Below are positions 1 through 64,000 of a stretch of 64,000 nt of DNA, piece by piece. Made by a program: the position numbers and the translations under genes. Location: assembly GCA_029243545.1 (NCBI GenBank), contig JAQWRV010000022.1, forward strand, positions 62,001 through 126,000. The letters run 5' to 3'. The notes below the pieces were generated by a model. That model ran no database searches. It had not been told where the DNA came from and worked only from the letters and a program-made list of their open reading frames with translations. How positions within the stretch are numbered: position 1 is the first letter of the stretch; the number at the start of each line of letters is the position of its first letter. The DNA comes from Rhodospirillaceae bacterium (GTDB taxonomy: Bacteria > Pseudomonadota > Alphaproteobacteria > Rhodospirillales > Rhodospirillaceae).

Positions 1-108
1 AGTGTGGAAGTCAATTTGCGGACGGCTGACATCATGTGTGTTCCTTGAAGGCCTTAGTTGGGCCTGGCAGTCAGGGCGAGACCCAAGGTGTTCACGGTAT
101 GCGGATGA

Positions 109-509
109 ACGGAAGGGAGCAAGGCGGCTGAACAGAAGGTTGAAAATGTGGGCTTCATACAGTGCGATGTATTTGATGACGCTATAGCGCCGGGATCGTT
201 CAATGTGGTTTTGGCGTTTAACCTGCTACAATTGCTGGAAAATATACCAGAGATTGCGCAGCGTGTTCATACCCTATTGCGGCCGGCGGGCGTTTCATTT
301 CAAAGCCCGCTTACCTAGCAGAGAAAACTCGGCTGTGGGCCGTGCCGCTGTTCATCGCCGAGAGGCTCTGCTTTATGCCCTACGTCAGCTGCCTCACCGT
401 TTGCGAACTGGAAGGCGCGTTTACCCGCGCTGAGTTTAAAATTATCGAGGCCGGCGTGTTTGGAACGCCATCACTCCCGAGCCGGTTCATCGTCGATCAG
501 AAGGCTTAA
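109..509 (+). pseudogene. Frameshifted remnant of a class I SAM-dependent methyltransferase
   Basis: Read in the frame holding position 199, the DNA encodes a stretch with FNVVLAFNLLQLLENIP and then LLRPAG, the usual motif IV to VI region of small class I SAM methyltransferases. That frame stops at TAG 316-318. Reading resumes in another frame near 309 with YLAEKTRLWAVPLFIAERL and ends with SRFIVDQKA before TAA 507-509, which is the expected C-terminus of the same family. Upstream of about 109 the frame is closed by TGA 106-108, and no glycine-rich SAM motif I is found in 1-108. I infer a decayed or mis-sequenced gene with at least two frame breaks. The 510-688 gap before katG shows no further gene. 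Confidence 0.6.
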
Positions 510-622
510 AAACGCCAAGCAAGCGGTGGCACGCCTCCTCAAACACAACCTTTAATTAGAATAATTCCAGACTATTTGACAGCGGTAATCACCGGCGTAT
601 ATTTGCCCTTCGGCTGCGCTGA

Positions 623-2986
<2,364 letters not shown>

Positions 2987-3049
2987 ATAGAACTTCAACC
3001 CTGACGCCGACTGTAATGGCTGGCGCCAGACCACCTTGCGCCCAACCGC

Positions 3050-4171
3050 TTAGGCTTTGAGCGCCGTTGAGATAAACCAGTGGATGCTCTTGTCGAGTTG
3101 CTGGAACTTGCCCTGCCAACAGGTCTCTTCGGGAAAGCCGGCCTTGCGAAGCAATTCGGCAGGTTTATTGTTGGCGTAAACCCGCCAATAGGGTTCGTTG
3201 TTATTAATTTGATCCCAGCCGCGGTGGAATTTCATCCACGGATCGTATTCATCAAAGCGCAAGTTGACGTCCATGTGCATGGCCACTCCGCCGGGCTTAA
3301 GTAGGCGGAAGCTCTCTTGCATCATGCGTTCGGTGGTACCCTGGGGGAACTCATGCATGGAATTGTGTGAGGTGACGAGATCAAAACTACCGTCTTCAAA
3401 GCCGAGGTCTTGGGCGTCGCACTGATGATAATGCACAACCTTGCCCATGGCTTCGGCACGGGCGTGGGCATAACGGAGGATCGCTGCTCCGATATCAACA
3501 CCATGTACGTCCGCATCGGGATAAGCGGTGACGTAAGGCACGGTGGACGAGCCGGCGGAACAGCCGATATCAAGCACGCGGGTTGGCGTGAAATCGGGGT
3601 AGCGGTCCTGAATGAAACGGACACCCACCTCGCCTTTGCTTTCAGCTTGGCCGACGCCACGCCCCATGGTGTACATGTTGCCACCGTATTCATAAAACGC
3701 ACCAGCGAGCACATCGTCGTCACCATAGTCGACGCAGTAACCGCCGGGCTGGAGATGAATATCCACCTTGGCCATCCCGGGCGGCATATTGAAGTTAGGG
3801 TCGAGTTCGAGGCTGCCTTTGCGCTTGGCTGGGTCTGACAGGGTTCTGTATTTGCCGCTGAGAGCATCTCGTTCGCGGTAGAGGGTGTCAGCCACCGCAT
3901 CCCACATCATTTCCTGGCCATTGCGGTGCAGGCCGCTAAACATCTGGTAAGCCGGATCATCCCACATCACCGTGCCTATTTCCTGTGGTGAGTCTGGTTC
4001 GCGGCCGTGTTCCTTGAGGAAGCGGGGCCGGCCGCGTTTTTGGTAAAGCTCTTCGTTGCGGCTGCGCACTTGATCGCGGACAAAATCCTTCAGTGATAGA
4101 GTGTACTGCTGGCGCGCGGCTTCATCGTGATTGGGCGACGCCAGCATCGCATGAGCGGGATTGCGTGGCAT
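3050..4171 (-). CDS. SAM-dependent methyltransferase with N-terminal extension
   Basis: The 373-residue protein has a C-terminal class I SAM-binding domain. Motif I is VLDIGCSAGSS at about 199-209, an acidic VHGVDIG follows at the end of strand 2, and LLKPGG marks the post-motif. About 190 residues precede this domain, including VDIHLQPGGYCVDYG. The same layout occurs in the protein at 30374-31453, so the two are paralogues of one subfamily. It is last in a minus-strand operon, 8 nt after the lipoprotein gene, with a purine-rich GAGG/AGGT region before ATG 4171. An alternative ATG lies at codon 9. The acceptor substrate is unknown; the context (binding protein, ThDP enzyme) suggests an imported small molecule. 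Confidence 0.8.
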   Translation of the reverse strand: MPRNPAHAMLASPNHDEAARQQYTLSLKDFVRDQVRSRNEELYQKRGRPRFLKEHGREPDSPQEIGTVMWDDPAYQMFSGLHRNGQEMMWDAVADTLYRERDALSGKYRTLSDPAKRKGSLELDPNFNMPPGMAKVDIHLQPGGYCVDYGDDDVLAGAFYEYGGNMYTMGRGVGQAESKGEVGVRFIQDRYPDFTPTRVLDIGCSAGSSTVPYVTAYPDADVHGVDIGAAILRYAHARAEAMGKVVHYHQCDAQDLGFEDGSFDLVTSHNSMHEFPQGTTERMMQESFRLLKPGGVAMHMDVNLRFDEYDPWMKFHRGWDQINNNEPYWRVYANNKPAELLRKAGFPEETCWQGKFQQLDKSIHWFISTALKA

Positions 4172-4179
4172 GGATCTAC

Positions 4180-4545
4180 CTATTCCTCTAACCGAACTCT
4201 GGAAATTCTATCACCAAAGAACGTGCCCATATAGAGAAAGCCTTTGTGCGAAAGCGCGACTGACGCGCCGGGTATGAGGCCGTCTTGGTGCTCATAAAGA
4301 ATTTCCTGCGCCAAAGTGTCTGGATCAATGGCGACCACGGCGAAAGGAAAGGCACAGGGTTTACTGCCAATTCCTTGGCAACCATTCGTGCCGAGCAAAG
4401 GTTCTAGGTCTTGGGGCCTTTCAAAACCGCAGATGATGTAACCTTCGTCCGATGAGGTGCAGCCCTCAATGATAGCGGGATCCGTGCAGGCCATTAAGAC
4501 CTGCGACAGGAGAAGCGCAGCGCCAATGGTCAGGAACCTATTCAT
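4180..4545 (-). CDS. Small lipoprotein resembling the end of an SMP-30-type beta-propeller
   Basis: The 121-residue protein has a lipoprotein signal with lipobox LMAC, so Cys20 should be lipidated. The mature part contains ASVALSHKGFLYMGTFFGDRISRV, which resembles the last blade of SMP-30/gluconolactonase or strictosidine-synthase-like propellers. It is far too short for a whole propeller, so it is either a truncated relative or a small accessory protein. Its ATG overlaps the stop of the binding-protein gene (ATGA, 4542-4545), which indicates translational coupling. Four cysteines in the first half of the mature region could form disulfides. I infer an envelope location and have no firm function. 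Confidence 0.6.
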   Translation of the reverse strand: MNRFLTIGAALLLSQVLMACTDPAIIEGCTSSDEGYIICGFERPQDLEPLLGTNGCQGIGSKPCAFPFAVVAIDPDTLAQEILYEHQDGLIPGASVALSHKGFLYMGTFFGDRISRVRLEE

Positions 4546-6056
4546 GGGGCTAACCGTAGCTCTTCAAACACCACTCCGGTGGGGCGCATGGCCATGTTAG
4601 CGATGCGCGACGTATAGGCCGTGGTGTACACCGCATTGGTGATCCAGATGGCCGGGGCAAGATCCTGATAGCGAGCCATGATGTTTTGCAGCAGCACTTC
4701 CCGCTTTGCCCGGTCTAGTTCGCGGCTAGAGGCTTTGATGTCCTCCATCAAATCAGGCTCGCAGAAGAATGCGTTTATGCGCATGCAGGAGAAATACTCG
4801 ATGGGGCGGATCGGGTCTTGAAAGGCGGCGTTGTTCCAGATCAGGTGAAAGGCATCAGCGTCGCCCCAATCCGACAGCGTGTACTTGCGCTGATAGTCGG
4901 AATAGGGAATGGATCGCAAAGTGACATCAACGCCGATGGCGTCAATATCCTGAGCAACTTTTTGATACATGAAGCCGTCGGGTGTGGTGCTATCGGTCAC
5001 CACTTCTATGGTCAGTGGAAAGCCATTGGGATAACCGGCTTCGGCCAGCAGCGCCCGGGCGCGAACGGGATCATAAGCATAGGGTTTGAGCGCAGGGTTA
5101 TAGCCGAAGGTGACAGAGGTGAGGCCCTGGCTCGCCACTTCAGCGTAACCGAACATGATGAGGTCAGCGATGGACTGTTTATCAACCGCATGGTTAAGCG
5201 CCTGGCGCACGCGCTTGTCGTTGAGAGGATGACCGGCCTCGTGTAGCGCATTGGGCAAGGCGATGGACTTCACCTGGGGATTGGCCTGCACGTTGACTTC
5301 AATGCCCGGGATTTTAAGCGTCTCCGCGTCATCCACATGAAGGCCGGTGATCAGATCCAGCTGGCCAGAGATCAAACCTTGAATGCGCGACGTTTTGTCC
5401 GGCACCAAGCGATACTCTACGGCGTCGATTTCAACCGGTGCCCGCCAAGATCTCGGATTGGCTTCCAAGAACGCTACCCTGTTGCCGCTGCCCCAGCCGG
5501 TGAGTTTGTAAGGACCGGTTCCAATGGGCTCCAGAGTATAGGTATCGATACCCATTTCAGCCCAAAGAGTCGGATCAATGATCATCAAGGTTGCCAGCCG
5601 GTTGGGTAGAATGGCATCGGGCTCGATGGTCTCAATTTCCACCGTGAGATCGTCGATGACGCGGCCACCGGCAACACCGCGCAGTTCCGCGGGAATGAGA
5701 AAGCGCGCCATGTCAGGCTGTTTGATCAGGGCAAGAAGGTCGACCACATCCTGCGCCGTGAACGATTTGCCGTTGTGATAGACGACGTTAGGCCGCAGCT
5801 TAAAGACCCAAGTGTTCGGCGAGGTGTTCTCCCAAGACAAAGCCAGGCTTGGCTCAGGACCACCACTCCACCCCAAGCGTGTGAGGTTGTCGTATATAGA
5901 GAGCCACAGCTCCGCCGACGGCTGGCTGGTGCCGGAGAACGGGTTACCCAAGGTCGGCGCAAAGGCAGAGACCGCAACGCGCAGAGTCTCGGCCTGAGCA
6001 ATAGGCGACAAGAAAAGCGAACATCCAATAAGGAGCGTGAAACCTAAGCGCCGCAT
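4542..6056 (-). CDS. Family 5 extracellular solute-binding protein (peptide/nickel type)
   Basis: This is a 504-residue periplasmic binding protein of the DppA/OppA/NikA family. It has a Sec signal peptide ending near AQA|ETLRV, then the family hallmarks WSGGPEPSLALSWE, VYHNGKSFTAQDV and GTGPYKLTGW. Its start overlaps the preceding stop (TAATG at 6056-6058) and its stop overlaps the lipoprotein start (ATGA), so it sits in the middle of a coupled operon. No ABC permease or ATPase gene is next to it or anywhere in the window. It is related to the protein at 21944-23464; both carry a closely spaced cysteine pair near the C-terminal third (SCMRINAFFC here). The ligand is unknown. Confidence 0.85.
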   Translation of the reverse strand: MRRLGFTLLIGCSLFLSPIAQAETLRVAVSAFAPTLGNPFSGTSQPSAELWLSIYDNLTRLGWSGGPEPSLALSWENTSPNTWVFKLRPNVVYHNGKSFTAQDVVDLLALIKQPDMARFLIPAELRGVAGGRVIDDLTVEIETIEPDAILPNRLATLMIIDPTLWAEMGIDTYTLEPIGTGPYKLTGWGSGNRVAFLEANPRSWRAPVEIDAVEYRLVPDKTSRIQGLISGQLDLITGLHVDDAETLKIPGIEVNVQANPQVKSIALPNALHEAGHPLNDKRVRQALNHAVDKQSIADLIMFGYAEVASQGLTSVTFGYNPALKPYAYDPVRARALLAEAGYPNGFPLTIEVVTDSTTPDGFMYQKVAQDIDAIGVDVTLRSIPYSDYQRKYTLSDWGDADAFHLIWNNAAFQDPIRPIEYFSCMRINAFFCEPDLMEDIKASSRELDRAKREVLLQNIMARYQDLAPAIWITNAVYTTAYTSRIANMAMRPTGVVFEELRLAP

Positions 6057-7798
6057 TAGGCAACCTCGGGCGAATAGTGGGCACGGTGGCTGGACGGTAA
6101 ATCCTCGAAGGTGATCATTTGCAGGCGCGGGTCCTTCTTGCGCTCCAACCCAGCATCGGGATCGGTCAGTACGTTGAGGATGGTGGTGCGATCGGCAGCG
6201 AACGCGCGTTCGAGCGCGGGCTTAATGTCAGAGGGGTTTTCAACCCTCTCACCAAAGCAGCCGAAGACTTCGGCAATGCGTTCGTAATGGGCCTGCCCCA
6301 GCTCGCAGTTGACGTTGCGGCCCGTGGAATGAAGCTGACCATTTTTCTCCGTGCCCCAGGCGCCGTCGTTGGCAATGGCGCAGACAATTTTAAGACCGGC
6401 CAGTGCGGCCGCGTTCCACTCGCTGGCATAAAAGCCGAATGATCCATCTCCAGTGACGAGCACCACTTGGCGCGGGTCCCTACCCTCTTTCCCTGCCAGC
6501 TGCCGTTCCGCCGCCGCAGCGCCGATAGACAAGGCCGTGCCAATGCCCATAGAGCCCAGCGGATAATGATCGAGATAACAGCGGTCGCCGGCCATGCGCG
6601 TGACGCCAAGCATCCAGTTAAGCGCGTCCGCACCGTCGCCAACAAAGATGGCAGCGTCGGGCATGACGTCCATAAGGTCGCGGCCAAGACGGTATGGGTG
6701 AATCTTGCCGGTCTCATTGCGGCCCAGTTCATTTATGCGGGTCATGCGCGGCTGCATGGCATCGGTGACCCAGGTGGGGTCGTCTTTCGGCGCGTAGCCT
6801 TTGGCTTTAAGGGCTGTGGTGATTTTCGCGACGGTCAACGCCGCATCGCCCAGCATGGGAATGTCAGTGACACGGTTGCGGCCGAATTCATCGGCGATGA
6901 GATCGATCTGTGCGAATTTTGCCGTTGCACTAAAGCGCGGTGCCAGACCAAAGCCCATGCGTTGAGATAGACGCATACCAACCACAAGAACCGCATCAGC
7001 GCCTTTCGCCGCCACCTGCGCCAGGGGCCAGGAAAATCCGCGCTTGAGATCTTCATGCACAAGTCCACGGCCAAGCGCATGACCAAACACCGGCAGTTTG
7101 AATGACGACGACAAATCACGCAGGGCGGGCCCGGCATCGGACAACCCTGCACCACTGCCTGCGAGCACCAAAGGCCGTTTAGCATTGATGATCATGTCTG
7201 CTGCAGCGTTTACAGAGTCTGCCGACGCTTCAGATACATTTGTTTTGAGGGGATGAGCCGCGAGCTCGACTTCCCCGTCAACTTTAGCACCCTCGACGTT
7301 TTGCGGAATACCGAGCACGGCCACGCCAGGGCGGCCCGACGAAGCAGCGCGCAAGGCGGCATGCAGAAACTCAGCCAGACGATTCACATTGGGAACAATC
7401 TTCGCCCACTTGGTGATGCCCTTGACCAATTCAAGCGGGTCCTCCCCCTCTTCACCGTATGACTCACGTCCAGCATCAGGACGGACAGCCGCCAGCACCA
7501 CTACAGGCGAGCAGGCAAGACGCGCCGTCTGAATGCCGCCGATGGCGTTGGGCATGCCTTGCTTGCCGGCGATCATAGCGACACCGGGCTTGCCGGTGAT
7601 CCGCGCATAGCCGTCTGCCGCACCGACCGTGCCTGTTTCATGGCGGCCGGAGATGACGGCAATACCATCATCCTCAAAGGCGTAGAGGGCATGGGCATGG
7701 GCTGCGCCGGCCAGACAAAACGTGGTTTCAATGCCGTAATTCTTGAGAATACGGCTGATCACCTGGCCGCCGGTGAGGTGGTTGGTCGATGCAGTCAT
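6056..7798 (-). CDS. ThDP-dependent enzyme of the acetolactate synthase family
   Basis: The 580-residue protein has the three-domain plan of acetolactate synthase, benzoylformate decarboxylase and related enzymes. The ThDP-activating glutamate is E54 in GRHETG. The C-terminal cofactor motif begins GDGSFGF and ends with ND about 28 residues later. Related enzymes decarboxylate 2-oxo acids or join them to a second carbonyl. No small regulatory subunit (IlvN-like) is nearby, which argues against a simple valine/isoleucine role. AAGGGA precedes ATG 7798. It is the first gene of the operon running to 3050, so a catabolic 2-oxo acid substrate is a reasonable inference, not a demonstration. Confidence 0.8.
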   Translation of the reverse strand: MTASTNHLTGGQVISRILKNYGIETTFCLAGAAHAHALYAFEDDGIAVISGRHETGTVGAADGYARITGKPGVAMIAGKQGMPNAIGGIQTARLACSPVVVLAAVRPDAGRESYGEEGEDPLELVKGITKWAKIVPNVNRLAEFLHAALRAASSGRPGVAVLGIPQNVEGAKVDGEVELAAHPLKTNVSEASADSVNAAADMIINAKRPLVLAGSGAGLSDAGPALRDLSSSFKLPVFGHALGRGLVHEDLKRGFSWPLAQVAAKGADAVLVVGMRLSQRMGFGLAPRFSATAKFAQIDLIADEFGRNRVTDIPMLGDAALTVAKITTALKAKGYAPKDDPTWVTDAMQPRMTRINELGRNETGKIHPYRLGRDLMDVMPDAAIFVGDGADALNWMLGVTRMAGDRCYLDHYPLGSMGIGTALSIGAAAAERQLAGKEGRDPRQVVLVTGDGSFGFYASEWNAAALAGLKIVCAIANDGAWGTEKNGQLHSTGRNVNCELGQAHYERIAEVFGCFGERVENPSDIKPALERAFAADRTTILNVLTDPDAGLERKKDPRLQMITFEDLPSSHRAHYSPEVA

Positions 7799-7890
7799 GC
7801 GGTCCCTTTCCTCGGTTTAATTCAGACCATAGCCTGGATTGACCATTAGGCGCACTCTTGCCTGACCGCACCCGCGCATCAAGGATAGCT

Positions 7891-7914
7891 TGCTGGACGT
7901 GCACCGTCCGAGCA
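7891..7914. promoter_or_regulatory. Bulged inverted repeat in the divergent 7799-7969 intergenic region
   Basis: TGCTGGACG and CGTCCGAGCA are complementary apart from one bulged base and are separated by TGCAC. The repeat lies between the divergent ThDP operon and the Tat-exported hydrolase. It could be an operator for one or both units or a transcript hairpin. No T-run follows, so it is not a typical terminator. Confidence 0.3.
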
Positions 7915-7969
7915 TTGCATGGTGAATAAAACCGCCGCTCAAATACCACCGCCCACAGGAGAGGCCTTC

Positions 7970-8782
7970 ATGATTACACGCAGACAACTTGCGAAAAGCG
8001 CCGCCGCAGTCGCAGCCACCAGTGTAGCGGCAAACGCTTCTGCTCAAGAAACAGCGACCAAGCGGCAGACGTTCGTCATGGTTCATGGGGCGTGGCATGG
8101 CGGCTGGTGCTGGCGGGACGTGCGCAACCATCTGCAGGACCAGGGGCATCGCGTGTTTACACCGACTCTGACGGGCCACGGCGAGCGCATTCATCTGCGC
8201 CACCCGGACGTTAATGTGGATACCCATGTGCAGGACATCATCAACGTTATTGAATGGGAAGAATTGTTGAACGTGGTTCTGGTAGGCCACAGTTACGCTG
8301 GTGTGATTATCTCCGGGGTGTGCGACGCCCTGAAGGAACGAATCGCCCATGCGATCTTTCTGGACGCCGGGGTACCTAAGGATGGCGACCAGGTGATCAA
8401 CGGCCGCGACATAGAAGACATCAAAGAAATTTTTGGCCCGTTGGAAGACGGCTATTTGGCCAATGCGCCCAACACTACCTTTGGTGTCCCCAACACTATG
8501 CCAAAGAAGGTGGCTTGGTTGCGCCGGCGGCTGACACAACAACTGACAGGCACTTGGTTGCAGAAAATCTCTCTGCCAAACGGCGGATCGGACGGTTTAC
8601 CCCGTACGTTTATTTTCTGTAACGATCGACCCCAGATGACGGAGCAGCAAATAGCGCGCTTGCAGGGGTTCAAAGACGACCCTACGTGGGACTACATGGA
8701 ACTTCCCTGCGGGCACGACTCCATGGTGATCCTACCGGTGGAGACGGCTGAGATGTTTGAACGGATTGCGAGGCAGGCTTAA
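7970..8782 (+). CDS. Tat-exported alpha/beta hydrolase (EstC/pyrethroid-hydrolase-like)
   Basis: The 270-residue protein begins MITRRQLAKSAAAVAATS, a clear twin-arginine leader with cleavage near ASA|QE, so the folded enzyme is expected in the periplasm. FVMVHGAWHGGWCWRDV is the oxyanion-loop signature of the EstC and hydroxynitrile-lyase-like branch. The nucleophile is S108 in VGHSYAG and the catalytic histidine is in CGHDSM near the C-terminus. I chose ATG 7970 because of AGGAGAGG upstream; the longer frame from 7919 would bury the Tat motif. It is divergent from the ThDP operon and may share its control. The probable activity is ester or amide hydrolysis; the substrate is unknown. Confidence 0.85.
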   Translation: MITRRQLAKSAAAVAATSVAANASAQETATKRQTFVMVHGAWHGGWCWRDVRNHLQDQGHRVFTPTLTGHGERIHLRHPDVNVDTHVQDIINVIEWEELLNVVLVGHSYAGVIISGVCDALKERIAHAIFLDAGVPKDGDQVINGRDIEDIKEIFGPLEDGYLANAPNTTFGVPNTMPKKVAWLRRRLTQQLTGTWLQKISLPNGGSDGLPRTFIFCNDRPQMTEQQIARLQGFKDDPTWDYMELPCGHDSMVILPVETAEMFERIARQA

Positions 8783-8845
8783 GCGTGATTGATTGATTGA
8801 TTTCTTTAGGGTTAGTTGTTCAAAATCAAAAAACATCGCATGCAT

Positions 8846-9379
8846 CTACATGTGCCATTCGAGTTTACCGCCCACCCAAATGACAGCCTCAAATTGGTCT
8901 AATATATACTTGTAGTCGATATCTGAGGCACCATAATTCCCCCTGTTATTACACTCTGCCGCAAGCTTTGGCCCTCCATACTCTAGTCGAAGCTCGACAT
9001 ACCAATCATCTGACTCACTTTCTAAATAACTCACCCGCAGCGCCGTTCCACCTAGATGAGGATAGGTAATTGCTTCTATCGCTTCTTTGGGAAAAACGAT
9101 TCTAAGTGCGTCATCGTCAATAATTACAGAAATGTTCTTTGTACTTTGGTAAGAGTGCGTTTCTTCGTCAAACACTCCACCGGAATCAATTTCAACCTTT
9201 AGAATATCAAATGGACCAGGAGCCGCTGCGGTAAAACTGATGTCATGCCCCGTATACGAGAGAGATTCTCAAATGTGAACCGTAATCTCGTCGCTAAGAT
9301 CGGGAACACCATTTGCGTTGGCATTGCTGAGCTCCAGCAAAGAGGCCAATATTGATATGAATAGGATTGTCGTAGTCAC
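8846..9379 (-). pseudogene. Secreted protein of unknown family interrupted by an in-frame TGA
   Basis: One continuous frame runs from GTG 9379 to the stop at 8846 except for a single TGA at 9271-9269. Before it, the frame encodes a signal peptide (TTTILFISILASLLELSNANA) and a short mature stretch. After it come ESLSYTGHDISFTAAAPGPF and about 130 more residues rich in beta-strand patterns. The GTG overlaps the stop of the CHASE-like gene (GTGA, 9376-9379) and AGGAGA precedes it, so coupled translation is expected. I recognise no family. The TGA is best explained as a nonsense mutation or sequencing error. If it is real, a downstream GTG at 9175 could start only a leaderless 109-residue fragment. 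(GATT)n-like repeats lie just beyond its 3' end, at 8786-8802. Confidence 0.65.
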
Positions 9380-10305
9380 AATGGTTGACGTCTCCTGCCC
9401 CATAACAGAAGCACAATCACCAGCGTGCCGAAGATGCCCGTGTACAAAGCGTAGTCATCCGTACGTGTGCCAGCCCCGCCGTAATAGTCGGGCGTTACAT
9501 CCCACATCATGGTGAACTGGGCGCTGTCGATCTCGGCGGCGATTTCAATTGTTTTGACCGCATCTGCAGCAGGCGCGTCCGCACCTACAATAAATTTCGG
9601 TTCCGTCATACCATTTCCATCTGGGAAAGACGCTTGCAAGCGCAACTGCATGCCAGCAGGAATCCATTCATCGGCCATGCGCGCGACCAAGTTCTGATAA
9701 TCGATCAGGCTGACGACCACACCGAACTGGCGGGTGTTGCGAATGGTGACGGCGTAATAGGAATATTGCTCTCCCGTATCGCGCTGAAACACCGGGCCGA
9801 TGATCAAGGTATTTTGATTAGCCAGAGCTGTATCGATGGTGGCGGCCATGGGGCCGAACCGCGAAACATCTGAGCCGGGACGCAACACGCCGCTTTCGTC
9901 TGTGGAATAGGCCACCATCCAACAGCCATCATCTTCACCGCAGCTGGACGGTTGTGATTTAGTGACGAACCCCATGGAGCCCGGAAAAGCACCTTTGCGA
10001 TGTCCTTTTAAATAGGTGATGGTGTTTTCGAATTCGTCGGCGGCGACGCGGCCAGAGCCATTAAATAAAGTGGCTAAACTCTGCAACGGGCCGTTGGAGT
10101 GATCCAGTAACAACATTAAGGTGCGGCCCAGGCGTTCGGCATCCGCTTCCGCTTGGGCTGACCAGGAGAGCACTGCATTTTGTTCCAAGGGACGGCTAAA
10201 GAAGAATGACCCGGCCAGCCCCAATATGAGAATGACGATGATGTGCGCTTTGCCGCGGCTGGCTTTTGGCATGCGTGACTTAACGTTGCTTTCATCATTG
10301 GACAT
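9376..10305 (-). CDS. Membrane protein with a CHASE-like periplasmic domain and no output domain
   Basis: The 309-residue protein starts at ATG 10305. A first membrane helix spans about 20-37 and a second about 283-303, followed only by GRRRQPL. The region between them resembles a CHASE sensor: a helical LLDHSNGPLQSLATLFNGSG, FENTITYLKGH and GSMGFVTK, then IGPVFQRD. CHASE domains normally sense small ligands for histidine kinases, cyclases or GGDEF proteins. Here no cytoplasmic signalling domain remains and none is encoded next door. A frame extending upstream to 10827 is antisense to the WD40 gene and is not used. It is coupled to the secreted protein downstream. The CHASE assignment rests on pattern, not on a search. 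Confidence 0.65.
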   Translation of the reverse strand: MSNDESNVKSRMPKASRGKAHIIVILILGLAGSFFFSRPLEQNAVLSWSAQAEADAERLGRTLMLLLDHSNGPLQSLATLFNGSGRVAADEFENTITYLKGHRKGAFPGSMGFVTKSQPSSCGEDDGCWMVAYSTDESGVLRPGSDVSRFGPMAATIDTALANQNTLIIGPVFQRDTGEQYSYYAVTIRNTRQFGVVVSLIDYQNLVARMADEWIPAGMQLRLQASFPDGNGMTEPKFIVGADAPAADAVKTIEIAAEIDSAQFTMMWDVTPDYYGGAGTRTDDYALYTGIFGTLVIVLLLWGRRRQPL

Positions 10306-10474
10306 AAACTCAGACCCCTTAAAATCCCCGTGCTGCACTGTCAGTTTAGCTGCGCCCTGGGCATTGTCTACTTTCGCGCGTGCGAAGAGATTAGCATGAC
10401 GACGCGCCGCTTTATGCGTAGAGTTCTGTGAGCGGTCGCATTGAACACCCAGTTGGGTTGGAGGATTTGAAACT

Positions 10475-12346
10475 ATGGCGATGGGTTTGCGTAATTCACT
10501 ATTAAGTATACTAACCCTTGGGGTTGTTGCATCACACAGCGGTATTCTTTCAGCGCAAACATTTCTTGGCGAAACCAATATCCATATTCCCGCACAAGGC
10601 GGGCCACTGACTCCGGTAAAATTGACCTTCGATCCGACCGACCCGAATCGCTTCGCAGTCGTCGACGTATCCGACGGCAGCGTGGGTGTCTGGACCTTCG
10701 ACGAAGTGTTCATCAAAGAATTGGATATTGATGCCCGCGCTGTTGCGGTGGCAATCTCGCCCGATGCTTCGGTCATCGCGACCTCAACCATACGCGGACG
10801 GATTTTTATTTGGGATCGTGACGGCACCCAAGTGGGCGAACCCTTCCTAGGTCATGAAGGCTCCATACAGGAGTTGGATTTCTCACCGGACGGACAATAC
10901 CTGGCCTCGGCGGGTTATGACGGCACCGTGCGCATTTGGAATATGGATGGCACCATGAAGGAGGAACCGTTCCTGGGTCATACGGAATGGGTGCGGTCGG
11001 TCGCCTATTCTCCCGACGGCACCAAGGTCGCTTCGTCCAGCATCGATGGCACCGTCCGGCTTTGGGACACCAACGGCAAACTGCTGGCCGGGCCTTTGTT
11101 GGGCCATGAGCGCTGGGTCGAGGCAGTGAGATTTTCACCCGACGGGCGTTTTCTGGCGTCGGCCGGTGACGACGGCATGGTGCGGGTGTGGAACCTGGAC
11201 GGAACACCTCTTATGGACCCCCTCTCCGGCCATCGCGCCTGGGTGGTTGATTTCTCACCCAAGGGCACTGTGCTGGCGTCAGCCGGCGATGATGGGTCTG
11301 TCTTGCTGCGTAATTTTGATGGCGCGTTACGCCGCCCTGCCCTGCGTGGTCATGCAGGTTCCGTGCAAGCGCTGGCGTTTTCTCCGGACGGCGAGTTCTT
11401 CGCCACCGGTGGATATTACGATGGCACGGTGCGCCTTTGGAACATTGACGGCATACCGCGCGGCGAACCATTGCGCGCCCATGCCCCGTGGTTTCGCAGC
11501 CTCGCCTTCTCGCCAGCGAGCGATCTCGTCGTGATAGCCGGCGATGATGGCAGCTTCCGCCTTTGGATGAGCGACGGCATTCAAATTGGCAAACCGTTTC
11601 TTGGGCATGGCTCCTGGGTTGAGGCGGCAACGTTTTCACCGGACGGCGAACGCATTGCCACGGCGAGCTATGACGGTACGGTCCGTGTGTGGACCATTGA
11701 CGGTGCCCTTCAACAGGTTCTCGAAGGTGACGGATCGCGTATGACGTCGGTAGCCTTCTCGGCGGACGGCATGATTGTCGCCGGCGGCAACGAACAGGGC
11801 ATAGTGAAACAATGGCGCTTAGATGGCGGCCAACCCATTGACCCCATCAAGGCCAATTCAGGCGCGGTCGGCGCCATTGCGTTCTCTCCGTCAGGGCGTT
11901 CGTTTGTCACCGGCGGTGAAGATGGCGCCATGAAGATTTGGTCAGCCGACGGGTTTATGCGCAACGCTATGTCGAGGGCCCATGACGCCCAAATTCGCGC
12001 GATTGCGTTTTCGTCGGATGGATCAGCGCTCGCCACCGCAGGAGAAGACGGCGTTGTGCGCTTTTGGGGCACCGACGGCACGCCCCGAGGTCAACGCATG
12101 AAAGGGCATCAGGCCTGGGTGCGTTCACTGGCGTTTTCACCGGACGGTACTCTCCTGGCCTCTGCCGGAGATGATGGCGCGGTCAGGCTATGGTCAGCGG
12201 ACGGCACCCCGGTGTTTGACCCCATGCGAGGCCATGATGGATCCGCCAGCAGCGTGTCGTTCTCGCCGGACGGCGCCACCGTCACCACAGGTGGATATTT
12301 CGATGGAAAGGTTCGCCGCTGGCAAATTGCGGAGCGTGTGGAGTAG
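10475..12346 (+). CDS. Exported WD40-repeat protein with about 14 blades
   Basis: The 623-residue protein has a Sec-type signal peptide (SLLSILTLGVVASH, cleavage near LSA|QT). It then holds about 14 WD40 repeats of roughly 42 residues with the pattern FSPDGxxxASAGDDGxVRxW. Two seven-bladed propellers would account for them. GGAGG lies 10 nt before ATG 10475. There is no kinase, caspase or NACHT part, unlike many bacterial WD40 proteins. The inferred role is a periplasmic or surface binding scaffold. It is divergent from the CHASE-like gene across a 169-bp gap, so the two may be co-regulated. Repeats are similar but not identical, suggesting old internal duplication. Confidence 0.85.
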   Translation: MAMGLRNSLLSILTLGVVASHSGILSAQTFLGETNIHIPAQGGPLTPVKLTFDPTDPNRFAVVDVSDGSVGVWTFDEVFIKELDIDARAVAVAISPDASVIATSTIRGRIFIWDRDGTQVGEPFLGHEGSIQELDFSPDGQYLASAGYDGTVRIWNMDGTMKEEPFLGHTEWVRSVAYSPDGTKVASSSIDGTVRLWDTNGKLLAGPLLGHERWVEAVRFSPDGRFLASAGDDGMVRVWNLDGTPLMDPLSGHRAWVVDFSPKGTVLASAGDDGSVLLRNFDGALRRPALRGHAGSVQALAFSPDGEFFATGGYYDGTVRLWNIDGIPRGEPLRAHAPWFRSLAFSPASDLVVIAGDDGSFRLWMSDGIQIGKPFLGHGSWVEAATFSPDGERIATASYDGTVRVWTIDGALQQVLEGDGSRMTSVAFSADGMIVAGGNEQGIVKQWRLDGGQPIDPIKANSGAVGAIAFSPSGRSFVTGGEDGAMKIWSADGFMRNAMSRAHDAQIRAIAFSSDGSALATAGEDGVVRFWGTDGTPRGQRMKGHQAWVRSLAFSPDGTLLASAGDDGAVRLWSADGTPVFDPMRGHDGSASSVSFSPDGATVTTGGYFDGKVRRWQIAERVE

Positions 12347-12549
12347 AGGCCTGATGCCAATCTATCGGCCAATCCAATGGAATTCAGGGCATGCATGGCA
12401 TTTGGGGCTAGTGTCAGACCTGCGCCAACTTCACCCAGTTCTGTGACGCGCTCATAGACGCTCGGCTTGAATCCTAATCGCTGTAACGCGCTGGCCGCAA
12501 CGAGACCGGATATGCCTGCCCCGATTATCGCGATCCGCATGTCTTTCAT
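12347..12549 (-). pseudogene. N-terminal stub of an FAD-dependent monooxygenase
   Basis: From ATG 12549 the frame encodes MRIAIIGAGISGLVAASAL, an FAD-binding GxGxxG fold. VYERVTELGEVGAGLTLAPN and ALNSIGLADRL follow, typical of salicylate-hydroxylase/PHBH-type monooxygenases. Resemblance ends at about residue 68, exactly where the convergent WD40 gene stops; the open frame beyond is only antisense to WD40 repeats. About 300 residues, including the DG and GD motifs, are missing. I infer a deletion that joined this stub to the 3' end of the WD40 gene. The stretch 12550-12682 up to the next gene shows nothing I can name. Confidence 0.7.
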
Positions 12550-12682
12550 TTTGCATCAACCTAACATTTCTCTCATGTATGACTTTTATCATCTTTGGTT
12601 CTAATACGCCTGTGGAGCAGGGTTGCGTCATAAGCTTGGGCTGCAGCTAGACAGGCTCTCCGGCATTATTGTGCACCTGATT

Positions 12683-13594
12683 CTACCTCCAAACAAAGTC
12701 GCCGATTTTTTCCGCCCATGGTTCCGGGTCGTCATACATGACGTGGGAATAACCACCGTCAAATTCCTGATAGGCGAAATCCGGCCGTAGGGTTTGCACA
12801 CGCTTCGTCTGGCCGTAAAGCGCATCCCCTTTGTGCGACATGATGAATGTCGGCACCGATATTTCCTTCAACGCTGCTTCCATATCGTAGGCGAATGCCG
12901 CCACATGCCCGTACCATTCGGTTTCGCCGGCGAGGAAGAACGACAAGGTGGACCATTGCACGCCCTTCAATCCGGGTCCCTCTGGCAGACGGTCAGCCCG
13001 CATGGCAAAACGACCGCTAAGATGACCACCGTCCTTCTCGAGCCAACGCTCCCAATGGGGCCGGGCCAGGCGCTGCGCCTGCTCTTCTTTGGTATAGAGC
13101 GGCGTGCCGTGAAGAATGAGCTTGCTCACACGCTCGGGATAGCGATGGGCAAAAGCGGCGGCAACGGACGCGCCGGTGTGGTGGCCGACCACAACCATGG
13201 TCTCAAACCCGAGACCATCGAGCACATGGACCAAGTTATCGGCGTAGTCTTCTATGGTTGGCGGAGAGTCGGGCACATCGGAAAACCCGTAACCGGGGCG
13301 GTCCGACGCTACCACTTGCAAACCCATGTCTGCCAGATAGGGCATGGCCGTTGCATATTGGACGGAGAACCAAGGCGTTTGATGAAGCAGCAGAACGGGT
13401 ATGCCTTCTCCCATTTTGCGGTAGTGCACCTGACCCATGGGGGTATCCACGTAACCGCGTTGCCCCCCTTTCATCACCGCCATGCCCGGCCAGGCTTTGG
13501 AAGCTTCTGATTCCGCGCTTGCACGCTCGAAACTGAGCGCAACTAAAGACGCGATGAAAAGTGTGGCGCAAAGTATGCGCAATACGGAACCCAT
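12683..13594 (-). CDS. Exported alpha/beta hydrolase with His at the nucleophile position
   Basis: The 303-residue protein has a Sec signal peptide (LRILCATLFIASLVALSF, cleavage near ASA|ES). The hydrolase fold is plain: LLLHQTPWFS, SDRPGYGFS and a C-terminal GGYSHVMYDDP holding the general-base histidine. The nucleophile elbow reads VVGHHTGAS, so H139 sits where serine, cysteine or aspartate is expected. It may be a pseudo-enzyme or use another residue. The gene starts 15 nt after the amidohydrolase stop, so the two are probably one operon with both products exported. The nearest look-alikes by pattern are haloalkane-dehalogenase-like or epoxide-hydrolase-like proteins. Confidence 0.75.
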   Translation of the reverse strand: MGSVLRILCATLFIASLVALSFERASAESEASKAWPGMAVMKGGQRGYVDTPMGQVHYRKMGEGIPVLLLHQTPWFSVQYATAMPYLADMGLQVVASDRPGYGFSDVPDSPPTIEDYADNLVHVLDGLGFETMVVVGHHTGASVAAAFAHRYPERVSKLILHGTPLYTKEEQAQRLARPHWERWLEKDGGHLSGRFAMRADRLPEGPGLKGVQWSTLSFFLAGETEWYGHVAAFAYDMEAALKEISVPTFIMSHKGDALYGQTKRVQTLRPDFAYQEFDGGYSHVMYDDPEPWAEKIGDFVWR

Positions 13595-13609
13595 AGTAGC
13601 ATCCCCCGC

Positions 13610-14926
13610 CTAAGACTTATTCGCCGGTACGTCCAAGGTGGAGCGGTCAATACGCTCTCCACCCTTGTAGACGGAGTCGATCATGGTGGTGTTGTGAATA
13701 TCGGCCACGGGATCAGCCGTCAGCAGCACCATGTCGGCCAATTTGCCGGGCTCGATGGACCCCAGATCCTCTTCGACACCGATATACGCCGCCGCATTGA
13801 GGGTGCCCATGCGGATGGCGGCCAGTGTCGGAATGCCCGACTCAACCAAAATTTCCATTTCCTGGTGGGACATAGGACCCATGGACCGGTCGGTCCCCAT
13901 GGCGATGGTCGCGCCGGATTCATGGAGGAACAGAATATTTTTCATGATGGCGGGACGCAGTGAACTGAGCCAGCCGGTGTAAAGAGAGCCATTGAACCGG
14001 TCGCTCTCTTTAATTTCATCACGAACATCTTTGGGAATAACTGCGACAAACAGCGGCTCATCCAGGAACGTGGTATCGGCTTCGATGCGCGTCATGGTGG
14101 ATGAAAAGATAACGCCCTTGTCAATCGCCTCTTGGGCAAAGCCTTCGTTCGCGGCATCCAAATATATCGTATGTGCGAACGCATCCGCACCTGCTTCTAA
14201 TGATTCGCGAGCCAGTTCCACCTCAGACACGTGGACTGTGGTGCGGATGCCGTTCTCGTGGGCATAAGCAACCAACTTGTTCATGAGGTCCGGTGCAATA
14301 AGCGGCATGTTACGGCCAGTCGGGCCCATGCCGCGCCGCTCGCGGGTAAATTTCAAAAGGTCCGGCTTCATGGCGAAGATGGCGTCGAGCTTTTTGATGC
14401 CGTCTTCATAGTCGTAAACGACGGTTCCACCTGCACAGCAGCCGTGACCTTCCGGCGGCGCTATAAGGCTCACCGTGGTGTAGATGCGCGGGCTGCGGAT
14501 ACGGCCAGACCGTTCATCGGCGCGCATGAGTGTGATGTATGGCGCATTGTTGCCAGAATCATAAACCGTGGTCACACCGGAATAGAGAAAGCCTTCCATG
14601 ACCGGAATACCTACTTCTGGCCGGATGACCAGCGTCCGGTTGCCGGGGCCAGTGCGGCCGCCTGGAACATGAATATGGCTGTCGATGATACCGGGGATGA
14701 GAAATTTTCCGGTACCGTCGACGCGCTCGGTACCGCTCGGAACCGAAATGGGCCCCTTGGACACAGCGGCGAAACGGTCGCCTTCTATCAAGATGGATGC
14801 ACCTTTAACCGGCGGCGCCCCCGTGCCATCGATCAAAGTGACGTTTTCGATCAGGAGGGACTGGGCTTGTACTTGGCCAAATAGAAACAAGCCTACGACT
14901 GAAAATTTTAGTGCGTGGCGAATCAT
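13610..14926 (-). CDS. Exported amidohydrolase (imidazolonepropionase/prolidase-like)
   Basis: The 438-residue protein has a signal peptide ending near VQA|QS, then the amidohydrolase frame VTLIDGTGAPPVKGASILIEG. Metal-site residues are visible: H84 and H86 in DSHIHV, a candidate carboxylated lysine in LLKFTRE, histidines in TVHVSE and FAHTIY, and an aspartate in GTDRS. The C-terminal GSIEPGKLADMVLL is typical of this family. Members hydrolyse amides, cyclic imides or dipeptides in the periplasm or cytosol. A CC pair in HGCCAGG is unusual. It leads a two-gene operon with the H139 hydrolase. The 155-bp gap upstream holds only a short direct repeat. Confidence 0.85.
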   Translation of the reverse strand: MIRHALKFSVVGLFLFGQVQAQSLLIENVTLIDGTGAPPVKGASILIEGDRFAAVSKGPISVPSGTERVDGTGKFLIPGIIDSHIHVPGGRTGPGNRTLVIRPEVGIPVMEGFLYSGVTTVYDSGNNAPYITLMRADERSGRIRSPRIYTTVSLIAPPEGHGCCAGGTVVYDYEDGIKKLDAIFAMKPDLLKFTRERRGMGPTGRNMPLIAPDLMNKLVAYAHENGIRTTVHVSEVELARESLEAGADAFAHTIYLDAANEGFAQEAIDKGVIFSSTMTRIEADTTFLDEPLFVAVIPKDVRDEIKESDRFNGSLYTGWLSSLRPAIMKNILFLHESGATIAMGTDRSMGPMSHQEMEILVESGIPTLAAIRMGTLNAAAYIGVEEDLGSIEPGKLADMVLLTADPVADIHNTTMIDSVYKGGERIDRSTLDVPANKS

Positions 14927-15042
14927 GATGGTGCGCTCCCCGTGTGCTTTAGATTGTTACGAGTGTACAGCTTAATGGGACTTGATAACCTACCGTTTCA
15001 TAGTTTAGCGGGCACCCAGCGAGCGCCAGGCGCGGACTCGTT

Positions 15043-15080
15043 GCTAGACGACAGGAGCGGGCCCGGCGCTAGATGACAGG
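15043..15080. repeat. Imperfect 13-bp direct repeat
   Basis: GCTAGACGACAGG at 15043-15055 recurs as GCTAGATGACAGG at 15068-15080 with one mismatch. The GC-rich spacer is 12 bp. The pair lies just beyond the stop of the dehydrogenase gene, in the 14927-15081 gap. It may be slippage or a small regulatory repeat; nothing else is seen in that gap. Confidence 0.4.
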
Positions 15081-15081
15081 C

Positions 15082-16077
15082 TTACGCCATAGTGAGGATT
15101 ACTTTACCTTCCCGCTCCGCACCCCGGCGGCCAGCATGAGCAACAGCGTCTTTGACGTTGTCGAGAGAATAGGTTCCCGCGATTTTTGCTGACAACTTGC
15201 CCTCTTCAAACAACCGGGCGAGATGATCATAAACTTTGCGCACCTCTTCAGGCTTGCGCTTAGCAAATTGGCGGATGGTGTAAAAGCCTATCAGCTTGAT
15301 ATCGCGAAGAAACGAAGTGTCCGGTGAAATCATGCACGGTTCGCCAGTGAGCATGCCGTAAGCGAGAACCTCAGACCCATCTTGGAGACAAGACGCAATT
15401 CGCTCGGTGGCCATGCCGTTGACCGCATCAACACCAAGCTTGATCACTGCACCCTGTGTCGCTGCTTTCACGCGCTCGGCCAGATCATCTCCGTCAACCA
15501 GAACAACATCGCCACCCAATTCCGTGAGTTCGTCTATTAACTCAGGCCGGCGCACCACATTGACGGTTTTAATACCGCGCAGTTTTGCCAATTCGATTAA
15601 GTAGCGCCCGCAATTGGAATTGGCCGCATTCTGAATGACCCAATCACCTTCTTTGAGATCACCAAAATCTTCCAGGATGAGATAAGAGGTCGGCGGATTG
15701 ATGGGCAGGAGTGACAGCTGAGCGGCATCGCCTTCGGGCGCGGGAAGAAGCCCTTCCGCCAGCACCGTTATTTCGTCGCGCCACGCCCCGCAGGCGAGAT
15801 GCGGAAAAACCCGGTCTCCCATAGACCATTCGGTTACGCCGTCGCCGATAGCACTGATGCGGCCAACCCCTTCAAAGCCCGGAACGGCGGGCAAAGGCAG
15901 ATCAAAATGCTCTTTGCCCCGCATACAATAGAGGTCGGCCAGATGAATCGGCGCCGCTTCCATGCGTATAGAGACTTCACCTGGCCCTGGGGCTGGTGTG
16001 TCCTCTTCAAAGATTTCAATAACATCAACCGGTTCCCCGATCCGGCTATAGCGCGCTACTCTCACGGTCCCCTCCAT
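15082..16077 (-). CDS. Medium-chain dehydrogenase/reductase, enoyl-thioester-reductase-like
   Basis: The 331-residue form from ATG 16077 fits the MDR superfamily: VPGFEGVGRISAIGDGV in the catalytic domain and QNAANSNCGRYLIELA in the nucleotide-binding domain, the latter close to MECR-type 2-enoyl thioester reductases. VNVVRR after the Rossmann strand suggests NADPH preference. The zinc-ligand cysteines of alcohol dehydrogenases are absent. An open frame extends 40 codons upstream but crosses the divergent promoter region, so I prefer MEGTVRVARY as the start; its ribosome-binding site is weak. It is divergent from the FAD-linked oxidase at 16145. Reduction of an enoyl or quinone double bond is the likely chemistry. 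Confidence 0.75.
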   Translation of the reverse strand: MEGTVRVARYSRIGEPVDVIEIFEEDTPAPGPGEVSIRMEAAPIHLADLYCMRGKEHFDLPLPAVPGFEGVGRISAIGDGVTEWSMGDRVFPHLACGAWRDEITVLAEGLLPAPEGDAAQLSLLPINPPTSYLILEDFGDLKEGDWVIQNAANSNCGRYLIELAKLRGIKTVNVVRRPELIDELTELGGDVVLVDGDDLAERVKAATQGAVIKLGVDAVNGMATERIASCLQDGSEVLAYGMLTGEPCMISPDTSFLRDIKLIGFYTIRQFAKRKPEEVRKVYDHLARLFEEGKLSAKIAGTYSLDNVKDAVAHAGRRGAEREGKVILTMA

Positions 16078-16095
16078 CTGTGAGCGGGCAAGATA

Positions 16096-16116
16096 CGCCA
16101 CATTCCACGTGTGGCG
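16096..16116. promoter_or_regulatory. Perfect 7-bp inverted repeat between divergent genes
   Basis: CGCCACA at 16096-16102 and TGTGGCG at 16110-16116 are exact inverted copies with a 7-bp spacer. They lie in the 67-bp gap between the dehydrogenase (start 16077) and the FAD-linked oxidase (start 16145). Position and symmetry fit a shared operator for a dimeric repressor or activator. No regulator gene is adjacent. Confidence 0.4.
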
Positions 16117-16144
16117 AAATGGAATTGGCACGGGACATCTATTT

Positions 16145-17569
16145 ATGAACACGCATTCAACACTCGACGCTTTGTCAAACCTCGTCGGCGCAGACAACGT
16201 TTTGACGGAAAACGCGGAGGTTTCCTTTTATACCTCCGATCTTTTTTTCGAGGGTGTTCCAGCGATGGCGGTTATTGCACTAGGGTCCCGGGCAGAATTG
16301 GCAAACGCGGTAAAACTGTGTGTGGAAGCTGGCATCGCGGTCTTACCGCGCGGAGGTGGGCTATCGTATACGGCGGGTTATGTGCAGGACGATGCTTCGC
16401 TTGACGCCATCGTTCTCGACACTCGGCGGCTTAATCAGATTCTCGATGTCAATCCCGACAATATGACAATTACTGTGGAAAGCGGCTGTACCTGGGAGCA
16501 GGTCTCCAAAGCCGCCGCAGAGCATGGACTGCGCGTCACCATGCCCGGCCCCACCACTGGACGCTATTCGACCATCGGCGGGAGCCTTTCGAACAACAGT
16601 ATGTTTTTCAGTTCCGCCAAAACAGGAACGGCGGCTGATGCTGTTGTCGGATTAGAAGTCGTTACGGCTGATGGCACCCTGATCACGACTGGATCTGGGG
16701 CTATCAACAATGGTGTTCCGTTTTTCCGCAACAACGGGCCCGACCTCACAGGGCTGTTCCTCAGTGATGCAGGCAGCCTCGGCATTAAGACTGCTGCGAC
16801 GCTCAGACTTGAGCCAGTTCCAGCCGGCACGGCGTTTACCTCTGTCGCGTTTGAGTCCTTTGAACAGATGATTCCGGCCGTTCAGACTGTAGGCCGATCT
16901 GGATTGGCCACGGAATGTTTGGCGGTTGGCGCCATTGGTGGTGAGGCAGGCCCGTCCCTGCATCTAACTGTGGAAGGCTACAGCCAGGACATCGCGGACG
17001 CTCAATTAGCAGCACTGATTGGTCTGATGGGGCCCCAGGGGCAACCCCAGGAACCAATGGTACCGACATTTATCCACGAGAACGGCTTTGGCTTTGTTCA
17101 ATCCCCTTTGGACCCCAAAGGGCGGCTGCAGATTTGGACTCACGGGGTATTTGCCATCGGGCAAACGCTCGACGCTTACAAAGCGCTGAGGGCGGTGCTA
17201 GATAAACATCAAACCGCCATGACGGAGCATGGCGTGGACGCTACCATGTCATTTGCCTGTGCCGGTATCGCCATGATGGTGGAGCCGGTGCTGTTTTGGG
17301 CCAGTAAGCCAACCCCTTTGCATCTCCAGGGAATGGCAAAGGTAGAGGCTGGCCAAAATACCGCGTCAGACTCAGCAGATTCATTAGTAAGAGAGATTCG
17401 GAACGACATTCGCACCGCCATGGACGGCCTTGGCGCAGCTCATATGCAGTATGGTCGCTTTTACCGGTACGCTGATGCTACGGCAGAGAAGACCGTTGAG
17501 CTTTTAGCTGGAATCAAGCGTATTGTTGATCCTGATAGAAAACTGAACCCCGGTGTGCTTGGAATATAG
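16145..17569 (+). CDS. FAD-linked oxidase (PCMH/GlcD-VAO family)
   Basis: The 474-residue protein has an N-terminal FAD-binding PCMH domain with LPRGGGLSYTAGY in the pyrophosphate loop, MTITVESGCTWEQV and GPTTGRYSTIGGSLSNN. The C-terminal cap ends in RIVDPDRKLNPGVLGI, the standard ending of D-lactate dehydrogenase, glycolate oxidase and vanillyl-alcohol oxidase relatives. There is no histidine in the usual covalent-flavin position, so FAD is probably non-covalent. It is a clear paralogue of the protein at 36901-38472, which shares GLSYTAGY and GPDLTGLFL. The start at 16145 (MNTHSTLDALS) aligns with the paralogue. The substrate is likely a 2-hydroxy acid or phenolic alcohol; this is inference. 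Confidence 0.8.
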   Translation: MNTHSTLDALSNLVGADNVLTENAEVSFYTSDLFFEGVPAMAVIALGSRAELANAVKLCVEAGIAVLPRGGGLSYTAGYVQDDASLDAIVLDTRRLNQILDVNPDNMTITVESGCTWEQVSKAAAEHGLRVTMPGPTTGRYSTIGGSLSNNSMFFSSAKTGTAADAVVGLEVVTADGTLITTGSGAINNGVPFFRNNGPDLTGLFLSDAGSLGIKTAATLRLEPVPAGTAFTSVAFESFEQMIPAVQTVGRSGLATECLAVGAIGGEAGPSLHLTVEGYSQDIADAQLAALIGLMGPQGQPQEPMVPTFIHENGFGFVQSPLDPKGRLQIWTHGVFAIGQTLDAYKALRAVLDKHQTAMTEHGVDATMSFACAGIAMMVEPVLFWASKPTPLHLQGMAKVEAGQNTASDSADSLVREIRNDIRTAMDGLGAAHMQYGRFYRYADATAEKTVELLAGIKRIVDPDRKLNPGVLGI

Positions 17570-17791
17570 AAATAGCGTTCGGATTAGGCCAATAATTAGG
17601 GAAAAAGGGCTAATCTCGGATCACGCATAGACCCTACAAACCGGCCATATGCAAGGTGGGTTTTAGCTATGCCGTGGCTAGAAAGCCACAGGCTCTCAGA
17701 ATCTCTATTAAACGACTATGGCACTATGATTCTCTTTCAAAATTGGGCAAAATTAACATCTTAAACAATGAGTTTATGGGGAGTTAAGGCA

Positions 17792-20359
17792 ATGCTAATC
17801 AGACACTCGTTACCTATAGTGGTCGCGGTAGCCGTTTTAGCGGTTGGACCGGACCTGTCATTTGATACCGTTCAGGCGCAGACCTTGGCTCTAGAAGAGA
17901 TCGTGGTTACCGCACGTAAGCGCGAGGAAAGCCTGCAAGACATTCCGTTGTCGGTTACCGCGTTCACCGCCGATCAAATCGACCGGGCCGGTTTCCAGAC
18001 TCTTGAAGACATCTCCATGCAAACGCCTGGTATGCAGTTCAATGCGGACCAAGCCGGTAGCCGGCCGGGCCGTCTATTCGCTAATATTCGTATTCGCGGC
18101 ATTGAGGGTTCGGAATTCGCGACACTGCAAACCGCATCCCTGTTCGTCGACGGTATTTTTGCTTTACAAGCCGCCCAATCGTTAAGCCTCATGGACCTGG
18201 AACGGGTTGAGGTGATCAAGGGGCCGCAGTCCGCTCAGTTTGCTCGCAACTCGTTTGCCGGTGCCATCAACTACATCACCAGCAACCCAAGCTTGGAAGA
18301 ATGGTCTGGTAAAGTGCAGGCTGAAGCTGGGACACACGAAAATCATGAATTGCAGGCCAGTATAGAAGGGCCTATCTTCGAGAACACCTTGGCATTTCGG
18401 CTTGGAGTCCGCACTTGGAAGAAAGGCTCACAGTACACGGCGTCTGATGGTGGCGCCCAAGGTGAACAAACAACAGAAGCAATCAGCGGTATGCTCTATG
18501 CAAGGCCGGCCGAAAATTGGACCCTTAAACTCCGCGGGTTTTATCAAGAAGATAAAGACGGCCCGGAAGCGAACGGTTTCCTTCAAGGCCGCCTTAACGA
18601 CACATGTACCGGTACCACGGTGGAGGGGTTTGATACGAGCTTCAATCCGATCACCCGCTCCCCAACAGGGTTTTTCTGTGGCGTAATTCCCGCATTGGGT
18701 CGGCCTGGAGCACCGGCAGTCGATTCCAACACAAGCCTAATCCCGCAAATACTGGCAGGCCAGGGCGTCCCCAATTTCTTGTTGGACAATCTGCTTAACC
18801 GGCAACAATTCACCAACAACGGCCTGGATAAATCCTTCCCGAACCTTGCCGGTTTCGGCATTAGCCGCCAAATGATTCGCTTGAGCCTCGTCAGCGAATA
18901 CGAATTTGACAGTGGCGCATCCATTATCGCAACAGCGTCTTTAAACGACAACGACGCAGGTAACCTCCGTGATTGGGACATGACCACCAATGAAGCTTGG
19001 TATGTAACCAACCCCCAATCCGGTGATGACAAGAGTTTCGATATCCGGGCCCAATCCTCAGGGGACAACCGGCTTCGTTGGCTGGTTGGCGCGAATTACT
19101 ATGAGCAAGAATTCCTGACCAGTGGAAATGGTGGTGTATTTGTTAATACCTGCGCCAACTTCGGGGCCAGCCTCTTTGGTCCCGCATTTGGTGATCGCTG
19201 TGACACCCCAGGACTGTTTCCTGTAGCTGTGGACGGTGGAGATTTTGTCGAAGCCTGGGGTGCCTATGGATCGCTTTCCTACGATATCGTAGATCAGTTA
19301 ACCCTCGACCTGGAAGCACGTTATCAGAACGATAAGCGCAGCGATGGCGTTGGAGTATTCACAAATACAGAAAAACAATTCCTGCCGCGTGTCTCGCTGA
19401 GCTACAAGCCCACCGAAGACATGAACATTTATGGTAACTGGTCGATCGGTAAATTGCCCGGCGTTGTGAACTCAAACATCATCTCCTGTAGCGAAACTGC
19501 ATTCACAACGCCCTATACCGACCCCAATACGTCACTACCGAGCACAGCGTCTGAATGTGATCAGTTCCGTGCCCGTCTTGGCGACGCATTCGGGCCGGTC
19601 ACGCCCGGCCAAGAACTACAGCAGATCGAGTTTGGCATTAAAGCAACCTGGTTTGACGGCCGGTTACTCACCAACGTCGCCGCCTATCACCTCAAGTGGA
19701 AAAACCAACCGTTCAATGCATTCGTCACCGTATTCCGTGACGATGACGGCGACGGCACAGCGAACACCAACCCGAACTTCTTCCCGGTATCCGATGCAGG
19801 AAGCTCGAAGTCTCGCGGGTTTGAATTGGAAAGCGCCTTTGCGGTTTCCGATAAATGGACGGTCAACTACAACCTGACCTACAACAAGAACAAGTTCACC
19901 GAATTTGCCAACGGCACGGCTTCTAATGTGGGAGTGTTGGGAGGAAGGGCTGGCCTCGAAAACGTTGAGCTTAAAGGCAATAGTGCAACCCGGTTCCCCG
20001 AATGGTCGTGGAATCTGTCATCCACCTATACTGATTCCCTAACCACTAATTGGGACTGGTATTTGCGCGGTGACGTGCTTTACAACGGCCAAGCACCCGC
20101 TGGCTTAACTAATCTTTCCATTATCGACAACTGGCATCTGGTGAACGCCAAGGTGGGTATTGAGCGGGAAAGCCTGCGCGTTGAACTTTTCGTCAATAAC
20201 CTGTTCGATGAAAAATCTTGGCGTGGTGGTGCAGAGTTTACCGACTTCTCCGTCCTAGACCCAGGCCCGGGTATAATCTTCGACTTCAGCCAGCTTGGAA
20301 TTATCCTGTTGCCGCAGGACAAACGGACCTTCGGTATCAAGACGTCTTTGCAGTTCTAA
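17792..20359 (+). CDS. TonB-dependent outer-membrane receptor
   Basis: The 855-residue protein has a signal peptide and then a TonB-box-like LEEIVVTARKREESLQDIPLS at the mature N-terminus. The plug domain includes VFVDGI-like and DLERVEVIKGPQSAQFARN motifs, and the barrel ends in RTFGIKTSLQF with the terminal phenylalanine. The 'RKREESLQDIPLSVTAF' type is common in receptors for sugars, aromatics and natural products rather than classical siderophores. I prefer ATG 17792, with GGGGAG 8 nt upstream, over ATG 17768. The 17570-17791 leader contains a small hairpin (17674-17689). It is the only outer-membrane transporter here, so it may feed the neighbouring catabolic genes. Confidence 0.9.
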   Translation: MLIRHSLPIVVAVAVLAVGPDLSFDTVQAQTLALEEIVVTARKREESLQDIPLSVTAFTADQIDRAGFQTLEDISMQTPGMQFNADQAGSRPGRLFANIRIRGIEGSEFATLQTASLFVDGIFALQAAQSLSLMDLERVEVIKGPQSAQFARNSFAGAINYITSNPSLEEWSGKVQAEAGTHENHELQASIEGPIFENTLAFRLGVRTWKKGSQYTASDGGAQGEQTTEAISGMLYARPAENWTLKLRGFYQEDKDGPEANGFLQGRLNDTCTGTTVEGFDTSFNPITRSPTGFFCGVIPALGRPGAPAVDSNTSLIPQILAGQGVPNFLLDNLLNRQQFTNNGLDKSFPNLAGFGISRQMIRLSLVSEYEFDSGASIIATASLNDNDAGNLRDWDMTTNEAWYVTNPQSGDDKSFDIRAQSSGDNRLRWLVGANYYEQEFLTSGNGGVFVNTCANFGASLFGPAFGDRCDTPGLFPVAVDGGDFVEAWGAYGSLSYDIVDQLTLDLEARYQNDKRSDGVGVFTNTEKQFLPRVSLSYKPTEDMNIYGNWSIGKLPGVVNSNIISCSETAFTTPYTDPNTSLPSTASECDQFRARLGDAFGPVTPGQELQQIEFGIKATWFDGRLLTNVAAYHLKWKNQPFNAFVTVFRDDDGDGTANTNPNFFPVSDAGSSKSRGFELESAFAVSDKWTVNYNLTYNKNKFTEFANGTASNVGVLGGRAGLENVELKGNSATRFPEWSWNLSSTYTDSLTTNWDWYLRGDVLYNGQAPAGLTNLSIIDNWHLVNAKVGIERESLRVELFVNNLFDEKSWRGGAEFTDFSVLDPGPGIIFDFSQLGIILLPQDKRTFGIKTSLQF

Positions 20360-20381
20360 TCAAAAAGCAGAGCACAATTAC

Positions 20382-20415
20382 AAAGGGCGGCTCTTATTGA
20401 GCCGCCCTTTTTTTA
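20382..20415. terminator. Rho-independent terminator shared by convergent genes
   Basis: AAAGGGCGGCTC and GAGCCGCCCTTT form a 12-bp stem with a TTATT loop and a T-run on the plus strand; the A-run on the other side gives a U-tract for minus-strand transcripts as well. It lies between the receptor stop (20359) and the amine oxidase stop (20419), so it can serve both. Confidence 0.9.
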
Positions 20416-20418
20416 TCT

Positions 20419-21858
20419 CTAAAGCAGATCCATCACTTCGAAGGCAGCGCGCTCACCGGATTCCATGGCGCCTTCCATCCCGCGATTGGACAATGCTGTG
20501 TGTTCACCGCAGAAATGGATGCGCCCTTCCGCCTTGCCCATATCCAAAAGGTACGCTGCGATTTGACCAGGATGCCAAACAGCCCAGTCACCACCTGAAA
20601 ACGGATCAAGCTGCCAGGACTTAAAGCCGAGCGCTTCGATCTTACCTTTGGCAGCGGGACGCAGGTGCTCGATCTCGGCAACAACCCGCGCTTTGGCCGC
20701 TTCCTCACCGAGAGTATCGAGATACTGCGCCGTATGACCCCGCGACCAGCACAAGAAGTTAGTGACCTCTTCAGCGGATTCACCAAAACGCTGGGCGGAG
20801 ACCACGCCGGCGGGCGTATCCGTCCACATAGAGGGATCGAAGCCATCCTCTTCCCAGAAAGGTTCCTTGGGAATGATATGGGTTTGGGTAATCAGCATTT
20901 GACCAATACTGAGAATGGCCGCCCGCTTGGTCGGCGGTAGGATCGGATCAAACTTCATCCAGCGCAGCGGCGGCAGCGGTGCGGAGCAGATAACGCGTTT
21001 GGCTTTGTAGATGCTACCGTCACTGCAATGCACTTCGGCATGGCCGTCTACCAATCGGACACCAGCCACCGTTTTGCCGAGATGAACTTCAGACTTCAGC
21101 GAATTGGCCATGGCTTCAGGAATGCGTTGATTACCGCCGACAGCCGACAAAGAAACAGGTTCGATATCACTCTGAGTCGCGAACCATTTCTGGATGAAGT
21201 ACCACATCAGCAGAGAGGTATCGTGAGCAGACGTGCCGTATTGCACATTGGTATCGTAAACTTGGGCGATAGTTTCTTCTGACCAGCCTAAATTCCGTAA
21301 CAGACCGTAAACCGGACCATCGTACTTCCAGAATTTCGGATCGTACCAATCTTCGAAGGACTCGAGCGGATTGTTGGCAGCTATAACACCCCAAATGTAA
21401 CCGCTCGGGCTACGCTCCCGCGCGCCCTCAGGCATTTTGTTGAGCGGATGAGACGGCCAGTCCTTTTTTGAAATGACGGAGCCGCCAAGGGCCACCTCTG
21501 GCTTAGACGAAGCGCTGCGCGGCGTGTAGTCCATCAGTTCGATACCCAGCTGGTCACTGATATCACGCATGCGGCCGTAACCACCGAGGATTGAGTTGCC
21601 ACCGGCCTCGGGGTTTCCGGGCAGGCCTTTAAGGGTCAACACCCGCCCACCAATACGATTGCGGCCTTCGATGACAGCAACAGAGTTTCCGGCTTCCTCG
21701 AGCAGCATGGCTGCATTTAAACCGGATAGTCCAGCCCCGATGATAACGACGTCACGTTCAGTGGCAGCATGAAGAGGGCTAACCCCAGAACTTGCGATGG
21801 CCGCACCACCGGCCGCCATTGCGGACCGGCGCGTAAAAGAAGAGCTTGCTTTGGCCAT
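20419..21858 (-). CDS. Tat-exported flavin amine oxidase
   Basis: The 479-residue protein from ATG 21858 (GGAGG upstream) begins with a twin-arginine leader, SSFTRRSAMAAGGAA. The FAD site follows: VVIIGAGLSGLNAAMLLEEAG and IEGRNRIGGRV, then the C-terminal FCGEHTALSNRGMEGAMESG typical of monoamine-oxidase-type flavoproteins. An in-frame TTG or ATG six codons upstream is less likely. The enzyme should oxidise an amine or similar CH-X bond, releasing hydrogen peroxide, in the periplasm. It lies 85 nt after the binding-protein gene as the last member of the minus-strand operon starting at 26528. Folded, cofactor-loaded export fits the Tat leader. Confidence 0.85.
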   Translation of the reverse strand: MAKASSSFTRRSAMAAGGAAIASSGVSPLHAATERDVVIIGAGLSGLNAAMLLEEAGNSVAVIEGRNRIGGRVLTLKGLPGNPEAGGNSILGGYGRMRDISDQLGIELMDYTPRSASSKPEVALGGSVISKKDWPSHPLNKMPEGARERSPSGYIWGVIAANNPLESFEDWYDPKFWKYDGPVYGLLRNLGWSEETIAQVYDTNVQYGTSAHDTSLLMWYFIQKWFATQSDIEPVSLSAVGGNQRIPEAMANSLKSEVHLGKTVAGVRLVDGHAEVHCSDGSIYKAKRVICSAPLPPLRWMKFDPILPPTKRAAILSIGQMLITQTHIIPKEPFWEEDGFDPSMWTDTPAGVVSAQRFGESAEEVTNFLCWSRGHTAQYLDTLGEEAAKARVVAEIEHLRPAAKGKIEALGFKSWQLDPFSGGDWAVWHPGQIAAYLLDMGKAEGRIHFCGEHTALSNRGMEGAMESGERAAFEVMDLL

Positions 21859-21943
21859 GAGATCCTCCGAATTCAAGTCAGAGGATTAGATTAGTTTGGC
21901 GCAGCGGATAGGTCACGCCCGGAAATTGCCGCTGGTTACTTTT

Positions 21944-23464
21944 CTAGTCGTTGGGTGATTTGAAGGTCATTTGCTCATACACGGTGCCGTCGAGTCTGAA
22001 ATCGCCGACATCTATACCTGCGTTATAGGCCGAAGCACCCGCAAAATCGATCAGCCAAAGCGCCGCAGCGCTTTCCGTGTAGGCGAGCACGATATCTTTC
22101 AACATCTGTTCGCGCGCGACTGGGTCCATTTCAGTGCTGGCAGCCTCGATGAGGGGCATCATATCTTCATCGCAATAAAAGGCAGCAGAATACGCACAGG
22201 AAAATTGTTCGAAAGATTTTTGCGGATCCCAGAGGGCGTTGTTCATCCAACCTATGGAAAAGCCGTCTATGCCGTCCCATTCACCATTAAAGAGGCGGCG
22301 CACATAATCCGGAAAGGAAACTTGTTGCAGTTCCGTTTCAATGCCGATTGCGCCTAAGTCTTGCGCCATCTTTTGAAAGATAAGGGTATCGCCCGGAAGC
22401 AGGCCGCCATAAACGGCAAACTTCAACGGAAACCCATCCGAAAAACCGGCATCAGCAAGAAGCGCTTTTGCCTTCTCGGGGTTGTAGTCGAATGGCACAG
22501 CGTCTGGATTGTACCCGATTAACCCTGGCAGCGCCGGCTGGTGTGCAACCTGGTTCAAACCGCCAAGAATGTATTTAGATATGGCCCCTTTATCAACGGC
22601 ATGGTTCATAGCCCGCCGCACGCGAGCATCGGTTAACGGTGATTCATCGGAGCGAACCGTTCGAAACGCAATGGACAGAATATTAGGCGTATCGGTTTTA
22701 TGGACTATGAAACCGGCTAATTCCATCATCGGAATGTCATCGCTTGCAAGGCTGACTATAAAGTCCAACTGTCCTGACAACATACCCGATACCCGCGTCC
22801 CAGGATCAGATATCACCGTGACTTCAATCCGGGTGATGTTACCAATCGGCCGCCACGATGTTGGAACATGCTCAAGCACGGGCTGAGCATTATTGCCGCC
22901 CCATGAGATCACACTATATGGCCCTGTTCCGACCGGCTCTTTTGAATAGAGGTCCTGACCTTTGTCCGCCCAGGCCTTGGGTTCGATCATGGGAAGTTGA
23001 GATAACCTTTTTGCCAACAACGGGTCGGGCTGGGATGTTGTTATTTCCAGTTCATAAGGTCCACGTGCCCGATAGCTCTCGATTGAACCCATATCAGCCG
23101 TTCTTGGGTGTAAAACTGCAGGATCGTAGAAAATATCCAGAGCGGATACTACCGTCTCTGCATTGAAGGGTTCGCCATTACTGAAGACGACATTTTCCCG
23201 CAAACGAAAGACCCACGTATTGGCGGATTCAATCTCCCACGACAGGGCGAGACGGGGCGAGAGAACCCCTTTTACATTTAACCAGGTCAAGGAATCGTAA
23301 ATCGCGCCGCGAAGGCCACCCCCATCATCACGCGCAAAGGGATAGGCCGCCGTAACAGCCGTGGCCGGCCATCCGACGCGCAACGTCTCCGCCGAAGCCT
23401 GCACGGTCGTTAGCAAACCAAATATCGAAAAGCCTGCAATGGCCATGCGTCGAAAAGAACTCAT
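21944..23464 (-). CDS. Family 5 extracellular solute-binding protein
   Basis: The 506-residue periplasmic binding protein has a Sec signal peptide (cleavage near ASA|ETLRV), VVFSNGEPFNAETVV and VGTGPYSVISW. It is a paralogue of the protein at 4542-6056: the same ETLRV start, similar length, and a matching cysteine pair (SCAYSAAFYC). Its ATG overlaps the stop of the MFS gene (ATGA, 23461-23464). No ABC permease or ATPase is encoded anywhere in the window, so the transporter core must be elsewhere, or the protein may deliver ligand to the co-encoded MFS carrier; the latter would be unusual. The ligand is unknown. Confidence 0.85.
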   Translation of the reverse strand: MSSFRRMAIAGFSIFGLLTTVQASAETLRVGWPATAVTAAYPFARDDGGGLRGAIYDSLTWLNVKGVLSPRLALSWEIESANTWVFRLRENVVFSNGEPFNAETVVSALDIFYDPAVLHPRTADMGSIESYRARGPYELEITTSQPDPLLAKRLSQLPMIEPKAWADKGQDLYSKEPVGTGPYSVISWGGNNAQPVLEHVPTSWRPIGNITRIEVTVISDPGTRVSGMLSGQLDFIVSLASDDIPMMELAGFIVHKTDTPNILSIAFRTVRSDESPLTDARVRRAMNHAVDKGAISKYILGGLNQVAHQPALPGLIGYNPDAVPFDYNPEKAKALLADAGFSDGFPLKFAVYGGLLPGDTLIFQKMAQDLGAIGIETELQQVSFPDYVRRLFNGEWDGIDGFSIGWMNNALWDPQKSFEQFSCAYSAAFYCDEDMMPLIEAASTEMDPVAREQMLKDIVLAYTESAAALWLIDFAGASAYNAGIDVGDFRLDGTVYEQMTFKSPND

Positions 23465-24636
23465 GTTATGCGAATCCCTGACCTAGTTTTTTGTGCGAGC
23501 CATAGTGCCGGCAGCAGAAAAAGAATAGCGATATAGAACGGTGCCGTCACACCATATGCGCTGAAAATTACACCTGAGAACATTGGCGTAATAACACGCC
23601 CTAAGTTGCCTGCCGCCTGAAAAACCCCAAGGGCTGCACCCTGCTCCGAATCAGGCACATTTTGAGACACGAGGCTAGAAGTTGACGGAACAAACAAAGC
23701 CACACCAGTCGTCAAGAACGTCAGCGCGAAGAGAAGACCGAAAAATGTTGAAGCAGGGATTAGAAGGGCAACGCCTACAAGGTATAGGGCAACACCTGCC
23801 TGGGCGACGAAGATGTCACCAAACCGCGACGTCAATGGACCTATGGCTCCACCCTGAACTCCAGCCATGATGACACCCATATAAGTAAACAAGTAACCGA
23901 TCGCATTTGGACCGAGGTCATGTGCCTTGTTGGCATAAAGCGCGAACGTGGAATCGATGATGGCCCCTGCTGCAATGAAAATAAAATTCATGACGATTAA
24001 CGCGCCGATAACGGGCATTCCAAAAAACCGAAAAGAACGTCGAATCGCAGAGGAACCAAAATCAAGGGGGCGAGAATTGCGCTTCGAAGGTGGATGAGAC
24101 TCCTTAAACACAAGAATAGAAAGGAGTAGAGCCAGAAGACTCATACCGCCCGCTGCCATGGCGATGAGCAAAAAGTTAGTTGCCTGCGGATCAGACCCAG
24201 CCAAAAAGCCGCCAATGGCCGGCCCTAAAATAAATCCGAGCGAGAACGACGCGCCGATGCGTCCCATAACTTTGGAACGGTCTTCCCCCGCCGTCATGTC
24301 AGCCGCGGCGGCAAAAGCGACAGGCACATTTCCTGCCATTAGCCCGCCAAACACCCGCGCCAGATAAAGAGCGGGTACGGTTTCTGCAATGCCGAGAATG
24401 ATGTAAGACGCTGCCCCACCAGCCAATGTGAGAACAAAAACCGGCCGCCGGCCGATGCGATCACTGAGCCATCCCCAAAATGGTGACGCCACGAACTGAC
24501 CAGCGGCAAAAAGCGCCATAAGCATCGTAATCTGGGCGGGTGTAGCGCCCACCTGTTCGCCGAAAAAGGGGAACAGGGGAATAATTATGCCGACCCCGGT
24601 AAGTCCGACAAAAACGATGAGATAGAGAACGAACAT
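23461..24636 (-). CDS. MFS transporter, DHA1/TetA-like
   Basis: The 391-residue protein shows about 12 hydrophobic segments and the MFS signature GWLSDRIGRRPVFVL between helices 2 and 3. FSLGFILGPAIGGFLAG in helix 5 resembles the antiporter motif C of drug:proton antiporters. It could export a product or drug or import a substrate; the family alone does not decide. It is translationally coupled to the binding-protein gene and lies 63 nt after the NTF2-like gene, so it belongs to the operon from 26528 to 20419. The pairing of an MFS carrier with a family 5 binding protein is uncommon. Confidence 0.8.
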   Translation of the reverse strand: MFVLYLIVFVGLTGVGIIIPLFPFFGEQVGATPAQITMLMALFAAGQFVASPFWGWLSDRIGRRPVFVLTLAGGAASYIILGIAETVPALYLARVFGGLMAGNVPVAFAAAADMTAGEDRSKVMGRIGASFSLGFILGPAIGGFLAGSDPQATNFLLIAMAAGGMSLLALLLSILVFKESHPPSKRNSRPLDFGSSAIRRSFRFFGMPVIGALIVMNFIFIAAGAIIDSTFALYANKAHDLGPNAIGYLFTYMGVIMAGVQGGAIGPLTSRFGDIFVAQAGVALYLVGVALLIPASTFFGLLFALTFLTTGVALFVPSTSSLVSQNVPDSEQGAALGVFQAAGNLGRVITPMFSGVIFSAYGVTAPFYIAILFLLPALWLAQKTRSGIRIT

Positions 24637-24699
24637 GCGGGCGGATTATTCCAAGCTACAATCTAATAGGTGCGGTGTGAGACTGCCCGCTGTTGCTCA

Positions 24700-25218
24700 C
24701 TAATTTCCGTCACTGATAATAGTAGGATTTCCAAGACTTTGGCGATTCTCGATAACCGGTCGCGACATGTTCGCGATAAGCCGCCAATCCCCTTCCCGCT
24801 TAACCCAAACATGGATGTTTTCGAAGCGCTCGTCCACGGCTGCACCGCCAGCCCGCCGGGTGCGATGGGTTTCAAAGAAGGCCAACGCGGTATCTCCATC
24901 AAAAGACAGGCCTTTCTTGGCTAAGGTAATAAGCTCACCGGCCTCCATTAATTGGCCATCACCGATGCGGTTCGATAATTCAGTATAACTTAGTGGCTCA
25001 TCTGCCGGCGCGGGCCAGGCCATGTATCCCGGATTGGCCAGCGATAGGTAATAGCCCATGTCGCCGCCTGCCCTCATTTCATAGATGCGCAATTCTTGGC
25101 CCCAAATCTCTTCCGCATCAGCGGCGCGTTCCGGCGGCACAATAAAGTTATTAGCGGCATGGCATTGTTGGGCCAAAATAAAACCAAGCACGACGACGCT
25201 TAGAACTCGCACGATCAT
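24700..25218 (-). CDS. Exported NTF2/SnoaL-like protein
   Basis: The 172-residue protein has a signal peptide (VLSVVVLGFILAQQCHA|ANN). The mature part contains EIWGQELRIYEMRAGGDMGYYLSLANPGYMAWP and a C-terminal NIHVWVKREGDWRLIANMSRP. The last segment is typical of NTF2-like/DUF4440 cone folds. It resembles the protein at 28064-28531 (IWAKELAIYKARAETGLDYY, ICHVWIKDEDGDWKIMGAM), so they are paralogues on either side of the 26.6-kb divergent point. AGGA precedes ATG 25218, and it follows the M24 gene by 14 nt. The role may be ligand binding or a simple isomerase/lyase; this is not known. Confidence 0.65.
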   Translation of the reverse strand: MIVRVLSVVVLGFILAQQCHAANNFIVPPERAADAEEIWGQELRIYEMRAGGDMGYYLSLANPGYMAWPAPADEPLSYTELSNRIGDGQLMEAGELITLAKKGLSFDGDTALAFFETHRTRRAGGAAVDERFENIHVWVKREGDWRLIANMSRPVIENRQSLGNPTIISDGN

Positions 25219-25232
25219 GATTTTTATTCCTG

Positions 25233-26528
25233 TTAAGCGGGGCGCACTATGAGGCTGGTGTCCATGGATGACAGCGCTTCGTATCCGTTTTCGCGCACGG
25301 CAATCATATCTTCCACGTGCGTGGTGCCCCAGCCGACCTCGTTGTACGGCATGTCCAAAGTGTAAACTGTACCCGCCTCAAACGTGAGATCCTGATCGAA
25401 CGTGCCGAGCGGATAATCACCGAGATCAACCGGCTGATCGGTGTGTTCAAGGCCAACGTTGTGGGGGGCACCGAAACCCGTTTCGATGCCTTCTTGAAGC
25501 ATGAGATCTCTGAACATGTCGCTGGCTTCAGAGAACTTCATGCCAGGCTTCACAGCGCCGTAAACAACGCGGGCGCATTTGGTGTCCGCTTCGATGCGTT
25601 TGATCAGGCTGCCTGGCGGATCACCGACCATGACCGTGCGTCCCACATCGCCATGATATCCCTTGTACACGCCGACACTGTCCAACTTCATGAAGTCACC
25701 GGCTTGAACCTCACCAGAATTAAGGCCATGGATATTGGCGATCAGCCACTTACCGCGGCCGTCTAAATCAGCCCATTTTCGGGCATGGGCCAACTCGATA
25801 CCCTCTAGCGGAAAACCGGGCTCGATTTGATCGATGGCATAGTTAAGAGCTGTCTCATTACGTTGAGATGCTTGCCGCAATAGATCGATTTCATTGTCCG
25901 TTTTGACCATGCGGATTTCTTTGAAAATGTTAAGCGCGTCCCGCCCCTTAAGTTTCGATAGACCTATATCTTGAAGCCAGGGCACCACGCGGGGATCGTC
26001 GAATCCAACAGTACTACTCGCTGCACCTCCCTCTTCAATGGCTTTCTTGAGCGCGTAGAGCGGCGATGCACTCGATTTTCCTTCATAGGCTTTGGCCATA
26101 GCCAGTTGAAGATTGTCTCGTGCGTTATAAGGCCCAGGCCCGACCGGCCAGAAGCTGGTCTTGGGTGTGGCTTTGGGTACGCCTATGTCATCGAACTGAA
26201 TTTTACCGAATTCATCCCGCGAAGGCAGGGTGTAGGTCTGCACATTCGACATCCAGGTAGGCCGGTAGTCCAGGTGATACAACATCACGGCAGAGAGAAT
26301 GAGCGCCGGTGGTGCATTTTCGTCGCGCGGAAAAAACGCAAATGTGGAGAATGGCCGGCCCATCCACTGCATGATGCCGCTGTGGCTTGAGAGGTAATAG
26401 ATATTCAGAGACGTCGAGGCGACCAATCCAGAAAGGCCGTATTTGTCCATGGTCTGATAGGCCCGCTCCATATTGAGCAAGCGCTTCGCAGAGTAAAAGT
26501 GATCTATAGACTTTGCTGAGTCAGACAC
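25233..26528 (-). CDS. M24-family (pita-bread fold) metallohydrolase, Xaa-Pro-peptidase-like
   Basis: The protein has a creatinase-like N-terminal domain (GLSGLVASTSLNIYYLSSHSG) and a C-terminal M24 domain. Candidate dinuclear-metal ligands are the two aspartates in LDSVGVYKGYHGD, the histidine region NVGLEH and glutamates in NEVGWGTTHVED. Relatives include aminopeptidase P, prolidase, creatinase and the DMSP lyase DddP. I prefer GTG 26528 because GGAG lies 7 nt before it; a TTG at 26552 is possible. It leads the five-gene minus operon. It is a paralogue of the protein at 31866-33071. Peptidase action is only one option, since M24 proteins include C-N and C-S lyases. Confidence 0.8.
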   Translation of the reverse strand: MSDSAKSIDHFYSAKRLLNMERAYQTMDKYGLSGLVASTSLNIYYLSSHSGIMQWMGRPFSTFAFFPRDENAPPALILSAVMLYHLDYRPTWMSNVQTYTLPSRDEFGKIQFDDIGVPKATPKTSFWPVGPGPYNARDNLQLAMAKAYEGKSSASPLYALKKAIEEGGAASSTVGFDDPRVVPWLQDIGLSKLKGRDALNIFKEIRMVKTDNEIDLLRQASQRNETALNYAIDQIEPGFPLEGIELAHARKWADLDGRGKWLIANIHGLNSGEVQAGDFMKLDSVGVYKGYHGDVGRTVMVGDPPGSLIKRIEADTKCARVVYGAVKPGMKFSEASDMFRDLMLQEGIETGFGAPHNVGLEHTDQPVDLGDYPLGTFDQDLTFEAGTVYTLDMPYNEVGWGTTHVEDMIAVRENGYEALSSMDTSLIVRPA

Positions 26529-26757
26529 TGGGGCACTCCGTAGACGTTCCAAATTAGCTCTATTGGCGACCCAGCATAGGGCATTCGGGGTTATGACACG
26601 TGATCAAAATCCCCTGTTCTTTTAGGTCCATGATTTTTATGCATGCGTCGATAAATTGGTTGGACGTGGTGATTGAGCCGATAGACTTCACCAACATTTC
26701 ATGATGTCATCCGGGTCTGCGAGAACGGTTTTCAGTAAATGATAGTGAGAGTACAAA

Positions 26758-28044
26758 ATGAGAGTCTCGGTTTACCTGAATGGATTGTGGCTAGTTGTCT
26801 GTCTGGGGCTTGTCGCCTTTGAACCTGTTCCGTTGTACGCGGCGGATGATGGTTCAAAAGCCTATCCTCCTGAAGCTGAGGCACTTTATCTTTCACGTTT
26901 AGAGGCATTATTTGGCGGTCGGTCCGGAAATATTGGCGGCTATTCCTACGACCCATTGGAAGACATCGCTGGCACAGACTCTTTCCAACCGCTAGATTCT
27001 GGCCCCGATGGCATCACCATTCGCAAAGCAGCTATTGACACGGCTGAGTCCTTCGCCGGTGAACGCAATTCACAAGCGTTCATGGTCTGGCATAAGGGTA
27101 AATTGATTCGCGAAACATATTTCGAGGACAATACCGCAGACACATTGGTTGTAGGTCGGTCATTGGCCAAGCCTGTAACGGTTATTGCTATCGGCCGCGC
27201 TATTGCCGAAGGGTATATCGGCTCACTGGATCAACCGATCAGCGACTTCATCACCGAATGGAAAGGAACGGACCGAGAAAACATGCTGGTCCGGCATGTG
27301 CTCGACATGCGCACAGGGTTCCTCCGCCAAGGTATGGCGCGTGAGGCGGAGAGCATTCTCAATCGTTCATACCTCCATCCCCATCACGCTGACATCATCA
27401 TCAATGAATATCCGCTCACCCATAAGCCTGGCGAACGCTACGCCTATTCCAATGCCACTTCGGATATGGTGGCGCCCCTGATCGAGCGGGCTACGGGTGT
27501 GCGCTATAGCGAATGGGTTTCAGAACAGGTTCTGAAACCTTTGGGTGCGAAGGGTGGCGAGGTGTGGCTCAACAGGCCGGGCGGCACCGTTCATTCCGGT
27601 TGCTGCATCATGCTACCGGCAGATAGCTTCATGCGACTTGGATTGCTGTCGTATTTCGAAGGCTTATGGGACGGCAAGAGGCTTCTGCCGGAAGGCTACG
27701 TCACCGAGTCCAAAACAGTGACGCCGCAGAATCCGTACACCGGGATGGGACTTTACGTTCCCGGCCCTTATGTGGAACGTCGTGGCGCGGGTAATCCCGA
27801 TATCGCGAACTTGCAGAGCACTCTGCATTCAGAACCGTATTTAGCGAATGACCTCTACCTCTACGACGGCAACTCCAATCAGGTTGTCTATATTGTGCCG
27901 TCGCAGGAACTAGTCATTCTTAGAGTTGGCAATGCTCCTCCACGGGATAAGCCCTGGGACAATGTGTTTCTTCCAAACACCATCATGCGCGGGATTGTTC
28001 GTGCACCGGGCGAAACCGCCCCAACGCCGCAACCCGCTTCATAA
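26758..28044 (+). CDS. Exported serine hydrolase of the beta-lactamase (class C) fold
   Basis: The 428-residue protein has a signal peptide (NGLWLVVCLGLVAFEP, cleavage near YAA|DD). The active-site SxxK is S135-L-A-K138 and the YxN motif is Y229-S-N231, so the penicillin-binding-protein/EstB-type machinery is intact. Such proteins are usually esterases, amidases or D-aminopeptidases rather than true resistance enzymes. It is divergent from the M24 operon across 229 bp; that gap has no other gene I can see. The NTF2-like gene follows 19 nt later, so the two probably share a transcript. The product acts in the periplasm on an unknown ester or amide. Confidence 0.85.
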   Translation: MRVSVYLNGLWLVVCLGLVAFEPVPLYAADDGSKAYPPEAEALYLSRLEALFGGRSGNIGGYSYDPLEDIAGTDSFQPLDSGPDGITIRKAAIDTAESFAGERNSQAFMVWHKGKLIRETYFEDNTADTLVVGRSLAKPVTVIAIGRAIAEGYIGSLDQPISDFITEWKGTDRENMLVRHVLDMRTGFLRQGMAREAESILNRSYLHPHHADIIINEYPLTHKPGERYAYSNATSDMVAPLIERATGVRYSEWVSEQVLKPLGAKGGEVWLNRPGGTVHSGCCIMLPADSFMRLGLLSYFEGLWDGKRLLPEGYVTESKTVTPQNPYTGMGLYVPGPYVERRGAGNPDIANLQSTLHSEPYLANDLYLYDGNSNQVVYIVPSQELVILRVGNAPPRDKPWDNVFLPNTIMRGIVRAPGETAPTPQPAS

Positions 28045-28063
28045 TGCAACAAAGGAATTTATT

Positions 28064-28531
28064 ATGTTTAAGCATCTACCGATTATTTTGTCTGCGCTCA
28101 TTTTCATGGGATCAACCGCCACGTTACAGGCACAAACCATTGCGGAAAGAACGGCCGCAAAAGATGCTATTTGGGCTAAGGAACTGGCCATATACAAAGC
28201 TCGCGCCGAAACCGGCCTCGACTATTACATTGCCAACGCCTCACCCAATTACATTGGCTGGCCACCCGGTATTCCTGCGCCTTCACCGCTGTCGCAGCTA
28301 AAAGAAAACCAAAATCGGATCACCATACCCAATGCAGAAAAGCTGGCGCTGGTCTTCGATGATCTTGCCATGCATGGCAATACGGCCGTCATTTACTACA
28401 ACACCCACCGCACCATGCTGCCGAACGGGACAGCCGTCGATCAGCGTTACCACATTTGTCATGTGTGGATTAAAGACGAAGACGGCGACTGGAAGATCAT
28501 GGGCGCAATGGGCCGCCTAGAAAGCGAGTAA
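28064..28531 (+). CDS. Exported NTF2/SnoaL-like protein, second copy
   Basis: The 155-residue protein starts at ATG 28064 with AAAGGA upstream, 19 nt after the beta-lactamase-fold gene. It has a signal peptide (LPIILSALIFMGSTATLQA|QT). Mature motifs IWAKELAIYKARAETGLDYYIANASPNYIGWPPG and CHVWIKDEDGDWKIMGAMGR parallel the paralogue at 24700-25218. The ending fits the DUF4440-type cone fold. The reading frame is open further upstream to 27926, inside the previous gene; that part is not coding in this frame. The function is unknown; pairing with a periplasmic hydrolase suggests handling of the released product. Confidence 0.65.
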   Translation: MFKHLPIILSALIFMGSTATLQAQTIAERTAAKDAIWAKELAIYKARAETGLDYYIANASPNYIGWPPGIPAPSPLSQLKENQNRITIPNAEKLALVFDDLAMHGNTAVIYYNTHRTMLPNGTAVDQRYHICHVWIKDEDGDWKIMGAMGRLESE

Positions 28532-28550
28532 GGCGAATAGAACATCTTCG

Positions 28551-29831
28551 TTATTGCGCGATTTCTTCCAGATCCAGTCCTGACTTGGTGTTCTCGAGAG
28601 ACATAATCGCCATCGCTGCAATAAGCATGAACGGAACTACGGCAAGTGTGAACGACCATTGCCAGCCAATGGTCTCAATGCCGTAGGCGACAAAAATCGG
28701 GAATGTCGCGTGACCTAGATTGAGGGCAAATGACCCGACCAGTCCGGCGGCCGTCGCCCGCACGCGAGTTGGAAACACCTCTGCCATAAACATGGAAAGC
28801 GCTGCTGCATTGCCATAAAAGAACGCCGCCATGATGCCAAACCAGAGCATGTCTTGGAACTGTGTCTCGGGCAGCCACATCAAGCCCAGCGTGGCCAGCG
28901 AACCAAGGATTGCCCACAACGCAAACGTATTCCTTCGGGTCATAACAAACTCTCCGACGAAAGCCACACCAATATAGCCAAGTATGCCAACGCCGTATGA
29001 CATGCCAACGATCTTGGTCGCCGTTTCGACAGAGTACCCACGAAATTCATTAAAGTAGGCCGGGAAGAAAAACGCGGTTCCCGCATAGGCGCCACCAAAG
29101 CAAAAGAATGCAATGAAAACCATAATGGATCGCTTACGAAGGTCTGGTGCAAATAGGTCCTTGATACGCTGAAAGAATGGCTCTTCTTGGACAGCACCAC
29201 CCTCTGCCAACTCAGCTTCACGTTTCGCCTTAGCTTCGGTGAAACGTTTGCTTTCGGGCAAATAGCGGACGATTATAAACGCAATGGGAATAACCAACAG
29301 AGCCGGAGCAAAAATATAGCGCCAGCCAAAGGCGGCAATGAGCGGTACAACAAACAAAGACGCGACAAACCAGCCGATGGGATATCCGCATTGAATGAGG
29401 GCCACCATCATGCCGCGATAACGCGCCGGCGCTGTTTCCGCCACAAAAGACGTAGTTATAGGTGCCAAGCCATTGCTGAGCCCAAAGGCGAACATACGAA
29501 GCAACGTCAGGCTCATAAGGCCGATAACAAAGGCGTGCAGCCCAACCAGCAACGCTGAAAAAGCCAGACAGAACAGAAACATTGTACGCCGGCCATAGCG
29601 GTCCGTCAGTGTACCGATGAGGGCTGACGTGAACGCGGCAAATACGAATGATATGGAAAGAATCCAACCAACGTCGCTGTAGCTGGCGCCAAACTCCTCT
29701 TGGATGCCAGGGACCGCATAACCGAACAGGGACTGGTCCATGCTGGTCAGGCTCCAGCCCAACAAGCACGTCAGAAACACAATCAACGGATATCCCCGAA
29801 CCTGGGACCAAAACGACTTATCGGCTGACAT
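28551..29831 (-). CDS. MFS transporter, aromatic acid/sugar-symporter-like
   Basis: The 426-residue protein has about 12 membrane segments. LTDRYGRRTMFLFCLAFS is the MFS loop 2-3 motif, ETAPARYRGMMVAL after helix 4 and VFPTRVRATAAGLVGS in the second half resemble the aromatic acid:H+ and metabolite symporter groups. A central cytoplasmic loop (about 190-225) is charged. GGAG lies 10 nt before ATG 29831. It is convergent with the NTF2-like gene and is followed upstream by the small 87-residue gene at 29872-30135 with a 40-nt gap, so the two may be co-transcribed. Uptake of an organic acid is likely but not shown. Confidence 0.8.
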   Translation of the reverse strand: MSADKSFWSQVRGYPLIVFLTCLLGWSLTSMDQSLFGYAVPGIQEEFGASYSDVGWILSISFVFAAFTSALIGTLTDRYGRRTMFLFCLAFSALLVGLHAFVIGLMSLTLLRMFAFGLSNGLAPITTSFVAETAPARYRGMMVALIQCGYPIGWFVASLFVVPLIAAFGWRYIFAPALLVIPIAFIIVRYLPESKRFTEAKAKREAELAEGGAVQEEPFFQRIKDLFAPDLRKRSIMVFIAFFCFGGAYAGTAFFFPAYFNEFRGYSVETATKIVGMSYGVGILGYIGVAFVGEFVMTRRNTFALWAILGSLATLGLMWLPETQFQDMLWFGIMAAFFYGNAAALSMFMAEVFPTRVRATAAGLVGSFALNLGHATFPIFVAYGIETIGWQWSFTLAVVPFMLIAAMAIMSLENTKSGLDLEEIAQ

Positions 29832-29871
29832 AAGGGGTAACTCCGAGAATCTGAAACGAATCTAACGTGTA

Positions 29872-30135
29872 TTAATCGACTTTGATTTTATCACTGACAA
29901 TTGGCGACATAACGTCCTCCACAAACGCATCACGGGCGGCGAGAATCTCTTTTTCCTCTTCCGGGGTCGGCTTAAAATCATCGAGATCGGCGCGGCTGAC
30001 CACACCTTTTTCATCAAGCTTTCTCTCAACGATCCCCAGGCGGTCTTTCAAGACATAGGTTTCGCGGGCCAAAGCAACCACGACCTTCATCACCCGGTCG
30101 ACCGCCGGGTCATCATCTAAGAAATAGTCTTTCGC
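29872..30135 (-). CDS. Small acidic helical protein, unknown function
   Basis: I start this 87-residue protein at ATG 30135, where GGGGAGAG sits just upstream; an earlier in-frame ATG at 30177 lacks a good site. The sequence (DRVMKVVVALARETYVLKDRLGIVERKLDEKGV) predicts a long helix or coiled coil, then an acidic tail rich in E and D. No signal peptide or membrane span is seen. It resembles small proteins of unknown role found beside catabolic genes, but I cannot name a family. It is divergent from the methyltransferase operon at 30374 and precedes the MFS gene on the same strand. Confidence 0.6.
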   Translation of the reverse strand, partial: AKDYFLDDDPAVDRVMKVVVALARETYVLKDRLGIVERKLDEKGVVSRADLDDFKPTPEEEKEILAARDAFVEDVMSPIVSDKIKVD

Positions 30136-30373
30136 CATGCTCTCCCCTTTTGGACTTTCCCCTTTTGACGCCTGCAATTGGCGCTTATCTCATTTGCATT
30201 GCCCTGTAGCCCAGCAGATTACTATGCCAAACCTCAAGAATGTAAGCAAAATGGCTTTTTCAGGGAGAATCCCTGGGTTAGACAACTTGCCAATTTGGCC
30301 GTTCCTGAATTTGCACTAGCCCGCCCCCCTAGATAAACTTTTCAATCTTCACCGGGTTGAAAGAGTGGCAATC

Positions 30374-31453
30374 ATGGAATTCCAATTCTCACGCACCAAA
30401 CAGGCTAAGTACGATTTTATCTCCGGCCTGATGGAGTACAACTCCACCGGCATCGGGCCCGGTATGGTCTCGTTTTACGAGGACAATAAGAAAAAGCTGG
30501 GATCTGATCCGTCTCTCTCAGACACTAAAGCTTTAATGGAAAAATCCACGGCCTACCGGTTTGGCGCGTTCTTTGAATATAACAACCACGCCATGATGTT
30601 TCAGACTGTGCTGGACATGCTAGAAAATCAGAAAGATGAAGTTATTGAATGGCTGGATACGTTCAATGAACCTGGCGCGTTAGGCAGCCTGACTTTGAAC
30701 CCAGAGATTCAGCCGCCGCGGTATTACAAGAACGTCGAAATACACACCCAGCCCGGCTGCTATCATGGAAGCGCCTTTGCCGGGATTATGTATCACTGGA
30801 TGATCGGCCCCTTCCTCTGTCATCGTGACGACAAGGACGAAATGGGCTGGGCGCTGGCCAACGGCATTCCCAAAGGTGATTACAAAACCATTGTTGATTT
30901 AGGGTGCGCCATTGGTAAGAGCACGCTGCCCTACTGTGATCTCTACCCAGACGCCAAAGTTTATGGCGTTGATTACGCAGCACCACAACTGAAATACGGA
31001 CATAAACTCGCCGAACAACGTGGCAAGGAAGTGCACTTTGTTCAGGCGCATGCTGAAGACATGCCGTTTGAGGATAATAGCGTCGATCTGGTCACAGCCA
31101 TCTGGCTGTATCATGAGGTCAACCGCAAAGCGATGGATGACATCGCCCGTGAAGCGCTGCGCATACTCAAGCCCGGCGGCCGGTTCGCGATTATGGAATC
31201 GCCGCCATTTAAGGTACTGACCGAGGACTATCACCCGCTTTCAGAGTTTCTCTTAGATTCCACTGGGCGGCGGATGGAAGATCCGTTCATACCGCTGTTC
31301 TTCTCGTTGGACCGCAAAGACATTTTAAATGGTGTCGGTTATGCGGATGTTCGTGAAGAACAGCTGCCGAACCACCTCACAGGGTGGAGTACCGATGTGA
31401 ACTATTTCTTTGGCGCTTATCCATGGTGGATGACCATCGGCGAGAAAGCCTAA
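30374..31453 (+). CDS. SAM-dependent methyltransferase with N-terminal extension, second copy
   Basis: The 359-residue protein has SAM motif I IVDLGCAIGKS at about 173-183, VYGVDYAAP in the next strand and LRILKPGGRFAIMES. About 170 residues precede it, including VEIHTQPGCYHGSAFAGIMYHW, which parallels the paralogue at 3050-4171. ATG 30374 has GAAAGAG upstream; GTG 30365 is an alternative. It is first in a three-gene operon with the CMD-like gene (22 nt on) and the M24 gene. The N-terminal part may be a substrate-specific lid or demethylase-like domain. The acceptor is unknown. The 30136-30373 region holds the divergent promoter and a 6-bp hairpin. Confidence 0.8.
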   Translation: MEFQFSRTKQAKYDFISGLMEYNSTGIGPGMVSFYEDNKKKLGSDPSLSDTKALMEKSTAYRFGAFFEYNNHAMMFQTVLDMLENQKDEVIEWLDTFNEPGALGSLTLNPEIQPPRYYKNVEIHTQPGCYHGSAFAGIMYHWMIGPFLCHRDDKDEMGWALANGIPKGDYKTIVDLGCAIGKSTLPYCDLYPDAKVYGVDYAAPQLKYGHKLAEQRGKEVHFVQAHAEDMPFEDNSVDLVTAIWLYHEVNRKAMDDIAREALRILKPGGRFAIMESPPFKVLTEDYHPLSEFLLDSTGRRMEDPFIPLFFSLDRKDILNGVGYADVREEQLPNHLTGWSTDVNYFFGAYPWWMTIGEKA

Positions 31454-31475
31454 CAACACAAAATTAGGGGGTAAC

Positions 31476-31865
31476 ATGGCAGATGATATGGAGGCGCGGT
31501 TTCGCGCCGTAACTCATAAATTATGGGGGCCTGAAGAGGGCGAAGGAATCTATCAGTGGATTGTGGCGACGCGCCCACCGGCCTTTCACGAAAAACTCAT
31601 CAACGTCATGGTGCCCATCTGGGAGATGGACAAGGTCGAACTTAAGACCAAGATCATGTGCGCCATTTCATTGTTTGTCGGCCTGCACCGGGACGAAGCG
31701 GAATTCTTCTTCAAGATGGCGGCCTACCACAATATTCCCCAGGAGGAAGTGGAAGAGATTCTTATGCTGACCGGGCTTGAGGCGGGGTTTCCGACTGCTG
31801 AAAAAGCCATCGTCACCATGAAAACTGTCTACGACGAGCATGCTGCTAAACAGGCGGCTAAATAG
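31476..31865 (+). CDS. Carboxymuconolactone-decarboxylase-like protein lacking CxxH
   Basis: The 129-residue all-helical protein contains DKVELKTKIMCAISLFVGLHRDEAEFFFKMA and NIPQEEVEEILMLTGLEAGFPTAEKA, the pattern of the CMD/AhpD fold. The redox CxxC or CxxH pair of AhpD-type members is missing, so a peroxidase role is unlikely and a CMD-type decarboxylase, lactonase or binding role is more plausible. AGGGGGT precedes ATG 31476. The stop codon TAG is followed directly by the ATG of the M24 gene, so the two are tightly coupled. It sits in the methyltransferase-CMD-M24 operon. Confidence 0.7.
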   Translation: MADDMEARFRAVTHKLWGPEEGEGIYQWIVATRPPAFHEKLINVMVPIWEMDKVELKTKIMCAISLFVGLHRDEAEFFFKMAAYHNIPQEEVEEILMLTGLEAGFPTAEKAIVTMKTVYDEHAAKQAAK

Positions 31866-33071
31866 ATGCTGCTGAACCGGGATCGCGCCAACGAAATTAT
31901 GGACCGCGAGGGCTTGGATGCTCTCATAGCAGTTACGCCCAACAATGTGGTGTACATGAGCGACTACGATACGGACTTTATTTACGACGTACCGTGGCTC
32001 GCCTGCGCCATTCTGCCACGCTCGCCTGACATCGCGCCCTGCCTCATTACTACTGAAATTGAGGCCGTCGTATTGCACGAACGACCCACATGGATGCCTG
32101 ACCTCCGCCTCTATTACTTCGGTATCTATGGGGGCGTACTCAAGGTCCATACCTTTGCCAAGGATGTCGAATTCACGAAAGAAGAACAAGCCATGCGTCG
32201 CATGGTCGACGATGTTGAGAAAAATCACTACGTCGGCGTATTCGAGACGGCCGTCAAGGCACTTCAAGACATGGGTCTCACCAAAGCCAAGCTGGGTTTT
32301 GACGACACAAGGTTCGCGGATGTTTTGGGCGAACCGCTTAAGGATGCGACCATCACCGACGCAACCAACCTGCTGTTCGAAATTCGCATGGTTAAGACTC
32401 CAGATGAAATTGAAATTCTCCGCACCTCAGCCCAAAAGAACGAAAAGGCCATGAAGAAAGCGTTTGCGGCCATTCATGAGGGCGGTACTTGGGGTGATGT
32501 CGTCATAGCTTATGAAGTGGGCGTGGCTGAACAAGGCGGGCGTGTGCTGGCGGCTTTCAATGGGGCCGGGCGAAAAAGTGCGGGTGCCGGACGAGTGTTT
32601 AAGGACTACCCGATCGCAAAAGGTGATCAAGTGTGTTTCGACAGCATGATGCGCTGGCGCCGCTATATGGGCGACTGCCAACGCACTGTCGTGCTTGGCG
32701 AGCCGTCAGAAAAGATGGAAACCTATTGGAAGGGTTTTAAGGCAGGTGCAGAAGCTTGCTATGGTTCTATGAGACCTGGATTGTCGACCGGAGACCTGCG
32801 AAATCAGGCTATCGAAACTGTTCGTAAAAACGGCTGCCCGCCATTCGAACTGGCGTTCATTCACGGCATTGGGCTGGACCACATTGAGGTACCGTTTATT
32901 GCGGGTGGAACACTTGGTGACTTCCCCATTGAAGAGAATATGGTCCTCAACATGGATTTTGAACTCCACGAAGTGGGCTGGGGCGGCATGTTCTTCGAGG
33001 AAAGCATGCTCATCACAAAGAATGGTGCGGAGCGACTTTACACCTTGCCCCGGGACCTCATCAGGCTGTAG
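31866..33071 (+). CDS. M24-family metallohydrolase, second copy
   Basis: The 401-residue protein has an N-terminal creatinase-like domain (GLDALIAVTPNNVVYMSDYDTD) and a C-terminal M24 domain. Likely metal ligands are the aspartates in FDSMMRWRRYMGD, the histidine in FIHGIGLDH and glutamates in FELHEVGWGGMFFEES. It is a paralogue of the protein at 25233-26528, which shares DFEL-like and EVGWG motifs. It starts immediately after the CMD-like gene's stop. Its last 11 bp overlap the convergent cupin gene. Peptidase, C-N hydrolase or lyase activity is possible; co-expression with a methyltransferase suggests a small-molecule substrate. Confidence 0.8.
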   Translation: MLLNRDRANEIMDREGLDALIAVTPNNVVYMSDYDTDFIYDVPWLACAILPRSPDIAPCLITTEIEAVVLHERPTWMPDLRLYYFGIYGGVLKVHTFAKDVEFTKEEQAMRRMVDDVEKNHYVGVFETAVKALQDMGLTKAKLGFDDTRFADVLGEPLKDATITDATNLLFEIRMVKTPDEIEILRTSAQKNEKAMKKAFAAIHEGGTWGDVVIAYEVGVAEQGGRVLAAFNGAGRKSAGAGRVFKDYPIAKGDQVCFDSMMRWRRYMGDCQRTVVLGEPSEKMETYWKGFKAGAEACYGSMRPGLSTGDLRNQAIETVRKNGCPPFELAFIHGIGLDHIEVPFIAGGTLGDFPIEENMVLNMDFELHEVGWGGMFFEESMLITKNGAERLYTLPRDLIRL

Positions 33072-33909
33072 CCGCCGTCAACGTATGGCCCGAACATAAA
33101 ACGGTGCAGCCCACATCGCTGAGCGGCTCATCGGGAAGCAAAAGCGGTGCGTCCGCCGACCACATCAGGAAATCGTCCTGCGCGAGCTTAAGCCCGGAGT
33201 CTCCGACGGTGACATTGAGATTGCCATTGACCACGTATAGCCATGGCTTAGCCGTTTGAGCAACTACGTCGTATGCGCTGATATCCGAGGGCTGCCAGTC
33301 CGTTGGAATGTGAACGAGGTCAACGGAATCAGCACCATAGTCAGCCTCACATAGACGTTTGATTTTCCAGGCGTCGGTATCAGGATGAGCCTGCCATGCC
33401 ATGTCTTCGGTTTGCGTAATCGTGCAGGGATTAAAGGCGTTGATTTCCACTTTGGCATCTTTGTCGAATGGAACCGTGATTGTCTCGTTCTCAAACTCTG
33501 GGTCTTTGATGCTCGAACCAGGGCCCGTGTTCCAATAGACAATGACAGCCCCGGCCTTTGAGCGAGGTTCAGGAAGCAGGCCATGAAGACTTCCAGGTGG
33601 GCGGTTCATGAAGATGCCGCGGTTGAAGACATAAAGGTCGCCGTCAAAGTCCTCGACGCTGTTGAACTCCCAATGGGGGAAATCGCCGTAGAGATGAAAG
33701 CCGCGTTCGACCACAGACTTGTGATAGTGGCGGTCGGGTTCACCGTCAAAAATATCCTCACCCCAATCCGGTGGAATGAACCACAGGCGTACCACTGCCT
33801 GAGTGGATTCATCAAAGTTGAGGACTTTCTGGCGAAAACCCGGGATGTCAGGGTCGTCTTCCCAGTCCATGGCGTGAGAGCGGACGTGGTGGAATGCTGG
33901 CTTGGCCAT
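33061..33909 (-). CDS. Double-cupin protein
   Basis: The 282-residue protein from ATG 33909 (GAGG 9 nt upstream) shows two beta-barrel halves: the first around DRHYHKSVVERGFHLYGDFPHWEF and NRPPGSLHG, the second around PWLYVVNGNLNVTVGD and LAQDDFLMWSAD. The first half keeps histidines able to bind a metal; the second looks degenerate. The frame is open upstream to 34035 but runs into the next gene. It is the last of a four-gene minus operon (SDR, monooxygenase-like, cupin, cupin) with 11 nt between the cupin genes. Possible roles are dioxygenase or isomerase on an aromatic or cyclic substrate; I cannot choose. Confidence 0.7.
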   Translation of the reverse strand: MAKPAFHHVRSHAMDWEDDPDIPGFRQKVLNFDESTQAVVRLWFIPPDWGEDIFDGEPDRHYHKSVVERGFHLYGDFPHWEFNSVEDFDGDLYVFNRGIFMNRPPGSLHGLLPEPRSKAGAVIVYWNTGPGSSIKDPEFENETITVPFDKDAKVEINAFNPCTITQTEDMAWQAHPDTDAWKIKRLCEADYGADSVDLVHIPTDWQPSDISAYDVVAQTAKPWLYVVNGNLNVTVGDSGLKLAQDDFLMWSADAPLLLPDEPLSDVGCTVLCSGHTLTAATA

Positions 33910-33920
33910 AACGCGGTGCC

Positions 33921-34778
33921 TCAGTAATTGGGTTCCCGGTCGTAGTTTACGCCGGCTTTGACATGCTTCTCGTATTGGGGCGGCAGAACGGGATTGTACT
34001 CCGGGTACCAATCGGGTGGATCGCCTTCGACCCATTCCGTCGCGAAAGGCCCGCCTTTACAGCGCACGATGTGCAAGGACCCACCCCACGACGCGAACGG
34101 ACCATGCTGAATGCCGGGCGGGCGCCAAAAATAGGCACCGTCACGGAAATTCCCGAGGGGGAAGCAGAGGTCGCCGAGGATGGAAAACTCTTCTTCCACG
34201 ACCGGATGCACCTCGCAAAGGTTAGTACTCCAGTGGGGCGCCATGCCGATCATCCAAGTGCGCTCGCCGGTATAGGGATCTTCATAAAGTGATTTATGGA
34301 AGGTGCCGGTCGGGTCCCAGTCGGGCGTGTCGAACTTCTCTCCCACATCGGTCATGGCTTCATGGGTGATGGTCTCGATATGCTCAACCAGGCGCTTGGG
34401 ATCAAAACCGTTGCCCGCTAAGTCAGACTGAATGGAATGAGGTTCTGACGAGAAAAACGACAGCGTCACGGCCCCCTTTTCACTCGACTGACTTGTGCGC
34501 AAGTAGCCCTGCGGCAAGTGAGCATAGTCGTGCTTGCGATAGAGATTGCCGTTGATCTCTATGGAGCCCTCGAGAACGAGAAACTCTTCATCACAATCCA
34601 GATGTTCAGGCTCTGTGCGGGACCATTCTGCAGGCCATTTCAGCATGGTCGAAGCGTCACCCGCTTCGTTATCAATGCTAAGAATGCGCATATCTAGCTC
34701 TGGGCGGGCGCCGCCATAGAGGCCTTTTGAGAACGGCAAGACTTGCGATTGGACGAATTCTACGTGATCCCGAGCCAT
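33921..34778 (-). CDS. Double-cupin protein (ChrR-like/DUF4437-like)
   Basis: The 285-residue protein has a first cupin half with HLDCDEEFLVLEGSIEINGNLY and DYAHLPQGYLRTS, and a second with EVHPVVEEEFSILGDLCFPL and FWRPPGIQHGPF. The G(X)5HXH-like and PxG motifs are recognisable and supply histidine and glutamate ligands for one metal per half. It is likely a homologue of its neighbour at 33061-33909, so the two could form a hetero-oligomer. It follows the flavin monooxygenase-like gene by 19 nt. Oxygenase or isomerase chemistry downstream of the monooxygenase is a reasonable inference. Confidence 0.7.
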   Translation of the reverse strand: MARDHVEFVQSQVLPFSKGLYGGARPELDMRILSIDNEAGDASTMLKWPAEWSRTEPEHLDCDEEFLVLEGSIEINGNLYRKHDYAHLPQGYLRTSQSSEKGAVTLSFFSSEPHSIQSDLAGNGFDPKRLVEHIETITHEAMTDVGEKFDTPDWDPTGTFHKSLYEDPYTGERTWMIGMAPHWSTNLCEVHPVVEEEFSILGDLCFPLGNFRDGAYFWRPPGIQHGPFASWGGSLHIVRCKGGPFATEWVEGDPPDWYPEYNPVLPPQYEKHVKAGVNYDREPNY

Positions 34779-34797
34779 AAACTGAATTCCTGGTTAC

Positions 34798-36051
34798 TTA
34801 ACTAATTAAAACTTTATCCAGATCAGCAGACGGTATTGCATCGTCTACTTTCGCGTCACCGGTTTGAAGGCCCAGCATGCGCTTCCCAATGGGCCCCATA
34901 CTGGCATCCCATTGAAGTCCGCCATGGGTTGAAATAGTCCGGCAATCGCGGAAATGACGCTGAACCGGATTGTTTCCCGTTTGCGCCGACACCCCCATCA
35001 TGCCCGACAGTCGTGTCACCGCTGCAAGACATTGCCGGGAGGCATGAGCTAAGTCACGGCGAATGGTCATAAGTGTTGTACCGGGGAGCTCCCGGCCTGC
35101 TTTACCTTCTTCATGCAGGTAGTCGCTGATGTTATCGACTATCAATGTAGCAGCCTGAATTTCTGCTGCTGATTCACCCACACGTATTTGTACCGGCACC
35201 TGTTCAGCAATGGATTCTTTGAACATCTGGCCAAGGCGCGTTTTGGTCAGCTCACAATACTGTTCTAAGGCTCCCAAAGCTGTACCCAACATGGGACCCG
35301 TAACGAGCGTAAAGAAATACGGTGAAAATTCGACGTTATAGATATAGCTGTCGTGTAGCACTGCGCCTGGCGGCTTCATCCCCGTTGCTTCTTCGGTAAG
35401 GATCGTCCGGTGCGCCGGAACGAATTGATCCACGACCTTGATGTCGTTACTGCCCGTGCCGCGTAGTCCTTCAGAATACCAAACATCGATCACTTCGTAT
35501 TCAGACGGCAGGATCATCGCCATGCGGAAGACTTGTGTCCGCCCGCTGTGGGGGTCGTCGTCTGACCCACCAACTTTGGCGGCGACAACCGCGCAGTCTG
35601 AATGGTTGATTCCGCTCGAAAACTTCCATTGCCCGTTGAGAATGTAGCCACCCTCTGTTTCCGTCATAGAACCGCCACCGGCAAACGCCGTGCCGATAAT
35701 GGCGTCGGGATTATCAGGCCAGAATTCTTCCTGACACTCTGGCGGGAAACGCGCCAACAGCCAGCTATGGCAATAGACGACTGACGCCACCCAAGAGGTC
35801 GAACCGCATCCTTTGCCAAGCTCTTTGGTGACATCTACATGGGCACCCCAATCCATCTCGAAGCCGCCGTAGCGTTTCGGCGTGAATATCTTGTGGATTC
35901 CCGCCGCTTTGAGATCAGCCACCGTTTCCGGCAATAGGGTCCGGTTCTCCTCCGTCGCTAACGCGCGTTCGCGGAGTGCCGGAATGAGATCACGGGCGGC
36001 CTGTGTAATTTCTTCTCGTGTCGGAATGTAACTTGGTGCTGAGCCATCCAC
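34798..36051 (-). CDS. Acyl-CoA-dehydrogenase-fold flavin monooxygenase (HsaA/group D-like)
   Basis: The 417-residue protein has the acyl-CoA dehydrogenase fold, with LLPETVADLKAAGIHKIFTPKRYGGFEMDW at the N-terminus and YILNGQWKFSSGINHSDCAVVAA in the middle barrel. This pattern is nearer to HsaA, DszC and p-hydroxyphenylacetate hydroxylase oxygenase components than to true dehydrogenases: the usual catalytic glutamate is not evident and HFRDCRTISTHGG follows the HsaA layout. Such oxygenases need a separate flavin reductase, and none is visible nearby. It sits between an SDR (15 nt before) and two cupins. Hydroxylation of a phenolic or cyclic substrate is inferred. Confidence 0.75.
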   Translation of the reverse strand: MDGSAPSYIPTREEITQAARDLIPALRERALATEENRTLLPETVADLKAAGIHKIFTPKRYGGFEMDWGAHVDVTKELGKGCGSTSWVASVVYCHSWLLARFPPECQEEFWPDNPDAIIGTAFAGGGSMTETEGGYILNGQWKFSSGINHSDCAVVAAKVGGSDDDPHSGRTQVFRMAMILPSEYEVIDVWYSEGLRGTGSNDIKVVDQFVPAHRTILTEEATGMKPPGAVLHDSYIYNVEFSPYFFTLVTGPMLGTALGALEQYCELTKTRLGQMFKESIAEQVPVQIRVGESAAEIQAATLIVDNISDYLHEEGKAGRELPGTTLMTIRRDLAHASRQCLAAVTRLSGMMGVSAQTGNNPVQRHFRDCRTISTHGGLQWDASMGPIGKRMLGLQTGDAKVDDAIPSADLDKVLIS

Positions 36052-36066
36052 GGCACCGCCCTCCCC

Positions 36067-36771
36067 TTACCAGGCTATCGTTTCGCCATTGTAGCGCTTA
36101 AAAGAGCCAGAGGTATCCATAGACAAATCGTCGATTTGTTTACGCATCCCGGAGACCGCATCATCAACTTCGACGGAAGCGCCGTCCGCCGAGAGGCCCA
36201 TATCTGTTTTGGCATGCCCTGGACAGAGACAAATCACAGCGATGTTTCGGTCCCGCAGCTGCTGGGCCATCAGTCGCATGGCTTTGTTTAGTGCTGCCTT
36301 GCTCGTCGCATAGGGATAGACAGGATAATCATTCATTTGAGACAGAGAACCGACCGTGCTGGAAACGGCTGAGATTTTCCCGTCACTACTTTTAGCAACG
36401 TTTTCCATGAAAGCTTCTGACACTTTCATTGGCCCAAATGTGTTCGTGCGCAACAAATTGGCCCAGGCGTCAAAGTCAAAACCCCCCAGCATTTGTGCCG
36501 AAAAGTCGTTGCTCGCGATCCCGGCATTGTTGATGAGCACATCAATGGTCTGACCAGCCATCTTTGCCGCCAGGCGGTCCACCGCCTCATGATCTGAAAC
36601 GTCCATATTCTCAACTGAAACGGACGGATTTTGCGCTGCCAAAACCTGGAGATCAGATGCTTGGCCTGGATTACGGCATGTGGCGACGACCTGCCACCCG
36701 TCAGCGGCGTAATGCTTAGCAAATTCAAGCCCCAGTCCACGACTAGCACCTGTTATAAAGACAGTCGGCAT
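36067..36771 (-). CDS. Short-chain dehydrogenase/reductase
   Basis: The 234-residue classical SDR has TGASRGLG at the nucleotide-binding turn (residues 7-14), NNAG at about 86-89, and the catalytic S and YxxxK in AVSSTVGS and YATSK. CRNP after the second strand suggests NADPH preference. It is the first gene of the minus operon with the group D-like monooxygenase and cupins, and is divergent from the FAD-linked oxidase at 36901; the 129-bp gap must hold both promoters. It should interconvert an alcohol and ketone in the same pathway. Confidence 0.85.
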   Translation of the reverse strand: MPTVFITGASRGLGLEFAKHYAADGWQVVATCRNPGQASDLQVLAAQNPSVSVENMDVSDHEAVDRLAAKMAGQTIDVLINNAGIASNDFSAQMLGGFDFDAWANLLRTNTFGPMKVSEAFMENVAKSSDGKISAVSSTVGSLSQMNDYPVYPYATSKAALNKAMRLMAQQLRDRNIAVICLCPGHAKTDMGLSADGASVEVDDAVSGMRKQIDDLSMDTSGSFKRYNGETIAW

Positions 36772-36900
36772 ACGTCCCTTTCCTCTCTCTGCGCTTTTTC
36801 AATGTGCAGTTTCATTGATAGACTAAAGTGTTCTCACCACGAGACCAAGAATAGCTCACCGTCTGCGCTCGGTCCGTGACTGCCGTTAAAGGAGCAACCC

Positions 36901-38472
36901 ATGACATCCACAGAAGCCGTTACAGCCCTAATACAAGCGGTCGGGCCTGATCACGTGATCACCGACGAAAATGGACGCGCCCTTTACGGCAAAGACATTT
37001 ATTACGAACGCTGTCCTCCCCTTGCGGTGGTTAAACCCCACTCCTTCGACGAACTCAAAACAATTGTGAAAATAGTTGCGCAAGAAAATTTGGCCATCGC
37101 CGCGCGCGGCAGCGGCTTATCCTATACAGCTGGATACCTTACTGATCAGGACGACACTGTTCTCTTAGATATGCAGGGCCTTAACGAAATTAGTGAGATT
37201 AATCAGGACGACATGTACGTACGCGTTCAAGCTGGTGTCACATGGAATCAGTTAAACGAAGCATTAATACCATTAGGTCTACGTACTCCATTTTGGGGGA
37301 CTGGGTCGGGATTACATGCGACGGTTGGGGGCGTTTTATCACAGAACGCTGTTAACTATGGTTCTGGTCGATACGGTATGGCGGCCGAGAGTGTAATCGG
37401 CCTTCGCATCATCACTGCAGACGGCGAAGAATTACTCACCGGATCCTGGGCGACACCTGATAGTCCCAGCCCTTTTAACCGGTACTATGGACCAGATTTG
37501 ACCGGATTGTTTCTCGGTGACAGCGGTGCTCTCGGAATCAAAGCAGAGATCGCACTCCAACTTATTCCCCGGCCCGCAGAAGTTCGATTTGCAGCATATA
37601 GTTTCAGTGATCGAGATGACTATACCGACGCCATGGGAGCGATTGGCCGCCTTGGTCTGGTTTCTGAATGTTTTGGATTTGATCCATTTTTCCTGTCGGA
37701 ACGCATCGCTTCGACTGGATTGTCTGATGATATCGACAAACTCCTTGGCATCGCCAAAGGACAAAGTTCAATTCTGCGTGGGATGAAGGAAGCTTTCAAG
37801 GTGGCCGCCGCCGGGCGCCGATACTTGAAGGAAGTTGGTCATTCAATCCACATTTCGGTTGATGGCCGGGATGACCATGATGCTGATAGCGCGATGGCAA
37901 TCGTCAAAAGCGTTTGCGAAAATCTGAATGGACGAGAGATAGAGGCAAGTATTCCCAAAGTCATGCGCGGCTCTCCTTTTCCAGCACCAATCATGTTGCT
38001 TGGTCCGGTCGGCGACCGCTGGGCGCCAATGCATGGAATACTGCCGCACTCGCTTCAGAAAACAATCCTGGATGATATTGACGCTTATATGGATTCCCAA
38101 AAGGACGTCATTGAAAAGCATGACATTGTCTGGGGGCTGACCAGCAATTTGATTGGTCAATCACGCATGCTGGTCGAAGTAAATCTGTATTGGAAAGACC
38201 GTCGCACCGACATGATAGAAAGTTATCTGGAAGAAGACTTTCTCAAGACTAAAGAGACATATGCGCACGATCCCGATGCCTGGAAAGCAGTTGGAGACCT
38301 TCGCGTCGGACTTGCAGACGTATTCAGAAAGCTTGGCGGAACCCATTTGCAGATCGGCCGCAGCTACCCGTTTTTAGAATCGCGATTGGACACGACAGCC
38401 GCACTGATTCGAGCGATCAAGCAAACGGTTGACCCAGACAACCGGATTAATCCGGGTGCGCTGGGTCTATAG
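36901..38472 (+). CDS. FAD-linked oxidase (PCMH/GlcD-VAO family), second copy
   Basis: The 523-residue protein has the PCMH FAD domain (IAARGSGLSYTAGY, YVRVQAGVTWNQLNEAL, GTGSGLHATVGGVLSQN) and ends IRAIKQTVDPDNRINPGALGL. It is about 50 residues longer than its paralogue at 16145-17569. The pyrophosphate loop has no flavinylating histidine. AAAGGAG sits 8 nt before ATG 36901. It is divergent from the SDR operon and convergent with the IorB-type gene, with only 7 nt between stops and no clear terminator. Oxidation of an alcohol or 2-hydroxy acid is likely. Confidence 0.8.
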   Translation: MTSTEAVTALIQAVGPDHVITDENGRALYGKDIYYERCPPLAVVKPHSFDELKTIVKIVAQENLAIAARGSGLSYTAGYLTDQDDTVLLDMQGLNEISEINQDDMYVRVQAGVTWNQLNEALIPLGLRTPFWGTGSGLHATVGGVLSQNAVNYGSGRYGMAAESVIGLRIITADGEELLTGSWATPDSPSPFNRYYGPDLTGLFLGDSGALGIKAEIALQLIPRPAEVRFAAYSFSDRDDYTDAMGAIGRLGLVSECFGFDPFFLSERIASTGLSDDIDKLLGIAKGQSSILRGMKEAFKVAAAGRRYLKEVGHSIHISVDGRDDHDADSAMAIVKSVCENLNGREIEASIPKVMRGSPFPAPIMLLGPVGDRWAPMHGILPHSLQKTILDDIDAYMDSQKDVIEKHDIVWGLTSNLIGQSRMLVEVNLYWKDRRTDMIESYLEEDFLKTKETYAHDPDAWKAVGDLRVGLADVFRKLGGTHLQIGRSYPFLESRLDTTAALIRAIKQTVDPDNRINPGALGL

Positions 38473-38479
38473 TCGCGGT

Positions 38480-40714
38480 TTAGACGGCGAAGCCTTCTAG
38501 TTTGAGCGGTACGGAGCGCACCCTCTGACCTGAGGCGGCAAATATCGCGTTCGCGACCGCTGGCAGCAAAGGCGGCAAGCCTGGCTCACCCAAACCTGTC
38601 GGTCTGTATTCCGACTGTATGAAATGGACATCGACCTCAGGCGCGTCAGCCATCTTTAACAACGGATATTGATCGAAGTTACCTTCCTGAATACGGCCGT
38701 TTTCGATTGTCAGTTGTTGGCCAAACATGGTGCTGATGCCATCGATCACGGAGCCTTCCATCATATTCTCGGCACCGCTCATGTTAATGATGGGCCCCAC
38801 ATCTGCAGCAACCGTAACCCTGAGAACCCGTACGGTATTATCAGCCTCCATACTCACTTCGGCTACTTCAGCAATATGTGCGGCATGACTAAAGTAGAAC
38901 CCGAGCCCAAGAGCATGTCCCGCAGGTAATTCTTTGCCCCACCCAGCTTTATCAGCGGCCAGCTTGATCACGTCAGCGGTTCGGCCCGTATGAAGAGTTC
39001 TAATATTACCTGGGTCGAGCCAGCGAGACTCGCCAGCAACTTCTAGCAAAAATTCCACGTAATCGCGGCCTGCTGCCTCTGCCAGTTCATGTAAAAACGA
39101 CTGGAAGACAAATCCATGTACGTTGGAGCGCGGCGCTCTCAGCGCCCCCGATGGAATGCTCCACGGCAGCAAAGATTGGGTAAATTTGACATTGTCGATG
39201 AGCGGAGCCGGAAACTCGGTTTCAGTCAGACTAGCAAGCCCAATGGCATTTTCACCGTCTTCACTGAACGTAACGAAATGATCTCGAAGAGCCGCCAATT
39301 TACCGTTCTCGTCTACCGCACCGGACATATAATGGAATCCACCAGGCCGGTAGAACTCGTGGCGTATGTCGTCTTCCCGAGTCCACTGTAGCTTTACGGG
39401 CGCGCCGACCTTCTCGGAGATCGCCACAGCTTCGCAAACGAAATTGTTATACAGACGACGACCAAATCCGCCGCCGCCTCTGATTTGATGGAGATTCACT
39501 TTATCTTCTGACAAGCCCCAAACTTTAGCGACTGAGGTGACGGCCCGCTGCGGTGTTTGTGTCGGCGCCCACACTTCGATTTCATCTCCGCGATGCCAGG
39601 CCGTGCTGTTTTGAGGCTCCATATTAACGTGAGCAATGAACGGATACGTGTAGAGCGCATCAACGATTTTGACCGGTGCATCTGCAATAACAGTATCGGC
39701 ATCACCCTTATCAAATAGGACTTGGTCACCTTTCGCGCCGGCTAGCGCCTTAGCCCGCGCAACTGATCCACTCCAGCTGTCTTTGGACGCTTTGCTTTCG
39801 TCCCAAACAACATCAAGTGCACCTTGGCCCTTCATGGCGGCCCATGTAGAATTTGCGACCACTGCCACGCCAGGCACAACTTCCTGTGCGTTGCCAGTTC
39901 CTTCTAAAATAAAGGCATCAAGTACGCCGTCCATTGATCGTACTTGATCCAGATTGGCAGACACCACGCGCCCACCAAATGCAGGACAGCGTGTATATGT
40001 GGCGTAAACCATGTCGGGAATAACAATGTCGCTGCCATACAACGGCTGACCAGAAACGATTTTGTCGTTTTCCACACCACCAACCCGAGTGCCGAGAATC
40101 TTGTAATCTTCCCGTGCCTTCAACGTTAGGGATTTGGGGTCTGGAATGGGAACACCAGCCGCGCGCGTGGCGAGTTCACCGTATGACAATGTCCGGCCAC
40201 TAGTGTTATCGGTCACAACACTGTCTTGGGTGGAGCATTCGTCTGCCGATACACCCCAGTGCTCGGCTGCTGCCGTTACCAACATGCTGCGACCGGCAGC
40301 ACCTGCTTGGCGCAACTGATCCCAAGAACTTGGAACCGCAAAAGACCCGCCAGCAATCTGGCGGCCATAGATCTCTGCACTGATGGCGGACTGCTCGACA
40401 TCTACGTCACCCCAGTTCGCATCCAGTTCTTCGGCAACGATCATAGGTAGCGCAGTGATAACGCCCTGCCCCACTTCAGGACTATGGTTATAAATCAGGA
40501 TTCGGCCATCCGTCCCAATTTCTAGAAAGGCATTGGGTGCAAATTTACCTTCTTCTGCCGCGTGACCGGCTTTCGTCAAAAAGTCAGGGCCAAACATAAA
40601 GGCCAGAGAAAGGCCGCTTCCAGACATCAGCCCAATCTTGAGAGCCGATCGGCGTGATGCATCTTCGTGTTCGTTCACAACTTTAAAAGATTTTGACTGA
40701 GCCGATATGGACAT
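38480..40714 (-). CDS. IorB-type molybdenum hydroxylase large subunit with Tat leader
   Basis: The 744-residue protein matches the isoquinoline 1-oxidoreductase beta-subunit/aldehyde oxidase family. It has a twin-arginine segment ASRRSALKIGL near residue 20, EVGQGVITALPMIVAEEL, GGGGFGRR at the cofactor and GLGEPGLPPLLPAVANAIF, which carries the catalytic glutamate. ATG 40714 has GGAG 7 nt upstream. IorB normally works with a 2Fe-2S small subunit (IorA) and cytochrome; no such gene is adjacent or elsewhere here. Hydroxylation of an N-heterocycle or aldehyde in the periplasm is inferred. It lies 149 nt after the GST gene, possibly as its own unit. Confidence 0.85.
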   Translation of the reverse strand: MSISAQSKSFKVVNEHEDASRRSALKIGLMSGSGLSLAFMFGPDFLTKAGHAAEEGKFAPNAFLEIGTDGRILIYNHSPEVGQGVITALPMIVAEELDANWGDVDVEQSAISAEIYGRQIAGGSFAVPSSWDQLRQAGAAGRSMLVTAAAEHWGVSADECSTQDSVVTDNTSGRTLSYGELATRAAGVPIPDPKSLTLKAREDYKILGTRVGGVENDKIVSGQPLYGSDIVIPDMVYATYTRCPAFGGRVVSANLDQVRSMDGVLDAFILEGTGNAQEVVPGVAVVANSTWAAMKGQGALDVVWDESKASKDSWSGSVARAKALAGAKGDQVLFDKGDADTVIADAPVKIVDALYTYPFIAHVNMEPQNSTAWHRGDEIEVWAPTQTPQRAVTSVAKVWGLSEDKVNLHQIRGGGGFGRRLYNNFVCEAVAISEKVGAPVKLQWTREDDIRHEFYRPGGFHYMSGAVDENGKLAALRDHFVTFSEDGENAIGLASLTETEFPAPLIDNVKFTQSLLPWSIPSGALRAPRSNVHGFVFQSFLHELAEAAGRDYVEFLLEVAGESRWLDPGNIRTLHTGRTADVIKLAADKAGWGKELPAGHALGLGFYFSHAAHIAEVAEVSMEADNTVRVLRVTVAADVGPIINMSGAENMMEGSVIDGISTMFGQQLTIENGRIQEGNFDQYPLLKMADAPEVDVHFIQSEYRPTGLGEPGLPPLLPAVANAIFAASGQRVRSVPLKLEGFAV

Positions 40715-40863
40715 TGAGGTCTCCAAAGGACTGAAGGTTCACCAACTGGTTCCAAACCCCACTATACACCGAATCGCACAGTTTGACCGCGCCCGCCCTA
40801 AATGGTCGGTAGGTGAAAACTCTTAAATTTCAATGATTTAGGATGCCTGTCACATACAGCGCA

Positions 40864-41526
40864 CTATTTCGTGACAACGACCGCTGCCGTTTCCAGGATT
40901 TTTTCGGGTGGCCGCTGTGGCTCCGGTACCGTCATACCGACTTTAACGGCTGGCCGTTCTCCCACAGTTTCAAACCATCGCAACAGGTGAGGATGATCAT
41001 CCAGCGTCAACCCCGACCAGTCATGCTGAGCGACCCAAGGAAAACATGCCATGTCGGCTATAGAATAGTCTCCTGCAATAAATTCGACGTCTTTCAACCG
41101 GGTATCCATGACTTGATACAGCCGCGTTGTTTCATTGCAATAGCGATCAATAACAGCAGGGATTTTCTCAGGAAAATAGCGGTAGAATACGTTGGCCTGA
41201 CCCTGCATGGGACCAAGCCCACCCATTTGCCACATCAGCCATTGCAACACCTCTGACCGGCCATTGGGGTCGGACGGCATAAACTGCCCCGACAGTTCAG
41301 CGAGATAAATCAGAATGGCGCCGGATTCAAACACTGCAAAATCATCGTTGTCCGTATCGACGATGGCAGGGAGACGGCCGTTGGGGTTGATCTTGAGAAA
41401 CGCAGGCAGTTTTTGTTCCTTTTCCTTCATGTTGACGAGGAAAACTTTGTACGGAACTTTCATCTCTTCAAGGGCGATGGAGACTTTCCGGGTGTTCGGT
41501 GTGGACCATGTATAAAAATCAATCAT
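40864..41526 (-). CDS. Glutathione S-transferase family protein (Nu/YfcG-like)
   Basis: The 220-residue protein has the thioredoxin-like N-domain beginning [21 protein letters not shown], with STPN in the glutathione-activating loop as in YfcG/Ure2p-like GSTs, [10 protein letters not shown] for cis-proline and [11 protein letters not shown] for the gamma-glutamyl contact. The helical C-domain includes [12 protein letters not shown]. It may act as a disulfide reductase, peroxidase or isomerase. It follows the ureidoglycolate-lyase-like gene by 8 nt, so it belongs to the operon from 46359. The role there could be isomerising or dehalogenating an intermediate, which cannot be told from sequence. 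Confidence 0.85.
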
Positions 41527-41534
41527 TAAAAACT

Positions 41535-42137
41535 CTATACGTCGATATGGAGGGTGAACCCAAATTGCTTGGAGATATTACGTTTGGACAGATCTCCACC
41601 TTCACACTCTCCATCGGGGCCACCGGCCTCGAGGTTCGTATTGACCTCATTGGTACAAATGCAAACAAAGTGTGTGGGTTCATTGATTGGAAACGGAACC
41701 TCGTGCCAAGTCCCAATATTCATGACGATGCCACCTGACCCATCAAATTCAAACGCCCTAAGTGTGTCTGGGTCAGGCAAGGCAGATGCGGCGTCATCCC
41801 AACTTCCATCAGGTTGTCGCGCAGTGGGTTTACCCAGAACCATATAGAATGGTTTGCCCGATAGCGGAATAAACGTCTGAGTATGCTTGGTGTGGTATTC
41901 CATCCACTTAACTTCATAGGCCCGTGGATTGAAACTCACCAAGTTGAGGCATGTATCCTCATTGCTGCGAAACTGAGCCGGTTGGGAGACGATAGCATCC
42001 TTACCGTAGAATTCGATTTTTGCGCGCACACTGTCATCAGGTTCAGCAATAAGGTAGCCGTAGCCCTCGAGGCTTTCCGCCGTCGCTTTTATGGGCGTCA
42101 ATACCCGCCGTTCTAAACTCACTACTGCTTCGGCCAT
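41535..42137 (-). CDS. Ureidoglycolate-lyase-like protein (AllA fold)
   Basis: The 200-residue protein from ATG 42137 (GGAG 7 nt upstream) shows AllA family signatures: [24 protein letters not shown], then [26 protein letters not shown]. AllA releases urea from ureidoglycolate in purine breakdown, but no allantoinase or other allantoin gene is here, so the true substrate may be another ureido, amido or hydroxy acid. A long extension at both ends makes it larger than typical AllA (about 160). It lies between BKACE and GST genes in the same operon. Confidence 0.75.
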
Positions 42138-42160
42138 GGGACCACTCCTATCCGTGTGCC

Positions 42161-43045
42161 TCACCAACGTTTGGTCAGGCTGAGTCTATCACGCGCTGCG
42201 GCGGGACTTAGCACCGATCCACCCAACTCTTCGACGATATGTTTTGCTTTAGCAACCAGTTGGCCGTTGGTCGCCAGAACGCCTTTGGCAAGATAGAGGT
42301 TATCCTCAAGACCCACACGAACATTGCCGCCGAGCAACATGGTGTGCGCCACCATAGGCATCTCAGAGCGGGATATGCCAAATGCCGCCCAATTCGCGCC
42401 CGAAGGCAGCATCGACTTCATGGCAAGCAGCGCTTCCACAGTGGCAGGTGCGCCACTTGAAATGCCGAGGCAGAATTGGAACAGCGGTGGATCGTCGATC
42501 AAGCCTTCCTTAATAAGCGTCAGGGCGTTTTGCATCTGCCCCATGTCAAAGACTTCAAGCTCGGGCTTAACACCGAGCTCTTTTGCCCGGTTTGCCATCC
42601 AACGCAGATCAATAAGGCGGTTCACCACAACGGTGTCTTCGCCGAAGTTCATAGATCCGCAATCAAGAGTGCAAATTTCTGGATGGAGATCTTCAATATG
42701 ACGAAAACGTTCTTCCGCGGGCACGAGATCGGTTTCGTTTCCAGTTGTTCGCGGATCCTGGTCCGCCAGTTGCAGTTGCCCGCCCATCCCGGCTGTTAGA
42801 TTGAGCACAACGTCGGTTCCATTATCGCGGATACGCTCGACGATTTCTTGGAAATGAGCGAGGTCACGCCCGCCCTTCCGCGACTCCACGTCGCGTACAT
42901 GAACATGGACGATTGACGCGCCGGCATTTGCCGCTTCAATAGCAGCATTGGCGATCTGCTCTGGAGTTACAGGAACATGCTCACTCTTTTCGGAGGTATC
43001 TCCCGCACCTGTCAGCGCGCATGTAAGAGCAACATCGTGAGTCAT
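42161..43045 (-). CDS. Beta-keto acid cleavage enzyme (BKACE/DUF849)
   Basis: The 294-residue TIM-barrel protein has the BKACE signature IVHVHVRD, with H47 and H49 as likely zinc ligands, LNLTAGMGG, ELEVFDMGQ with a third ligand region and NVRVGLEDNLYL near the end. The founding member Kce cleaves 3-keto-5-aminohexanoate with acetyl-CoA to give acetoacetate and an acyl-CoA. BKACE members vary widely in acceptor. Here the aminotransferase lies 37 nt upstream and could supply the keto acid. The ATG 43045 has a weak GGA site. Substrate assignment needs the pocket residues compared with known BKACE groups. Confidence 0.85.
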   Translation of the reverse strand: MTHDVALTCALTGAGDTSEKSEHVPVTPEQIANAAIEAANAGASIVHVHVRDVESRKGGRDLAHFQEIVERIRDNGTDVVLNLTAGMGGQLQLADQDPRTTGNETDLVPAEERFRHIEDLHPEICTLDCGSMNFGEDTVVVNRLIDLRWMANRAKELGVKPELEVFDMGQMQNALTLIKEGLIDDPPLFQFCLGISSGAPATVEALLAMKSMLPSGANWAAFGISRSEMPMVAHTMLLGGNVRVGLEDNLYLAKGVLATNGQLVAKAKHIVEELGGSVLSPAAARDRLSLTKRW

Positions 43046-43082
43046 GGGAAGTTCCAGATTGGCGGCAAGACGTAAACCTAAC

Positions 43083-44027
43083 TTAGTAGACCGGGGTTAT
43101 CCAATCTTCATGATCTTTAGAACGTCCGCAGACAAGATCATCGTACGCCGTTTGTAAGATTTTCGTGATTGACCCAGGAGCGCCGTCTCCTACGACAAAC
43201 TGATCAATTTGAATAATTGGTGTGATTTCCTTACCTGTCCCGCAGAGGAAGGCCTCATCGGTAGCGTAGAGTTCTGTGCGATCAATCTCCCGCTCCACAA
43301 CAGTCATGCCACTCTCACGCGCAATGATCATCATTGTATCTCTGGTGATACTTTCGAGAATCCCGGCCGTTACTGGAGGCGTAATCAGGATGCCGTCACG
43401 CACAATAAAAACACAGGCGCCCGTGCTTTCGCTCACTTTGCCGGACTCCGACAGTATTATGGCCGTCTCAAAACCTTTGCTTTGTGCATCCAAGCCAGCG
43501 AGCCGGCTGCTGAGATAATTAGCCGTCGCTTTGACGCGTGGCGGGCTAGCGTTATCGCTCAGACGCCGCCAATTGCTGACGCAGACCTTAGTGCCGTCAT
43601 GAAAGTCTCGCATACGAGAACGTGGATACGCTGCGATTGTGGTGGTCACGGGCCCCTTGGCAAACATGCCGCCGAACTCATCGACAAAGGCCTGCGGACG
43701 AATATAAGTATCTGCGCGATACTCATTTGCTTTGACCGTCTCAACAGCCTGCTTGCACAGATCATCGATTGGCGGCAAAGGGTCAAGCTGGATCATCTTC
43801 GCGGAAAAGTGAAGCCGCTCAAGATGTTCATTTAGGCGAAACACGAAAAGTTGATTTTGGTCTTCGTTCCAGTACGCGCGGATGCCTTCGAACACACATA
43901 CCGCAAAGGTGAGCCCTGGCGCCGTGATGGGAACGCGCGCGTCTTCATAAGGGACTAATTCACCATTGATGGTGACGGTTCTGATCGCCGGTACGCGCTT
44001 GGGTGGTGTCTTGTTTTCATCTTTCAT
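43083..44027 (-). CDS. Class IV PLP aminotransferase (branched-chain type)
   Basis: The 314-residue protein matches the BCAT/D-amino acid transaminase fold. FAVCVFEGIRAYW is the N-terminal motif, the PLP-binding lysine is K166 in PPRVKATANYLSSRLA, and ESTGACVFIVRDGILITP carries the second-half motif. Relatives move amino groups between branched-chain, aromatic or D-amino acids and 2-oxo acids. Its context differs from biosynthesis: it starts 3 nt after the binding-protein stop and is followed by BKACE. I infer a catabolic transamination making a keto acid for BKACE. I give no ilvE symbol because the role is probably different. Confidence 0.8.
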   Translation of the reverse strand: MKDENKTPPKRVPAIRTVTINGELVPYEDARVPITAPGLTFAVCVFEGIRAYWNEDQNQLFVFRLNEHLERLHFSAKMIQLDPLPPIDDLCKQAVETVKANEYRADTYIRPQAFVDEFGGMFAKGPVTTTIAAYPRSRMRDFHDGTKVCVSNWRRLSDNASPPRVKATANYLSSRLAGLDAQSKGFETAIILSESGKVSESTGACVFIVRDGILITPPVTAGILESITRDTMMIIARESGMTVVEREIDRTELYATDEAFLCGTGKEITPIIQIDQFVVGDGAPGSITKILQTAYDDLVCGRSKDHEDWITPVY

Positions 44028-44030
44028 GGT

Positions 44031-45623
44031 TCACTCAAATGACATGTAGCGCGCTGGATGACGCACGCGCACGTTATGCTCCCACCCTCTAATCTTCGTG
44101 TTAAGCAGGTACTTACTGACCGTGTTATAAAGTGGAATAACGGGGACACGTTCAAGCAATATTTCCTCGGCACGGTAGATCAGCTTCGCCCGCACTTCCA
44201 AGTCGCTCGTTCGATTGGCCGATTTGACGGCTTCATCAAACTCAGCATTATTGAAGCCAGTGGTATTAAACCCTACCGCGCCGGACTCCAGATAAATTAG
44301 AATACTTGAGACATCGAGGTAGGGCGCGAGAATGGATGTCTGCGCCATCTGGAAATTTCTGGACTGCATATCGGCGTAATGCACTTGAAACTCCTTATTT
44401 AGGAGCTCGGGGAAAACTCCAAGAGGCCGCCACATGGCCTGCAACGCAACGGCAACGCGCCGGTACTCGTCTCGGTTATCAAAACTAACCTCAAATGAGA
44501 GAGGGTTGGCGGGACCAAAACCAGCGTCTTGCAGAAGCTGAATTGCCTCGGTAACGCGTTTCGCCTTCGGAATATCAAGATAAGGTGCGACAGGCTGATC
44601 GACGTATCCTGGCAACCCTTGCGGCAGATAATTGTGGGCAGGTGTTTCTCCTGAACCAACTATGCGCTCAGCGATAAGTTCGCGATCGACGGCCATACTA
44701 AGTGCACGGCGTACCCGCACATCATCAAACGGTGCAATTTTTGTGTTGAAGGCGTAGTAAACCAAGCCTGGCATCGGACCAATACGGACGGCCTCCGGCA
44801 TTTCCTTCTGCATCATTGTGAGATGCGCGCGGGGAATGGTGAAGACCTCGTCGTACTCACCGGCGCGGAAGCGGGTCACAGCGGCAGCGTTATCGTTCAT
44901 CGGATAGAAAAAGACTTCGTCGACACTGACCTGATCAGCTTCGTAGTACGCGTCATTGCGAGCCAATTTAAGGTAAGTGTTGGGAATATATTCAACCAGC
45001 CTGTAAGGGCCACTAGTCACCATGTTCTCGGGTTTGACCCAGTCCTGCCCGAATTTCTCAATGGCATGCCGGGGCACCGGCCGTGCCGCCTCGTGATAAA
45101 GAATTTCAAGAATGTAGGGCGTGGGCTGGCTCAGCGAAAATACGAGGGTATGGTCATCTGGTGCCGCCACACCCAACTCTTCGGGGGGGACGACGCCACG
45201 GGTCACACTCTCCCCGTTCACAATGGGATAATAGTACGTCGCGTAGCGTGATGCGGTTTGTGGATCCATAAGCCGCCGGAAGCTATAGACAAAATCATGT
45301 GCGTTGAGTGGCGTGCCGTCACTCCACGTCAGATCTTCCTTGATGTGAAAGGTATAAACCGTTTCATCTAGGCTCATTGTCCAAGAGCCCGCCAACGCTG
45401 GCACGAGGTTTCCAGAGCCATCTGAAGAAACGACGCCTTCAAACAATTCTGTTAATACCGCGCCACGGAACGCACCTATGGAAAGATGCGGATCGAGTGT
45501 TCCCGCCTGACCAGCATTGGAGCGATGGAGGACGGTCTTAGAGTCGGCAATCCCAGATACGCCTAAACTTAAAAGTAAACACGCGAAAAAGTGTAACCAG
45601 ATTCTCTTGTGAATCTGCAGAAA
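44031..45623 (-). CDS. Family 5 extracellular solute-binding protein (OppA-like)
   Basis: This 530-residue binding protein resembles OppA: LHRSNAGQAGTLDPHLS, ALAGSWTMSLDETVYTFHIKEDLTWSDGTPLNAHDFVYSFRRLMDP and RRALSMAVDRELIAE. I start at GTG 45623, which gives a good signal peptide (LQIHKRIWLHFFACLLLSLGVSG) 8 nt after the upstream stop; a longer frame to 45674 would overlap the Rossmann gene. Unlike the other two binding proteins here it is closer to oligopeptide-binding OppA. No permease or ATPase is in the window. It is coupled to the aminotransferase gene, suggesting its ligand is an amino compound or short peptide. Confidence 0.8.
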   Translation of the reverse strand, partial: FLQIHKRIWLHFFACLLLSLGVSGIADSKTVLHRSNAGQAGTLDPHLSIGAFRGAVLTELFEGVVSSDGSGNLVPALAGSWTMSLDETVYTFHIKEDLTWSDGTPLNAHDFVYSFRRLMDPQTASRYATYYYPIVNGESVTRGVVPPEELGVAAPDDHTLVFSLSQPTPYILEILYHEAARPVPRHAIEKFGQDWVKPENMVTSGPYRLVEYIPNTYLKLARNDAYYEADQVSVDEVFFYPMNDNAAAVTRFRAGEYDEVFTIPRAHLTMMQKEMPEAVRIGPMPGLVYYAFNTKIAPFDDVRVRRALSMAVDRELIAERIVGSGETPAHNYLPQGLPGYVDQPVAPYLDIPKAKRVTEAIQLLQDAGFGPANPLSFEVSFDNRDEYRRVAVALQAMWRPLGVFPELLNKEFQVHYADMQSRNFQMAQTSILAPYLDVSSILIYLESGAVGFNTTGFNNAEFDEAVKSANRTSDLEVRAKLIYRAEEILLERVPVIPLYNTVSKYLLNTKIRGWEHNVRVRHPARYMSFE

Positions 45624-45630
45624 CACTATC

Positions 45631-46359
45631 TTACCCTGGCGCGCCCATACGCTGCGTTGCCAGAGGGTCGTCACCGATCACCTGATACACTTTGTTCGCC
45701 GCTTCAGCGTTGTCATAGGTCCAGACGACAAGGTCGGCGAGATCAGCTCGTGTCACCGGCCCGGTCGGTTCCGTCCCCTCACTCAACTTAATAATCCCGG
45801 ACCGTGGATTAGAGGTGAGTTGTCCAGGCCTGACGATGGTGTAGTTCAAGGAACTGGCCATGATGTAGTTCTCGGCTTCTTCTTTAAGAGCAATGACCCG
45901 ACCTAAAAGCTTCCTTTGCTCCGCAGGCACCATAGCAATGCTTTTGCCGGGACCAATGACAGTAACAACGATCAGCCGGCGGGAACCTGCCTTCTCCATC
46001 GCATCGACGATGTTGATCGTGCCGACGAGATCAGGGGGCATCTCCCCACGGCCACCACCAAGCGTAGAAAAGACAGCATCGAATTTTTTCGATTGGACGG
46101 CTTTTAAAACTTCGTCAGATTCAATGGCGTCACCAACGAAATATTCAACTTTGAGAGGCTCAAGATTTTCGAGATTTGACGTCGGGCGAACGAGCGCGGT
46201 TACTGAATCGCCCCGGGCGACGAGAATCTTCGCAATTTCCAATCCAGTATTACGGGTCGCACCGACGATCAAAAAGTCTCCAGCTTGTACCGGAGCTATT
46301 TCCATAAGAATAACGCCCAATAGCGCCAATGTTGTGAGAAAGCTTTTCATCTGTTCCAT
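45631..46359 (-). CDS. NAD(P)-binding Rossmann protein with a signal-like N-terminus
   Basis: The 242-residue protein belongs to the atypical SDR/NmrA-like group: FLIVGATRNTGLEIAKIL, LVRPTSNL after strand 2, and VEYFVGDAI. It lacks a classical YxxxK. Before the Rossmann strand comes MKSFLTTLALLGVILMEIAPVQA|GD, a convincing signal peptide or anchor, so the fold would begin right after cleavage. I use ATG 46359 (AGG upstream); ATG 46350 is nearly as good. It heads the minus operon with the OppA-like protein and is divergent from the SUMF-fold gene. A periplasmic NAD(P)-fold protein would be unusual; a membrane-anchored role is possible. Confidence 0.7.
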   Translation of the reverse strand: MEQMKSFLTTLALLGVILMEIAPVQAGDFLIVGATRNTGLEIAKILVARGDSVTALVRPTSNLENLEPLKVEYFVGDAIESDEVLKAVQSKKFDAVFSTLGGGRGEMPPDLVGTINIVDAMEKAGSRRLIVVTVIGPGKSIAMVPAEQRKLLGRVIALKEEAENYIMASSLNYTIVRPGQLTSNPRSGIIKLSEGTEPTGPVTRADLADLVVWTYDNAEAANKVYQVIGDDPLATQRMGAPG

Positions 46360-46435
46360 TCCATATTGCCTACTATGTTCTTTGATACGCGTGCATAGAG
46401 TTTGATTGTCGACGCCAGCCATAGACGGCTCTTTA

Positions 46436-46454
46436 TAGCTCGTATATCGAGCTA
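46436..46454. promoter_or_regulatory. Perfect inverted repeat between divergent genes
   Basis: TAGCTCG at 46436-46442 and CGAGCTA at 46448-46454 are exact inverted copies with a TATAT spacer. The site is in the gap between the Rossmann-protein operon (start 46359) and the SUMF-fold gene (start 46531). It could be a dimeric repressor operator; no regulator is adjacent. Confidence 0.4.
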
Positions 46455-46530
46455 ATGTTGACCAATAATGCGGTTAAATGCAATCAGTGCTTCTATGCGA
46501 CACACTCTCAATCGGAACGAGAAAACAGAT

Positions 46531-47475
46531 ATGAACATTAACGGACTTCCCAGCATCTGTGCCGCCATCACCGGATTTCTTTTTGTGGCAGCTGTTGCCC
46601 CTTGTTACGCGCAAGATGCACCGGGCACTATTTTCAATGACTGTGATAACTGCCCTATCATGGTGGTCATTCCGCCCGATGATTTTATCATGGGATCAGA
46701 GCGCGGGGAATTCGTATTGAATGAAACTCGGCCTGAAACGCCGGTTCATCGCGTCACGATCCGGCGCGCTTTCGCGGCGGGTCAAACAGAAGTCACCAAT
46801 GGCCAGTTTGGCGCATTCGTCGAAGCGACGGGATATCGCCCGTCACAGGCTTGCACCAAATGGAGAGGTGAAGTTGAAATGTTCGGCGGCAACTGGACAG
46901 ACCCCGACTATGGACGGCCACCCCGTAAAAACGAACCCGTTGTTTGTGTCTCTTGGCTCGATGCCAAAGCCTACACAATGTGGCTAAGCGGCAAGACCGG
47001 TGAAAAATATAGATTATTGTCAGAAGCTGAATGGGAATACGTGGCACGGGACGGTACGCAAACCACATGGCCTTGGGGTGAAGATCCTGATGGAGCCTGC
47101 AAGACAGGCAACGTTTTCGATCAGTCCGGTGCAACTTCGGACTACGCTAAGGAGCATTCCTCATGGGACCCTGTAAATTGTGATGACGGGCATACGAAAG
47201 TGGCGCCCGCTGGCTCCTTCCCCGCCAATTCTTTTGGCCTGCATGACCTCGGTGGAAATGTTTGGGAATGGAATGAAGACTGTTCCATTCTTTATTACGC
47301 AGACGACGCAGTTGATGAACGGCCGCATCAAGAACAAGGCCATTGCCCCCGGCGTAGCGTAAAAGGCGGGAGTTGGTTTTCAATGATCTCGCGGCACCGG
47401 CCAGCGTTCCGAGGGCGCGATCCTGAGCCCTTGGCCTCTCACATCTTCGGTTTTCGTGTAGCACGCGACCTATAG
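46531..47475 (+). CDS. Exported SUMF1/FGE-fold protein without catalytic cysteines
   Basis: The 314-residue protein has a signal peptide (ICAAITGFLFVAAVAPCYA|QD) and the formylglycine-generating-enzyme fold: NETRPETPVHRVTIRRAFAAGQTEVTNGQFGAFV, VVCVSWLDAKAYTMWLS, YRLLSEAEWEYVARDG, FGLHDLGGNVWEW and VKGGSWFSMISRHRPAFR. In true FGE the segment after the GGSW-type motif holds the two catalytic cysteines; here it is SMISRHR with none. No sulfatase gene is nearby. It is therefore more likely a binding or structural SUMF-domain protein or a non-FGE enzyme. ATG 46531 gives the best leader; ATG 46468 and 46498 are in frame. Confidence 0.8.
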   Translation: MNINGLPSICAAITGFLFVAAVAPCYAQDAPGTIFNDCDNCPIMVVIPPDDFIMGSERGEFVLNETRPETPVHRVTIRRAFAAGQTEVTNGQFGAFVEATGYRPSQACTKWRGEVEMFGGNWTDPDYGRPPRKNEPVVCVSWLDAKAYTMWLSGKTGEKYRLLSEAEWEYVARDGTQTTWPWGEDPDGACKTGNVFDQSGATSDYAKEHSSWDPVNCDDGHTKVAPAGSFPANSFGLHDLGGNVWEWNEDCSILYYADDAVDERPHQEQGHCPRRSVKGGSWFSMISRHRPAFRGRDPEPLASHIFGFRVARDL

Positions 47476-47493
47476 AGGTTGGCCGGGAAGAGT

Positions 47494-48651
47494 TTAGCGG
47501 TTCCGACCGCTTTGCAACTCATTGCGGGCGATGACACTGCGCATGGCTTCGGAAGATCCTTCGTAAATACGCATCGGCCGCACGTCGCGATAACATCGCT
47601 CGAGGATGGTCTCATCCGATAATCCGGCGGCGCCGTGAATTTGTACCGCGCGGTCGACAACACGGCCCGCCATTTCAGATGTAAACGCCTTGATCATGGC
47701 CATTTGCGTTCGCACTTCCTGACCCTGTTGCGCCCGCCAAGCGGCTTCGTAAACCATCAGCCTGGACGCATGAAGGTCAGTCGCAGAATCGGCGATCATC
47801 CATTGAATAGCCTGCCGGCTCGATAAAGGCTTGCCAAACGTATGTCTGATTTTGGCGTAGTCGATCATCATCTCGTAGCAGCGCTGCGCAATACCGATGG
47901 CGCGCGCAGAGATCATCACGCGGCCGCGATACAAAGCTGATTCACCAGCGCCCCATCCTTGCCCAGGCTCACCCAGCAATTGGCTTTCTGTTACGACGCA
48001 ATCGTTTAAGAACAACTCGTAGGTCGACTGGCCGTGAATCATGCGCTGTTCGCGCCCCACAGAAAAACCGTCCGTGCCTGCGTCAACGATAAACCAGGTC
48101 ATGCCTTCATGACGGCTCGTCCCTTTCAGACGTGTCAGGACAAGGACGAACTTCGCGCTCTTGGCATGACTGATCCAGCACTTTGTGCCGTTTAGTTTCC
48201 AGCCGCCGTCAACTTTCTCGGCAGAGGTTTGAATACCGGCAAGATCTCCCGCCGCATTGGGTTCACTGAATGCAGACGCACCGTGGAACTCGCCTTTAAT
48301 ACCCGGGATGAGATACTTCTCTTTTTGCTCAGGAGTGCCGAGGGTATTGAGCACTGGGAAAAAGAGAGACGACCACAGCGAACGTCCTGCCGTGCAGCGA
48401 TACGCTTCTTCCGTAACGATACAATGATCGAGCAAACCAAGTCCGCCACCGCCTATTTCTTCTGGCGCTTCCATGGCCCAGAGCCCAAGGGCCCTGACTT
48501 TTTCCATAAGAATCGCCTTCACATCGGCGGGAAGTTCATGGGAATTGGGACGGTCAGGCAATGATGTTTCTAGTGGAAAAAGCTCTTTTTCTACAAATTT
48601 ACGCACCGTGCCCTGCAGCATCCGCGTTTCTTCTGGCAGGTCGAAATCCAT
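47494..48651 (-). CDS. Acyl-CoA dehydrogenase
   Basis: The 385-residue protein from ATG 48651 has the acyl-CoA dehydrogenase set: FDLPEETRMLQGTVRKFVEKEL, AFSEPNAAGDLAG and WKLNGTKCWISHA in the flavin-binding barrel, VQIHGAAGLSDE and RIYEGSSEAMRSVIARN, with the glutamate of YEG in the catalytic-base position. It introduces a 2,3-double bond into an acyl-CoA, passing electrons to ETF. The start is 4 nt after the stop of the fused CoA-transferase gene, so the two are coupled. Convergent with the SUMF-fold gene, 18 nt away. The acyl substrate is unknown. Confidence 0.9.
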   Translation of the reverse strand: MDFDLPEETRMLQGTVRKFVEKELFPLETSLPDRPNSHELPADVKAILMEKVRALGLWAMEAPEEIGGGGLGLLDHCIVTEEAYRCTAGRSLWSSLFFPVLNTLGTPEQKEKYLIPGIKGEFHGASAFSEPNAAGDLAGIQTSAEKVDGGWKLNGTKCWISHAKSAKFVLVLTRLKGTSRHEGMTWFIVDAGTDGFSVGREQRMIHGQSTYELFLNDCVVTESQLLGEPGQGWGAGESALYRGRVMISARAIGIAQRCYEMMIDYAKIRHTFGKPLSSRQAIQWMIADSATDLHASRLMVYEAAWRAQQGQEVRTQMAMIKAFTSEMAGRVVDRAVQIHGAAGLSDETILERCYRDVRPMRIYEGSSEAMRSVIARNELQSGRNR

Positions 48652-48655
48652 AATT

Positions 48656-51004
48656 TTATCCCTGTGCCGCTTTGGCTGTTTTTTTAGTCCGCCGTTGGGG
48701 CTTGTCGTTTTGTATCTGTACTGGAACCAATACTGGCGGTGTCCACGGACCACGCCACGGTGCCCTCAAATAGCGGCGCCCTTCGCACTGGTCAATCAGG
48801 CCAAGCGCATTGACTTGGGGGTGCTCCATGAGTTGGTCGAGCTCTGGAAACGCAACCGCCGTTGCGCCGTTTCTATTGAAGATGTCCAGCACTTCGGTTG
48901 AAGGACGTCGCACAAGATAAGTCTCCCACAGGTCATGGTAGTCGCCGCTGAGAAACCCCATGCCAATTGTGGTGCGTCCCTCTTTGAGGAACCGCTCGTT
49001 GCCGGCAACATCAGCAGACATATCCAACTCGCCCAACATAGCTGTAAACCCGGCTTCCTCTCGCAAGTTCATCATCGAGACGAACACATTGCTATCTTGA
49101 GTTCGGTAGCCATGCCGTGGAGGGTCAGTTTCTGCGAGACAGTAGGATGGCCCAAGCCAAGCATCCGGATTAGAGATTGCCGCCCAATGCAATGACCTTA
49201 GAGACATCATCGCTCCCAGCCGGCTGACGGATACAGTTTGCCCTTCCCCGGATACGTACCGGTGATAGAGCGCCGCAAGAACACCGAGCAACCCCATGCC
49301 TGTTGCTGCGCTTTCCGCGATGTCAGCACCGACACGGATTGGTTCGTGCTCCGGAGCGCCGAGCGCTTTGACGTAACCGGTCATGGCTTGAATGATCAGT
49401 TCACTACCGGCGCGCCCTGCTAGCGGCCCCTTCTCACCAAAGTACGACAAATTTAACGTGATAAGCCGTTCATGCTGGGACGACTTTATGAGGTGCGACA
49501 GTGCACTATTCTGATTTTCCTCCCAGTCGATCAGGAGAATATCTGCGTCCGCAATTAGGGATTTAATCACCCGCGCATCATCAGCTTGATCGGGATCGAG
49601 ACTCTGGGTGGTTTTGTTGCGATTTAGTGCAATGAATACTTCACTTGCGCTATCAGCCGAATGAGGCGCCAGATCGCGCGACCAATCGCCGGCCTTTGGC
49701 TCGATTTTTGTTACCGCCGCGCCCACTTCAGCCAGAAGCAAACCAATACTCGGCCCAGCATATCCTTGAGTAAGATCAACTACTTTCAAGCCGTCTAACG
49801 GCAAGCATGCATCTGTAGCGGCTTTATTCGAACTGTTTGCCTCTCTTTCTTCCCCAAACCCATGTTCCAGTGCGGATGTGGTATCCGCCCCCGGTTCTGG
49901 TGTTGGACGTGCCATCGAAGCGTGCGTTTTCGAGAATGACCAGGGAAGTCCACCTGACAGCATGGGCCCGGTATGGTCTGGTTCAACTGTAACCAAGTAT
50001 TCGTTTTCAAGAATATGTGCGTGAACCAGCACATCCTCCGCATCAAGCACAGTACAGTTGGGCACATCAACGTTTTCGAATTGAATAATCCACCATCGGG
50101 CCGGCAGCGCACTAACTTCATCCGAGATGATTGTGGCGAGTGCTTCCCTATTTTCTACACGACGGGTGTTTGACGAGAATCTCTGGTCTTGTTCCAACTC
50201 GGGTTTGCGAAGTGCCCGACAAAACGCTGTCCATTGGTCCGCCGTCTGCACAGTTATGGCTATATACTTACCGTCTCGGGTTTTAAAGCACTGGTTCGGC
50301 GCACTCGCGGTGCATGCACTACCGGAACGCGGAATAGGTTTGTTGGTGGCCAGAGTTTCAGCAATACGACTGGCTTGCATGGCCAGGGTCATGGCCAGAT
50401 GGCTGGTCACGACATGGCTGCCGGTGCCAAACCGCTGCCGGTTGATTACACCAAGCAAAACACCGGCGGCGAGGAACGTTCCGCCACTGGGGTCAATGTG
50501 GGTATAGCGCAACATTTCAGGCGCCCCACCCACAGCGCCGTTCAATGACGCAAATCCGCTGAAGGCCTGCAGATGTGAATCCACAGCCGACATATCTCGC
50601 ATCGGCCCGACGTCACCCCAACCTGAACTTGAGCCATAAACGATGTGCGGGTTGATCACGCTGGCTTGCTGAAACCCTATGCCGATTCTATCCGCAACAC
50701 CTGGCCGGTAATTTTCAATCACCACATCCGCCTGACTCAGCAGACGTTCAATGGCCGGCTTGGACTTTGGGTCCTTGAAATCAAGCTCTATCGACTGCTT
50801 GCACAAGTTTGCGACTGTGTATGCTGTCGACCAGCCGTTTTGATGAGGGCGGGCCAGCCGCGTGATTTCCCCTGACGGGCGCTCAACCTTGATGGCATCT
50901 GCCCCCAAGAACGAAAGCAGCGTTGCACTCCACGGGCCGACAATCGCGGTTCCACAATCGAGAACACGAAGTCCTTTCAACGGCCCAGCAACAATAGCAC
51001 TCAT
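48656..51004 (-). CDS. Fused double-domain CaiB/BaiF-type CoA-transferase
   Basis: The 782-residue protein holds two CaiB/BaiF (family III CoA-transferase) domains in tandem. The first runs about 1-380 with LKGLRVLDCGTAIVGPW and GADAIKVERPSGE; its likely catalytic aspartate is in THIDPSGGTF. The second runs about 405-770 with LDGLKVVDLTQGYAGP and VTKIEPKAGDW; its candidate aspartate is in RVGADIAESAATG. Both may be active, or one may be structural. The usual enzyme is about 400 residues and a dimer of interlocked rings, so fusion may fix a heterodimer. It feeds the coupled acyl-CoA dehydrogenase. The C-terminal tail is lysine-rich. Confidence 0.85.
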   Translation of the reverse strand: MSAIVAGPLKGLRVLDCGTAIVGPWSATLLSFLGADAIKVERPSGEITRLARPHQNGWSTAYTVANLCKQSIELDFKDPKSKPAIERLLSQADVVIENYRPGVADRIGIGFQQASVINPHIVYGSSSGWGDVGPMRDMSAVDSHLQAFSGFASLNGAVGGAPEMLRYTHIDPSGGTFLAAGVLLGVINRQRFGTGSHVVTSHLAMTLAMQASRIAETLATNKPIPRSGSACTASAPNQCFKTRDGKYIAITVQTADQWTAFCRALRKPELEQDQRFSSNTRRVENREALATIISDEVSALPARWWIIQFENVDVPNCTVLDAEDVLVHAHILENEYLVTVEPDHTGPMLSGGLPWSFSKTHASMARPTPEPGADTTSALEHGFGEEREANSSNKAATDACLPLDGLKVVDLTQGYAGPSIGLLLAEVGAAVTKIEPKAGDWSRDLAPHSADSASEVFIALNRNKTTQSLDPDQADDARVIKSLIADADILLIDWEENQNSALSHLIKSSQHERLITLNLSYFGEKGPLAGRAGSELIIQAMTGYVKALGAPEHEPIRVGADIAESAATGMGLLGVLAALYHRYVSGEGQTVSVSRLGAMMSLRSLHWAAISNPDAWLGPSYCLAETDPPRHGYRTQDSNVFVSMMNLREEAGFTAMLGELDMSADVAGNERFLKEGRTTIGMGFLSGDYHDLWETYLVRRPSTEVLDIFNRNGATAVAFPELDQLMEHPQVNALGLIDQCEGRRYLRAPWRGPWTPPVLVPVQIQNDKPQRRTKKTAKAAQG

Positions 51005-51045
51005 GAGTTATACTTTTTTATGAACGTAGTGGGGGTAATGCGTGC

Positions 51046-51057
51046 TTAGGATCCTAA
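51046..51057. promoter_or_regulatory. 12-bp palindrome upstream of the CoA-transferase gene
   Basis: TTAGGATCCTAA is a perfect palindrome 42 bp before the CoA-transferase start. Its left half TTAGGATC recurs at 51881-51888, directly before the IclR gene start. The pair could be operators for the IclR protein on its own gene and on the CoA-transferase operon. The rest of the 51005-51115 gap shows no gene. Confidence 0.4.
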
Positions 51058-51115
51058 CGAAGGACAGCACAGGCGTTTAGGCTACGACTACCCATAGCTC
51101 ACCATACGGGCAGTT

Positions 51116-51877
51116 CTAGGGCGCTAACCTTGGGAATTCAGCGGTGATTTCATCCGCGGCCTTTTTCAAAAGAGGAAGAAACAGATCTTTGGCCTGCTTA
51201 TCACGCACAGCTGTCGAAAAATATCGAATAGCCAGGCAAGCAAGAATTCTGGACTGAGAAAAAATTGGCACGGACATCACCGACCTGCTGCCCTCCACTT
51301 TTTTTGCAAAACCGGCCTGCCGAACCGCTTTAATACTATTCTCAAGGGCCTGTGGATTAGCGACGAAAGCGTTGTTCTTGAATTGGCCTGACTGGGTCGC
51401 CACTTCGATCAATGTATCTCTCTGATTCTCATTACAAAAACTCAGAAACACCAAACCAGAAGCACTTTCAAGAATTGGAACGCGGTGGCCCGTCAGAAAT
51501 CGATTCTGAGACAAAGGACTTTCAAAATCTGTATTAATGCGAATCAGCATATCCACGCCGGACGGGGTAGAGATAGTCATTGGCCAAACAAGCTCTTGCC
51601 CCAAGGCATGAAGTTTCGGCTGAGCGATCTCATCAATCCACTTTTCGCCAGAGTATCCATCTGACAAAGCACGGACATGAAGCTTGAGAAAATACCGCCC
51701 GGAATTCGTATCACGCTTCACGTACTGCCCGCCGCGCAGCGTTTCCAAGAGCCGGAATGTGGTGCCTCGGGTAAGGCCGGTCCCTTTCGAGACCGCATTG
51801 GCATGAGACCCATTATGACGGTTTAGATATTCGAGGATGAGCAGGCCTCGTTGGAAGGATTGCACGGGGGGGGTCAT
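51116..51877 (-). CDS. IclR-family transcriptional regulator (MhpR-like)
   Basis: The 253-residue protein has an N-terminal winged helix-turn-helix (SFQRGLLILEYLNRHNGSHANAVSKGTGLTRGTTFRLLETL) and a C-terminal IclR effector domain (SGLVFLSFCNE, GSRSVMSVPIFSQSRILACLAIRY). The layout resembles MhpR and other regulators of aromatic-acid catabolism, which bind a small acid and activate transcription. It lies immediately upstream of, and in line with, the CoA-transferase/acyl-CoA dehydrogenase pair, so it probably controls them. The ribosome-binding site before ATG 51877 is weak. The effector is unknown. Confidence 0.9.
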   Translation of the reverse strand: MTPPVQSFQRGLLILEYLNRHNGSHANAVSKGTGLTRGTTFRLLETLRGGQYVKRDTNSGRYFLKLHVRALSDGYSGEKWIDEIAQPKLHALGQELVWPMTISTPSGVDMLIRINTDFESPLSQNRFLTGHRVPILESASGLVFLSFCNENQRDTLIEVATQSGQFKNNAFVANPQALENSIKAVRQAGFAKKVEGSRSVMSVPIFSQSRILACLAIRYFSTAVRDKQAKDLFLPLLKKAADEITAEFPRLAP

Positions 51878-52020
51878 AAATTAGGATCTCACCGCGGCGA
51901 CGGGTAAAGCTCACTTTGCGCGATATACGCTAGAGTACGCCAGGACAATAGGCAAACAGAGACGGCTTTAAGGAGCACTAACCTAACATCACGTGTTGCC
52001 CGTGACGCCGCAAACTCGGC

Positions 52021-53061
52021 TTAAGCTGTCAGGAAAACATAGGCGCCGGATGCGGACTCTTCGCGTGATAAGACTCCACTATGCCAAAGAAAATTCAGAT
52101 GAGCCAAGGTTTCACCAAAAGCGAAAAAGTATTGATGATCATCGAGCGCACGAGGAAACAAAACATGTGTTGCCTCGGAGGTGGTGGCACCATTGCGACA
52201 GGCGTCTAAAGTTACCAATAATCGTTCTTCATGATGTGCGAGCAGAGTTTTGATCCGCGCATGAAGGCCGGTGAATGGCAGCTTGTGAGACGGTAAAACT
52301 AAAGTGTCTTCAGGAAGAGTCAGGAATTCCGAAAGGCTGCCCATAAACGCTTTTAGGGGATCGGCCTCTAGATCAAACGGCAGAACGCTGACGTTAGGCG
52401 ATATTCTGGGTAGAACTTGGTCTCCGGATATAAGAATCTTATTCTCTGCATTGAACAATGCTGCCAGTTCAGGCGCGTGCCCTTCTCCTATCTTAACAAC
52501 CCATTCTTTCCCGCCAGCCCGAATAGAATCATCTGCCTTGAGCAAGTTGAGGACATCTGATTCCAGATGTTTACGATCCCAACGAACTTGACGCCTTGCA
52601 AGGTCCCGCTCTTGCCTCTCTTTGGAAACTCCACCGCGTTCGTAAAACTGACGCATGAGCGGAATGAGAGTGTCCTGATCGAGACGGCCCCATTGATGAA
52701 AGGCATCCCATTCCTTGTGGGTTGTCCAAAGAGGGATATCGAATTGGTTGGTCAGCCATCCCGCCAGGCCCATGTGATCGGGATGGTGATGCGTACAAAT
52801 CAGCTTCTTGGGCGGATAGCGTGAGAATACCGTCTCGAACAAGCTGCCCCAAAGTTCCTTCGTATCCGGAGAGTCAAAGCCAGTATCGACCAGCACCCAG
52901 CCGTCACCATCGTCGAGAAGCCACAAATTTATATGATCAAGAGCAAAAGGCAGCGGCATACGTATCCAATGCACGCCATCAGAAACTTCAATGCTTTCAC
53001 CGGATTTTGGAGGCTCATGCCAGCGATAGGTCAGACCTTCGTCTCGAGAGCTTCTATTCAT
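52021..53061 (-). CDS. Metallo-beta-lactamase-fold hydrolase
   Basis: The 346-residue protein has the metal motif H91-H-H93-P-D95-H96, a further histidine in IGEGHAPE, the bridging aspartate in ISGDQVLP and a late histidine in PSHKLPFTG, so both metal sites look complete. VDTGFDSPDTKELW precedes the motif as in glyoxalase II-like members. A C-terminal helical part of about 100 residues (LLAHHEERLL, YFFAFGETLAHLNFL) resembles the C-terminal extension of hydroxyacylglutathione-hydrolase or lactonase relatives. It probably cleaves a thioester or lactone. It is transcribed alone, divergent from the MFS gene at 53165. The 51878-52020 gap upstream of the IclR gene holds only the half palindrome. 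Confidence 0.85.
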   Translation of the reverse strand: MNRSSRDEGLTYRWHEPPKSGESIEVSDGVHWIRMPLPFALDHINLWLLDDGDGWVLVDTGFDSPDTKELWGSLFETVFSRYPPKKLICTHHHPDHMGLAGWLTNQFDIPLWTTHKEWDAFHQWGRLDQDTLIPLMRQFYERGGVSKERQERDLARRQVRWDRKHLESDVLNLLKADDSIRAGGKEWVVKIGEGHAPELAALFNAENKILISGDQVLPRISPNVSVLPFDLEADPLKAFMGSLSEFLTLPEDTLVLPSHKLPFTGLHARIKTLLAHHEERLLVTLDACRNGATTSEATHVLFPRALDDHQYFFAFGETLAHLNFLWHSGVLSREESASGAYVFLTA

Positions 53062-53164
53062 TTTGGTGTTAATCGCACCCTCCCTCGGGAATTGCCAATT
53101 AGGCTATGACCTGCGTAATTTCCTATCACACTGCAGCGCATGCAGCACCGTTAACCTGTTTCGA

Positions 53165-54409
53165 ATGAAAGTGAAAGGCATGCCCAGCGCCAAACGAACT
53201 GGCTCCCTGTCGGTGTGGTCGCCCCTGGCCTTTCCACATTTCAAACTCCTTTGGTTTGGCATGGGTCTATCGACGACGGCCTTCTGGATGCAAAACATTG
53301 CCGTCACGTGGTTGATGCGAGAATGGACCGGCGGCGATGCAGTCATGATATCGCTGGTTCAAACAGCACTCTTTTTACCGGTTGTCCTGCTTTCTTTGGT
53401 CGCCGGAGCGTTAGCTGATCTCTTTGACCGGCGGCGGTTTCTCATATTCTCCCAGCTTTGGATGATGTCAGCGCCACTCGCCGTCGCTGTGCTGGTTCTA
53501 ATAGGTATTCAAAGTCCTATGGCATTGCTCGCGACGACCGTTCTATTGGCGGTCGGCAATGCGATGAAGCTACCAAGTCAAGCGGCGTATGTTCCGTCAC
53601 TTGTTGATAAAAAGCACCTACCGTTCGCCATTGGGCTGAACAGTATGGCCGTAAATGGCGGGCGCATTTTGGGCCCCGCACTCGCCGGCGGCCTCCTTCC
53701 TTTGATCGGCGGAGTTGCTCTCTTCATTGGAAATTCAGCTATTTACCTGATTTACGTGCTCATTCTGACCAGGTTACCGAACGCGCTCAAAAAACCTGAC
53801 CTGGGGCAGCGGTCCTTCACACGAAGCATGCGTGAGTTGTTTACCTACGCGGGAAGGACAAAACCCTATCGAACGATCTTATGGCGCGGAGGCCTCTACT
53901 ACTGTGTCTGGTCTACAATTCTTGTAATCGTTCCTCTCATCGCCGCCGACGCCCGCGAGTTCGGATTCCTATATGGAATATTTGGTGCCGGCGCCGTATT
54001 CGGTGCATCTTTTTACGGCAGTCTTTCTAGACTTACGTCGCGATCAATGTCTTTGAATATTGGCATAGGCTTGCACGCACTTTGTATCGGCGCCCTCGCA
54101 GTCGCTGACGGATTACCAGCGCTATCCGTGCTCATGGCTTTGATCGGCGTCTGCTCTTTCTTTATTATGACGACATTACAGGTGAGCATACAATTACAGT
54201 TACCAGACGAGCTTCGTGGGCGCGCCCTCGCCCTCATGACTACTGTTTTTATGGCGGGTACAGCGCTGTCCAGCCCGGTATGGGGCGTCTTGGTGGACAT
54301 GCTGGACTCACGCCGTGTTCTGTTTGGAGCTGCGGTGTTTTCGCTGACCTGCGTCGTCCTTTTTTACAAAACCAAGGTAGACCCGCCAGAACCGGCAACC
54401 CACGTTTGA
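53165..54409 (+). CDS. MFS transporter, EntS/MFS_3-like exporter
   Basis: This protein of about 414 residues has 10-12 membrane helices. FKLLWFGMGLSTTAFWMQNIAVTWLM in helix 1, GALADLFDRRRFLIFSQLWMM at loop 2-3 and ILGPALAGGLLPLIGG resemble the EntS-type MFS_3 family, which exports siderophores and other metabolites. The exact start is uncertain: ATG 53165, ATG 53180 and GTG/ATG sites to 53063 are in frame and none has a strong ribosome-binding site. It is divergent from the metallo-hydrolase. It is followed by a convergent ornithine-cyclodeaminase-like gene 45 nt away. Export of a toxic intermediate or product is inferred. Confidence 0.75.
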   Translation: MKVKGMPSAKRTGSLSVWSPLAFPHFKLLWFGMGLSTTAFWMQNIAVTWLMREWTGGDAVMISLVQTALFLPVVLLSLVAGALADLFDRRRFLIFSQLWMMSAPLAVAVLVLIGIQSPMALLATTVLLAVGNAMKLPSQAAYVPSLVDKKHLPFAIGLNSMAVNGGRILGPALAGGLLPLIGGVALFIGNSAIYLIYVLILTRLPNALKKPDLGQRSFTRSMRELFTYAGRTKPYRTILWRGGLYYCVWSTILVIVPLIAADAREFGFLYGIFGAGAVFGASFYGSLSRLTSRSMSLNIGIGLHALCIGALAVADGLPALSVLMALIGVCSFFIMTTLQVSIQLQLPDELRGRALALMTTVFMAGTALSSPVWGVLVDMLDSRRVLFGAAVFSLTCVVLFYKTKVDPPEPATHV

Positions 54410-54454
54410 GGGGTCTGAAAGCGCCCGCCCGCAAACGCGTTGGTGAATGATCAC

Positions 54455-55447
54455 CTACCAATCAACGTCCGTGCCAATGCCATTCTTCTGCGCGTTGGAT
54501 ACAGCACATAATCCGGCTGCAAGGTCTTGGGCTGAAACACCTAGTGATTTGTACACCGTAATATCGTCATCTGACTTTCGTCCTTCCACGTCGCCTTCGA
54601 GAACCGCACCGATCTCACCCAAAACATGGTCTTTGGTGACAACGCCAGCTTCGATGGTGTTGAGCAATTCTCCCGCCTGCGCGAGCGCGGACGGGAGATA
54701 ATCGACGTAAAAACTGCTGCGTTTAACGACCTCCGTATCCGCCTCCGCGGAGGCTTTTACTGCCGCTCCGACAAGGTTGACGTGCATACCCGGCTGGAGC
54801 CATTCGCCTTTCAAGATTGGTTCCGGAGAAGACGTCACAGTACATAGCACATCGGCCTGCTGAACGGCTTTCTGAGGGTCTGTCTCCACCTGAATATCGA
54901 GAGCACCGGTCGAGGTTTGTTGTGCAGCGAACGCACGGGCTCGTTCTGGATTTCTTCCCCACACAATAACCTGTGAGATTGGTCTGACAGACCGTATGGC
55001 TTGGATGTGATGACGCGCTTCTTCACCGCACCCCAAAAGAACCAGAGTGCTCGACCCTTCTCTGGCTAAAGCGCGCGTCGCGAGGGCTGAAGCAGCTGCC
55101 GTTCTTATGGCTGTCAGCTCGGCACCGTCAAGAAGTGCGACGGGTAATCCCTCTGCGGCATCAAAGAGCATTACTGCGCCGACGTGACTGGAGTGCGGGC
55201 TATCCGGTTGACGCGGAAACTTGCTGACAATCTTTACGCCAAAAACCGGCGGATCGTTAGGCGACCTCTTGCCGACGTAGCCAGGCATCACCGCCATTTT
55301 CCCTTGTGTGTCTGGTATCGCCATGAATTGACGCAGCGGCATGTCGATATCACCGCGGGATACTGCCTGCATTGTCGGACCCAAAACATCAACACATTGG
55401 GCGTGGCTCAAACTTTGGGCGACTGCAGCCCTATTGAGAATTAACAT
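54455..55447 (-). CDS. Ornithine cyclodeaminase/mu-crystallin family protein
   Basis: The 330-residue protein from ATG 55447 (AAGG 8 nt upstream) matches the OCD/alanine-dehydrogenase/mu-crystallin family: FGVKIVSKFP with the substrate lysine, ELTAIRTAAASALATRAL, the Rossmann loop LVLLGCGEEARHHI, and VDYLPSALAQAGEL with the expected aspartate. Members make proline from ornithine or reduce imino acids using NAD(P)H. It follows the cupin gene by 10 nt and the hydrolase before that, so it belongs to the three-gene minus operon divergent from the LysR gene. An imine or amino acid intermediate is likely. Confidence 0.85.
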   Translation of the reverse strand: MLILNRAAVAQSLSHAQCVDVLGPTMQAVSRGDIDMPLRQFMAIPDTQGKMAVMPGYVGKRSPNDPPVFGVKIVSKFPRQPDSPHSSHVGAVMLFDAAEGLPVALLDGAELTAIRTAAASALATRALAREGSSTLVLLGCGEEARHHIQAIRSVRPISQVIVWGRNPERARAFAAQQTSTGALDIQVETDPQKAVQQADVLCTVTSSPEPILKGEWLQPGMHVNLVGAAVKASAEADTEVVKRSSFYVDYLPSALAQAGELLNTIEAGVVTKDHVLGEIGAVLEGDVEGRKSDDDITVYKSLGVSAQDLAAGLCAVSNAQKNGIGTDVDW

Positions 55448-55457
55448 ATGGTAGACC

Positions 55458-55964
55458 TTAAGATTTATCGACTGAACGTGGTGGTACAAATTTCATGTAT
55501 TCCATGACGTCGCCAACGTTATCCGGTCGGGAAAAAGCGTCAGGCATGGGTTCACCGGGCGTGCGTGGCCGGCCTATCGAGCGGAACCAATACTCGAGCG
55601 CTGGAGGGAAGAAGACCCAAAATAGTTTCATATCCGTCTGCCCTGTGTTCTCAACCAGATGCCGCGCATACCTGCCAAACAGCACTGTTGTTCCTGGTTC
55701 TAGGTCATATGTTGCATCTTCGATCTCACACCGGCCGGTGCCTTCGTAAATAAAAATCAATTCATGATTTTTTTGATGACCATGTTCACGAACGTGACAG
55801 CCAGGAGGAAGCACTTGGATGCCCGAGGAGAAGCCGTCGTAGGGCGTATTTTCAGGTGTTAAATGCACATCCACATAGCCTCGTGACGGCTCAGGCTGCC
55901 AAATGGACTCACCCTCGTCTGGGCCGATCACGGCCCACCATGGTTTCTTTACATCATCTAGCAT
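55458..55964 (-). CDS. Single-domain cupin protein
   Basis: The 168-residue protein has a cupin core: GCHVREHGHQKNHELIFIYEGTGRCEIEDA, which gives the H-x-H and E metal ligands, then YDLEPGTTVLFGRYARHLVENTG with the second-motif histidine. Such small cupins act as dioxygenases, isomerases or binding proteins. Its first 11 bp overlap the end of the hydrolase gene (55954-55964) and the OCD gene follows 10 nt later, so all three are co-expressed. A C-terminal region of about 40 residues past the barrel (YWFRSIGRPRTPGEP) may contact a substrate. No firm function. Confidence 0.8.
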   Translation of the reverse strand: MLDDVKKPWWAVIGPDEGESIWQPEPSRGYVDVHLTPENTPYDGFSSGIQVLPPGCHVREHGHQKNHELIFIYEGTGRCEIEDATYDLEPGTTVLFGRYARHLVENTGQTDMKLFWVFFPPALEYWFRSIGRPRTPGEPMPDAFSRPDNVGDVMEYMKFVPPRSVDKS

Positions 55965-56769
55965 GGAGGCCTCCCTGGGCGGCTGAAGTTAAGAAGCTTA
56001 GTACCGCATCATTATATTCATCTGTCCGCACTTGAGGCACGAAGTGACCGCCGAACGGCAGGATCACCTTTTGTGCCCCAGGTATAATTGCAGCCAATTC
56101 ATCGAAGAATGCAGCGGGCGTAATCTGGTCATCTTTCGCTCCAATAACCAGAGTCGGTATATCGATAGAAGACAATTGGTCTCTCAGGTCGTGCGCGAGC
56201 ACGGCTTGGATTCGAGACACTTCAATGTATTCACCCGGAAACGATGCAAGCCGGTCCTCACTTGCTCCGGTGAGTAGAGTTGGGTTTTCGTCGAACACTT
56301 GAGGTGGATACGCGCGCAGGAGTCCGTCCAGCAAATAAGCGTCTGCGCCTGACTCCTGGAGAACGCGCTGACGAAGTTTGAAGAGTTCCTGAAAATACTG
56401 ACTTGGCCCAGGCCAACTTGCGCTCAACACGGTGCGTGACAGACGGTCTGGATGATTAATCGCCAAGTGTTGTGCAATAGCCCCCCCGGTGGAGTGGCCC
56501 ACCAAGGCAGTTGATGAAATGGACAACGCATCCATGAGCCGGACGACGTCTTCCGACATCTGTTCCACAGAGTACGCGATGTTGGATCTTGTGCTCCCTC
56601 CCGTCCCACGATGGTCATGGGTGACAACTTGAAAGTGATCTGAAAACGGCTGCACTTGGTGAGTCCAAAAAGACGCCCGACCACCAAGTCCCGAAACAAG
56701 CAATAGAGGGTCACCTGCGCCGATTATCTCGACACTCAGCTCAGCATCCCCGATGGAAATCATGCCCAT
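55954..56769 (-). CDS. Alpha/beta hydrolase (RutD/PcaD-like)
   Basis: The 271-residue protein has LLLVSGLGGRASFW as oxyanion loop, VTHDHRGTGGS, nucleophile serine in ALVGHSTGGAIAQHL, acid in IGAKDDQITP and histidine in PFGGHFVPQ, so the triad is complete. It resembles RutD, PcaD and similar enol-lactone or carbamate hydrolases. No signal peptide is present, so it is cytoplasmic. It leads the operon with the cupin and OCD genes and is divergent from the LysR gene, which probably controls it. The substrate may be an enol-lactone or amide formed upstream. Confidence 0.85.
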   Translation of the reverse strand: MGMISIGDAELSVEIIGAGDPLLLVSGLGGRASFWTHQVQPFSDHFQVVTHDHRGTGGSTRSNIAYSVEQMSEDVVRLMDALSISSTALVGHSTGGAIAQHLAINHPDRLSRTVLSASWPGPSQYFQELFKLRQRVLQESGADAYLLDGLLRAYPPQVFDENPTLLTGASEDRLASFPGEYIEVSRIQAVLAHDLRDQLSSIDIPTLVIGAKDDQITPAAFFDELAAIIPGAQKVILPFGGHFVPQVRTDEYNDAVLSFLTSAAQGGLHAR

Positions 56770-56946
56770 GTGTTTGATCGCGTTTTAAACATTGTAGAGG
56801 TCCACTTTGGCCCATTTAGGGGGGTTAAGCCTAATTGGAATCCTTTAATTAAGATATATATTTCTTTTATACATGCTTTCTATTTATTGATTTTCACTTA
56901 TATTGATTGGACCCATATTACTGCCTGTGGGGGGCAAGGAAAGTTC
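56770..56946. promoter_or_regulatory. AT-rich divergent promoter region for the LysR gene and hydrolase operon
   Basis: This 177-bp gap between divergent starts 56769 and 56947 is much richer in A and T than its neighbours, notably about 56840-56910 (TTAAGATATATATTTC, TATTTATTGATTTTCAC). LysR regulators normally bind such shared regions at T-N11-A sites; I see candidate sites but cannot single one out. No gene is seen in it. Confidence 0.45.
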
Positions 56947-57843
56947 ATGGAACTCAAGCAATTGCGCTATTTTATTGCCGTGGTTGACGCTGGCAGCCTT
57001 ACCGGGGCGTCTAATGTTCTGCACATAACGCAGCCCGCACTCACCCGCAGCATTAAAAACTTAGAAGCCCAGCTTGAGGCAGATTTACTCGAGCGGAAGA
57101 CACGTGGCGTTTTACCAACAAAGGCGGGAACCCGCCTCTACCACCAGGCCAAGGTAATCCTCAATGAGACGACGCGCACGGCCAGTGATATTACTGCGAC
57201 GGCGCGCGGTGAATCAGGCTCCATTCGCGTCGGTGTGGCAGCGATGTTTTCCGGCGAACAGATGGCGACCATTCTTGGTCGTCTTGCAGAAACTGTGCCC
57301 GGACTAAAAGTAGATGTCATCGAGGGTTTCTTTGAAGAGCTAATCACTGATCTAAAGCACGCACGAGTAGAGGCGATTCTTTCGATTGCTCCGACCGGCG
57401 TCACCGATGATTCAATAGAATTTGAACCGTTACTGAGTGTGAAATCACATTTTGTGGTAGGCACAGACCACCCCCTCGCTCAGAAAAAAACACTAACGGT
57501 GGCTGATCTGACAGAGCACAAAATGGCTATGGTCGGTGCAAGAGGGCACGTCTCCCTTTTGGTGGCAGATCTCTTTGCATCGGAAAAACTTAGTCTCGCC
57601 ACTCCAGCGGTTGAGACCAATTCCCTTGCTCTCTTACGTTCATTGGTGCTTTACCACGATTATATCAGCATACTTCCCGATCATTTTCTTGCTGCTGACC
57701 TAGAGGGGAATAGAATTGTGCGCCTACCTGTTACGGGCACACCCTTTGAACGGTCGGCTGGATTAATTTTGCGACGCAGGGACTCACGCCGGCCTGCAAT
57801 CAGTCACTTTATAAGCGCGGCGCGTCAGGTTTCTAAGAGTTGA
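56947..57843 (+). CDS. LysR-family transcriptional regulator
   Basis: The 298-residue regulator starts at ATG 56947, with AAGGAAAG before it. The N-terminal helix-turn-helix is textbook: MELKQLRYFIAVVDAGSLTGASNVLHITQPALTRSIKNLE, then LLERKTRGVLPTKAG. The C-terminal co-inducer domain follows (SIRVGVAAMFSGEQMATIL, PDHFLAADLEGNRIVRL). The group is the CbbR/GltC/NAC-like size. It is divergent from the hydrolase-cupin-OCD operon and directly upstream of an MFS gene, so it likely controls both in response to a pathway intermediate. Frames further upstream are not coding. Confidence 0.9.
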   Translation: MELKQLRYFIAVVDAGSLTGASNVLHITQPALTRSIKNLEAQLEADLLERKTRGVLPTKAGTRLYHQAKVILNETTRTASDITATARGESGSIRVGVAAMFSGEQMATILGRLAETVPGLKVDVIEGFFEELITDLKHARVEAILSIAPTGVTDDSIEFEPLLSVKSHFVVGTDHPLAQKKTLTVADLTEHKMAMVGARGHVSLLVADLFASEKLSLATPAVETNSLALLRSLVLYHDYISILPDHFLAADLEGNRIVRLPVTGTPFERSAGLILRRRDSRRPAISHFISAARQVSKS

Positions 57844-57856
57844 ATTGACTAATATT

Positions 57857-59230
57857 ATGAATGATTCAGACCGCTCACCTAAAAGCGCAGAGACAACCGT
57901 TTCAGATAACCCGTTTGCGTTTCGGTCTGATGGTTATGCTTGGTTCGTCGTCTTTATGTTGTGTCTTGCTTCCGTCATCTCGTTCATTGATCGGCAAATC
58001 ATCAACCTCCTAGTAGATCCGATCCGCGCAGACTTGGGCATCTCGGATACGCAAATCAGCCTGTTGCAAGGGTTTGCATTCGCCCTGTTTTATAGCGCAG
58101 TTGCTATACCTCTTGGCCGGCTTGCCGACGCAAAAAACCGGAAATCGATCATCGCGATCGGTATGATTTTGTGGTCAGTCGCCACGGCATTGTGCGGTAT
58201 TAGCAAAGTGTTCTGGCAATTGTTTTTCGCACGCATGCTGGTAGGCGTTGGTGAAGCGACTCTCTCACCAGCCGGTTTTTCCATGCTGTCAGATTATTTC
58301 CCGCGCAAGAGTTTGACCCGCGCCCTTAGTGTTTTTACAGGATCAAGTTTTTTAGGCTCAGGCATTGCCCTCGTATTGGGCGGACTCGTTTTCAAAGAGA
58401 TGCTGGCTATAGGCCCCGTCGATCTCGGCATGTTTGGAATCGTACGCCCCTGGCAGATGGCATTTCTCGTTGTATCTCTACCGGGCTTGGTGTTCGTGGC
58501 CATCCTTTGGTTTGTTGTGCGCGAACCACCGCGGATCAGCAGCAATAGAGAGAGCGACAACGCTGCACTGTCGTGGGGTGATGCGTGGTCCTATCTCGTC
58601 AATAATAGAAAAGTCCTCGGCCCCGTCGTTCTCGGCTTCACGTTTCTCGCCATGATGATGTTTTCTCTCGGCGCATGGGTACCGACATTTTTCATTCGCA
58701 CCTATGGCATGAGCGCGGCTGAGATTGGAGGTATTTTTGGGCTGTACTTTATGTTTTTGGGGTCCGCAGGAGTTATATCCGGCGGTCTTCTATCTGACTG
58801 GCTTAAGGCCAAAGGATATGATGATTCGAATATGCGCGCGGGTTTGATATCAGCCGTTGTGACCTTACCCTTTCTGGCAACCTTCTCGCTGGTTGGGGAT
58901 CAGACTCTGTCATTGATACTGCTCGCACCTGTAATTTTCTTCGGCACAATGCCGTTTGGAGCTGGTCCTTCCGCCCTACCATTGATCGTTCCGAACCGGC
59001 TCAGGGGGCAGGTTGTCGCTCTATACCTCTTAATTGGGAATCTAATTGGACAAGGCGGTGGACCGTGGTGTGTCGCTGTGTTTACGGACTATGTACTTGA
59101 AGACTCGGCGCTGATTCGTTTTTCTATCAGTATTGTTTGTTCAACCATACTCATCATCGGAGCCGTCATCCTTTACTTCGGCGCAAAGCCATACGCCAAT
59201 CATGTGCAGGTCATGGAGAAAGAATTGTAG
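57857..59230 (+). CDS. MFS transporter, spinster-like/organic anion type
   Basis: The 457-residue protein has about 12 membrane helices. FIDRQIINLLVDPIRADLGISDTQISLLQG in helix 1-2 and LGRLADAKNRKSIIAIGMILWS at loop 2-3, plus GVGEATLSPAGFSMLSDYFP in helix 4-5, are typical of Spinster/hexuronate-like MFS carriers found beside aromatic or CoA-ester pathways. I use ATG 57857, 13 nt after the LysR stop; a TTG at 57845 is possible. It is co-directional with the LysR gene. It probably imports the substrate of the hydrolase operon, by position. The 59231-59377 gap beyond it shows no gene. Confidence 0.85.
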   Translation: MNDSDRSPKSAETTVSDNPFAFRSDGYAWFVVFMLCLASVISFIDRQIINLLVDPIRADLGISDTQISLLQGFAFALFYSAVAIPLGRLADAKNRKSIIAIGMILWSVATALCGISKVFWQLFFARMLVGVGEATLSPAGFSMLSDYFPRKSLTRALSVFTGSSFLGSGIALVLGGLVFKEMLAIGPVDLGMFGIVRPWQMAFLVVSLPGLVFVAILWFVVREPPRISSNRESDNAALSWGDAWSYLVNNRKVLGPVVLGFTFLAMMMFSLGAWVPTFFIRTYGMSAAEIGGIFGLYFMFLGSAGVISGGLLSDWLKAKGYDDSNMRAGLISAVVTLPFLATFSLVGDQTLSLILLAPVIFFGTMPFGAGPSALPLIVPNRLRGQVVALYLLIGNLIGQGGGPWCVAVFTDYVLEDSALIRFSISIVCSTILIIGAVILYFGAKPYANHVQVMEKEL

Positions 59231-59377
59231 GATGGTCCGGCTCAAGCGACCTAGGCATCAATATATCCGCTTATACCTGTGACATAGAATTCTATTTGCC
59301 CCATCCCATATGAGACGCCATGCTTTTTTTGAGATTAAGTCTACGGGCTAACCATACTAACCACATTGAGAGACTCC

Positions 59378-60304
59378 ATGTCATTTAACAGAGAACCTCT
59401 TCGGCCCATATCGGATGATGACCGTGAAACCTACGCAAGGGATGGCGTCGTATGCTTACGTCAGGTTTGTGATCCAGAGTGGATAAAGAGTCTGCTACCT
59501 GCAGCGCGTCGAATTTCAATTGATGAAGAAGACCTGGGCCTTTTGCCAACCGCTCCGGGACGATACCTGTCCAGAGTGATACAAGAATTCAGGCGTTTCA
59601 TATTCGAATCGCCCATGGCACAAGCCGCTGCACAAACTATTGGCGCCTCAAAAGCTGTATATTTCTTGGAAGAATTGTTTGCCAAGCCCCCGCAATCAGA
59701 CTCAAAAACCATTTGGCATTGCGACCGCATGGGATGGCCTGTTTCTGGAGTCATGGTGCCATCACTTTGGATTCCCCTTAATCCTGTCGAACACGACAAC
59801 TGTCTCGAAGTCTTAGCTGGCTCTCAAACGCAAGACGTACCTTATTGGTTATTTTCGCCAAACGCCCGGCAAATGATTAAGCCCGACGATAGGGCACCGC
59901 ATCCGGATGAAACGAAATTACGTGCCGATCCTAACAACCGTTTTCTGAACTGGAAGATGGAGCCTGGCGATATGCTCGTGCTCCATCCATGGGTTCTTCA
60001 CTATTCATCGGGCAATACGTCCGATGATTGGCGGATCGCCTTATCAGCGCGCATCTTTGGAGACGACATAGTCTGGAACCCCAGGCCAGATTGCCTCAAC
60101 ATTGCCGGCACTTCCTTTGATGAGATGGTAAAAGGCCAGCCGCCTCAGGGACCTTTGTTTCCAGTACTCTGGTCTGAGGATGGAAATAGGGACTCGGACG
60201 AACATTTCCCTCGGGGGTTTGCAACCACATGGGAGGCAAATCGAAGAGACAGCGTTAACGAAGACGCTCTCTTTATGAAAATGGCAGAGCAAGCGGCAGA
60301 CTAG
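59378..60304 (+). CDS. Phytanoyl-CoA dioxygenase (PhyH) family protein
   Basis: The 308-residue protein from ATG 59378 is a Fe(II)/2-oxoglutarate dioxygenase of the PhyH family. The HxD motif is H114-C-D116 (WHCDRMGWP). The second histidine is in VLHYSSGNTSDDWRIALSAR, with R219 or R225 placed to bind 2-oxoglutarate. Position and length match. Such enzymes hydroxylate acyl-CoA, amino acid or natural-product substrates. It is a single gene, with the EthD/PrpD operon starting 600 bp on. Its last 4 bp overlap the convergent 60301-60708 gene. Confidence 0.85.
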   Translation: MSFNREPLRPISDDDRETYARDGVVCLRQVCDPEWIKSLLPAARRISIDEEDLGLLPTAPGRYLSRVIQEFRRFIFESPMAQAAAQTIGASKAVYFLEELFAKPPQSDSKTIWHCDRMGWPVSGVMVPSLWIPLNPVEHDNCLEVLAGSQTQDVPYWLFSPNARQMIKPDDRAPHPDETKLRADPNNRFLNWKMEPGDMLVLHPWVLHYSSGNTSDDWRIALSARIFGDDIVWNPRPDCLNIAGTSFDEMVKGQPPQGPLFPVLWSEDGNRDSDEHFPRGFATTWEANRRDSVNEDALFMKMAEQAAD

Positions 60305-60708
60305 AAAAAGTCTGGAAAGAGGTTATTGAGGCGCTCCCAGGCGGCCATATTAACCTTTTTACCTGGTTTACCTTTCGCGACAACACCCTGAGCTACGGTT
60401 GATCCTTTCTGATCACCGCTGAAGCCCATCCAAGCTGCCAGACTATCTAAGCGAAAATCGTAGGTACTAGAGACGGGAACCAATTGCAGAGATAACCCAT
60501 CAAGGTCGCTCTGCTTAGCCGTGAAGTGTAGGACGGTTTGCGCTTCACTTCCCGATCCATCTTGAGGACCCCTAATAAGACCGTCGGCATCGGGAAAGCA
60601 GCGCAATTTGCGTTCGGTTTGAACAATTGAATACCGCGTATCTAATTGCTCTATTACCACGTCAATGCTGCGCACAATGGCGTGGTTCTGCTCAAGAGAT
60701 ACCTTCAC
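60301..60708 (-). CDS. Unrecognised protein, possibly the main part of a frameshifted gene
   Basis: The frame from GTG 60708 encodes 135 residues with no signal or membrane segment (VSLEQNHAIVRSIDVVIEQLDTRYSIV, LRCFPDADG, AWERLNNLFPDFF). I recognise no family. There is no ribosome-binding site before GTG 60708. A strong site (GGAG 6 nt before ATG 60773) starts a 22-residue frame whose stop TGA overlaps this GTG. The simplest readings are translational coupling (GTGA) or a single-base frameshift that split a gene of about 157 residues. Codon and residue use are normal. It is convergent with the PhyH gene (4-bp overlap). Confidence 0.5.
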   Translation of the reverse strand: MKVSLEQNHAIVRSIDVVIEQLDTRYSIVQTERKLRCFPDADGLIRGPQDGSGSEAQTVLHFTAKQSDLDGLSLQLVPVSSTYDFRLDSLAAWMGFSGDQKGSTVAQGVVAKGKPGKKVNMAAWERLNNLFPDFF

Positions 60709-60773
60709 GCCGGCCCATCTGGCTCCTGTGCAACAACTCGACGGTAAGTTGCAAAAGCCTGTTCGGGCGACAT
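60705..60773 (-). CDS. 22-codon frame coupled to the downstream gene
   Basis: ATG 60773 has a good ribosome-binding site (GGAG then 6 nt) and opens a 22-residue frame, MSPEQAFATYRRVVAQEPDG then PA, ending at TGA 60705-60707. Its stop shares bases with GTG 60708 of the next frame. The peptide looks like an N-terminal helix rather than a leader peptide. Either the two frames form one gene broken by a frameshift or this is a small coupled gene. Confidence 0.35.
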   Translation of the reverse strand: MSPEQAFATYRRVVAQEPDGPA

Positions 60774-60903
60774 AACTTTCTCCATATTCTTGGATAATTA
60801 CCAGAGTTCTATTCCCACTTTTGCGGGCAGCTTGCTACCATAGTGGGACAGTGTCCGTTAGAATCAGTGCATAAACATAGTATCTGTATAAATTGGGGAT
60901 TAC

Positions 60904-61833
60904 ATGTCTGATCTTACAAGGACTGAGAATCAGGCGGGTTTGGCGCGCATAACCTGTGGCTGGAAGAAAAGTGAGCTACCGCTCGATTGGGTAAGAAAGT
61001 ATTGGCGAGATGTTCACAGCCCTGCCATTACCCGGCGCGACGGAGTCTACGACTACCGCCATTATCAATTTGACAGCGTTCGCCCGAATGTCTTTCCAGC
61101 GATTGACGGCGTTGAGTACCACTGCCCTGACGGCCAGCACCTCATGTGGTTGTCTGATGTGCGGTACAAGGATGAGCAAGGTCTTGCAGCGTTTGATGTT
61201 TCGCCCTTTGGTGACATTAAAGCGCATCTTCTTGGCGACATAGAACTCATCGTTGACAAGAGCACCACCTATAAAGCCATTGGCGAGAACGCTTTCACTT
61301 ATGTGGACAGCACCAAAGACGCCACACCGCAGGGACCGGTTCCCTCACCCACGTATGCTCTTTTTATTCGTCAGAAGTCGGACGAAGATTCTTTTCGCGA
61401 GTGCTTGAGAAAAGTAGCTAAGAAATGGTCTGAGATTTCAGAGGTAAACCGCCTCAGACTGAGCTTGTTCGACGTGCCCGATATGGAAGCGGAGCGCAAA
61501 GCCGGATATCCGGTTAAGACCCACCCAATAGAGATGCAGTATCAGGCTTGGATAGACCTGACGATTGAAAATGATAAAGCCGCGCAAACACTGATATCGA
61601 GTTTGGACACTGCGGATGTTGCCGCTCATGTCAGCACGATCCACGCCTATCCAGTCCGCGTTGTGTACACCAGTATTTACGCGGGGCAACCTACCTTGGT
61701 TGGTCTACGGGGATACCCCGCTTATGAAGCCATCACAGCATTGGGTGCAGACAATCAAAAACAGTCTGCCTTACTAGAATGGATGTATGGCCCAGTTGCT
61801 CGAGACGGTGCCGTAGATGGAATTAAATCATGA
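60904..61833 (+). CDS. EthD-like dimeric alpha/beta-barrel protein
   Basis: The 309-residue protein has an EthD-like pattern in its N-terminal half (WVRKYWRDVHSPAITRRDGVYDYRHYQFD), and a second ferredoxin-like half (PSPTYALFIRQKSDEDSFRECLRKVAKKW) that may be a tandem copy. EthD-type barrels often bind or cyclise aromatic or polyketide intermediates or act as monooxygenase partners, but the function is seldom known. It starts with GGGG 6 nt upstream. The PrpD-like gene overlaps its stop (ATGA, 61830-61833), so it is coupled to it. It appears single-copy in this window. Confidence 0.6.
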   Translation: MSDLTRTENQAGLARITCGWKKSELPLDWVRKYWRDVHSPAITRRDGVYDYRHYQFDSVRPNVFPAIDGVEYHCPDGQHLMWLSDVRYKDEQGLAAFDVSPFGDIKAHLLGDIELIVDKSTTYKAIGENAFTYVDSTKDATPQGPVPSPTYALFIRQKSDEDSFRECLRKVAKKWSEISEVNRLRLSLFDVPDMEAERKAGYPVKTHPIEMQYQAWIDLTIENDKAAQTLISSLDTADVAAHVSTIHAYPVRVVYTSIYAGQPTLVGLRGYPAYEAITALGADNQKQSALLEWMYGPVARDGAVDGIKS

Positions 61834-63188
61834 CGGAATTGTCGGTTTCAGAGCGCTTGGTGAAATTTGCGCAAGACTGGGCGAAGCGTGATTTACCTGA
61901 CGACGTGACCAATGAAGCGAAACGGCTCTTGCTCAATCAATTGAAAGCATCTGTGGGTGCGACGGATCATGAAGCCATTCGCATTCTTCATGACACCGTA
62001 GCGCCTCCCCATAACGGCACGGCCCACGCTATTTGGCTCGGCACGGAAACAACGGCGGCCGATGCCTGCGTCGTCAATGGCGCCTTATTCGAAGTCCTCG
62101 ACTATCACGATACCTACATCCCCTGTTACATGCACGCGACCTCAGCCGTTCTGCCGGCTGTGCTCGCCCAGGCGGAGATCGGCAACCATAGCGGCAGAGA
62201 TGTTATTCAAGCGCTGGCGCTGGGCATGGAAGTGGAACTGGCTGTCGCGACGATCTTGATGCCCAGTGCCTATTACAGAGGATACGTACCCGCTGGCCTC
62301 ACTGGTGGTGTAGGTGCTGCTGCTGCGTGTGCACTTCTCGCTAACCTTGACGCTGAACAGATGCGCAATGCCTTAGGTATCGCCATGTGCACGGCATTCG
62401 GTACCTACGTATCTGTCGGTAGCATGACTCTATCCTACATCACAGGCGCAACGGCCAAATCGGGTTTGACTGCTTTTCAATTGGCGGCACGTGGTTTCGA
62501 TGCGCCGGCGACGGCGTTCGAAGGCGATAAAGGCATGCTGGTCACCCACTCAGATGAAGACCCAGAGAAAATTGAAGATGTGATTGAGTCATTGGGCAAG
62601 ACATGGCGAATTCATGGCCAGACCTACAAAACCGTACCGACGGAAACGATTACCCATGGGCCGGTCGAATGTGTATTGGATGTTCTAGATAGGGCCAACG
62701 GACGCGCGGTAAAACGCATGACGTTCAAGGTTCAGGAAATCGTGAAAGATATCTGCGACGAACGGATGGAACGGTTTGGTGATCCGAGCAGTGAGCTAAC
62801 AGCGCGGTTCGATCTCTGTTTTTGTGCGGCGGCCGCTTGGGTCCGCGGAAAATTCACGTTAGACGAAATGAAGGAACCGGCTTACACGAGTCAAACCATT
62901 CTAGATCTGCGTGCCAAGATGGAGCTTGTTGCAGACCCCAATCGTGAGACCTTTGAAGGGTGTTCCCTTGAAGTGGAGTTCACTGACGGGTCCACTGAGA
63001 CCTCGAATGTGGACGCTTTTCTAGGAAGTCCCGGTAATCGTATGTCCGACACGCAATTGTCTGACTTGTTTAAGGTGTCTGCAGCTGGTCATTTAGCCGA
63101 CATCGAGATCGACGACATTCTTGATGCAACGTGGAACCTGGACCAGGCTTCCGACATAACGCGTTTAATATCCCTTCTGACGTTGTAG
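61830..63188 (+). CDS. MmgE/PrpD family protein
   Basis: The 452-residue protein belongs to the MmgE/PrpD family, which includes 2-methylcitrate dehydratase and cis-aconitate decarboxylase. Visible motifs are NGALFEVLDYHDTYIPCYMHATSAVLPAVLAQ with the catalytic-region D-Y-H-D and H, GLTGGVGAAAACALLANL and ITGATAKSGLTAFQLAARGFDAPATAFEGDKGM. It is coupled to the EthD-like gene. No propionate-pathway (prpB, prpC) genes are here, so a non-propionate substrate is likely. A hydrolase starts 38 nt later, making a three-gene operon. Confidence 0.85.
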   Translation: MTELSVSERLVKFAQDWAKRDLPDDVTNEAKRLLLNQLKASVGATDHEAIRILHDTVAPPHNGTAHAIWLGTETTAADACVVNGALFEVLDYHDTYIPCYMHATSAVLPAVLAQAEIGNHSGRDVIQALALGMEVELAVATILMPSAYYRGYVPAGLTGGVGAAAACALLANLDAEQMRNALGIAMCTAFGTYVSVGSMTLSYITGATAKSGLTAFQLAARGFDAPATAFEGDKGMLVTHSDEDPEKIEDVIESLGKTWRIHGQTYKTVPTETITHGPVECVLDVLDRANGRAVKRMTFKVQEIVKDICDERMERFGDPSSELTARFDLCFCAAAAWVRGKFTLDEMKEPAYTSQTILDLRAKMELVADPNRETFEGCSLEVEFTDGSTETSNVDAFLGSPGNRMSDTQLSDLFKVSAAGHLADIEIDDILDATWNLDQASDITRLISLLTL

Positions 63189-63226
63189 TGTTCGATGAAG
63201 GTTGAACGAGAAACGGCACTCATTCT

Positions 63227-64000
63227 ATGACAACTGTGACTCTCCCTGGTGGAGAAACCATTTGGTACAAGACGACCGGTCAGGGTGCGCCCCTTTTACA
63301 CATTCACGGTTCCGCGTTTGGACACCGTAATTTCGAAAAAATGACACCTCATATGGCCAGCGATTTCGAAGTTATTGATTTCGATTTACCGGGCTATGGG
63401 GAAAGTATTGGCGCACCGCGAGATGGCGGCATGGAAGGCCTAGCCGAACAGGTGTTCGAGTTTATAGAAGCGGCTGGATACGAACGTGTTCATATACATG
63501 GCACTTCGTTCGGCGCCATGATTGCATTCAACCTCGCCGCCCGGCATGCAACTGTAGTCGATAAGCTGGTCTTGAGTTGCTTTCTGGCCCGCTACGACTT
63601 AGCGGCGCGCATGATGCGGCAAACGTGGAAACGCGCGGCACGTGATAGCGGCATGGAAGCCGTAGCAGACCTGACGTCTGTCGCAGGTTTTGCCCGGTCT
63701 TTTTACGAACGCCCAGAAGCTGATTCGCAGTTAGAGTCTATGCGTGAGGCTTTTAGTCATACCGAACCAGAAGCATTTATAGCGGGCACGGAAACCATTG
63801 AGAAAACCGACCTAAGCGAGCTCTCAACTGAAATTACGGCTCCCGTACTTTTCCTGGCCGGTGACGAGGACAATATGACGCCGTTCAAGCCGGCCAATAG
63901 CGGGGTTGGTATGTTTCAAATACAAGGGGCGTTGCCATCCTGTGAGACGACGATCCTAGAAGAATGCGGCCACTATCTGGTTATTGAGCAGCCTGAAAGA
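63227..64000 (+). CDS. Alpha/beta hydrolase, cut by the window end
   Basis: From ATG 63227 the frame stays open to the last base of the window, giving 258 residues without a stop. LLHIHGSAFGHRNFEKM, DFDLPGYGES, nucleophile serine in HIHGTSFGAMIAFNLA, acid in LAGDEDNMTP and histidine in EECGHYLVIEQPE define a complete catalytic triad. It lies 38 nt after the PrpD-like gene, so it is probably the third gene of the EthD-PrpD-hydrolase operon. The C-terminus and true length are unseen. No signal peptide is visible. An enol-ester, lactone or carbon-carbon hydrolase is plausible. Confidence 0.85.
   Translation, partial: MTTVTLPGGETIWYKTTGQGAPLLHIHGSAFGHRNFEKMTPHMASDFEVIDFDLPGYGESIGAPRDGGMEGLAEQVFEFIEAAGYERVHIHGTSFGAMIAFNLAARHATVVDKLVLSCFLARYDLAARMMRQTWKRAARDSGMEAVADLTSVAGFARSFYERPEADSQLESMREAFSHTEPEAFIAGTETIEKTDLSELSTEITAPVLFLAGDEDNMTPFKPANSGVGMFQIQGALPSCETTILEECGHYLVIEQPER

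Follow-up and report, generated by a model that had tools for sequence, protein, structure and literature searches.

An output-less CHASE/Cache-type membrane protein conserved beside an exported WD40 propeller in Rhodospirillaceae

The gene at 9376-10305 of the window—the whole stretch of 64,000 nucleotides analysed here—encodes a CHASE/Cache-type membrane protein that carries no output domain. We regard it as probable that this protein is the sensing module of a kinase, cut off from its catalytic part and kept as a membrane-anchored periplasmic binding or docking protein together with an exported propeller, and that it is no transmembrane signaller. Strong selection maintains the outer half of a receptor kinase in a small set of uncultured bacteria, always next to a propeller gene; a component of signalling would thereby have found new use in binding at the envelope. 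The features of the locus are as follows.

9376-10305, minus strand: output-less CHASE/Cache-type membrane protein, 309 amino acids (open reading frame, orthologues, dN/dS)
10183-10254, minus strand: membrane helix 1, residues 18-41 (hydropathy scan)
9697-10095, minus strand: membrane-distal half, residues 71-203, which holds 52 of the 55 positions that never vary among nine free forms, including Cys122, Cys128 and the motif NTRQFGV
9490-9696, minus strand: membrane-proximal half, residues 204-272, with 2 of 69 residues invariant
9394-9456, minus strand: membrane helix 2, residues 284-304 (hydropathy scan), the protein ending a few residues on
10306-10474, no strand assigned: 169-bp intergenic region common to the two divergent genes, with one weak promoter-like site on the minus strand and no terminator
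10475-12346, plus strand: exported WD40 propeller, 623 amino acids, about 14 blades (signal-bearing; structure model; orthologues in the same nine of 98 genomes)
13610-14926, minus strand: exported amidohydrolase, near the pair in nine of nine genomes and found as well where the pair is missing
8783-9375, no strand assigned: GC-poor segment (43% GC) between the sensor and hydrolase genes, not part of the system
8846-9379, minus strand: broken "secreted protein" open reading frame with a TGA at 9269-9271, mostly inside 8783-9375

The sensor frame opens with an ATG at 10305, downstream of a ribosome-site-like AAGGGG, and runs through 309 uninterrupted codons to a TGA at 9376-9378. Hydropathy scanning revealed two peaks, at residues 18-41 and 284-304, and after the best-scoring 19 residues of the second helix come the six residues RRRQPL, which form a basic C-terminus. 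A reading made from the sequence alone had placed the end of the protein six residues past its second membrane helix, and frame and scan agree on this point. The N-terminus is basic as well, and approximately 240 residues separate the two helices—a domain that, judging from these charges, would face the periplasm. The cytoplasmic output domain found in a CHASE-type receptor is absent from the chain, as the same reading had stated; a comparably short tail closes seven orthologues, and the eighth lacks helix 2.

With regard to family identity, direct searches with the protein gave no match of note. PF03924 (CHASE) had no match in the sensor at E ≤ 10 and none in its whole genome, the comparison with Pfam and NCBIfam returned noise only (the sole Pfam line at E ≤ 10 being S_layer_C, at 0.15), the Pfam models SMP_2 (at E ≤ 10) and DUF2222 found no match in it, and a sequence search of the PDB produced chance matches. 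Likewise, hhalign found nothing convincing between the nine free orthologues and a narrow set of 20 CHASE rows. The free forms and their relatives in longer, fused proteins, by contrast, align over their full length, both helices included, with an E value of 7e-47. Among 27 such fused relatives, eight match PF03924 at E ≤ 0.01 (best 6.7e-6) and one matches dCache_1, and a profile comparison of the fused relatives with the narrow CHASE set reached E 0.0096. Moreover, in a sample drawn from the phylum, the family profile matched weakly, directly before and/or after the PF03924 core, in the right order, at 8 of 12 other loci. A structure model of the sensor, weak at a mean pLDDT of 55, aligned first with AHK4 (3t4k; Z 12.5 over 217 residues at 3.8 Å), with CqsR and dCache sensors at Z 11.9 and below, within about 1 of AHK4; Foldseek, run with the same low-confidence model, ranked CqsR and dCache above AHK4. 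The predicted fold is, with low confidence, compatible with that of CHASE/dCache sensors, namely a long helix, two PAS-like halves and a further helix. The earlier label "CHASE-like" needs a qualification, as the sensor itself has no PF03924 match and the link runs through the fused relatives that match PF03924, through the flanks of bona fide CHASE cores and through the tentatively predicted fold. The sensor is a divergent CHASE/Cache-type module and, as far as these alignments tell, it is of common descent with CHASE-bearing proteins. In the weak model, it appears to share its helix, two PAS-like halves and helix layout with CHASE receptors (PF03924; Arabidopsis AHK4, 3t4k), from which it differs in a cysteine pair peculiar to it, in the lack of a cytoplasmic output and in that the CHASE profile does not match it directly. 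Xanthomonas PcrK (6k62) is a further CHASE domain receptor with a solved structure.

We then consider how the free-standing form is distributed. Homologues were detected in 12 of 98 related genomes, the sensor's own included and many of them fragmented assemblies; nine of these homologues are short and three are long, two of the latter being histidine kinases (one hybrid, the other with a CHASE match that stays below threshold) and the third a MASE1-PAS-SpoIIE phosphatase. The free forms belong to four genera of one family, designated g1, g2, g17 and g23, and measure about 305-309 amino acids in seven other genomes, depending on the start codon chosen, and 260 in another. With a 12-row profile, matches came from 34 of 317 genomes in the order, 17 of 385 in a class sample and 12 of 398 in a phylum sample, and near-full-length relatives elsewhere in the order and the class sample lie in long frames. 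In its own genome, the family profile finds the sensor gene only, with no kinase-bearing paralogue. The 27 long relatives that we scanned carry HisKA (21), HATPase_c (19), SpoIIE (3) or GGDEF (1), several pieces ending at the edge of the locus. In a 36-row tree, the nine free forms make up one branch with 100/100 support against the 27 fused rows. Fused matches entered the tree if they had a locus and covered nearly the whole domain, whereas partial ones and rows lacking a locus were dropped; profile A7 was built from 24 of these 27. The shortest stop-to-stop frame among the 150 PF03924 matches listed for the phylum sample is 421, a rough comparison, as the sensor gene itself measures 491 on that scale (being open upstream) and two of the 150, at 421 and 470, are shorter. 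A 348-residue frame (G133:C64) was considered as a further free form and set aside, being most readily read as a frameshifted fused gene; at this locus (L127) the frame is followed by an overlapping open reading frame with a hydrophobic start that runs for about 500 residues. At locus L052, the domain is followed by a PAS stretch and 116 residues only. Separately, locus L126 holds, at 1571-2956 on the minus strand, a MASE1 piece, a CHASE/dCache-like domain and a PAS domain with nothing beyond, possibly another output-poor member. As for the direction of change, it is the wider distribution of the fused forms, and not a rooted tree, that makes "kinase first, free form later" the most likely order.

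One key observation concerns the uneven conservation of the free module. Of 55 residues invariant in the free forms, 52 fall within the 133 residues of the distal half, 2 within the 69 of the proximal half and none within the helix-2 stretch. When free forms of different genera are compared (21 pairs), identity in the distal half always exceeds that in the proximal half by at least 0.24, whereas in none of the 351 fused pairs does the excess go beyond 0.16, the pairs of neither set being independent; free forms within g2 show a smaller excess, with a median of 0.16 and a range of 0.03-0.26. The cysteine pair Cys122/Cys128 occurs in 9/9 free and 0/27 fused forms, and the NTRQF stretch is found in all nine free forms. 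R86, R149, F150, R192, Q193 and F194, all in the distal half, do not vary among the free forms either and occur in no more than 2 of the 27 fused relatives. Conversely, W48, W268, G277 and G290, near the membrane and present in 27/27 fused forms, are changed or absent in 2, 3, 2 and 1 of the nine free forms, respectively. In addition, the orthologue of genome G022 ends before helix 2, and no remnant of the helix occurs in other frames. Two genomes that weigh in this comparison, G022 and G033, are incomplete assemblies (81% and 66%). Three results, read as conservation, suggest that no working relay operates in the free forms, namely the clustering of invariant residues in the distal half, the excess of distal over proximal identity, and the change of fused-invariant residues together with the missing helix 2 of G022; the relay to the membrane appears relaxed. 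The proximal half may instead be co-evolving with a lineage-specific partner. The orthologue without a second membrane helix, at 7973-8755 of locus L020, comes from a small genome of 1.7 Mb.

These patterns also bear on the strongest alternative, in which the sensor is still a transmembrane receptor that perceives a ligand or the propeller and passes the signal through its helices to a kinase or cyclase encoded by another gene, in the manner of a split receptor. Its appeal lies in the Cache clan, where modules other than SMP_2 are, in the census of PMC4822843, inputs of signal proteins, and it gains further weight from the predominance of kinases among the fused relatives and from the retention of helix 2 in eight of nine orthologues. 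However, no kinase or cyclase was seen beside the pair in the open reading frame lists of the nine loci, whose neighbours are partly annotated, and the changed fused-invariant residues, the orthologue without helix 2 and the fast-diverging proximal half all speak against such signalling, which we consider rather unlikely. The earlier proposal had offered two routes—signalling through a partner, or action by ligand binding alone—and conservation favours the binding or docking route over partner signalling.

The divergently encoded neighbour provides the second line of evidence. The exported propeller, modelled at a mean pLDDT of 83, was found at E ≤ 1e-30 in 14 of 98 genomes, nine of which gave E values of 1e-158 or better; these nine are exactly the genomes with a free module, and no others of the 98. 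In each of these genomes, the propeller gene lies next to the sensor gene and points away from it, in agreement with the link between sensor and exported propeller that had been proposed from the sequence. Genome G001, of the sister genus and of the same genus as six free-form genomes, has neither gene and retains the solute-binding protein (SBP), the TPP enzyme, the hydrolase and the amidohydrolase; where the pair is missing, the stop codons of the hydrolase and amidohydrolase genes overlap. As both genes are missing while the flanking ones are kept, the pair was most likely lost as a unit. Genomes G016 (g17) and G036 (g23, 58% complete), of genera with free forms, also lack both sensor and propeller, which makes the pair dispensable. 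The pairing can also reflect co-regulation, the shared intergenic region and the joint loss being signs of linkage and not of contact.

The same neighbourhood invites the idea that the sensor is an accessory of a degradation or uptake cluster, handing over a compound of the amide or ester type to the amidohydrolase, the hydrolase or the family-5 solute-binding protein, with the propeller as a scaffold. The amidohydrolase indeed lies at most one gene from the propeller in 9/9 genomes, and the synteny of SBP, TPP enzyme and hydrolase extends over g1 and g2. Yet G001 keeps the cluster without the pair, and g17 and g23 keep the pair with no hydrolase, TPP enzyme or SBP nearby—observations that leave this explanation improbable. 

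A truncated or decayed copy was also considered, as output-bearing homologues had been put forward as a sign of truncation. Such homologues do exist, in the form of the 27 long, mostly kinase relatives; the short form, however, is common to nine orthologues in four genera that form one branch, and its dN/dS amounts to 0.03-0.07 in the 7 of 21 pairs with unsaturated dS. Being shared by four genera and under selection, the sensor is not truncated. That a kinase gene might have decayed to this remnant, or have been cut short by an assembly artefact, as a broken open reading frame directly downstream and the output-bearing relatives could be taken to indicate, is refuted by the conserved orthologues, with the same length and end in eight genomes and downstream genes that differ between genera, and we give it hardly any credence.

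At least 8 of the 27 fused relatives (loci L051, L053, L054, L069, L070, L063, L022 and L021) are immediately preceded, on the same strand, by a gene for a TorT-like periplasmic protein, a lower bound, as these neighbours were sought by eye and by pattern in 1.5-kb flanks. NCBIfam NF008185 scored above its cut-off in seven of the eight proteins, the eighth ending at a contig end. On account of these upstream genes, the domain family appears to work beside periplasmic partners. Of the eight fused rows closest to the free branch, seven are TorT-associated, but support for this grouping is weak (88/60), and a version of the group that omits L052 had a p-AU of 0.28. None of the nine free-form genomes (0/9) has a TorT. 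The TorT-like genes precede CHASE-like kinases and a MASE1-PAS-SpoIIE phosphatase, so that the sensor here is unlike classical TorS. Upstream of one TorT-like gene, positions 2114-5785 of L022 encode a protein of 1223 amino acids in which several solute-binding-type repeats, recognized by eye, precede a PAS-like stretch.

In TorT/TorS and LuxP/LuxQ, an exported protein feeds the sensor of a kinase. The present sensor gene, too, is encoded beside a conserved exported partner—the propeller, in 9/9 genomes—but here a kinase is lacking, the partner belongs to the WD40 propellers and not to the proteins of the sugar-binding type, and TorT is missing. In Pseudomonas aeruginosa, the CHASE4 sensor IsmP acts via a separately encoded membrane partner, ImcA (PMC10904736); in contrast to the present protein, IsmP is described there as keeping cytoplasmic domains, PAS among them, and as controlling an intracellular cyclase (PMC10904736). 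Closer still is SMP_2, the only Cache family without an output architecture in the Cache census, which describes it as a module separated from the rest of its protein and places it closest to DUF2222, the sensor of BarA/GacS kinases (PMC4822843). Like SMP_2 as presented in that census, the sensor is a stand-alone Cache-type module, conserved as such and with output-bearing relatives; it differs in being of the CHASE/dCache type, in its pairing with a propeller and in having no SMP_2 or DUF2222 Pfam match. The CHASE table of the census (PMC4822843) counts 1214 sequences, 607 of them with kinases, 549 with c-di-GMP enzymes and 17 with other listed outputs, and this table leaves few sequences that could be free-standing. 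Set against that census, the sensor would be a further cut-off module after SMP_2, of another lineage and with a partner. Among the titles listed in searches of an open-access library, we found none describing a CHASE-type module without output paired with an exported WD40 propeller.

Returning to the cut-off, propeller-paired module, the sequence of events that we favour can be outlined as follows. A CHASE/Cache-type sensory module was most likely cut off from a kinase and retained as a free inner-membrane protein; in the simplest account, a partner-reading module would have lost its kinase, with the periplasmic partner either kept or exchanged. The distal half would bind a small ligand and/or the propeller, thereby holding the latter at the inner membrane, and the proximal half and the helices would now serve mainly as an anchor instead of a signal relay. 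We infer a complex of sensor and propeller together with a ligand, and the adjoining cluster of amidohydrolase, hydrolase and solute-binding protein at most suggests that this ligand belongs to a compound handled there. A more specific version, which we put forward tentatively and at somewhat less than even chances, is an envelope unit in which the non-signalling sensing module is the anchor and ligand-binding half of a periplasmic complex with the 14-blade propeller, the propeller having taken the slot that TorT-like partners occupy in related kinases and the kinase having been discarded. If true, this would be a new kind of envelope unit. Modules of this clan rarely occur detached from an output, and a second output-less lineage allows the module's own role to be asked; in a residue-by-residue comparison of free and fused forms, the residues kept by all fused forms and lost by free ones may mark the relay to the membrane, and the module and propeller make up a pair whose complex is addressable in one experiment.

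The sequence-only reading had assigned the system a third member, a secreted protein encoded downstream of the sensor, and of this three-gene envelope sensing system the propeller stands and the secreted protein does not. Its open reading frame starts with a GTG in a four-base overlap with the sensor stop and is interrupted, after 36 codons, by an in-frame TGA as codon 37. It lies mostly in a 593-bp segment (8783-9375) with 43% GC against 53%, a value as low as which occurred in 0 of 635 sampled stretches of the window. Its downstream piece was found in one of 59 genomes of the family, namely its own, and in the sister genus it is the hydrolase gene whose stop overlaps that of the sensor. In view of the TGA, the GC-poor insertion and the single genome, we leave the "secreted protein" out of the system. 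The TGA could also be an assembly error; we take the segment as an insertion with a broken gene, absent from the relatives examined. At the other end of the locus, positions 12109-12549 on the minus strand encode an N-terminal piece of an FAD-binding monooxygenase that reaches into the antisense of the propeller gene and looks like a remnant.
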